From the NCBI GenBank assembly GCA_002087915.1, contig LWDP01000027.1, forward strand, positions 1-36,415: a stretch of 36,415 nt of DNA, read 5' to 3'. Of this stretch, positions 1-36,415 are shown in pieces. Below the pieces are notes generated by a model, which did no database searches, was not told the DNA's origin, and worked only from the letters and a program-made list of their open reading frames with translations. Position 1 is the first letter of the stretch, and every line of letters begins with the position of its first letter. Source of the DNA: Enterospora canceri (taxonomy: Eukaryota > Microsporidia > Enterocytozoonidae). The translations under genes and the position numbers were made by a program.

Positions 1-2664
1 ATCAGTGAAATCAGGTGAGTCACCGCCGAGATCAATTTGGTGGGCAACCAGGTGGAGCGTAGATCGGAAACAGGCGGCTGCTTCAGAGAGACGGCCATCT
101 GTGGTCAGTTGCATGGCCAGGGCGTAGGCAGAGGCGACCAGATCCACGTCATCGGCTGCCACTGATTCCGTGGTGTGGGCAGTGGTTGAATTTGATGGGC
201 TCAGGGTCTCCTGCAGCTGCATCACAAACTGAGCAATTTCAGGCTGCTTTGATTCAAGGGCTCTTTTGGAATAAATTGGTTGGGATGGATCAGAGTCATT
301 GACGGTGGCCATCACTGACGTGGCTGGCTCAGAGATGCGCGATTTATCGGAATATTTGGATTTGTGGCTTTGAGACTCACTGGAACTGAATGCATTGTGT
401 TGATCAAGGGTGATTTGAGACAGTTTGGATTTGAGTGCATTTTTATCAGGTGATTTGGTCAATTTGGATGAGTCGCTATCTGCCTTAGGCTGTTTTTCAG
501 TTTCGATCATTTTAGGCTGTTTTTCAGTTTCAATCATTTTAGGCTGTTTTTCAGGTTCAATCATTTTAGGCTGTTTTTCAGTTTCGGTCTTCTTTTCCTT
601 CCTTTTTAGTGGCCTATCTTCTGCATTTCTGGTTACAATTTCAATCAGCTCCAAATAGACGTCTTCCTCAAAGAGATTCCTCTTGGAACGGAGCTTATTG
701 AACTGGCCAGAGAAGACAAGAAAGTGGAACAGGCCACTTTCATCGCCAGAGAGACACTCTTCAGCAATGTGATAGGCATCTGAGTCATTTTCAGAGACAA
801 TTCTATCAGCAAGGACACTCTTCTTGTGACTGAGGCCATGTGAGTTGATCAGAGAGAGACACTCGTCGTAACGAGACTCAGAGAGAAAGAGATCAAAGCG
901 ACGCGTTGGCTCCTTGATGAATGGAATGGCAACAGCACCCTGGTTTCGGCTGATCAGGTACTCGAGGGGTGAGAGACCCGGAAGCTGTTCAGACTGAATT
1001 GTTTCAAGGACGCCTTGTTGCTCTCGAACAGCGCGGCGGAACTTGATTTCGCCTGTGACGAGCTCAATTCGGGAGACCGCGTTGTTGAGGTCGACGAGCC
1101 ACAGGAAGTCGGGGCCAGTTGAGAGGATCTTCGCGTAGGCCGAGGCAGAGCAGAGGTGGCCAGCACCCTCGTAAAAGTACGAAATGAGCTTAGTGGTCGC
1201 GTAGACGAAAACCAGCTCAGATCCGAAGCAGAGCGAGGATGCGTCCACGATCTCGACGTCCGTGGAGAGGGCGAAGCGCGTCTCGAGGCTTCCAAGGTCG
1301 ATGGCGCGGATGGCTCTCTCTCCAACGCAAACAAGCGTATTCTGCATAAATACAACCTTGTTAACCTTAAATAGCAGACAAACAAAATTGTCGAATTTGT
1401 TCGTGTAGAGCTTCTTTCCGTCTTTGGACACACAGACGTAGACGTCGTCCTTGGATGCGAGGAAGACGACTTCCTCGTCGAAGACTCTCACTTTCTCGTC
1501 TCCCCTGAACAGGACACACTCGCGTATCTTATACAGCTCATCCTGTACAAAATATGCATATCCTGTCTCAGCAGAGACCTTGTTCCCCGTAGCCATGTCA
1601 AACACGTCGTAACAGCCGTCGTACTGCAACAGCGCCCTCTCTCCGGAGATGCTGAAGTTGTCTACGAGTCTCAGACCCCTCAAAACAAATTCAGCCTCTC
1701 CCTTAACAACCTTAAATAGTTTGTTATTCATGCAATAATAGCTTACGCCGTTAAACACCCCTGCTACCATTTTGGGCCTGTTTGTGTAGACAACAAGCCC
1801 TGTATCGCAGCCAGCTGCCAAATAGTCGTCTTTGGCTGCCACACACCAGAATCTGCCTGTTCCTGTGATACTGTAATTCTCCTTTGAGTTTATACACAAC
1901 TTACAGTCTTCTCCTGTTGAATAGAGCACCTCGTCGTATTTCAATAGCCCAGTCACATTCGATTCGTGTGAATAAATCGACCTGTGATACTCCAACACCT
2001 CGTTCCTGTATTTCCACTCCTTGATCTCCCTGTCGTCTGATCCTGAGAATATCGAGTTCTCACTGACGTAAATGCAGTTCACTCCCCTGTCATGCGCCTC
2101 TACTGATTGATACTGAATCAAAGTGGGCGTCAATACGCTCTTCTTCTGCTCAAAGAGCTTCTCGCAGTTCCATAGCCCAAGTGTGTGATCCAATGAGCCA
2201 GTTATGATGTGAGTTGAGTCGAGGAAGGCAGCAGCCATCACGTAGTGGTGGTGGCCGACTGAGGAGCAAAGCAGCTCGCCCGTGTAGAAGTTCCAGACTT
2301 TGATTGTGCAGTCATCCGACCCAGACAGAATCCAAGGCTGAGTTGGGTGAAAATCGAGGGCCCTGACGTAGTCGACGTGTCCCTTGAGCCGTACGGTGAC
2401 TGCCTTCTTGTTGTAGTCCCAGATTCTGATCTCCTTGTCGTCTCCAGCAGTCGCAAAGATGCTTCCACTTGGATGCATCTTCACTGCCCTAATTGAGCCA
2501 GCGTGCTCGTTGAGTCCCTGTTCCGTGCCATAGAGGTAGTTGTGGATGTAGAGTGTCCCACAGTGGTTCCCTGCTACGAGTGTTGGTGCCGTAGGGTGGA
2601 AATCAACTGCCTTGACTCGTGTGGATTCCTTCTTGTTTGAAATTCTCAAATGTTTGCTGAGCAT
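1..2664 (-). CDS. RET1: Coatomer alpha subunit (alpha-COP), C-terminus missing at left edge
   Basis: Alpha-COP is a large subunit of the COPI coat that recycles cargo from Golgi to ER. The frame is open for 888 codons from ATG 2664 to base 1, so the C-terminal part lies outside the window. WD40 repeats fill about residues 10-290, with clear GH...SGSDDCTIKVWN and AGDDKEIRIWD blades. The HDRGVN and DDREIKEWK segments and the later GRFWC segment fit alpha-COP better than beta'-COP. A beta-propeller/solenoid region follows to about residue 690, then a charged low-complexity spacer with a 9-residue tandem repeat, then a helical region. A CCCC lies 3 nt before the ATG. It is divergent from the GDPD gene, with 107 bp between the starts. 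Identification is firm; the spacer is unusual for the family. Confidence 0.88.
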   Translation of the reverse strand, partial: MLSKHLRISNKKESTRVKAVDFHPTAPTLVAGNHCGTLYIHNYLYGTEQGLNEHAGSIRAVKMHPSGSIFATAGDDKEIRIWDYNKKAVTVRLKGHVDYVRALDFHPTQPWILSGSDDCTIKVWNFYTGELLCSSVGHHHYVMAAAFLDSTHIITGSLDHTLGLWNCEKLFEQKKSVLTPTLIQYQSVEAHDRGVNCIYVSENSIFSGSDDREIKEWKYRNEVLEYHRSIYSHESNVTGLLKYDEVLYSTGEDCKLCINSKENYSITGTGRFWCVAAKDDYLAAGCDTGLVVYTNRPKMVAGVFNGVSYYCMNNKLFKVVKGEAEFVLRGLRLVDNFSISGERALLQYDGCYDVFDMATGNKVSAETGYAYFVQDELYKIRECVLFRGDEKVRVFDEEVVFLASKDDVYVCVSKDGKKLYTNKFDNFVCLLFKVNKVVFMQNTLVCVGERAIRAIDLGSLETRFALSTDVEIVDASSLCFGSELVFVYATTKLISYFYEGAGHLCSASAYAKILSTGPDFLWLVDLNNAVSRIELVTGEIKFRRAVREQQGVLETIQSEQLPGLSPLEYLISRNQGAVAIPFIKEPTRRFDLFLSESRYDECLSLINSHGLSHKKSVLADRIVSENDSDAYHIAEECLSGDESGLFHFLVFSGQFNKLRSKRNLFEEDVYLELIEIVTRNAEDRPLKRKEKKTETEKQPKMIEPEKQPKMIETEKQPKMIETEKQPKADSDSSKLTKSPDKNALKSKLSQITLDQHNAFSSSESQSHKSKYSDKSRISEPATSVMATVNDSDPSQPIYSKRALESKQPEIAQFVMQLQETLSPSNSTTAHTTESVAADDVDLVASAYALAMQLTTDGRLSEAAACFRSTLHLVAHQIDLGGDSPDFTD
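485..592 (-). repeat. 27-bp tandem repeat inside alpha-COP
   Basis: Four head-to-tail 27-bp units start at 485, 512, 539 and 566 and are nearly identical. They encode a 9-residue unit, EKQPKMIET, with one T-to-P variant. The repeat is in frame and lies in a charged, probably disordered linker after the WD40 region. Confidence 0.9.
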
Positions 2665-2771
2665 ATTGGGGTGAAAATGGGAGAAGTGAAAAGTGCCCAG
2701 GTTTCTACCAGAAATCAATTTCCCTATGAATAAATTTGCTCCTAACAAACTGACTAAATTAGCCCATTTCA

Positions 2772-3452
2772 ATGATGAAAAACACAGTGGTTTCAGGAAG
2801 GAGAAAGGTGCTGATTGGCCATCGAGGAGCTGGATCAGACGAGTATCACGGCTTCAAGAAGCAGCTGAAGGAGAACACGGTCTCCTCCTTCAACTCGGTG
2901 ATCAAATATCAGGTTGATGCCGTTGAATTTGACATTCATTTTTATCCAAAAGAGGACGCACTAGTCGTCTCCCACGACCAAGTCGCATTCAGCAGTGCTC
3001 TTCTCACTCTTCAAGACGTCTTTGATCAGACAAATCAGCTCATTCAGTTCATTCAGTTCAATATTGAACTAAAGGAAAATGAGTCATTTTCAATGGATGA
3101 AAACAGGCGATTTGTTGAGAAGGTGCTTTCAGTTGCGTCAAACTACACCAGAAACTGCATCTTCAGCTCATTTGATCACAATTTGGTCGACTTATTGATC
3201 AGTTCTGGGGCCACAGCCTACTTCATCTTTGATTCACTGACTGATTTCAATAATTACGCCCTAAAATACAACAAAATTGTATTTGATTGCAAGTTATTTG
3301 ATCAGTTGAAGGAGAAATTGACTCATTTTGAGAGTGTCTTTCTCTATGGAAATGATACGAACGTATCCGAAAGGGCATTTGAGTATTTTAAGGTGGTTGA
3401 TGGGCTGATTGTCGATGACGTGGATGCCCTCCAAAGTGTGATCAATACTTGA
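2772..3452 (+). CDS. Glycerophosphodiester phosphodiesterase (GDPD) domain protein
   Basis: Enzymes of this family hydrolyse glycerophosphodiesters to glycerol-3-phosphate and an alcohol, or act on related lipids. The 226-residue protein is essentially one GDPD TIM-barrel domain. Visible family motifs are GHRGAG (His17, Arg18), ENTVSSF (Glu34), VEFDI (Glu52, Asp54) and VVSHD (His68), which together form the metal and catalytic site. No signal peptide or SPX domain is seen, so it is probably cytosolic. The start is ATG 2772, 7 nt after a CCC; a second ATG follows directly. Its stop is 1 bp from the stop of the convergent gene at 3454. Confidence 0.85.
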   Translation: MMKNTVVSGRRKVLIGHRGAGSDEYHGFKKQLKENTVSSFNSVIKYQVDAVEFDIHFYPKEDALVVSHDQVAFSSALLTLQDVFDQTNQLIQFIQFNIELKENESFSMDENRRFVEKVLSVASNYTRNCIFSSFDHNLVDLLISSGATAYFIFDSLTDFNNYALKYNKIVFDCKLFDQLKEKLTHFESVFLYGNDTNVSERAFEYFKVVDGLIVDDVDALQSVINT

Positions 3453-3453
3453 T

Positions 3454-4020
3454 TTATTCCAATAGCGTGAAAAGCACAATTGCTGCCACTGTTGATAGTC
3501 CAAGTGTTGTAACAGTTCCATTTGACTTTGATTTGCTTGAACTCTTTGTGCTGCTTTTTGACGTAGTTGATGTGGTTGATCCACCCGCAGTGCTTCCATT
3601 TTTACTGGTTTCAGCTCCATTTCCATTTTGACCTGTTTCTCCTGCTTCAGCCCCTTCTCCTGCTACGGCACTAACTACCCCTGCATTTGCGCCACATTCA
3701 GCTGCCCCAACAGTCGTCTCAGGTTGCACTGGTTCTTGGGCCATTCTGCCCTGCTCAGCCCTCACCTCGCTCCACTGGCTGCTCAAATCTGGTTGTGGTG
3801 CTTCCACTGCTCCTCCACTTCCCAGACTTCCAATTGGCATGAACTCACCCCATTTTCCTGTTTCAGCACACTTCTCCTGTACCATCATTCGATCTGGCCC
3901 ATCGACGTAGATCATCATCTGCTTGCATCCAACTGGAACAACCACCATGTCGCACTCTGACACCAGTGCTACGCAATGCTCCGTGGCTGCTACGACCTCG
4001 AAGAGACTAACGAAATGCAT
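3454..4020 (-). CDS. Small Ser/Thr/Gly-rich protein with hydrophobic C-terminal tail, possibly GPI-anchored
   Basis: I do not recognise a family. The 188-residue product has a mildly hydrophobic N-terminus, a few cysteines in the first 60 residues, and a low-complexity Gly/Ala/Glu then Ser/Thr/Lys-rich stretch (about residues 90-168). It ends in a short hydrophobic tail (GLSTVAAIVLFTLLE). A Ser/Thr-rich stalk plus a hydrophobic C-terminus is the usual layout of a GPI-anchored or tail-anchored surface protein, as found in spore-wall proteins. The N-terminal signal peptide is not convincing. The start is supported by CCC directly before ATG 4020. It could instead be a tail-anchored endomembrane protein. 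Confidence 0.65.
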   Translation of the reverse strand: MHFVSLFEVVAATEHCVALVSECDMVVVPVGCKQMMIYVDGPDRMMVQEKCAETGKWGEFMPIGSLGSGGAVEAPQPDLSSQWSEVRAEQGRMAQEPVQPETTVGAAECGANAGVVSAVAGEGAEAGETGQNGNGAETSKNGSTAGGSTTSTTSKSSTKSSSKSKSNGTVTTLGLSTVAAIVLFTLLE

Positions 4021-4175
4021 GGGCTCAATTCAAACTGGCTTTTTATTCAAAAAGAATCCATTGGCTGAAAGTGCTTCCAGAAATGGAATATTATGCATTA
4101 TGACGTCATAATCAAGGAGGGAAAGAGAGATCCAATGAAGAATCACTTGATTTATTTTGGTGTTGTTTGCCCCAA

Positions 4176-7166
4176 ATGAAGGAAGAAAGGGAGACCAAGG
4201 ACTCGTTCGTAGACGACACCGGCGAGAACAGGATGAAGATACGGCCACAGGACGTGCCAGACGGCGTGGCCGAGAGGAAGCCGAAGCGATTCAAGGGAAT
4301 TCCGTCTCTCAGGACAATCACAAACCCATTGGACCTGTCTCCTACGAATCCAATTCTGAGAATGCTGAAAGTGCCTGGAATAATATTCTGTAGCACCATA
4401 GGAGGGTATCTGGTTGGGAAGCTGGGGGCAAGGCCGTTCTACCTGGTGCTGATAGGCCACTGCATCTACGCGTTCTACAGGAGGCGAGTCAGCCAGTACC
4501 AGCTGAGCGTCGACACGATCATGGGCCAGGCCGAGCGCCTGAAGAGCATGGGCGAGCACGAGAGCGTCGAGTGGATGAACTACGTCGTCAGGCGCGCCTG
4601 GCTGAACGTGGAGGCGGCCGTGAGCTCCGAGATCCACTCGGCCGTGAACAAGGTGCTCAAGGCGAATTGCCCGAAGTTTCTGAAGAGCATAAAGCTAAGT
4701 GAAATTACACTTGGAACGGAGCCACCTGTGGTCGAGCGAGTGAAGTTCGTGGACGAGAGGGAGGACGTGGTGGTGCTGGAGGCGTCCGTTGCCTTCGTTC
4801 CGCTCCAGGACGAGGCGGTCTTCACGGAGCCACGAAGCCACTGGAACACGTGCATCCAGCTCAGCGTGGCCCTCAACAACCTGATTTCGCTGCCGATTCT
4901 GGTCAGAAACTTCACGTTCTCGGCCACGATGCACGTCGAGCTCTCGCTCCTGAAGAAGGCGCCCTTCGTCGACAAACTCAGGTTCCAGTTCACCGAGCTG
5001 CCCGTAATCGACTTCGTCTTCATTCCGCTGAAAATATGCGACTTCATGGACCTGCCTCTGCTGAGCAGCACGCTCAAGTCGACCGCAAACAGGCAGCTGA
5101 GTGCCATTCTCGTTGCGCCCCACTTCCTCGAGGTCGATTTGAGCAAGGTCGACAAATACGCCGGAAAGAGGATTGGCGTGATCTGCGTGAGACTGGAGAG
5201 CCTGCTTTCGGCGGACGATGGCATCAAATCGGTGACGCTGTCGATCGATGGCACCGTCTTTGGCGAGACAGAGAAACACGAAGGAAGAAACCCAAAATTC
5301 AACGAGGTGTTTTATGCACTGGTAAAGGACACGAACACGACCATTTCGCTACGACACCACCAGGAGGCTGACCAATTTGGGGTGATTCACCTTCGAAACC
5401 TGAACAAGCACAGCTACTCCGAGAACATCAACATGTGCAATGGTCACGGCCAGTCCCTGCTTGGAGCCACGACTCTTTTCTACCAGGCCACTGAGTCAAA
5501 GAAGGAAAGTGCCATTTTGAGCATAAAAGTCGTAGGCGTAGACAATTTGCATAAACGAGGAATGTCGAAGAAGCTGCTCTACAACACGTACGTCATCGTG
5601 AGGGTGGTGCAGCAGAGCACGAAGAGGACGATAGCGGAGTTCGAGACGAAGCGCATCTTCGCGTCTCGCAGCCCGCAGTTCAACGAGAAGTTCGAGCACT
5701 TTGTGAGGGACTTCGACCTCTACGACCTGGCGGTGAAGGTGGTCGACGACAAGGACGATTCGCAGATCGGAGACCTCTACGTCCCCCTCTCTGACATCCA
5801 CGACTGCTCCACTGGCACCAGCAGCCGATTCAGACTCAGAGGAGTTGAAAATGGGGAAATTCTCTTTGAATTTGGAATGGAATACATCGATATCCACGAC
5901 AGTAGAAACGTGTCACTAAAAAGTGAAGATGAATCAGAGGCGATCAACAGCGAAGTTGACGAGAGCAGGGCGTCGAGGAAGGGCGTGAATGGGATGAACA
6001 TGTCGACTGAGACAGAAATAAGCAGGCACCAAACAAGGGTGGAGGAGCCTGGGGCTCCTCCGCCACCTGATCCAACTGAATTCCACCCTTTGAAGCTGCC
6101 TGAACCAGTTGGCCTCGATCTCGGAATCTACAACCTGAAGAAGCAGTCGAAGAGGCTGATCGACTTCAAATACGCCGTACAAGTCACCTCGGTCTCGTTC
6201 AGCAGCCGTGGCTCCTTCTACTTCGTCTTCGAAACCAACTCGATGGTTCAGAAGACGCAGCAGTTCACCACAGTCATCGGCAGCAGAGTCAGCTCCCTTC
6301 TTCCAATCAGCAACGAGCGAGTCGTCCTCGTCCGCCTCTTCAAAATCACCGTCAACGGCGACTCGCTCATCGGAGAGGAGTTCGTCGACATCAGCGGCAG
6401 CTGCTTCGTCTGCGTATTCGACAGAACACGCGTTGAATTCGCCATTTCGAAGACGGCCCTCGTCAGAAACCACAACAAGAAGCACAGCACCAAATTCGTC
6501 CAAATTCGATTCAACTCCTTCGACAACCTGATCGAGTCGCTCCACTTTTACGACGGAAGAAGCCTCGTTTATGCCAGTGAAATTTTCAGGCGATTTCTGT
6601 TCAAAATGGAAGGGGGGACGAATCTGAGGGTGAAGCACCTGAAAACAGTCGAAATTGGAAAGACCGAAATGGAGAACGAGGAGGTCGACTTGGGCAACTT
6701 CAGGAGGAGCAGCGGCTCGTCGGAGCTGCTGGCGCACGCCGACCTGGTCACAGTGGGCTGCGACGTCCCATTCGTGAAGGACATGCTCAGAGGCGTCCTT
6801 GAAATCCACGTCATCAACGCAACAGGGGTGGAGCCGCCTTCTTCGGCCACCGCAAACCCGTTCGTGGTCGTCTACGTCAACAAAGAGAGCGTATTCAAAA
6901 CAGCGGTGAAGAGGGGGACAAGGAGCCCGGAATTCAACGAGTCCGTTGACGTGGAGGTCGTGAAGGAGATCGACAGACTTGGACTGACCATTTATGAGCA
7001 TAACAGAATTGCAGCAAATGAGATACTGACATTCTGCGAGTTTCCACTCTACAACCTGGTTCCAGGCTACAGCAAGCACGAATTGGCAATGAAGGACGCC
7101 CACAGTGGAGCAGAGACCAAGACAGTTCTAACTGTCCTATTCAACTACAAAAGAAGTAGAAAATGA
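4176..7166 (+). CDS. TCB: Tricalbin / extended synaptotagmin-like membrane tether
   Basis: Tricalbins tether the ER to the plasma membrane and move lipids between them. The 996-residue protein has the family order: a basic cytosolic N-terminus, a hydrophobic hairpin at about residues 64-101, an SMP lipid-binding domain at about 125-325 beginning EHESVEWMNYVV, then C2 domains at about 330-430, 446-570 and 872-985. The C2 domains carry the expected NPKFNE, SPQFNE and SPEFNE strands. The region between the second and third C2 (about 600-860) may hold a further diverged C2. The first ATG in frame is 4176, 2 nt after CCCC; the longer open frame upstream uses TTG and is not a plausible start. One copy replaces the three of yeast. 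Confidence 0.88.
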   Translation: MKEERETKDSFVDDTGENRMKIRPQDVPDGVAERKPKRFKGIPSLRTITNPLDLSPTNPILRMLKVPGIIFCSTIGGYLVGKLGARPFYLVLIGHCIYAFYRRRVSQYQLSVDTIMGQAERLKSMGEHESVEWMNYVVRRAWLNVEAAVSSEIHSAVNKVLKANCPKFLKSIKLSEITLGTEPPVVERVKFVDEREDVVVLEASVAFVPLQDEAVFTEPRSHWNTCIQLSVALNNLISLPILVRNFTFSATMHVELSLLKKAPFVDKLRFQFTELPVIDFVFIPLKICDFMDLPLLSSTLKSTANRQLSAILVAPHFLEVDLSKVDKYAGKRIGVICVRLESLLSADDGIKSVTLSIDGTVFGETEKHEGRNPKFNEVFYALVKDTNTTISLRHHQEADQFGVIHLRNLNKHSYSENINMCNGHGQSLLGATTLFYQATESKKESAILSIKVVGVDNLHKRGMSKKLLYNTYVIVRVVQQSTKRTIAEFETKRIFASRSPQFNEKFEHFVRDFDLYDLAVKVVDDKDDSQIGDLYVPLSDIHDCSTGTSSRFRLRGVENGEILFEFGMEYIDIHDSRNVSLKSEDESEAINSEVDESRASRKGVNGMNMSTETEISRHQTRVEEPGAPPPPDPTEFHPLKLPEPVGLDLGIYNLKKQSKRLIDFKYAVQVTSVSFSSRGSFYFVFETNSMVQKTQQFTTVIGSRVSSLLPISNERVVLVRLFKITVNGDSLIGEEFVDISGSCFVCVFDRTRVEFAISKTALVRNHNKKHSTKFVQIRFNSFDNLIESLHFYDGRSLVYASEIFRRFLFKMEGGTNLRVKHLKTVEIGKTEMENEEVDLGNFRRSSGSSELLAHADLVTVGCDVPFVKDMLRGVLEIHVINATGVEPPSSATANPFVVVYVNKESVFKTAVKRGTRSPEFNESVDVEVVKEIDRLGLTIYEHNRIAANEILTFCEFPLYNLVPGYSKHELAMKDAHSGAETKTVLTVLFNYKRSRK

Positions 7167-7355
7167 AGAATGATAATATCTCATATTACGCCTAGTTGCA
7201 ATAACAGGGGTTAAAGAAACTGCCTATACGGTCAATTTGATAGGTTTGACACCATCATTTATCAAAGTGGTGAAGAAGTCAGCAAAATGAGTTAAGCATA
7301 AATTAGCTTATTGATTTATGCATTTACAAATAAAAAATCAGTTCATTACCCCTTA

Positions 7356-8870
7356 ATGAGCACAGTTGAAGACGAGCCAACCAGAGAGCAGAAGACGAGA
7401 GAGGCCATGATTGAGCTCACCAGCAAGTTAGTGACAGACGAGACCGCACGAAACGAGTCCCACGGCCCTGAGACAGTGGCTGAGTCCCAGGAACCTGAGA
7501 CAGTTTATTCGCCTGAAAACAAGGTTGACCAACTCAGGTCGAAGTTGGCCAACAACTCCTTCACATTCGGAAACATCGAGGTGAAGAACAACCAGATCAA
7601 AATAGGCGACACCGAGCTGGCCGAGGATGCGATGATCGAGCCAAATGCGTTCAGGCCAGTCAGTGGCGAGGAGATGGACCACAAGATGGCCATGTCGCAG
7701 ACGTACAGGTTTCTGAGCAAGTGCGCCTCTGCGCAGGAATGGGTGAACTCGTTTGTTCCCTGCCCAGACATTGCGACATTTTTCAGCGAGCTGCCCAGGG
7801 GATTCCACCTGGCCAAGATCGCCAGTCTCTGTGGATTCAACAAGACCGTCCACGGCCTGGAGAAGGCCGCCTACTACGAGGTGATCAACATCTCGACGTT
7901 CCTTGAGTTCTGCCGGAAGATCCGCGTCAAGGAGTGCTACCTGTTTGAGACGAACGACCTGAGGGAGAGCAAGAACATGCAGAAGGTGGTCTACTGCCTG
8001 CACGCAGTGGCCAGGAAGCTGCAGAGGATCGGACACGGCCAAGGAATTCAGCATCTGAAGAAGTCATTCACGAAGGAGGAGATCGATCTCGTTGATGATG
8101 AGAACGTAGGGGTCTTTGAAGAGCACCTCTACGATCAGCTGGAAAATGATTCAAATTCAAGTGAAGAAATAGAAGGGGATGTGGTAGAGGAATTAGTAGA
8201 AGAAAAGGAAGAGCAATTACTAGAGGAAGAAGAGCAATTACTAGTAGAAAAGGAAGAAGTGGTAGAAAAAGACCAATTATTAGTAGAAGAACAACTACTA
8301 GAGGAAGTTGATAACAACATCAATAACAACCTTGCTGTTGACCTACAAAACAGTCATCCTACACCAGAACAAGTCCATGCCCTCGATTCATTCGTGAAGA
8401 CACTTTCATTCACAGACGCATTCAAGAACATCCTCTACAACGAGAAGATCAAACTGATTTCACTGAAGAAGTTCATCTTTCTGATGCCACAAGACAAGCC
8501 AGAATACATTGGAACAGACATCATTGATCAGTTTAGGAGGAACTACGCCATGAAGGAGCAGATTGATGAGACGTACAGAAGCGTGAGACTGCTTCTTGAG
8601 AACCAGGCTGAAATGAGGGGACTCAGAAGAAGCAGGCCAAGGCCAAAGAGCGACTTCGGCCCATTCAAGCAGGTGCTGTACAACTTCATGGTCGACCATG
8701 CGATGGTAAGCGACCTGATTCTGCAGAACGAGGCCATTCCACTTGAGCACGTCTACAACGACACGATCGTAGGAGACTACCATTTCAGCAAGGTGCTCCT
8801 GCGAATCAAAGAGAACGAAACGCAGCAGAGATCTCCCGCCTCTACCACAGCCAGCCACTTCCGTCCCTGA
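7356..8870 (+). CDS. IQGAP/Rng2-like protein, N-terminal part (CH domain), ends at an apparent frameshift
   Basis: IQGAP proteins link Rho-family GTPases, calmodulin and actin, and in fungi scaffold the cytokinetic ring. A calponin-homology domain covers about residues 120-228. Its LFETNDLRESKNMQKVVYC segment is typical of IQGAP-type CH domains, and IHAL is replaced by LHAV. A Glu/Leu-rich acidic repeat (about 277-318) follows, then a helical region leading into the GAP-like domain (QNEAIPLEHVYNDTIV). No IQ motif is visible. The frame stops at 8870, but coding character continues without pause in another frame from about 8822. I therefore read 7356-10522 as one gene with a single-base deletion near 8810-8825. 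The start ATG lies 3 nt after CCCC; the 15 codons upstream are not used. Confidence 0.72.
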   Translation: MSTVEDEPTREQKTREAMIELTSKLVTDETARNESHGPETVAESQEPETVYSPENKVDQLRSKLANNSFTFGNIEVKNNQIKIGDTELAEDAMIEPNAFRPVSGEEMDHKMAMSQTYRFLSKCASAQEWVNSFVPCPDIATFFSELPRGFHLAKIASLCGFNKTVHGLEKAAYYEVINISTFLEFCRKIRVKECYLFETNDLRESKNMQKVVYCLHAVARKLQRIGHGQGIQHLKKSFTKEEIDLVDDENVGVFEEHLYDQLENDSNSSEEIEGDVVEELVEEKEEQLLEEEEQLLVEKEEVVEKDQLLVEEQLLEEVDNNINNNLAVDLQNSHPTPEQVHALDSFVKTLSFTDAFKNILYNEKIKLISLKKFIFLMPQDKPEYIGTDIIDQFRRNYAMKEQIDETYRSVRLLLENQAEMRGLRRSRPRPKSDFGPFKQVLYNFMVDHAMVSDLILQNEAIPLEHVYNDTIVGDYHFSKVLLRIKENETQQRSPASTTASHFRP

Positions 8871-10522
8871 GCCCAGTCCAAATCTACCAGGAGATCTACG
8901 ACCTGAACATCTACGACCAGGACGCCCTGCTTGACGTGGCACTGGCCGAAGACCGCGTCCTGAACGAGTTGGAAACGAGAATCACCACGGTCGTAGCCCA
9001 CCTGATTGGATTCCTGAAACTCCTTGAAACAGTTGAACTCCCAATCTACTGCAACCTCTTTCCTGACAAATACGCCCTGTTTATCAAACCAGCCATTTTA
9101 TCAACCAAAATGGGCGAATTAGCCAAAATGGGCGAATTGGAGGACGATGCCCTGAGACGCATCTTCCGAGGCAGCCACCAGTCAGAGACAGAGAGCACCT
9201 CACTCATCAACAGGGCTGAATTCAGCCAACTCAGGCAGTTTGCTGATCAGACCCAATCACCCAAATCAGCCAGTCTCCTCTACTCTGATCGAAATGAGAT
9301 CAATGAAAGACTTCTTCAGAAATTGGAGTATTCGAGTGGAATGAGGGTGACACTTGGCCACGAGGCAGTGAATGGGCTGATTCTGCTCTGGAAGAAGAAC
9401 AGGGATGGCTTCCGAGGCGGANCCAAAATGGGCGAATTGGAGGACGATGCCCTGAGACGCATCTTCCGAGGCAGCCACCAGTCAGAGACAGAGAGCACCT
9501 CACTCATCAACAGGGCTGAATTCAGCCAACTCAGGCAGTTTGCTGATCAGACCCAATCACCCAAATCAGCCAGTCTCCTCTACTCTGATCGAAATGAGAT
9601 CAATGAAAGACTTCTTCAGAAATTGGAGTATTCGAGTGGAATGAGGGTGACACTTGGCCACGAGGCAGTGAATGGGCTGATTCTGCTCTGGAAGAAGAAC
9701 AGGGATGGCTTCCGAGGCGGAACAAGGCGGATCATCGAGCAGATGGAAATGTTTGGGATACGTGGCCCAGTTGAGCTCGACTTGGACTGCTTCTACTGCG
9801 AGCGGGAGAGCAGCTACTCGAATGGGCTCCAATCGATCATAAACGAGGCAAAGCGGAAGTTTGTGATTCTGTTCAAGCACAGCAGCAAGCGAGACGTGCT
9901 TGGGATGCTCCATGTCCGGGGCGAAGGCAGGCAACTTGACGACGGCTGCTACTCGAGCGACTTCGACTGCTACGACGGGACTGTCCTGAGCAGCCTCAAG
10001 GCCATCAAGAAGTCCCTGGTTTCTGATTTGGAGTTTCTCGAGTCCCAGGGCGTAACAAGTCGATCTTGCGAATACGCCGAAATGCTTGAGATGATTGCGA
10101 GGGCGATTCTCAAGCCAGAAAACAGGGATCTCGAGCTGAACGACGAGACGGCTGAAATGGTCTACCAAAGGGGGGAGCTGATGAGTGGAACGGCCAGTCG
10201 CCTCGAGGGCTACTACGCCTCGTTTGTGTCGAAATGCAGCAGAAGAAGCAACAGGGTTGTTTCGCTGAAGAATGCGGTGGTGGCTGAGAGTGGCCGCCTT
10301 GGAACTGAGAATGCGACTGTCTCGATCAGGGAGGTGGAGCCGCTCCTCTTCCGTGCGACTGTTCAGATCGGTGCTGCCACCCTTGTGACTGGCTCATTCC
10401 GCCTGACTGATCTGCTTGGTGAAATTGAGGATGGAAGCAGAACACTGTCACTGGAGAACACGGTGAAACTGGATGCATTGGCACTGCTTGCTGCCATCAA
10501 CGCCAATTACGTCAGTCTGTGA
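8822..10522 (+). CDS. IQGAP/Rng2-like protein, C-terminal part (GAP-like and RasGAP-C region), containing an artefactual 300-bp duplication
   Basis: This is the continuation of the preceding frame. From 8822 the frame reads AAEISRLYHSQP... and then SPVQIYQEIYDLN, which matches the IQGAP GAP-related domain where the 'DPV-IYK' segment occurs. ELETRITTVVAHLIGFL and the ELPIYCNLF segment fit the following helices. The C-terminal third is a plausible RasGAP-C region. The first ATG in this frame is 8945, and no CCC precedes it, which argues against a separate gene. Bases 9423-9721 repeat 9123-9421 across an N, so 100 residues are counted twice. Corrected for this and the frameshift, the whole protein is about 955 residues. 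Catalytic RasGAP activity is not expected in IQGAP proteins. Confidence 0.65.
   Translation, partial: AAEISRLYHSQPLPSLSPVQIYQEIYDLNIYDQDALLDVALAEDRVLNELETRITTVVAHLIGFLKLLETVELPIYCNLFPDKYALFIKPAILSTKMGELAKMGELEDDALRRIFRGSHQSETESTSLINRAEFSQLRQFADQTQSPKSASLLYSDRNEINERLLQKLEYSSGMRVTLGHEAVNGLILLWKKNRDGFRGGXKMGELEDDALRRIFRGSHQSETESTSLINRAEFSQLRQFADQTQSPKSASLLYSDRNEINERLLQKLEYSSGMRVTLGHEAVNGLILLWKKNRDGFRGGTRRIIEQMEMFGIRGPVELDLDCFYCERESSYSNGLQSIINEAKRKFVILFKHSSKRDVLGMLHVRGEGRQLDDGCYSSDFDCYDGTVLSSLKAIKKSLVSDLEFLESQGVTSRSCEYAEMLEMIARAILKPENRDLELNDETAEMVYQRGELMSGTASRLEGYYASFVSKCSRRSNRVVSLKNAVVAESGRLGTENATVSIREVEPLLFRATVQIGAATLVTGSFRLTDLLGEIEDGSRTLSLENTVKLDALALLAAINANYVSL
9423..9721 (+). repeat. Assembly duplication 1: 299-bp copy of 9123-9421 after an N
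   Basis: Bases 9423-9721 are identical to 9123-9421, and the single N at 9422 separates the copies. The second copy flows into unique sequence on its right, as expected if two overlapping contigs were joined without merging. It lies in the IQGAP-like coding region and keeps the frame because the added length is 300 bp. Confidence 0.95.
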
Positions 10523-10651
10523 TGAGTAGTTAGTAAAAAGGAAGGGTAGTGACACTAGTAACATTAGTAGAGTAAAAGGGTAAAGAGACTAAATCAATGA
10601 CTACTATAATATTGCCACTATAATACTATCACCCTAACTACCTACTATAAN

Positions 10652-10950
10652 CGTGCGACTGTTCAGATCGGTGCTGCCACCCTTGTGACTGGCTCATTCC
10701 GCCTGACTGATCTGCTTGGTGAAATTGAGGATGGAAGCAGAACACTGTCACTGGAGAACACGGTGAAACTGGATGCATTGGCACTGCTTGCTGCCATCAA
10801 CGCCAATTACGTCAGTCTGTGATGAGTAGTTAGTAAAAAGGAAGGGTAGTGACACTAGTAACATTAGTAGAGTAAAAGGGTAAAGAGACTAAATCAATGA
10901 CTACTATAATATTGCCACTATAATACTATCACCCTAACTACCTACTATAA
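10652..10950 (+). repeat. Assembly duplication 2: 299-bp copy of 10352-10650 after an N
   Basis: Bases 10652-10950 are identical to 10352-10650 across the N at 10651. The copy carries a headless fragment of the IQGAP-like C-terminus (10652-10822, with its TGA) and its 3' flank. It should not be annotated as a gene or pseudogene. Confidence 0.95.
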
Positions 10951-11018
10951 CTACCATAATTGCTACCACCCTAACTACCTACTATAACTACCATAATTGC
11001 TACCACCCTAACTATCAC
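10931..11018. repeat. 37-bp tandem repeat upstream of CDC48
   Basis: A 37-bp unit beginning ACCCTAACTACCTACTATAA starts at 10931 and 10968, with a partial third copy at 11005. It lies directly upstream of the CDC48 start. The same ACCCTAACTACCTACTA core reappears near 16660-16720. Confidence 0.85.
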
Positions 11019-11033
11019 AACCTTTTCACCCCT

Positions 11034-13682
11034 ATGAGCAACAAGGTTGATTTGTCTACTGCAATTCTTGACACTGCCCTACCAAACCAGGTGGTCGTGA
11101 ATGCCAGTCTCCTGAACACCCTCAACATCGGCCAGCACGAGATCGCCCTGAACCCGGCTGACGTGACCAAGAACGCCCTCTTTGAGGCCGGCCCAGTCTT
11201 CGTGAGGGGAGCCAAACAAACAAGCGGCCTGTTCACGTGCAGGGTGGACGAGAGCCAGCAGCCCGGGACAGCGTGTCTGTCGAAGGAGGCGAGAGCGAAT
11301 CTGCGAATCAGATCGGGAGACACCGTGAAACTCTACCAGCCCGAAGACAGGCAGCTCGTGGACGCCTACCTGGTCTCACTGGCCGAAGTGGTCGAAACAA
11401 CAAGGGGCCTCTCAGGCCGAGTCTTCGAGGAGGTCGTTGCGCCCTACTTTGACTCGATTCCAGCGAGTTTCGTCTCAAAAGGAGGCGTCTACACCATCGC
11501 AAGTGGAATGCTACGAATTGAGGTGAAGGTGACTGGGATCAGGGGAGCACTGCCTGGCGAGAAGGAGGGCGAGGAGGTCGACCANGAGGCGAGAGCGAAT
11601 CTGCGAATCAGATCGGGAGACACCGTGAAACTCTACCAGCCCGAAGACAGGCAGCTCGTGGACGCCTACCTGGTCTCACTGGCCGAAGTGGTCGAAACAA
11701 CAAGGGGCCTCTCAGGCCGAGTCTTCGAGGAGGTCGTTGCGCCCTACTTTGACTCGATTCCAGCGAGTTTCGTCTCAAAAGGAGGCGTCTACACCATCGC
11801 AAGTGGAATGCTACGAATTGAGGTGAAGGTGACTGGGATCAGGGGAGCACTGCCTGGCGAGAAGGAGGGCGAGGAGGTCGACCACGGCCGTGTCTCCGAG
11901 AACACGCGAATTGACATGTCGCAGACGACGACGAAGAGCGAGATCGAGAAGGAGTTCGACGTGATCGGATTCGACGACATCGGCGGATGCAGGAAGCAGA
12001 TGGCGCAGATCCGCGAGTGCGTGGAGCTGCCTCTGAAGCACCCGGAGCTCTTTGCCCGAATTGGAACGAGGCCGCCAAGGGGCATTCTGCTCCACGGGCC
12101 GCCTGGGACTGGAAAGACGCAGATTGCAAGGGCAATTGCGAATGAAATTGGGGCAACTCTGCTGGTGATAAATGGCCCTGAAATAATGAGCAAAATGTCA
12201 GGCGAGTCGGAGTCGAACCTGAGGAAGGCGTTTGAGACTGCGGCCGAACAGGCACCTGCGATCATTTTCATGGACGAAATTGATTCGATCGCGCCAAACA
12301 GGGAGAAGAGCAGCCAGGAGAGCGAGAAGCGAATTGTGTCGCAGCTGCTGACGCTGATGGACGGGATGACGGAGAGGACGAGCGTGATCGTCCTCGGCGC
12401 CACGAACAGGCCGAACTCGATCGACCCGGCGCTCAGGCGCTACGGCCGATTCGACCGTGAAATCGAAATCGGCGTCCCTGACGAAATCGGCCGCCTTGAA
12501 ATCCTGAGCATCCACACCAAAAACATGCGACTGGCCGAGGACGTCGACCTGCTCGCGGTGGCGAGGGAGATCCACGGCTTCACTGGCTCCGACGTGGCGT
12601 CGATGTGCTCCGAGGCCGCCATTCAGCAGCTCAGGCGAAAGCTGCCCTACGTCGACCTCGATCGAGAGCGGATCCCAGCAGCGGTGCTGAAGAACCTGAG
12701 CGTGAGCAAGGACGACTTCGCCTACGCCATCAGCAACACGGACCCGTCCTCGCTTCGCGAGACGGTCGTGGAGACGCCGAACGTGAAATGGGCCGACATC
12801 GGCGGACTCGAGGGCGTCAAGCGAGAGCTGCGTGAGACCGTGATGTACCCAGTGAACCACCCCGAGAAGTTCATCAAATTCGGCCAGAACCCGAGCAAGG
12901 GCGTCCTCCTCTACGGGCCGCCTGGCTGCGGGAAGACGCTGCTTGCAAAGGCAGTGGCCACTGAGTGCAAGGCCAATTTCATTTCAATCAAAGGCCCAGA
13001 GCTTCTGAGCAAATACGTCGGTGACTCGGAGTCGAATGTGAGGGAGCTGTTTGACAAGGCCAGGGGTTCGACTCCCTGTGTCCTCTTTTTTGACGAGATC
13101 GACTCAATCGGAAAGTCGAGGATGACGGCCTCAAATGACGGTGGCACCACAGACAGGATGCTCAATCAGCTGCTGACTGAGATGGACGGAATGAACCAGA
13201 AGAAGAACGTCTTCGTCATGGGCGCGACGAACAGGCCGGGGCTGCTCGACTCGGCCCTGATGAGGCCAGGTCGACTCGACCAGCTCGTTTACATTCCACT
13301 TCCAGACCAAAAGAGCAGGCTCAGCATCCTCAGGGCGAAGTTGGGGAAGGCACCGCTGGCAGAGGACGTGGATTTGGGGGCGATAGCACGAAAGACAGAG
13401 GGATTCAGTGGAGCAGACCTCACTGAGATCTGTCAGAGGGCGGCAAAGTTCGCAATTCGAGAGAGCATCAGGCACAAGATGACGTCAGAGAAGGTCGAAG
13501 ACGATCCAGTCGAAATGCTCAGCTCAAAGTACTTTGCTCAGGCGATGAAGGACGCAAGGAAGTCAGTTACCAGGCAGGAGATTATGCAGTTTGAGGCATT
13601 TGCAAAGAGCATGAACGTGGATTTGAAGAAAGACGGGGAAGATGGAAAGGGAGGAGACGATGGAGAGGACTTGTATGGGTAG
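11034..13682 (+). CDS. CDC48: CDC48/p97 AAA+ ATPase (contains an artefactual 100-residue duplication)
   Basis: CDC48 is the hexameric unfoldase that extracts ubiquitylated proteins from membranes and complexes, for example in ERAD. An N domain is followed by two AAA modules. D1 has Walker A GPPGTGKT and Walker [10 protein letters not shown]2 has GPPGCGKT and VLFFDEID. Both have GATNRP sensor regions and Arg-finger segments. The protein ends in the conserved acidic DLYG tail. As given the frame is 882 codons, but 11586-11884 repeats 11286-11584 across an N. Without the extra copy it is 782 residues, the normal size with a single N domain. The start is ATG 11034, 1 nt after CCCC. Confidence 0.96.
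11586..11884 (+). repeat. Assembly duplication 3: 299-bp copy of 11286-11584 after an N
   Basis: Bases 11586-11884 equal 11286-11584, separated by the N at 11585. The duplicated part is the second half of the CDC48 N domain. The 300-bp step keeps the frame, so it hides as an apparent internal protein repeat. Confidence 0.95.
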
Positions 13683-13785
13683 AATGAGTAGGAGACTACG
13701 GTATGATTCCAATTTAGTATGATTGCAATTTAGTATGATTACAATTTCATGAATAAACTTATTGGTCTATTTAACCCTATTTAGC

Positions 13786-15111
13786 ATGAAGGCATTCAAC
13801 GACTTCATTCTGTTTAGAGACAGACACAGGCTGTACATGCCACAGCAGCTACAGAAACAGCTTCTGGAGGACGGAGTAGTCGAAGAGCAGCTGAACAGCA
13901 TCGTGGAATCCTACAAGAAGGTGGCACCAGGGGCAGACGGACTCAGGATAGTCGGTCTACCGGACATGCATCCAGGATACTCGTTTCCAATAGGAACAGT
14001 CGTGGCAATGCCACTGGAAGGTGGATTCATAGCACCAGAAGGCGTAGGATACGACATAAACTGCGGAGTACGAGTGTTACGAACAAATTTGACATACGAA
14101 CAAATTGCAAGTAAGCTTAATTCAATTATAAGTGAAATGCATGAATTCATACCATCTGGAACAAGAAGGAGCAGTCTCCGACTGAGTCAGGCGCAGATGA
14201 AGGCCGTTCTCTCTCGTGGCATTGCTGGACTCGTTGGAACGGAGATGAGGACGCAGGATGGCCGCGACTCTGTCACGGCTCTCCACGAGTCAGTCGACGC
14301 CTACGAAAAGGTGGAGGACTTTGGCTCCCTGGAAACAGGCGTGGACGAGTTCAGCCAAAAGCAGCTTGGAAGGGGAATTGCGATGTTTGGGACACTGGGA
14401 GGCGGAAACCACTACCTGGAAATAGAGCGAGTGGCCGAAGTCTACGAGGAGGGCAGCCTCTGCGTCGGAGACGTCCTCGTCTTCATCCACTGCGGGTCGA
14501 GGAGTCTCGGCCACGAGATCTGTCGATCTCACGCCACAGGCGACCTCTTCATTCCGATTGAATCGGATTCAGGCCAGGCCTATTTTGGGCAGATGAAGGC
14601 AGCAGCAAACTACGCGTACGCAAACAGGGAGGCGATCTCAGCAATGGCACTTCGAGTGCTTCGGAATCACATTCCGGAAGCAGAGGTTGAGATTCTCTCT
14701 GATTGTGGCCACAATATCGCACGAATTGAGACAGTTGGGGGCAAAGAGTGGCTGATTCACCGAAAGGGGGCGAGCAGGGCGAAGCCTGGTGATTTGGTTG
14801 GAGTTGGTGGATCGATGGCGACGAGCAGCTACGTCCTTCGCGGCTGTGACGGGGCAGAGGCCACGTTCCACAGCACTGCCCACGGCTCAGGCCGCCTTGT
14901 TCGTCGTTCTGAGGCCAGAAGAATCTTCTCTGTCTCCTCTGTCCTCAATTCCATGGCTGGAATTGAACTACGAACTGGTTCCATTCCTGGTGTCGTAGAG
15001 GAGGCTGCTTCCTGCTACAAGGACGTCAATGCAGTCGTAGACCACTGCGAGAGAGTTGGAATCAGTCGAAAAGTGGCAAAAACAGTTCCAATTGCCGTAA
15101 TCAAGGGGTAG
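13786..15111 (+). CDS. RTCB: RtcB-type RNA ligase (HSPC117 family)
   Basis: RtcB joins RNA 2',3'-cyclic phosphate ends to 5'-OH ends using GTP and metal; in archaea and animals it seals spliced tRNA halves. The 441-residue protein has the family landmarks: EGVGYDINCGVR (Asp90 and Cys93, metal site), GTLGGGNHYLEIE, HCGSRSLGHEI, the KGASRAKPGD segment and AHGSGR with His366, the residue that takes GMP. Length is close to the usual 480-505, with modest trimming. The first in-frame ATG is 13786, 9 nt after CCC; the 8 codons upstream begin with TTG. The gene stands between CDC48 and a tRNA-Val gene. No Archease gene is seen in the window. Confidence 0.93.
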   Translation: MKAFNDFILFRDRHRLYMPQQLQKQLLEDGVVEEQLNSIVESYKKVAPGADGLRIVGLPDMHPGYSFPIGTVVAMPLEGGFIAPEGVGYDINCGVRVLRTNLTYEQIASKLNSIISEMHEFIPSGTRRSSLRLSQAQMKAVLSRGIAGLVGTEMRTQDGRDSVTALHESVDAYEKVEDFGSLETGVDEFSQKQLGRGIAMFGTLGGGNHYLEIERVAEVYEEGSLCVGDVLVFIHCGSRSLGHEICRSHATGDLFIPIESDSGQAYFGQMKAAANYAYANREAISAMALRVLRNHIPEAEVEILSDCGHNIARIETVGGKEWLIHRKGASRAKPGDLVGVGGSMATSSYVLRGCDGAEATFHSTAHGSGRLVRRSEARRIFSVSSVLNSMAGIELRTGSIPGVVEEAASCYKDVNAVVDHCERVGISRKVAKTVPIAVIKG

Positions 15112-15126
15112 TCAGGTGGAGTCAGC

Positions 15127-15131
15127 AAAAA
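15127..15131 (-). terminator. Pol III terminator of tRNA-Val
   Basis: On the minus strand a run of five T follows the tRNA 3' end with no gap, the usual RNA polymerase III stop signal. Confidence 0.75.
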
Positions 15132-15204
15132 TGTTTTTGACGAGGATCGAACTCGTGCCCTTCCGCGTGTTAGGCGAACGTGATAACCACTACACTACAA
15201 AAAC
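15132..15204 (-). tRNA. tRNA-Val (anticodon AAC)
   Basis: The minus strand folds into a 73-nt cloverleaf without intron or encoded CCA. The acceptor pairs GTTTTTG with CAAAAAC, discriminator A. The D arm contains the A box (TAGTGTAGTGG) and the T arm the B box (GAGTTCGATCC). The anticodon arm has loop CTAACAC with anticodon AAC and one T-G pair in the stem. The sequence closely resembles eukaryotic tRNA-Val(AAC) in the first half. Confidence 0.95.
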
Positions 15205-15249
15205 AAGAAATGGGCGACTTTCACATTTAGGCTGTTTCAGCCCAGTCGC

Positions 15250-15690
15250 CTACTTCTGCCTCCTGGTCAGAAGAATGTTCTTGATTTTCATTCCCCTGTT
15301 GAAGAACAGGCTGTAGACAGGCGTATTCCTAGCTGGATAGACGATGTCACTCCTTCTGCTGTTGATCATCTCGTGGTAGTAGCCGTTCATCAGCTCAACT
15401 GTTCGGGTGAATAGCGCATGCTCGCTCTCAGTGAATGGTCCAGCTGACAGGAAGTAGTCGATGTATTTGTGGAGTTTCCGTATGCAGAGACTCCTGTGAG
15501 TCGAAAGAGACTCGCTCTCGTTGCACCCACCTGTCGTATTCCGAGCTGCTATGAACTTGGCGTGGATCTCCTCCACAAACTGGGGCGAATGGATCTTCTC
15601 GTCCACTGCTGCCATGAACAGGTGGATTCTGGCCGACTCCTCGTCCTGGGCCCTCTTCTGCCCCTTTGCTTTTGTGTTTCCCTGTCTCAT
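15250..15690 (-). CDS. Hypothetical protein, 146 residues
   Basis: I do not recognise this protein. It starts with a Lys/Arg-rich segment (MRQGNTKAKGQKR), continues with an apparently helical region, and ends with a basic patch (ILLTRRQK). There is no signal peptide or membrane segment. The start is supported by CCC 6 nt upstream. Its start and that of the divergent gene at 15703 are only 12 bp apart, so the two must share or overlap promoters. The tRNA gene lies 45 bp beyond its stop. Confidence 0.65.
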   Translation of the reverse strand: MRQGNTKAKGQKRAQDEESARIHLFMAAVDEKIHSPQFVEEIHAKFIAARNTTGGCNESESLSTHRSLCIRKLHKYIDYFLSAGPFTESEHALFTRTVELMNGYYHEMINSRRSDIVYPARNTPVYSLFFNRGMKIKNILLTRRQK

Positions 15691-15702
15691 TCTTAGGGCA
15701 AA

Positions 15703-15984
15703 ATGGGAGGAATTGAAGGAAGCAGACTGAAAAATGAGACAAATCTCCTACAACTGTTAGTTAGTCGCCATCGAAAACAGTTTCGCTCCCACCACGTGAT
15801 GAGACAGCTCATTCTGCTGCTACGATCCATCAGACGCGGCCCATCACCCTCTCTGCTCCCTCTCTGTGCTGACATCTTCGTCCACTGCTCCTGTGACGTC
15901 TCTTCTGGCTTCTTTCTCCACTTCAATCTCCTTGTAATGGGCGTAGTATCAAGAATAGCCTATATCACAACCAGAATAATGTAG
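15703..15984 (+). CDS. Small basic protein, weak similarity to RNase MRP subunit Rmp1
   Basis: The 93-residue frame has a basic N-terminal half and a hydrophobic C-terminal half. NLLQLLVSRHRKQFRSHHVMRQL resembles the 'LL-HRNKNQHR' motif region of fungal Rmp1, and HFNLLVMGVVSRIAYITTRI resembles its later hydrophobic helix. This comparison is by eye and weak. A GGG lies 4 nt before the ATG, in line with the rarer GGG form of the start signal. Against it: a small frame also exists on the other strand at 15693-15926. It could be a membrane protein instead, since its C-terminal helix is quite hydrophobic. Confidence 0.42.
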   Translation: MGGIEGSRLKNETNLLQLLVSRHRKQFRSHHVMRQLILLLRSIRRGPSPSLLPLCADIFVHCSCDVSSGFFLHFNLLVMGVVSRIAYITTRIM

Positions 15985-16059
15985 TGGTAGTAGTAGTTGT
16001 AGTAGTTGTAGTAGGCAAAATGAGTAGTAGGCAAAATGGTAATAAACAAAATGTAGCCC
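15985..16059. repeat. TAG-rich simple sequence with repeated AGTAGGCAAAATG
   Basis: A (TAG/TTG)n tract is followed by two copies of an AGTAGGCAAAATG-type unit and a related AAACAAAATG. It forms the upstream region of the RRM gene. The ATGs in these units are each followed quickly by in-frame stops and are not starts. Confidence 0.6.
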
Positions 16060-16560
16060 ATGAGACGAAGAAGAGGAAGCAGTGAAAGAGAGAGTGAGAG
16101 AAGTGGTCACTTTGATGAGAAGAGGGCGTATTATGAACGAAGAGAGGCAGGATACTACAAGAAGGAGAGAAAGAGAGGAAGAGGAAGAGAGAGGAAGGAG
16201 ATGGAGGAGATGGAGGAGAACTACAGGGCAGAGGTGGATGAGAGGAACAGGAAGGAGGAGATGAAGAGGAGACTGGAGGAGGAGATAGAGGAGAAATACG
16301 GGGAGGAAGAGGGAGGAAGAAGCAGGAAGTTGATGCTGGTGAATCTATCAGTTTATGCAACTGAAGAAGACGTAGCAGAGGCACTGGAAGAGGAGGGGAT
16401 TCAGGGGATGCAGTTGCGGGTGCTGGTTGATAGGCGAATTGGGCTGTGCAACGGAATTGGATTCGTGACACTTCAGAACGAGGAGGTGGCTGAGAGGGCA
16501 GCAGCTGTTTTGAGAGGGAAGGAAATCAAAGGAAGAAAAGTGAAGGTGAGGGGAGTATAG
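16060..16560 (+). CDS. RRM RNA-binding protein with charged N-terminal region
   Basis: The 166-residue protein has an Arg/Glu-rich N-terminal half (residues 1-85), probably disordered or a single charged helix. A single RRM follows at about 87-166. RNP2 is seen as LMLVNLS, and RNP1 as the degenerate GIGFVTL, ending in the KGRKVKVRG strand. The layout resembles small RS-like or splicing-linked RRM proteins, but the exact role cannot be told. CCC is directly adjacent to the ATG. The reading strand is extremely purine-rich, as in other charged-helix regions of this window. Confidence 0.85.
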   Translation: MRRRRGSSERESERSGHFDEKRAYYERREAGYYKKERKRGRGRERKEMEEMEENYRAEVDERNRKEEMKRRLEEEIEEKYGEEEGGRSRKLMLVNLSVYATEEDVAEALEEEGIQGMQLRVLVDRRIGLCNGIGFVTLQNEEVAERAAAVLRGKEIKGRKVKVRGV

Positions 16561-16735
16561 TATAGTAGAGTATAGTAGTTTACCATACTAGCTAACTTAC
16601 CATAGTATAGTATATTACCATAGTATATTACCATAGTATATTGCTACCATAGTATATTACCACCCTAACTACCTACTACTTTATTACCACCCTAACTACC
16701 TACCACCCTAACTACCTACTACTACTATCTACCAC
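16561..16735. repeat. Degenerate tandem repeats (TATAGTA and ACCCTAACTACCTACTA types)
   Basis: The tract has several copies of ATAGTATATTACC, then several of CACCCTAACTACCTAC. It separates the RRM gene from the subtilisin gene and extends a little into the last codons of the latter. The second motif is the one found in tandem upstream of CDC48. Confidence 0.8.
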
Positions 16736-17913
16736 CCCAGACAGTCTCTCGTATAACTGCACCAGTGATGCCACCCTAACTCCCCCTACAACCATTGCAT
16801 CCTGAATGAGAACCTCTTTCACCTCAGCAGCAGTCAGCTCAGTCAAACTGAGATAGGCAGCCGCAACACCTGAAACGTGGGGAGCGGCCATGCTCGTCCC
16901 GTCCATCGTGGCGTAGGCGCCGCCTGGCGAGGCAGAGCGGATTCCGACGCCTGGGGCGTAGACGTCGATGCAGGGGCCGCTGTTCGTGAACGGGGCCGGG
17001 AGACCGTCTCGATCAACTGCGCCTACGGTGATGGAGCATCGCGACGAGCCAGGCGTGTAGGCGCAGCTGCTCTGGCCGAAGTTGCCGTCACAAAGACCAC
17101 ATTCTTCTTGTTGCTCATTCGATTGATCAATTTGTTGATTTGGGCGTTCTTGGCCCCAGCAATGCTCAGATTCACCACAACACGAGTCAGCCCACTCCTC
17201 CTGGCCCTGTTTACGGCGTAGTGGATCCCTCGATACATCGAATACATTCTGCCCCTGCCACTTGAATCGAGGATTTTGACTCCAAGGAGATCAGCGTGTT
17301 TGGCTACGCCCGATTCAACTCCACCGATGATGCCAGCAATGTGAGTTCCATGGCCATTGTCGTCATTGTTCCCATTGGTACGGGATTTACTCCTCTTTCT
17401 CTTCTGATTCTTCCTACTATTTTTATTAGTGAAATCAGCGCAATTCTCTACTACACGGCCACTGTTCCTGAATTCAGGGTGAGTTGTATCAATTCCAGTA
17501 TCAAGAACAAAGACAGCAACTCCTCTACCGATATTCGAGAAGTACTCGAATGAGCTGGAATTGGTCAGGAAGCCAAGAGACCAGGGCGAATTCAGCCGAA
17601 CCAGAAATTGGCCAGTGAAAACGGGGCTGAATTTGGGTGGGCTGAATTTGGTCAGATTCGGCTGAATCGTCCTGCTCTTCTGGACTGATATCACGGCATC
17701 CTCCTCAATCTCAATCTCATTCCTGGATCTCAGGCGAGAGAGAGACTCAGGCGAGAGGGAGACGTTGTAGAGCATCTCATTCGTGCCAATTTCAACGGCA
17801 TCGAGGAGTCGATCGGCAGAGGTGAGGTCTCTGCTGATGTCAGTTCCATTTCTAACAAGCAGAATGTACGTGTTGGATGCAAGAAGAGTGGATGAGAGTA
17901 GAAGTAGGAGCAT
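16712..17913 (-). pseudogene. Subtilisin-like serine protease, interrupted by a frameshift
   Basis: A secreted subtilase (S8 family). A signal peptide (MLLLLLSSTLLAS) and an inhibitor-I9-like propeptide lead into the catalytic domain. Asp is seen in VFVLDTGID and His in DNGHGTHIAGI, in the frame that ends at 17023. The oxyanion Asn (GNFG), the calcium/disulfide region and the catalytic Ser in DGTSMAAPH continue in another frame (to 16712). The switch is near 17083-17090, right where VFVTA should pass into GN. All triad residues are present, so this may be an assembly error rather than a dead gene. ATG 17913 is the first in-frame ATG; unlike its neighbours it has no close CCC. Microsporidian subtilases act at the spore wall and membrane. 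Confidence 0.85.
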
Positions 17914-17972
17914 AAATAAATAAGAGAGAAACAAGTTGATAAATAAATGGTAGTGATTTATCACCCCAGAAA

Positions 17973-19028
17973 ATGATGACAAAAGAAGAAGCCCAGACAC
18001 GGATTAGGACGCAGGTGATGACGATGGCAGAGATGAGGAGACTGGTCAAGGAGCACGGGTTGGTGGTGAAGTTTGGGCAATTTAGTCGAAAAGAAAGAGA
18101 AATTATCGATGGAGTCATTTTGGAGCACATGAGGGAGCAGGAGTCTACGATGGACGAACTGGGAAGGTGGACGATCTACTGCAACTTCGAGGCACCGCAG
18201 GAGTACGACACATTTGATGCCAGGGGACTCATTTGCAAAATAGTTGATAAACTCAAACATAGGGCATTTCTGACTGTCTATAGGGAAGTGGCATTTCTGT
18301 ACAATCCGTATAGGAAGAGAGAATTCACGGCAGAAGACGACAGGGAGTTGCTGCGACTCATTAAGGAGCATGGGACGAAGTATAAGAAGTTTCAGCCGAT
18401 TATAGAGCATGCTGAGGTAGAGATAGCAGCACGATACACGTGTGTGTTGGCTGAAATAGAGGTGAAATACGTTACAGCAGGGGCATTGAGGCGGATTGAG
18501 GCGACTGGTTTGCCAAGAAACAGGGAGGAGCTGAAGGAGTTGGCAAAGGCCTTTGGAGTTGAAGAGCACAGGCTTCATCGTGCAATTGTGAAGTACCTGA
18601 ATGGAAAGGCCTTTGGGCTTCTTAGAGAGAAATTGGTAGATGCAGAATTCGCATTGGAGTTGCTTAGAAACAACTTCCAGTGCAGCGTAAGTGTGGACAT
18701 AGACAGAATCATAGGGGTAGTTAGGGACTCAGAGACAGAGGGGATTTCAAGTGCAAGGGAGTTTGTTCTGAGGCTGTTTGAGGACGAGGAGCTGGAGAAG
18801 AGGGATCTTCGTGTGAGAATAGAGATGGAAGACATCTTTTGGGACTACTTCAGCAAGAAGCACGAGTTGAGCTACCACTCAGCAATGACGAGATACAAGG
18901 GGATTGCAAGAAGATGGGGATGGAGGATGTTCAGAGACGTCTATGCCTCTGTAAAGGAGATGCTTGTATCATTTCTGGAAGACAGAATCCGTCAGGACGC
19001 AGCAGAGAAGCACAGTAACCGTAAATAA
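17973..19028 (+). CDS. Myb/SANT DNA-binding protein, Reb1/TTF1-like
   Basis: The 351-residue protein has several Myb-like modules. One is about residues 34-72 (GQFSRKEREIIDGVILEHMREQ); a second, clearer one is about 112-160 (REFTAEDDRELLRLIKEHGTKYKKF). A possible degenerate one follows near 180-215, and a C-terminal helical block has regularly spaced tryptophans (WGWRMF). This spacing recalls Reb1 and TTF1, which bind rDNA terminators and promoters and stop RNA polymerase I. No acidic activation region is seen. The start ATG is 4 nt after CCCC. It is divergent from the subtilisin gene with 59 bp between the starts, and convergent with SPT4 with a 21-bp gap. The family is likely; the Reb1 assignment is tentative. 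Confidence 0.7.
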   Translation: MMTKEEAQTRIRTQVMTMAEMRRLVKEHGLVVKFGQFSRKEREIIDGVILEHMREQESTMDELGRWTIYCNFEAPQEYDTFDARGLICKIVDKLKHRAFLTVYREVAFLYNPYRKREFTAEDDRELLRLIKEHGTKYKKFQPIIEHAEVEIAARYTCVLAEIEVKYVTAGALRRIEATGLPRNREELKELAKAFGVEEHRLHRAIVKYLNGKAFGLLREKLVDAEFALELLRNNFQCSVSVDIDRIIGVVRDSETEGISSAREFVLRLFEDEELEKRDLRVRIEMEDIFWDYFSKKHELSYHSAMTRYKGIARRWGWRMFRDVYASVKEMLVSFLEDRIRQDAAEKHSNRK

Positions 19029-19049
19029 GATAGTTGTTTGTTTTTAAGC

Positions 19050-19391
19050 TTACTGCATTTCGTGTTCCTGGTTTCTACTCACATATTCAATGCCACTCTT
19101 CTCTAGGCGAGCAATGAACTCGTCTGGCAAGTCTCCTTCTACGGTCATCGCGTAGAATCCAGGGACACAGCCACCATTCCTCTGCCACTTTGCAACCCAG
19201 CTTCTTGCCACGTCAGTATAGTATATTTGCCCCCTAAAACTGCTAGACGTACAGTAGTCGCAGTTTCTGCCTCTTCCAAGCTGCAGAAATGCGCAATTCG
19301 GACATCCTTCCGTCTTAAACTTCTCCACGCTGCGTATAATCCCACAAGACAAACAGGCCCTGTTCCTTGGTTTTGCTTGTGCCATTTTCAT
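19050..19391 (-). CDS. SPT4: Transcription elongation factor SPT4 (DSIF subunit)
   Basis: SPT4 pairs with SPT5 to form DSIF, which binds RNA polymerase II and supports elongation. The 113-residue protein has the four zinc-binding cysteines Cys13, Cys16, Cys30 and Cys33 (ACLSC and GCPNC), the CTSSSF segment, and SWVAKWQR followed by PGFYAMTVEGDLPDE, all signature segments of the family. Length is normal. The start ATG 19391 is directly preceded by CCC; an ATG two codons further on is an alternative. The longer open frame begins with TTG and is not used. Confidence 0.95.
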   Translation of the reverse strand: MKMAQAKPRNRACLSCGIIRSVEKFKTEGCPNCAFLQLGRGRNCDYCTSSSFRGQIYYTDVARSWVAKWQRNGGCVPGFYAMTVEGDLPDEFIARLEKSGIEYVSRNQEHEMQ

Positions 19392-19444
19392 GGGTCTTTT
19401 TTGTGCATAAACCAAACAAACAAATTCACAATTTTACACTTTAT

Positions 19445-20770
19445 TTATAGCAAGAACATGTAGACTGATCCGCCCACAACTGCTGCTGCTACAACACCTC
19501 CTGTGACGAGTAATGCCGTCTTGTGCTTGCTGAAGAATCCCTCCTTCTTTTCCTCGCTCTTCTTGCTTGTGGTCTTCTTCTTCTTTTTCTCTGCCTCCTT
19601 CTTCTTCAGCTCCTTCATCATCTCCTCGTCGAACTCGTCCATTGAATCGATGTCGACGCCGAACATCTCGCAGAAGTCCTCCAGAGCCAGTGGCGTGCAA
19701 ATTGTCTTTCCGTAGTTGTTGTGGATCTGCGTTATCATATCGAATGAAAATGAGCAGTTGTAGAAGTTGCAGTTGTAGAAGTTGACTAGGGCACAAAGGG
19801 TGTACATGTTTCTTGGGGCTGGCGACTTCTTGCACACTTCGACCACGCGTGGCTCTGAGATCTGCCCAGACGCCTTCGTCGTGCAGATCGATGCCACTGC
19901 GGTGTTACAGAAGTTGATGAAGTTGCACTCGAATTGCACTGCATCGTCTACGCAACATGGATCAACCCATTCGCATCCGATGACGTCATTGATTGCGTTG
20001 GTGAGTTTGATGTCCTCGTTCACGAAGCAGATTCTGCCCAGCATCGAGTCAGAGATCATCTCGCAGTTCTCGCTGCTGTTGTCGTCCAAAAGGCGCTTCA
20101 GCTCATTAAGCACCAGTGGATCAAACTGCCTTCCAGATGTCTCCGGATTCACCTTTTTGTTGATCGAATCTGATTTCACGTTTCTCGTGCTCTGTCCACC
20201 AGTGGTGATGACCTCCGACTTGTACGTGATGTCCAGTGTCTTGTAATCAGCAGACTGAGTCACGTCAATTTCTGTGATAGGCGACAGGCGTGCAAAATAG
20301 AGGTATTCTATGTTCTCGAATTCCGCCTTAGTCAGTTTCAGGTAGAATCCAACTTTGAGGCTGTTTCCATTCAGCTCCTTGTACGCCCCACTCAGGTCGA
20401 CTGGAACTGACGTGTCAGTCAACTTCGCCATTGTCGTGAAAACTGAGCCAAGATCAACTGCCTGTGTCTTAGTTGCCTTGTAGTCGTTCAGCAGTTTGGT
20501 CGTGTTCACCTCGATCCAGACGTAGGCGACTCCTGTCGCAAGTGCCTTCTTAGTTGTTGCAAATGCAAGGGCATAGGCGTATTCTGGGCACACTTTCGAC
20601 TCAAAGTGGCCGTCTGACTTCGTCAGCTGAGTCAGGTCGTCGCTAGAGTCGGTACACGTGTACACCGTGGGAATAATCTTGTTGTTCAGCTCGTTACCTG
20701 GATAATATGCCATGGACTTGCTGCTACACTTAGTCTGCACCGCAAGAACTGCTCTCAGGAATGTTAGCAT
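19445..20770 (-). CDS. Cys-rich secreted/membrane surface protein
   Basis: I do not recognise a named family. The 441-residue protein has a short signal-like N-terminus (MLTFLRAVLAVQTKC) and an extracellular-type region rich in Thr, Asn, Asp and Cys. About 16 cysteines cluster mainly between residues 235 and 365. Then follow a highly charged Lys/Glu stalk (about 375-415) and a final hydrophobic membrane segment (ALLVTGGVVAAAVVGGSVYMFLL). This is the plan of a type I membrane protein with a lumenal or surface ectodomain. CCCC directly precedes ATG 20770. It shares a 196-bp promoter with SMC2. Confidence 0.8.
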   Translation of the reverse strand: MLTFLRAVLAVQTKCSSKSMAYYPGNELNNKIIPTVYTCTDSSDDLTQLTKSDGHFESKVCPEYAYALAFATTKKALATGVAYVWIEVNTTKLLNDYKATKTQAVDLGSVFTTMAKLTDTSVPVDLSGAYKELNGNSLKVGFYLKLTKAEFENIEYLYFARLSPITEIDVTQSADYKTLDITYKSEVITTGGQSTRNVKSDSINKKVNPETSGRQFDPLVLNELKRLLDDNSSENCEMISDSMLGRICFVNEDIKLTNAINDVIGCEWVDPCCVDDAVQFECNFINFCNTAVASICTTKASGQISEPRVVEVCKKSPAPRNMYTLCALVNFYNCNFYNCSFSFDMITQIHNNYGKTICTPLALEDFCEMFGVDIDSMDEFDEEMMKELKKKEAEKKKKKTTSKKSEEKKEGFFSKHKTALLVTGGVVAAAVVGGSVYMFLL

Positions 20771-20798
20771 GGGGATACTATTGTTGTTTTTTTATATA

Positions 20799-20817
20799 TT
20801 GTTTGTTAGTAAACAAA
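20799..20817. promoter_or_regulatory. Forkhead-like palindrome, copy 1
   Basis: A 19-bp element, TTGTTTGTTAGTAAACAAA, contains GTAAACAA, the forkhead consensus. It also has inverted-repeat symmetry (TTTGTT against AACAAA). It is 28 bp upstream of the surface-protein start. Confidence 0.5.
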
Positions 20818-20896
20818 AGAGTGATTAGGCAGAAGATGTGAGATGGATGCCAGTGGAAGGAGACGCATCGGTTGATGGACGTCCTTGATCAGTCAT

Positions 20897-20915
20897 TTGT
20901 TTGTTAGTAAACAAA
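20897..20915. promoter_or_regulatory. Forkhead-like palindrome, copy 2
   Basis: An exact second copy of the 19-bp element at 20799, 98 bp away in the same orientation and 51 bp upstream of the SMC2 start. Confidence 0.5.
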
Positions 20916-20966
20916 GAATGATTTGAAAGAGAGGTAGTGAGTCAAGTAGGAGGGTATAGCCCACAA

Positions 20967-23786
20967 ATGCATATTTCAGAGATAGAAATGGAGGGATTCA
21001 AGTGCTACGAGGATAAGGTTGTTGTAGGGGGATTGGACAGGGCATTTAATGCCATAACAGGAATGAATGGAGCAGGAAAGAGCAATGTCATAGATGCAAT
21101 TTTATTCTGTTTGGATTTGAAGAATAGCAGGAGCATGAGAGTAGGGGGAATGAGGGAGTTGATAAACATTCACAGGAAGCAGGCGAGGGTGAGTCTCAGT
21201 CTCAGAGACGTACCAAGTTACGGGGATGTGGTGGTAGAGAGGACAATAATATGCACAAATAAGGAGGTGAAGACAGTATTCAGGTTGAATGGGACGACTT
21301 GTTTGAGGAATACGATACGTAACATAGTGAGGATGTTGAACATAAGTAGCGACTTTGTTATTCAACAGGGGCATATTACGAGGATGGTGAATATGACAGG
21401 TAAGGAAGTGAGGAACATGATTGAAGAAGTGGCTGGGACAAGGCATTATAATTCGAAGCAGGTGGAATCATTGGAGCAGTTGGAAAAGAAGGAATTTAAG
21501 TTGAAAATAGCACAGAAGAACCTGGAGAGCAAGGTGGCACCGTATTTCAGTCAAATGGAGGAAGAGAAGAAGGTATATGAGAGAAACAGGGAGATACAGG
21601 AGCATATGAAGGAGTGGAAGGAGGAGTTGGAAGAATTGGAGAGAATGGAAAGGAAGATACAACAGGAGGAAAAGATGAAAAAGATTGGGAAACAGGTGCA
21701 TGAATACAAGGAAAAGCAAGCAAAATACGAAGAGATTATGAGAGTGGAAGAAATGGATGTGAAGGGCATTTTGAAGAGAATTGGAGAGATTGAGAGTGTG
21801 TTGAATGGATTGGAATTGATACAGGAGGAAGAAAGGGAATTTGTAGTGGAGGATACAGATGAAATGAGAAACAGGTTGGAGAGACTAAAAGAACAGGAAT
21901 TGATTCTACAAGCGCAATTGGCGGGTGCAGGAGGTGACAAGAGACTGGAAATAGAGAAATTAACTATGGAAACTGAAAGACTACGGCAACAGGTTGATAA
22001 TATCCAGGTTAATTTTGGGGTGAAATCAATAGAAGTAACAAGCTTAAAAGGCATAAAAGATAAGTTAATTTGTTTGTTGGAGAACAAAACAAATTCAATG
22101 AACAAACTAAGTTATGACTACAGCAACAGAAGAATATTAGGTACAGTAGCAGAATTATTTAAGATCAAAGACAGTGTCTTTGCTGATGCCATTTGGACTG
22201 TTTTGGGTGGTAGAGCTGACTTCTTAGTTGTAGAGGATGATGAAGTGGCAGCTACGTTGTTGAAAAACATAAAGCATAAAGTAAGCATAATTCCACTAAA
22301 CAAACTGGTAGCATCTAAGAGAAACAAAGCAATAGGAAATAACTGCAGAAACATGTTAGATTGTATTGAATATGATACAAAATACAACAAGGTATTTGAA
22401 GGATTCCTTGCTGATTATTTTGTATTCTGGGACAAAAAGGAAGCGTATGATGCTTGTCATAAGTACAGAATCAAGTGTGTTACAGCAGATGGCACTATTT
22501 ATGACCCATTTGGATCACTAACAGGTGGAAAGAGCAATTTGAAACCAAGAAAGAATTTTAGGCAAGAGATTATGGAAGTTGAACAGAAAATTGATGAGAT
22601 TAATACAATAGTGAAGAAAGAGGCTGCTAAATTGCAGTATAGAGGTGAAAGTAACCTAAAAACAAAAGATATTGAAATATTCTTAACAGATCACAATCAG
22701 TTTTTTACCATGAGAAATCAAATGGATGCGAAAACAGATAAACTCAACCTACTTGTCAACCTGATGAAGAATAGCACCAACATACAGCATGAATACAACA
22801 AAATCAGCAAAATGATCACAGAATTGGAGATAGGGTTGAAGGAGACTCTGATCAGAAATCAAACAATTGAAGCAGAAAGAAGAAGATACAAATTGAAACA
22901 GATGCAAATCAATGAAAACAAGACAAAATCCATTACACTCAAATCAGAACTAATCAATTTGAAACAAATGGATCTCAATGTGCCTGAAATCAATGTCGCT
23001 GAAAAGAATGAGTTGTTCAGAGAAGTCACCAAATTGAAGCACCGAATCATCTCAGAAAGCAAATCACTCTTTCCTGATTCTGATATTGATCAAATTGTTG
23101 CTGAATTTGATCAAATCAGGTGTCATCCCAATGAAAACACCCCAAACAGTCAAATTGGCACCAAAGAGCGCACTGATAGAATCAATCAGCTCCGCAAATT
23201 GATCAAAACCCAAATTCAGCCCATTTCGATGAATCCGGTGAATTTCAACTTTCTTGAACAAAATGCCCTGCTTGAACAGGAGCTCCGTAACAAAATCAGG
23301 CAACTTGAAACAGACAAAGAGCTCATCGTCAAAAACATCACCAAATTGAACAAAAAGAGTCTCAGGGAGGTTGATCTGGCATTGCAGCACTTCAATAGCA
23401 GTCTCTGTAGACTTGTCCAATACTTCTTGCCTGATTTCACTGCCTCCATCGACAAGGAGTCCTATCGAATTGTGATATCGAAATCAGTTGATCAAAATGC
23501 AAAGTGCTCTCTGCTTGAGCTGAGTGGTGGCCAGAGATCCATCGTGGCCATGTGCCTGATGTTCTCAGCCCTCACCTACAAACTAGCGCCTTTCTACATC
23601 TTTGATGAAATCGATGCTGCCCTGGATTTGAGTTTCACTCAGCACATTGGCCACGTCATCAGAAACGAGTTCAAAAATGCCCAGTTCTTCGTTGTCTCCC
23701 TCAAGAACTCGATGTACGACAGTGCCAGTGCCATCTACCAGGTCTACATTGAGGACAAAAAGAGCAAAATAAGGCGAGTTAAGTAA
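20967..23786 (+). CDS. SMC2: Condensin subunit SMC2, with shortened coiled-coil arms
   Basis: SMC2 pairs with SMC4 in condensin, which compacts chromosomes in mitosis. The N-terminal head begins MHISEIEMEGFKCY and has Walker A GMNGAGKSN at about residue 32, the hallmark SMC2 opening. A coiled coil (about 165-360) leads to the hinge (about 390-525, ending in GSLTGGKSN), then a second coil and the C-terminal head with signature LSGGQRS (about 852) and Walker B YIFDEIDAALD (about 877). The 939 residues compare with about 1170 in yeast; the loss is in the arms. ATG 20967 lies 4 nt after CCC; the open frame 10 codons upstream begins with GTG. It is convergent with the next gene with a 5-bp gap. 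Confidence 0.95.
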   Translation: MHISEIEMEGFKCYEDKVVVGGLDRAFNAITGMNGAGKSNVIDAILFCLDLKNSRSMRVGGMRELINIHRKQARVSLSLRDVPSYGDVVVERTIICTNKEVKTVFRLNGTTCLRNTIRNIVRMLNISSDFVIQQGHITRMVNMTGKEVRNMIEEVAGTRHYNSKQVESLEQLEKKEFKLKIAQKNLESKVAPYFSQMEEEKKVYERNREIQEHMKEWKEELEELERMERKIQQEEKMKKIGKQVHEYKEKQAKYEEIMRVEEMDVKGILKRIGEIESVLNGLELIQEEEREFVVEDTDEMRNRLERLKEQELILQAQLAGAGGDKRLEIEKLTMETERLRQQVDNIQVNFGVKSIEVTSLKGIKDKLICLLENKTNSMNKLSYDYSNRRILGTVAELFKIKDSVFADAIWTVLGGRADFLVVEDDEVAATLLKNIKHKVSIIPLNKLVASKRNKAIGNNCRNMLDCIEYDTKYNKVFEGFLADYFVFWDKKEAYDACHKYRIKCVTADGTIYDPFGSLTGGKSNLKPRKNFRQEIMEVEQKIDEINTIVKKEAAKLQYRGESNLKTKDIEIFLTDHNQFFTMRNQMDAKTDKLNLLVNLMKNSTNIQHEYNKISKMITELEIGLKETLIRNQTIEAERRRYKLKQMQINENKTKSITLKSELINLKQMDLNVPEINVAEKNELFREVTKLKHRIISESKSLFPDSDIDQIVAEFDQIRCHPNENTPNSQIGTKERTDRINQLRKLIKTQIQPISMNPVNFNFLEQNALLEQELRNKIRQLETDKELIVKNITKLNKKSLREVDLALQHFNSSLCRLVQYFLPDFTASIDKESYRIVISKSVDQNAKCSLLELSGGQRSIVAMCLMFSALTYKLAPFYIFDEIDAALDLSFTQHIGHVIRNEFKNAQFFVVSLKNSMYDSASAIYQVYIEDKKSKIRRVK

Positions 23787-23791
23787 TGTGA

Positions 23792-24604
23792 TCAATATTT
23801 GACAATTTGATCAAAATCACTTAGTTTCCCCACGTAAACCACCCCATCAACTTCGTACTCCACAAACGACAGTTCCGGTAGCATCTCAGCACTGAGATCC
23901 CTGTTGATGTTTCGTCGTCTCACGATGTTTCCGAGTTTGCCACAGTTTTCCACCTCAACTTCCCCAAATTCACCTGGATTTCTGTATCCATCAATTGCCC
24001 TATGAAATGCACCCTCCTTGATCTCATCAACGTAGTCCAATTTGGTGATGGTGAAGTTGTTCCTGAAGATCCCCCTGTCCTGGACCATGCACTCGATCTC
24101 CTCCACCTCCACCTTGTTCCCCTTCTCCCTGAGATACCTCAGGCAGTCGCGATGCTGCTCCCTGAATGCATAGCATTTCAGCAAATAGACCTTGTACAGA
24201 TCACCAAAATCAGGCAGCAGATTCCCAATCATCGCAAACACGTTCGTGGTTCTGGCTCCTGGAATCCAGTAGTGGAGCTCACTCTTCACACGCCTGTTTT
24301 CCAGAAAGCAAACAGCATCGCTGAAGAGGCCGTCTCTGGTTGAAGCAACGTGCTGGATGCGGCCAAGAAGGTGCTGATGCTCCTCAGCCAGCGATAGAAG
24401 CGTTTTGGTTTCGAGTTTCTTCAAATTGTAGTGGGCAGATGGCTTCGATTTGACCAGTTCTTCAAGCAGCAGTCTCTGATCGACCTTGTGGATGTAGAGG
24501 ACGTCGTACTGCTTCAAACAGTCGAATGAGCCACTGCTGAGTATCTCAGTCCTGTGCTTTCTGATCAGCCTCCTCTCATATTCCAACTGCTCTGCCTTGT
24601 TCAT
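23792..24604 (-). CDS. Hypothetical protein, 270 residues
   Basis: I cannot place this protein. It starts with a charged helix (MNKAEQLEYERRLIRKHRTEI), then a mixed helical region with several Leu/His-rich segments, a Cys/Tyr-containing middle, and a C-terminal part with likely beta-strands (VEYEVDGVVYVGKL). There are no membrane segments or signal peptide. The start at 24604 has CCC 10 nt upstream; the open frame extends 11 codons further but this is less likely to be translated. It is divergent from the GCP gene with 175 bp between the starts. Confidence 0.7.
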   Translation of the reverse strand: MNKAEQLEYERRLIRKHRTEILSSGSFDCLKQYDVLYIHKVDQRLLLEELVKSKPSAHYNLKKLETKTLLSLAEEHQHLLGRIQHVASTRDGLFSDAVCFLENRRVKSELHYWIPGARTTNVFAMIGNLLPDFGDLYKVYLLKCYAFREQHRDCLRYLREKGNKVEVEEIECMVQDRGIFRNNFTITKLDYVDEIKEGAFHRAIDGYRNPGEFGEVEVENCGKLGNIVRRRNINRDLSAEMLPELSFVEYEVDGVVYVGKLSDFDQIVKY

Positions 24605-24779
24605 TGTTTGATAGGGTTGTTTACGAAATAATTTCATTATTGAAGTGGATGAAAGGGATTATAGGGTAAATAGAATTCATTCAGGTTAGTTAGGTGAATT
24701 GGATTGGAAATTAGGCTACAAAATATTTGTTTGTGGAATAAGCTTAATTCACATAAAATTAGTATTCTTTTATGCCCAT

Positions 24780-26711
24780 ATGCAAGGAGATGATAACAAT
24801 AGCGGAGCAAAGGGAACGAGTACAACGCAAGTGACGCATGGTCTATTTGCAGACGAGACGGAGACGGAAGATCAGTCGACTTGCAGTGGAGAGGTAGATG
24901 CAAAGTCGCCTCAAACAACCAAAAGAAAGTTGAGTGGTGCTGAAGTCACAATTTCCAGGGAGAAGCCAGTTAGTGAAAACAGAAGCAGAAGCAACGTGGT
25001 GCATCTGAGGAACTTCAGCAACAAAAAAGAGACGGTGCCACCAGAGCCAAAAAGCAAGGCGCTTCTTCTGGTTGAGAAATTGTACAGAAATCTATTAAGC
25101 ATAAAAGAGACACCACAAACAAATTATACGCCAAAAACAAAACCATTTTATGCACAGCCTGTAGACATCTCAAAGTTGTTGAATGAGACAGAGAGAGCAG
25201 CTTACGCTCAAATTGAAACAGAAGAAGGCAGGAAGCTGGCGTATGCTCTCTACCAGCTCAGACACAGCCAGGAGCACAGGACAGTTCTTGGTCAAATTGA
25301 GTCAAATATTCTTTCAATTGCCCTGGGAATGTCTCTTTCTGGTTCCAGTGAAATCTACCTGAACAATAAGAAGCATTCAATGGACAAAATCAAGCAGCAG
25401 ATTCCACTGCACCTCTTCAATGCCCTGAAGTACATCGTACAATACGCAATGATCTACAAACGAGTCAAATCAGAGACATCTCACCCACAAAATGAGACAC
25501 ATCGTGAGTTTCTGAAGGATGCCTCTCAGGTTGTATCTCAATACGAGACCACTCTAATCAGCCTGAATCCAACTGGTCTGACTGAAACATACGCCAGCAT
25601 GTACAGCAGCTACATGAAAATGTATCAAATTGATCAGATCAGTAAGGAAATCAAAACAAAGAACTACAAGAGCATCCTGGTCTCCGAGTACCATAGACGA
25701 GTCATTGATAGAATGACTGTCTTGTATCTACAGACTGGTGATCCATCTGATCAATATGGTGAATATTTCATCAAAAATGATACCGTAGACTACGGGTTGA
25801 TTCCAGAACACATGGCAAACAAGGAAGTAGAAGAAATCTGCTACGTTGGAAAATACGCCCAGAAACTGCGATACAAAAACATCCACCTTCCTGAACAGCA
25901 CCAGGATCTTGGTCTCCTCAAACTCAGCCTGAATCGCCTCTACTACACGCACTACCACGAAACACTCACGTGCCTCTTTGATTTCATCAGTGACGTCTTC
26001 CTGTTCAGGAGAGTCGACTTCATCGACTTCCTCTTTGATGAATTCAAAGAGAACAGAAATCTGAATAAGAAGAGTCTTCTGAGCATCATTGAAGAAGGAA
26101 TCACCAGGTGTAAAATCAGAACCACTAATCACGCCTCTCTTGATATTCAGGCTGAAACAAACAGTGCTGAGTATTTCAGTGCTGATGGATCAGAACGAGT
26201 CTACCTCGAGGAGCCATTCAGCCTCTACTGCCGATTCAGCCCCGACATCTGCGGCCTCATCGATGCTGCTTCAACCAGTCACAAACTCAGCCTCATTTTC
26301 AGAGTCCTCTGGAAAATCAAGCGACTTGAAAATCTCTCAATTTACCTTAGAAGCCACTCTCCCAGAATCAGCCTGGTTATTCAGAATCTCCTAAAACACC
26401 TCTACTACGACACCATCGACCAGAATCAGCCCAAATTGAAGTGGAATTTTGCTGGCCTAGCACTTGATGAGATCTCATCCGACTTCTCTGCCAAAATTGA
26501 TCAAATCATCGGCACAATCAAAAACAGCCACCTGGAACGTGTTCTCTGTAGCATCGAAGTCCTCCTTGTCAAATTGGGACGCAATCTAAAGAGTGGCATT
26601 GTTTCTACCACTGATGATGGTCTACTCTCTGAAATAGTTGCAAATATCAAGGAATACGCCAATGACTGTAGTAGTAGTGGATTATCAACAGTATTTGCGC
26701 CAATATGGTAG
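24780..26711 (+). CDS. Gamma-tubulin complex component (GCP / Spc97-Spc98 family)
   Basis: GCP proteins bind gamma-tubulin and nucleate microtubules, in fungi at the spindle pole body. The 643-residue protein has a disordered N-terminus (about 1-90) and then GRIP-1-type helices. The telling segment is at about residues 317-360: LQTGDPSDQYGEYFIKND, followed by IPEHMANKEVEEICYVGKYAQKLRY. It corresponds to the conserved 'G-L-DPYGEFFI ... GK-LN-LR' block of the family. The C-terminal half would hold the gamma-tubulin-binding GRIP-2 domain. Whether it is the Spc97/GCP2 or Spc98/GCP3 type cannot be decided here. ATG 24780 follows GCCCAT. Confidence 0.8.
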   Translation: MQGDDNNSGAKGTSTTQVTHGLFADETETEDQSTCSGEVDAKSPQTTKRKLSGAEVTISREKPVSENRSRSNVVHLRNFSNKKETVPPEPKSKALLLVEKLYRNLLSIKETPQTNYTPKTKPFYAQPVDISKLLNETERAAYAQIETEEGRKLAYALYQLRHSQEHRTVLGQIESNILSIALGMSLSGSSEIYLNNKKHSMDKIKQQIPLHLFNALKYIVQYAMIYKRVKSETSHPQNETHREFLKDASQVVSQYETTLISLNPTGLTETYASMYSSYMKMYQIDQISKEIKTKNYKSILVSEYHRRVIDRMTVLYLQTGDPSDQYGEYFIKNDTVDYGLIPEHMANKEVEEICYVGKYAQKLRYKNIHLPEQHQDLGLLKLSLNRLYYTHYHETLTCLFDFISDVFLFRRVDFIDFLFDEFKENRNLNKKSLLSIIEEGITRCKIRTTNHASLDIQAETNSAEYFSADGSERVYLEEPFSLYCRFSPDICGLIDAASTSHKLSLIFRVLWKIKRLENLSIYLRSHSPRISLVIQNLLKHLYYDTIDQNQPKLKWNFAGLALDEISSDFSAKIDQIIGTIKNSHLERVLCSIEVLLVKLGRNLKSGIVSTTDDGLLSEIVANIKEYANDCSSSGLSTVFAPIW

Positions 26712-26781
26712 TTACTAACAAATAATTAATTCAGGTGATTGTTTTGATCAAGTAGTGCAATATACCACTCCATTATCTGTA

Positions 26782-28731
26782 TCAGACCCTGGCTGATTTT
26801 GCTATCCCGTTGGTTCCATCCTCCTCCAGTGATATTTTTTGCAGAGGCAACTCATATGAAATCCCCAGACTGCTAATCTGCTTATTCATGTAGCATACGA
26901 AGTTCGATCTCAGTGACAGGTAGTGCTCATAGTTCTGGATGTTTGTCTTGTACTGCATCAGCACCTTCACGTGCAACTTGTTTGAGTCATCTATTCTCTC
27001 GTAGTTGACTAATACGTAATCTGAGTAGTAGATTGGATACTTCTTCACAAAGTGCTGTAGTCGACGCTTTAGCTCCGCAATCTTCTGTGGATCAGTCTGC
27101 GTCGACACCTGTACGACGTGATTCTCCATACACGGCCCACTACGCCTGATATTGCATATTGGCGTGGCAGATAGAACTGAATTTGGTACAAAGAAGCACG
27201 TTCCATCCCACCTGAAGAAATGGGTAGAAAAGACGTTGAGAGTCGACACGACCAGATTCTCCTGCTTCCCATCGAGTGTGACCAGAACACGGTCTCCCAC
27301 GTCATACGGGTGAATCACAAAGAGAAACATGATTGGATTCACCAGGTGCTCCTTCAGCAGCGATGCAATGATTGGAATTCCAAATATCGTAGACGCAATT
27401 CCACCCATTGAGTTTGTTAGTCCCATTCCTGATATGACTGTGCATATCGCGTATACCACGCATATCAGCACCTGTACGGCAAGGGAGACTCTCTCAATGG
27501 CAGCATGGAGCTGCCTGAGACTGTAACTGATCAGGTACTTCTCCTTCAGCGACTTCTCGATGAAGAACTCCAGGAAGTCCCTGGTGATCTCGTCGCTCTT
27601 CCTGACGCCCATCTGCTCGAAGAATGCGTTGAAGACGGCCTGTCTCTTGAAGACGAAGCCGAAGTCGCCCATCTTCCTCATCTGCTTCCTCTTCAGACTC
27701 CTGTGCAAGGCGGCCGCCTTTGAATGGGCCTTTTCCTTGAGCCTGGCCAGGATGCTCAGAATCGACGCGTCTGTCCGCCTGAATGTCCGACAGAGGGTGC
27801 TGAACTCGTTCAGTAGCGTGAATTTGGCACCAAATGTCATTGGCGCCCTGCTGCTCCCCTGAAACTGCTTCTCGAAGATGTAGGTGGCCAGCTTCCTTGG
27901 AGCCCTCTGCTTCCTCCTTGCCACGAATATCTGGCTGTCATCGACCCAGTCTTCGTCTGCCTCCTCGAAGTCGACTGGCCTCGTCTCGTTCCTGAACTCC
28001 GACACGCAGGCCATCAGTGTCACAAACAAGTCCATGAGTATCGCCCTTCTGATTCTCTTGAGATAGGTCGAGTAGTTGAAGCCAAAGACGGTCTTCTGAG
28101 TCAGACACCGCTGTAGGGCAAAGAAGCATAAGAAGAGAATTGTCATAGGAAGCACCACCCTCACCCTCAGCTCAAAGAGGTAGGGATTGGGGATGTAGAA
28201 GTCGCCTATTGTAAGCATGTTGCAGACAAGGAGGCCCCCTAGGGCACAGCCAAGTGAGATGTGGTAGGCGCAGTTGTAGGCGTAGAACATGACTGAGCTC
28301 GTAGAGGAGGCAGATCCCCTGAGAATGCGGAAGGTGACTGTCTCAATGGCGTAGCCAAGGACGACTGCGACCATGAGGAGGGCGGCGCCGCTTAGGAGGA
28401 AGAAGCCAAGTGGAACCTGCTTCAGTGTCTTCTCCTGGCTCACGACACTCACGTCGATGTGCATCGTAAAGGCAGAGACGGCAGCGAGGCAGAGGGCAAG
28501 GAGAGTGCACAGGAACTTCCTGGTGCAGAAGGCCTCCTTGAGCACCTCCGAAATCGTGGTCTCCTGGTACTCGCCACGGACTGCCTCCTCCTCCCTCTCC
28601 TGCGTCGAGGAGACAGCGAGGTTGTCTCGCGATTCAGACGCACTGGATGTCTCATCCGTCACCACTGATTGCTCCTGGCTGCAGCTTTCACTTGTTTCGT
28701 GGTCTGTGAAATCAGATGGATTTTGAGCCAT
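26782..28731 (-). CDS. MscS-family mechanosensitive ion channel (fungal Msy type)
   Basis: Msy-type channels sit in the ER or plasma membrane and respond to osmotic stress. The 649-residue protein has an acidic, Ser-rich N-terminus (1-60), four membrane segments between about residues 72 and 210, and a cytosolic charged region. Two further membrane segments come near 420-445 and 450-490. The last is the pore helix, followed by the MscS beta-domain motif HPYDVGDRVLV. This long N-terminal bundle is typical of the eukaryotic MSY group, not of the short bacterial-type MscS1 that microsporidia also carry. ATG 28731 lies 6 nt after CCCC. It is convergent with the GCP gene. Confidence 0.88.
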   Translation of the reverse strand: MAQNPSDFTDHETSESCSQEQSVVTDETSSASESRDNLAVSSTQEREEEAVRGEYQETTISEVLKEAFCTRKFLCTLLALCLAAVSAFTMHIDVSVVSQEKTLKQVPLGFFLLSGAALLMVAVVLGYAIETVTFRILRGSASSTSSVMFYAYNCAYHISLGCALGGLLVCNMLTIGDFYIPNPYLFELRVRVVLPMTILFLCFFALQRCLTQKTVFGFNYSTYLKRIRRAILMDLFVTLMACVSEFRNETRPVDFEEADEDWVDDSQIFVARRKQRAPRKLATYIFEKQFQGSSRAPMTFGAKFTLLNEFSTLCRTFRRTDASILSILARLKEKAHSKAAALHRSLKRKQMRKMGDFGFVFKRQAVFNAFFEQMGVRKSDEITRDFLEFFIEKSLKEKYLISYSLRQLHAAIERVSLAVQVLICVVYAICTVISGMGLTNSMGGIASTIFGIPIIASLLKEHLVNPIMFLFVIHPYDVGDRVLVTLDGKQENLVVSTLNVFSTHFFRWDGTCFFVPNSVLSATPICNIRRSGPCMENHVVQVSTQTDPQKIAELKRRLQHFVKKYPIYYSDYVLVNYERIDDSNKLHVKVLMQYKTNIQNYEHYLSLRSNFVCYMNKQISSLGISYELPLQKISLEEDGTNGIAKSARV

Positions 28732-28827
28732 TTATTAAGGGGATTAAAAGTCAAGTTGTGGTAGTGGTAGATGATTAGAGAGAGGCATTTCAGATGGGAC
28801 ACGTGATGAGTTCAAGTGGGTGTATCT

Positions 28828-28886
28828 TTCTACCATTTCTACCATTTCTACCATTCTACCATTTCTACCATTTCTACCATTCTACC
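28828..28886. repeat. (TTCTACCAT)n simple repeat upstream of the SAS-6-like gene
   Basis: About seven units alternate between TTTCTACCA (9 bp) and TTCTACCA (8 bp). It is in the 176-bp region between the divergent MscS and SAS-6-like genes, before the latter's CCCC-ATG. It is open in the SAS-6 frame but probably not translated. Confidence 0.85.
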
Positions 28887-28907
28887 TGTCTTGATCATCC
28901 ACCCCAA

Positions 28908-30038
28908 ATGAACAAAACAAATTACTCAACCAATTCAAGCACTGAATCAATCTACTCAGACACAATCACAGTATACACGCCAAAGGGAGTCAGTGCAATG
29001 AGGGTGGAGATCACAAGGCATCCAGCACAGGTTGAGGTGCGTCTGGTCGAGAAGAGCAACCTCTTTACTGTCTACCTCTGTACTATCACCCATGGTGACT
29101 TCTACCTTTATAAGAAGGAGCAAGACATTCTGGTTGGATACGACAGGTTTCTGCCTGTGTTGGTGCGACTGTTCTACGGCGTAGCAAGGGGCGGAGGCGC
29201 CTTGAGGGCCGTGGTAGCAGAAGAAGGAGAAAAGGGATTTGTTCTACGATTTGTGGAACAGGGTGACTTCAGAAACGTGGAGAAGTTGACACTTAAGTTT
29301 AATAAGCCAGAAGAGCACCAATATAGGGCGTATTTGGGCAGTTTGTTACGGAAGATGGAGGAAGACAATATTAGACTTATTAAGGAGAAGAAGCAGGTTC
29401 AGGAGCAGAGGGAGCATGAAGAACGAGGAAGAAGGGAGAAAGAAGCGTATTTGGATGAGGAGAATTCGGAGATGAAGAAGAGACTGGAAGTTGTAGGAGG
29501 AGAGTTGGCAGCATTGGAGAGGAAGTACGAGGAGGAACAGGAGGAGTTTGGTAGGGCACGAGCACAGAGAGGAGAACAGGAGAGGGAGAATGCACAGTTG
29601 CGATTTGAGTTGGAGCAGTTTAAGAAGGGAAACTACAAGGAAAGGGCACAGGAGTTGGAAGAGGAGAATGAGAAGAAGATGGAGAAGATACGCGAATTGG
29701 AGGAAGAGGCAAGTGGGCTGAAGGATGAGAATAGGCGACTGAATAAGACAAATAGGGAGATAGCAGAGAAGATGGAGAAGGAGTTTGGGACGAAGGTCGA
29801 TGTGGCAGACATAAAGAACAAGGTGGTTCACATGGAGACGAAGATGAGGGGACTGAGAAACGAGTTGAAGGAGAAGAAGGAGCGGATTGTGGTGTTGGTG
29901 ACAGAGAAGAAGGCACTTGCAAAGCAGCTTGACAGTGCCCAGAATGTCTACAACCATTTTTATGGGAAGAAGGTCGATGAGGATGAGAAGAAGGACATGG
30001 GAAACATCTCATTTGAGCCAGAGAATCCACCAAGTTAG
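28908..30038 (+). CDS. SAS6: SAS-6-like centriole/MTOC scaffold protein
   Basis: SAS-6 forms the ninefold cartwheel of centrioles through head-to-head contacts of its N-terminal domain and a dimeric coiled coil. The 376-residue protein has this plan: an N-terminal globular domain at about residues 17-148 and a long, highly charged coiled coil at about 148-350. Key segments are LCTITHGDFYLYKKEQDILVGYDRFLPVL (compare 'L-I-EEDF--LK-EQ-LLVDF--FP'), and FVLRFVEQGDFRNVEKLTLKF, which fits the PISA motif. Phe121 sits where the head-to-head phenylalanine is expected. ATG 28908 lies 2 nt after CCCC. Other XRCC4-fold proteins (XLF, CCDC61) fit less well. It is unexpected because microsporidia lack centrioles. 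Confidence 0.75.
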   Translation: MNKTNYSTNSSTESIYSDTITVYTPKGVSAMRVEITRHPAQVEVRLVEKSNLFTVYLCTITHGDFYLYKKEQDILVGYDRFLPVLVRLFYGVARGGGALRAVVAEEGEKGFVLRFVEQGDFRNVEKLTLKFNKPEEHQYRAYLGSLLRKMEEDNIRLIKEKKQVQEQREHEERGRREKEAYLDEENSEMKKRLEVVGGELAALERKYEEEQEEFGRARAQRGEQERENAQLRFELEQFKKGNYKERAQELEEENEKKMEKIRELEEEASGLKDENRRLNKTNREIAEKMEKEFGTKVDVADIKNKVVHMETKMRGLRNELKEKKERIVVLVTEKKALAKQLDSAQNVYNHFYGKKVDEDEKKDMGNISFEPENPPS

Positions 30039-30148
30039 TTTGGTGATGAGAGTAGGCTGGAACAGTCACTAATTTATGATAAACTGTCTATGGAAGAATT
30101 CGCCTATAAAATTGGTTGGTTTTATGAATAGGAAATATGACCCCGGTA

Positions 30149-31495
30149 ATGAGGATACTCCTTGAAAAAATACACTTTAAAGAGAAAATGACACAGAAAG
30201 TGGTGGTGAGGATTGAGGATGATGGTGAAAGAAGGAGTGTTGTGATACTACGAGACGATAAAGTGGCCTGTTTAACTCTGAATTTGGTGGGGGCTGTTTT
30301 GATCGTGAAAATAGACAATGGGCCTGAAATGAATTTGGGGTGTTCTGAGGCAGAATACGAAGAAGTTGAATTTGAATATAGAATGGTGGAAGACAACTAC
30401 GAAAGAATGGGGAATGTATTTGGAGTGGAGGTTGATGAGAGCATGGAACTGGATCGAATGAACTACAGGGGTGATGTGGAGGTATTGCTGAGGAACTTGG
30501 TTTGTAAAAGTACAGGAAAGAGAGTAGAGAGACACGAAATAAGAAGGAGGAGAATGTTGGATGATTCGATGAAGTTGTTTTTGGGGGATACGGTGGATTT
30601 TGGATCATTTAGATTGGAATTTAGTGGAGAGATTGGTCAGGACAATAAGGGTGTGAAAAGAGACTGGTTTTATAGCATAAATGAAGAAATAAGGGAGTCA
30701 GGGCACTTGGAATGGATAAATGGAGTAATGTGTGATATTAGGAGGAATGAAGAGGAGGTATTTCTGTATTGGTATGACCAGAATACAAGTGGTTCAATGT
30801 TGGATGAAATTAGGAAGAGTGGAAGTGAGAAAGAGAAGTTTCTGGTGTTCATTGGGCTGTTTATGGGTCTATCACTGGTTTACGGGGAGCCATTGCACGT
30901 GAATTGGACACTTGGATTCTATGAAAATCTGTTGGGTCGAAGGTACTCGGAGAAGACGTTACAAGACGGGATGTTAAGAAGAAACATTGAACAGGAGTTG
31001 AATAAGGATGAAGTTATTGTGGAATACTTTGATTGTGCTGAATACGATGCAATTCGATTTGGATTTATGCATGTAACGAACAAATTCAGGTGCTACGACT
31101 GTCAAGGAAAAGAATGGTGCAATTTACACTCTCTACTTGTCAAAAGAGTAGAATGTAGACACCTGTTCTATTATTTCATGAAAAGAGAGGTCTACAACAA
31201 CGAAGTTCTGAGGATGCTTGAATTCTTTAGGGTTAGAGAGCAGGAAAAGGGTTGGCTAACTAAAATCATAGGGGAGTTAAGTGAGGACGAATTGATCGCA
31301 TTTGTGCAGTTTGCTGTAGGTGGATCGTACATCAAAGACACTTTATGCGTAGAACAGATCAAAAGAAGGAACATTCTCATTTCTGCTTCAACATGTTCTG
31401 ATATACTGTATGTTGGGATGTATGACAGTAAGGACGTGATGAAACAGAAGCTGATGACTTCTGTCTTTGAGTGTTGTGGATTTCACCTGATGTAA
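30149..31495 (+). CDS. Compact HECT-type E3 ubiquitin ligase
   Basis: HECT ligases take ubiquitin from an E2 on a cysteine and pass it to the substrate. The 448-residue protein is mostly the HECT domain (about 110-448). Visible landmarks are FSGEIGQDNKGVKRDWFY, LFMGLSLVYGEPLHVNW, LIAFVQFAVGG and the active-site segment ISASTCSDILYVGMY with Cys416, followed by KLMTSVFECCGFHLM at the extreme end. About 100 N-terminal residues hold no recognisable substrate-binding domain. The start is taken at ATG 30149, 3 nt after CCCC; an in-frame ATG at 30137 (four residues more) overlaps that CCCC and is less likely. Confidence 0.9.
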   Translation: MRILLEKIHFKEKMTQKVVVRIEDDGERRSVVILRDDKVACLTLNLVGAVLIVKIDNGPEMNLGCSEAEYEEVEFEYRMVEDNYERMGNVFGVEVDESMELDRMNYRGDVEVLLRNLVCKSTGKRVERHEIRRRRMLDDSMKLFLGDTVDFGSFRLEFSGEIGQDNKGVKRDWFYSINEEIRESGHLEWINGVMCDIRRNEEEVFLYWYDQNTSGSMLDEIRKSGSEKEKFLVFIGLFMGLSLVYGEPLHVNWTLGFYENLLGRRYSEKTLQDGMLRRNIEQELNKDEVIVEYFDCAEYDAIRFGFMHVTNKFRCYDCQGKEWCNLHSLLVKRVECRHLFYYFMKREVYNNEVLRMLEFFRVREQEKGWLTKIIGELSEDELIAFVQFAVGGSYIKDTLCVEQIKRRNILISASTCSDILYVGMYDSKDVMKQKLMTSVFECCGFHLM

Positions 31496-31535
31496 ATACA
31501 TAAACAGATAAAGAGTAAAATATTTTGATCCCACA

Positions 31536-32291
31536 ATGGCTAAAGAAATGACTAAAGAAGCAACTACGGACGTAAATGTGGATATGGCTAAAGAGAATCC
31601 AGAAGAAACGAATGACTTCCAGAAACAACTTACGAGAAGATTGATTGGAGGCCAGTTTAGAATTCTAAATGAAAAAATGTACAGAAATGAGGAACTTACA
31701 CCGGAACAAGTTAAGAAATACCACGAATTGTACAGTGAACAGATCAAGAAGTGGCCAGTTGATCCATTCAAAGTTGTCTGTGATGACCTGAAGGTGGCTT
31801 CAAAGAGCAAAGAAATCAAAGTGGCTGAACTTGGCTGTGGAGATCCATCAAAATATCAAACACTGGAAAACATCAAAATGGACTTCTATGACAAGTATCC
31901 GGTAGATGAAAGAGTGATTAGAGCAGATATGTCGAGTATTGGAGTTCCAGATGAGACATATGATGTAGCAGTCTGCTGCTTGAGTCTGATGATGGGTGAT
32001 ATTACTGATGTTGTCAAGGAGATCAATAGAATTCTGAAAAGAGGTGGATTGTTCATTGTTGCAGAAGTTGTGAGTAGAATGAAGGAGACGTGGCAGTTTA
32101 CGAAGGAAGTGGAGAAATACGGATTTAAAATGAAGAAAGTGGTGGAAAAGAACAAGTGCTTTACGGTGGTGAGATTTGAGAAGAGTGGACCAGTGGTGGA
32201 TAAGAACAGAAATAGAATCAAACTGGGGATGTGCACGTATAAGAAGGTTGTGAAGAAGGTGAAAAAGAGTGGAAGAAGAAGCAGGAAATAA
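31536..32291 (+). CDS. RRP8: RRP8-like rRNA adenine-N1 methyltransferase
   Basis: Rrp8 is the nucleolar SAM-dependent enzyme that makes m1A in 25S rRNA helix 25.1. The 251-residue protein has the family opening RRLIGGQFRILNEKMY (34-49), YHELYSEQIKKWPVDP (62-77), the SAM-binding VAELGCGDPS (96-105), then DETYDVAVCCLSLM and RILKRGGLFIVAEVVSR. It lacks the long N-terminal extension of yeast Rrp8. The C-terminus is Lys/Arg-rich, as expected for nucleolar RNA binding. CCC lies 3 nt before the ATG. Confidence 0.93.
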   Translation: MAKEMTKEATTDVNVDMAKENPEETNDFQKQLTRRLIGGQFRILNEKMYRNEELTPEQVKKYHELYSEQIKKWPVDPFKVVCDDLKVASKSKEIKVAELGCGDPSKYQTLENIKMDFYDKYPVDERVIRADMSSIGVPDETYDVAVCCLSLMMGDITDVVKEINRILKRGGLFIVAEVVSRMKETWQFTKEVEKYGFKMKKVVEKNKCFTVVRFEKSGPVVDKNRNRIKLGMCTYKKVVKKVKKSGRRSRK

Positions 32292-32304
32292 TTTAGGCCA
32301 TAGA

Positions 32305-33120
32305 ATGGTCACAGATGAAAACAACCTCGCTGAAATATTCACGGAGCCGTTGCAAGGGAAGAAGAGGGCCTTTGAAGAGCGGAAGAACAGCCAGGTCAGG
32401 CAGGAGAAGGAGAGATCACTCGATGAGTTGGTGAAGAAAACTTTGAATGGAAATTTGGAGGGAAATAATGTGCATGAGATCAGGAACAAACAAAATGAAC
32501 AAGGCCATTTGAAGGTGTCGTACGACCTGGATAAGATAGAGGAAAATGTTAAGAAGGAAGACAACATCTACGTATTGAATGATGAAGTATCACTAAATGG
32601 ACTGTATCAGCAGATAGACCTGATAAATAAGGATATTCTGACTGGATTGGATTTGAACAAGTATGAGGAAGAGAAGAGTATTGATATGAGTGATGTGTAC
32701 AGAACTAAGAGTATTTTACAGACTAAACAGGACAGAGTCTATACAAATGAGTATAAGAAGGAAGACGAGGAAATTGAGAACATCCCTGCTCTCTTCAATG
32801 CCCTTAAAAATGCCCAATTTAATTCAGTGAAATTGAGAAGCAAAATCTACCAATTCATTCACAACGAGTTGTACAAGATTGAAAGCAGGTATCAGACTGA
32901 GATTGAGACCATGAAGAGAGACCACAAGTCACAGGTGAATGAGATGATCATAAAACAGGCTGAAGAGAGAGAAAGACTGAAAAGTGAGATGAGTGGGGTG
33001 GAAAAGAAGGCGGAAACGAGGCTGAGGAAGCTGAAGCAAAACCAGGTGAATTTTGTTAAAATGGTGGCTGTGAAGGTGGAAGAGCGAATTGAGGAGTGGA
33101 AGAGGCAGTTCACGAAGTGA
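32305..33120 (+). CDS. Hypothetical coiled-coil protein, 271 residues
   Basis: I do not recognise this protein. It is highly charged, with likely coiled coil in residues 10-55 and about 190-265 (RYQTEIETMKRDHKSQ... onward), and a more mixed middle. The start ATG 32305 lies 13 bp after the RRP8 stop and has no CCC nearby (only GGCC), so its promoter must lie inside RRP8. An upstream reading to 32269 would need a GTG start. Confidence 0.7.
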   Translation: MVTDENNLAEIFTEPLQGKKRAFEERKNSQVRQEKERSLDELVKKTLNGNLEGNNVHEIRNKQNEQGHLKVSYDLDKIEENVKKEDNIYVLNDEVSLNGLYQQIDLINKDILTGLDLNKYEEEKSIDMSDVYRTKSILQTKQDRVYTNEYKKEDEEIENIPALFNALKNAQFNSVKLRSKIYQFIHNELYKIESRYQTEIETMKRDHKSQVNEMIIKQAEERERLKSEMSGVEKKAETRLRKLKQNQVNFVKMVAVKVEERIEEWKRQFTK

Positions 33121-33172
33121 GTGAATAAAACATGCAATGGCAAAATTCTTTTATTTGGTTTGGGAACCCCGT

Positions 33173-34582
33173 ATGTCCAAGAATTCAAAGAAGAAGTTCG
33201 AGAGAATTAAAGAGGAGGTTGACGCAGCAAAGGCAGCCATTATTGGATCAAAGGCGTATGAACTCTACAAGAAAAGTGGTCGAAGCAGGAGGCCGTACCA
33301 AATTAATTTGTACAGCAAAGGTTGCAGAAGCAGAGACGTAAGCAGCGTGAAAATTGAGTTGAAGGACATCGAGAACTTCGCATTGGTCAAAAACAGGGCG
33401 ATTGAAACAAGCGAAAAAGAGGCAGAAAAATGCAAGTTGAAAATTTTTGATGAGTTGACAGCCCCAAAAATGGAACAGCAGAGCGAATCAGAGAAGTTGT
33501 TGGCAATAGAGAAAAAGAAGCTCGCTGTGATCATCAAACATTTCAGATCAATAGATATGCTGCGGGGCAGAGAGGCCCCGAAGGAGGATATGAGCGAAAA
33601 GAGCACCACCAGGGCGACTGGAAGTCCATACGAGGACAATCGATACGTTTACTACTTGAAAAAGCTCAAATTGCTCGCAAACTACTCAAATAGGGACATA
33701 ACCAAGAAATACGTCCTAGACAAGTCGAAAGCCCTACGAGACAGATGCGGTAGAAATGAAGCGGGAGATTTGGGACAGAAGACGTACAGATTGGCTGAAA
33801 ATAGCCCAGAAAGAGTGGTGGTTGAGGCAGCAGCCATTGGAAAAGACGAGACGGCCAAAATTACACAAATTAAGCTTAACAAGATACGAGAATACGAATA
33901 CTTCAAAATAGACGACGATTACGACAGAGGGGAATTCGAATACGCCGTGTACAAGTTCGAGGACGATCTGGTGAAGATATCCAACTACCTGGAGATGCCA
34001 ATTCAACAGGTCATTTTGCTCTACTACACAAATCACTTTACGCATAGGATAACAGACGCATTGTGCGAGATCGTAGCAGTTCGCGAATGGTGTCCGGAAG
34101 ACAAAGAGCTCTTTGCTGCCTGCTACAGGAAGCATGGGAGAAAGATAGAAAACTATTTCAACCACACTTTTCAGGAGTTGAAGACAGAAGAAGACTTACG
34201 GCTGTACTACTTCTACTACAATAACAAAATAATTGGAGAAACCTGGTCATTTGACGAGAGAGGCGTCTTCCAGTATTTGTTTGACGTATTCAAGAAGGAC
34301 TGGATCATGTATACGCCAGAAGGAATCAAAATCATAAATTCTGGTTGCATAAACGACGCAATATCGTATCGCGTATTGAACAAACACACCCACGATATAA
34401 AGAGCTATTACAACAACTACTTTAAGAGATTATCAGACGAGGAAATGAGGGATGATGCGATCAGATACAACGCGAATTACGATTGGCTTCTTTTGGACAA
34501 AATGGCCCAAAGATACGCCCTTCTTGACCGTAAGAAGAAGAGAAAACTAGATAATGACAACATTACTGAACGGACTGAGTAA
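33173..34582 (+). CDS. Two-SANT-domain protein, corepressor-like (SNT1/NCoR/CoREST type)
   Basis: SANT domains of this type sit in histone deacetylase complexes and bind the deacetylase or histone tails. The 469-residue protein has a Lys-rich N-terminus and a helical middle. One SANT-like module lies at about residues 252-285 (EFEYAVYKFEDDLVKISNYLEMP) and a second at about 308-353 (DKELFAACYRKHGRKIENYFNHTF, ending LRLYYFYYNNK). A third similar segment may follow near 365-395. A nuclear-type basic tail (DRKKKRKL) is at the end. CCCC lies 2 nt before ATG 33173; an upstream ATG at 33137 lacks the signal. Which complex it belongs to is not shown by the sequence. Confidence 0.68.
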   Translation: MSKNSKKKFERIKEEVDAAKAAIIGSKAYELYKKSGRSRRPYQINLYSKGCRSRDVSSVKIELKDIENFALVKNRAIETSEKEAEKCKLKIFDELTAPKMEQQSESEKLLAIEKKKLAVIIKHFRSIDMLRGREAPKEDMSEKSTTRATGSPYEDNRYVYYLKKLKLLANYSNRDITKKYVLDKSKALRDRCGRNEAGDLGQKTYRLAENSPERVVVEAAAIGKDETAKITQIKLNKIREYEYFKIDDDYDRGEFEYAVYKFEDDLVKISNYLEMPIQQVILLYYTNHFTHRITDALCEIVAVREWCPEDKELFAACYRKHGRKIENYFNHTFQELKTEEDLRLYYFYYNNKIIGETWSFDERGVFQYLFDVFKKDWIMYTPEGIKIINSGCINDAISYRVLNKHTHDIKSYYNNYFKRLSDEEMRDDAIRYNANYDWLLLDKMAQRYALLDRKKKRKLDNDNITERTE

Positions 34583-34637
34583 TTACTTTATAAATTCTGT
34601 ATATTTCTTTCTACGTATTTTGTAATTAAGCCCCAAT

Positions 34638-34943
34638 ATGGCACCAAAAAACAGGCACAGTTTGAAGAAGGCTTCACAGGAGAAGAAGAAGCTGGAAGAA
34701 TGCACGAAGGAGGAGCCAACGAAGCAGAAGTCCAAGAATTCAGCCAAAGCAGAAGAACTCAACAAGAATCAAAATGCAGGTGAAAAACAAAAGCAAACAA
34801 GCATAAAGAAAGAAGGTGAATTGAATAAGCTTCTTTCTGGATTCAAGAAGGAGAAGGAGTCTGAACCTGTACAAATCAAGCGGGAGGAAAACAAGAGCAA
34901 ATTCAAGCAATTTCTTGTAAGAATAAGCAAGTTCTTCAAGTAG
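34638..34943 (+). CDS. Lys/Glu-rich small protein, 101 residues
   Basis: No family is recognised. The product is rich in Lys and Glu throughout, with repeated KEE/KEK patterns, and ends in an amphipathic basic segment (KFKQFLVRISKFFK) that could bind membrane or RNA. CCCC lies 3 nt before the ATG. The last 164 bp are copied again at 35080-35243 by the assembly artefact. Confidence 0.7.
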   Translation: MAPKNRHSLKKASQEKKKLEECTKEEPTKQKSKNSAKAEELNKNQNAGEKQKQTSIKKEGELNKLLSGFKKEKESEPVQIKREENKSKFKQFLVRISKFFK

Positions 34944-35004
34944 AAGCAACAAAAAATTCAAGTCACTTTCTGAGGTTGTTTTTGCTGAATTCTTTTACAC
35001 GCCC

Positions 35005-35078
35005 ATGTTTGGGGTTTTCTCAATTTTATACGCAGTGGTGCTCTTTCTGGATGCCGTAGTCATTCTGGACAATAGAAG
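35005..35078 (+). other. Truncated first copy of YOS1 (assembly artefact)
   Basis: The first 74 bases of YOS1 appear here before the N at 35079, identical to 35305-35378. This is the left contig end, not a broken second gene. Confidence 0.9.
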
Positions 35079-35079
35079 N

Positions 35080-35378
35080 GTGAAAAACAAAAGCAAACAA
35101 GCATAAAGAAAGAAGGTGAATTGAATAAGCTTCTTTCTGGATTCAAGAAGGAGAAGGAGTCTGAACCTGTACAAATCAAGCGGGAGGAAAACAAGAGCAA
35201 ATTCAAGCAATTTCTTGTAAGAATAAGCAAGTTCTTCAAGTAGAAGCAACAAAAAATTCAAGTCACTTTCTGAGGTTGTTTTTGCTGAATTCTTTTACAC
35301 GCCCATGTTTGGGGTTTTCTCAATTTTATACGCAGTGGTGCTCTTTCTGGATGCCGTAGTCATTCTGGACAATAGAAG
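35080..35378 (+). repeat. Assembly duplication 4: 299-bp copy of 34780-35078 after an N
   Basis: Bases 35080-35378 equal 34780-35078. The copy holds the 3' end of the Lys/Glu-rich gene without its start (to 35243), the spacer, and the true YOS1 start. The N is at 35079. Confidence 0.95.
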
Positions 35379-35544
35379 GGTCCTGACATGCCTGAGATTA
35401 CCACTTGATAAGGAGCATCGTGCCACTCTTTCTCCGATCAGAAGAAGACTCGTTGAGATGATAGTTGGAGTCAGAACCGTTGTTGAGTTTCCACTTCTCT
35501 TTCTAAACTGCCTTTACATAATTTATGAGCTGTTTATGGGATGA
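35305..35544 (+). CDS. YOS1: YOS1-like ER-Golgi transport protein
   Basis: Yos1 is a small membrane protein that works with Yip1-Yif1 in COPII transport from ER to Golgi. The 79-residue protein has two hydrophobic segments (about 3-22 and 60-79), the DNRRVL turn and the conserved end EFPLLFLNCLYIIYELFMG, matching the 'R-PL---N---I-YEL-LG' C-terminus of the family. Length is normal. CCC directly precedes the ATG. Confidence 0.88.
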   Translation: MFGVFSILYAVVLFLDAVVILDNRRVLTCLRLPLDKEHRATLSPIRRRLVEMIVGVRTVVEFPLLFLNCLYIIYELFMG

Positions 35545-35564
35545 GAAATTGTTTAAGCCCCATA

Positions 35565-36415
35565 ATGTCCTACGACTCAAAATTGGTTGATTTGCTCGAT
35601 GAATACTTCTTGATTGATAGCAAAAGTGTTGAATTGTGGTTTAAGAAGGTTGTGATAGTAGTAAAGCAGTCAGATTTAGATGCGGAAAGACACTCAAAGG
35701 CATTTGGAATCATCAGACTGATGTTGATGAATGAGAATGATAAAATGGTTTCATATGGAAAAATACTGTCGTGTTTGATCTATAAAGAAGATAGATTTAG
35801 AGCAAAGAACATGAAAGAATACGCTGAGATAGTAGATAACAGTATATCAGTATCAGAAGAACAAGGATGTAAGGATAAGACGGATGAATTTTACGTAAAG
35901 AAGAAAATAGGGACATTTTACATTCAACAGGCACATAGAAAACTGATTTCATCTGAATTGGATGTGGAAGAGAAACTGGGAGTGTGGCTTGATCTAAGAA
36001 ATATAGCAAGTAGATCAAGTAGAAGAGCATTAGACCAGTATTCTGGTAAAATTGTACGATTATTCAGGGATGATGAGGTGAAGCTGGAACTGTTTGAGAG
36101 ACTGATTGATTCGAATATGCTCCAAAAATATACTGAAATACAAAATATCAGAAGAATTGAAGACAAAAGAGATCAGGTGGAGTGTAAGATAAAGAACAGC
36201 CTTGATGTCAAGTTTGTTGGTTTGGTCGGGCTACTGATTGTTCTGGCAGAAAAGGACTGTATCAATACACTCAACGAGATCACATCACTGATATTTGAGA
36301 CTAGTGAACCATTTAATAGCAACATATTCAAATACTACCTGATTGAAGCAGTGATATTTCTGATACTCGAAACAAGGGAATTGAATGCCAAATACGACAT
36401 ATACAATGGAATACT
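35565..36415 (+). CDS. Hypothetical protein, open at right edge
   Basis: At least 283 codons from ATG 35565 (3 nt after CCCC) to the end of the window, with no stop. The visible part is largely helical, acidic and basic in alternation, without a signal peptide. A more hydrophobic stretch near residues 215-225 (KFVGLVGLLIVLAEK) looks like a buried helix. The pattern could suit a helical-repeat (HEAT-like) protein, but I see no diagnostic motif. It starts 20 bp after the YOS1 stop. Confidence 0.75.
   Translation, partial: MSYDSKLVDLLDEYFLIDSKSVELWFKKVVIVVKQSDLDAERHSKAFGIIRLMLMNENDKMVSYGKILSCLIYKEDRFRAKNMKEYAEIVDNSISVSEEQGCKDKTDEFYVKKKIGTFYIQQAHRKLISSELDVEEKLGVWLDLRNIASRSSRRALDQYSGKIVRLFRDDEVKLELFERLIDSNMLQKYTEIQNIRRIEDKRDQVECKIKNSLDVKFVGLVGLLIVLAEKDCINTLNEITSLIFETSEPFNSNIFKYYLIEAVIFLILETRELNAKYDIYNGI

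Follow-up and report, generated by a model that had tools for sequence, protein, structure and literature searches.

A SAS-6-family protein and a SAS-4-like TCP-domain protein in the genome of the microsporidian Enterospora canceri

The stretch of DNA analyzed here (the window) covers 36,415 nucleotides of the contig LWDP01000027.1 of Enterospora canceri. A complete coding sequence (P0001), assigned to SAS-6, lies on the forward strand at positions 28908–30038 and encodes 376 amino acids, with one match in the whole assembly; the open reading frame proposed in the initial annotation was reproduced exactly. An in-frame ATG at position 28794 would add 38 residues, most of them of low complexity, and residue E13 of the product that starts at 28908 is aligned with residue 3 of its relatives in 18 of 18 cases, which indicates that there is no conservation upstream of 28908. 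The neighboring frames are found at 26782–28731 on the reverse strand, which adjoins the SAS-6 gene and encodes a mechanosensitive channel of the MscS type (MS_channel_2nd, E 8.3e-6), and at 30137–31495 on the forward strand, which encodes a HECT ubiquitin ligase whose best stretch spans positions 210–305 of the 306 in the profile, that is, only the last third.

The N-terminal part of the product forms a head domain with the XRCC4-like fold of the SAS-6 proteins (28938–29312, forward strand; residues 11–135). The SAS-6_N family (PF16531) matches residues 25–131 with 65.9 bits, against a curated cut-off of 25 (E = 5.2e-18), and, judged by this score, the match is not due to chance. Nine other Pfam families were listed for P0001 up to E = 10, all of them under their own cut-offs. 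XRCC4 and XLF each have a Pfam family, and neither of these appears in the resulting list of 10. When P0001 was compared with the solved structures using phmmer, the fly Sas-6 ranked first (5al7, E 3.3e-4), followed by the SAS-6 of Chlamydomonas and Leishmania, and the lower part of the 31 rows holds coiled-coil proteins and others, none with an E below 0.07. The comparison of the predicted structure also placed the head nearer to SAS-6 than to the other families with the XRCC4 fold, CCDC61 included, while XLF appeared only within an XRCC4/XLF co-crystal, in the lower rows. The by-eye preference of the initial annotation for SAS-6 over XRCC4, XLF, and CCDC61 is borne out by the Pfam match and the structure comparison, which also favor SAS-6 over PAXX. 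The protein almost certainly belongs to the SAS-6 family, and the alternative, that it represents another XRCC4-fold family (XRCC4, XLF, PAXX, or CCDC61), is largely refuted and very improbable.

The contact through which SAS-6 heads meet appears to be conserved in this protein. The codon of Phe121 (29268–29270, forward strand) is aligned with F131 of zebrafish, a contact of the head-to-head dimer, and the residue is a phenylalanine in all 19 members of the family. The 19-row profile alignment pairs F121 with a position of zebrafish SAS-6 that reads F in the structure 2y3v and D in 2y3w, a change reportedly made to disrupt the head-to-head contact. The equivalent residues are F131 in zebrafish, F145 in Chlamydomonas, and F143 in the fly, and the SAS-6 variants named in the titles of the structures are F257E, F143D, and F131E. 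The hydrophobic residue found at the SAS-6 head-to-head contact is therefore present in P0001 as F121, and four residues in its vicinity (F115, E117, N123, and L127) are also invariant in 19 of the 19 rows.

The segment FVLRFVEQGDFRNVEKLTLKF was found at residues 111–131, as first described, and the numbering of Phe121 also stood, but the label of “PISA-type motif” given to it appears to be misplaced. The segment corresponds to the last, C-terminal beta-hairpin of the head domain, which carries the dimer phenylalanine. In the SAS-6 family, the PISA motif of Leidel et al. (2005) reportedly lies in a more N-terminal position than this hairpin. The span that was originally defined should fall within the Pfam-matched stretch of residues 25–131, and the motif is roughly 50 amino acids in length (PMC3697468).

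The head is followed by a predicted long helix or coiled coil (29313–29963, forward strand; residues 136–352), as anticipated in the initial annotation and supported by the sequence pattern and the AlphaFold2 model, in which helices span residues 136–293 and 299–352. If straight, this helix of approximately 215 residues would measure some 31–32 nm, at 0.15 nm per residue. Its end overlaps a C-terminal motif conserved in the microsporidian family (29922–29975, forward strand; residues 339–356, around AQNVYNHFY), in which L341, Q345, and Y348 are invariant in the 19 rows, and K339, A344, N346, V347, H350, and F351 are present in at least 90% of them. On average, two rows of the alignment share an identity of 0.55 over the head and 0.42 over the coil, compared with 0.65 over the C-terminal motif (residues 330–352), and the contrast between the latter two values identifies the C-terminus as a conserved part of this SAS-6 family, and perhaps a candidate binding site. 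Elsewhere, the matched PDB chains of SAS-6 are N-terminal fragments, whereas the AQNVYNHFY motif is known here from the 19-row family alone. The motif and a tail of the PE(S/N)P type (window 29922–30035) are kept in most of the 19 rows, except that the tail is absent from P0006 and P0015 deviates from the AQNVYNHFY motif; this region is a possible, putative site of phosphorylation or binding.

The family was assembled from two homologue searches. The first returned seven rows, including the query, from 7994 scored candidates, and was probably crowded by coiled-coil words; the second, with the head region of P0002 as the query, returned 16 rows from 170 candidates. The union of the two comprised 19 proteins, including P0001, all of which were aligned and none dropped, and the alignment and the tree cover these 19 rows only. 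The 18 relatives are 358–371 amino acids long and 30–47% identical to P0001. A precomputed PF16531 match exists for all 19 rows, and the six relatives that were scanned also match SAS-6_N. The 19-row profile recovered 21 SAS-6 chains among the solved structures (E 2.2e-9 to 6.1e-5). Four of the 18 relatives (P0005, P0017, P0019, and P0020) carry microsporidian names. These include two database entries already named as SAS-6, from Nucleospora cyclopteri (“Sas-6”) and Enteropsectra breve (“spindle assembly abnormal protein 6”), and a protein of Glugoides intestinalis annotated as hypothetical. The fourth, P0020 of Nosema bombycis CQ1, is named “Laminin subunit beta-4”, which looks to be wrong from its sequence, given that it aligns over its full length with the SAS-6 family, has a precomputed PF16531 match, and shares 30% identity with P0001 over the alignment.

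The Enterospora protein has the longest end branch of the 19, with 1.08 changes per column compared with a median of 0.24, and its row has an unusual composition, which, together with the long branch, makes its placement in the tree unsure. This branch could reflect relaxed constraint, and the fast evolution of the copy is one of the observations that would fit a relic coiled-coil scaffold, in which the SAS-6 fold was kept and the head-to-head oligomers were lost, leaving only a dimer. The apparent lack of STIL_N and POLO_box in the assembly, as weak negatives, points in the same direction. The invariance of Phe121 and its four neighbors across the 19 rows is, by contrast, what would be expected of a contact still in use, and the loss of the oligomers is considered unlikely.

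The source of the DNA is a microsporidian genome, as the initial annotation had supposed. The assembly comprises 2.24 Mb in 75 contigs, and its small-subunit rRNA matches the SSU_rRNA_microsporidia model over the full length (positions 1–1311, 1210.7 bits), a match that proves little by itself, given that the model also matches nine of the 14 control genomes. A protein of the same assembly (P0008), however, is identical to ECANGB1_589 of Enterospora canceri (Enterocytozoonidae). Contamination from the host or from bacteria was ruled out by this identity, together with the rRNA and the microsporidian names of four of the 18 relatives.

Centrioles and cilia are not known from any microsporidian. 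The assembly contains only three tubulin matches, identified by inspection as beta and alpha, and by a PDB search as gamma (E 3.9e-65). The gamma-tubulin gene (L006, contig C23) has one TAA within the match region, which may be explained by an intron, by a true start that lies downstream of it, or by an error. The assembly yielded no dynein heavy chain: the one Dynein_heavy match is under the cut-off and sits in a multi-AAA frame that is midasin-like by inspection. The presence in the genome of both SAS-6 and a SAS-4-like TCP protein might be taken to mean that there is a hidden stage in which centrioles or flagella are made, but the restriction of the tubulins to alpha, beta, and gamma and the lack of a dynein heavy chain, in what may be an incomplete assembly, argue against this, and such a stage is extremely improbable.

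The usual recruiters of SAS-6 may also be missing from the genome. The STIL_N, POLO_box, PACT_coil_coil, and GCP_C families had no match in the assembly, which may be incomplete, in a search run with no eukaryotic positive control. Among the 14 control genomes, PACT, GCP_C, and STIL_N matched none, and POLO_box matched one, under the cut-off, so absence is not demonstrated by these searches. These negatives are weak, given that GCP_C would be expected beside gamma-tubulin, yet was not found. For Cnn_1N, all three matches in the assembly are under the cut-off, and three control genomes also match, none of them over the cut-off.

The second protein of interest, P0008, lies outside the window (contig C11, about 10435–10860, L003:1204–1629, forward strand) and is 141 amino acids long. 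The search of the assembly with Tcp10_C returned a single match (21.4 bits, E 6.6e-4), under the cut-off, with none in the 14 control genomes. The homologue search with P0008 recovered 11 rows, including P0008 itself and one protein from Ecytonucleospora hepatopenaei, and Tcp10_C matches all 11 (best 1e-7), the Enterospora protein with 20 bits, under the Pfam cut-off of 36. When the 11-row profile was compared with the PDB, the first four matches were Sas-4 or CPAP (E 0.01–0.036), and one member of the family, P0026, matches the fly Sas-4 on its own (E 3.9e-4). The model of P0008 (pLDDT 86.4) contains two helices (residues 4–54) and nine strands (sheet 57–138). In Foldseek, rows 1–6 and 8–11 are TCP domains of Sas-4 or CPAP, with no match reaching E 0.001. 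In VIA, five CPAP rows scored 10.9–11.6 (best rmsd 2.0 over 79 residues) and only these rows exceeded the unrelated single-layer sheets, the fly Sas-4 (9.7 and 9.5) being level with a phage spike (9.8) and OspA (9.7).

The protein thus likely carries a TCP (Tcp10_C) domain, and it resembles the TCP (G-box) domain of SAS-4/CPAP in its open single-layer beta-sheet, its Tcp10_C match, and the top rank of Sas-4 and CPAP. The N-terminal part of SAS-4/CPAP binds tubulin. With 141 residues, divided between the helices and the sheet, P0008 lacks this N-terminal region, and is therefore described as a SAS-4-like TCP protein, not as a full SAS-4: its sheet of approximately 82 residues and its short helical N-terminus leave no room for the tubulin-binding part. 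From a reading of the ranges, the HMM alignment and the VIA alignment of the sheet appear to be offset by about one strand, and no residue of P0008 was therefore assigned to the microcephaly site of CPAP. The E1021V mutant chain scored 17.0 bits, compared with 20.1 for the wild type, which shows only that the alignment covers this site and that the two sequences are similar there.

The retention of SAS-6 in a microsporidian was initially taken to be new, which does not hold. PMC3697468 gives the SAS-6 of Encephalitozoon cuniculi as previously described, and Dai et al. (2019), cited in PMC9272817, is by its title a study of the localization of SAS-6 in Nosema bombycis. With the two named database entries, these reports mean that retention is already published, and that the SAS-6 gene alone is not new. 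The proteins of E. cuniculi and N. bombycis belong to the same family, from the same phylum, as P0001, and appear to differ only in the species. The part that seems new here is the TCP-domain protein: no report of a microsporidian SAS-4/CPAP was apparent from titles and the opening lines of abstracts in the literature searched, which omits most subscription journals. The joint presence of the SAS-6 and TCP genes was demonstrated in Enterospora canceri only.

Elsewhere, SAS-6 is the seed of centrioles. The Enterospora protein differs from the SAS-6 of animals, Chlamydomonas (Bld12p), and Leishmania in that no centrioles are known from the cells in which it occurs. One conceivable new use would be in the invasion apparatus (the polar tube, anchoring disc, or polaroplast), by analogy with the paralogue SAS6L, which is linked to the conoid of Toxoplasma and has the same head fold as P0001. 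In PMC3697468, however, the SAS6L proteins are described without a coiled-coil tail, in contrast with the long helical tail predicted in P0001, and no conoid chain was matched, at the level of sequence, by either P0001 or the 19-row profile, both of which matched SAS-6. A role in invasion is thus regarded as quite unlikely.

The reading considered fairly probable, location and mechanism taken together, is that P0001 acts as a SAS-6-family scaffold at the spindle plaque. This starts from the family and fold, the contact residue, the predicted helix, the three tubulins, and the TCP protein, and the steps beyond these are inferred. The long coiled coil would hold the protein as a dimer, and Phe121 would be the point at which the heads meet to form head-to-head oligomers. 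These oligomers would scaffold the plaque that lies in the nuclear envelope of these acentriolar cells, and would act with gamma-tubulin and the miniature P0008, which may contact SAS-6. Placement at the plaque is supported indirectly by the spindle plaques described in other microsporidia, Nucleospora among them, and by the arrival of the fly SAS-6, Bld10, and SAS-4 at the yeast spindle pole body, reported by Ito et al. (2019; PMC6559791). Three observations stand against the scaffold, of which the first is the most serious: the failure to find STIL_N, POLO_box, PACT, and GCP_C, which suggests that the usual recruiters may be missing; the long Enterospora branch (1.08 compared with 0.24), which could mean relaxed constraint; and the TCP evidence, given the 20 bits against the cut-off of 36, the lack of a Foldseek match at E 0.001, and the ties in VIA.

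A broader proposal, held tentatively and with some doubt, is that the microsporidia, while lacking centrioles and cilia, keep a two-piece miniature of centriole assembly, formed by SAS-6 and a stripped TCP protein, with no detectable STIL or PLK4. The core of the plaque would then consist of head-to-head polymers of SAS-6 joined by the TCP protein, and the plaque would be a reduced centriole, not a separately evolved spindle pole body of the yeast type. The occurrence of SAS-6 in a microsporidian without centrioles represents a natural counterpart of the experiment of Ito et al. (2019; PMC6559791), and it is the TCP protein, not the SAS-6 gene alone, that sharpens the question. If a SAS-6/SAS-4-like pair does operate at the plaque, a role at the spindle pole would be separable from the making of centrioles, and the pair would provide a minimal two-protein test system.

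Other features of the window include a single N at each of the positions 9422, 10651, 11585, and 35079, flanked in every case by an exact direct repeat of 299 bp, which looks like overlapping contig ends joined through the N. The internal duplications in the frames at 9110–10522 and 11034–13682 (Cdc48-like) are, given this, probably artificial. A subtilase frame at 17023–17913, on the reverse strand, matches positions 1–151 of the 288 in the Peptidase_S8 profile, that is, only its first half. On the forward strand, the frame at 4176–7166 encodes a tricalbin-like product that combines SMP and C2 domains, although the genome is very compact.
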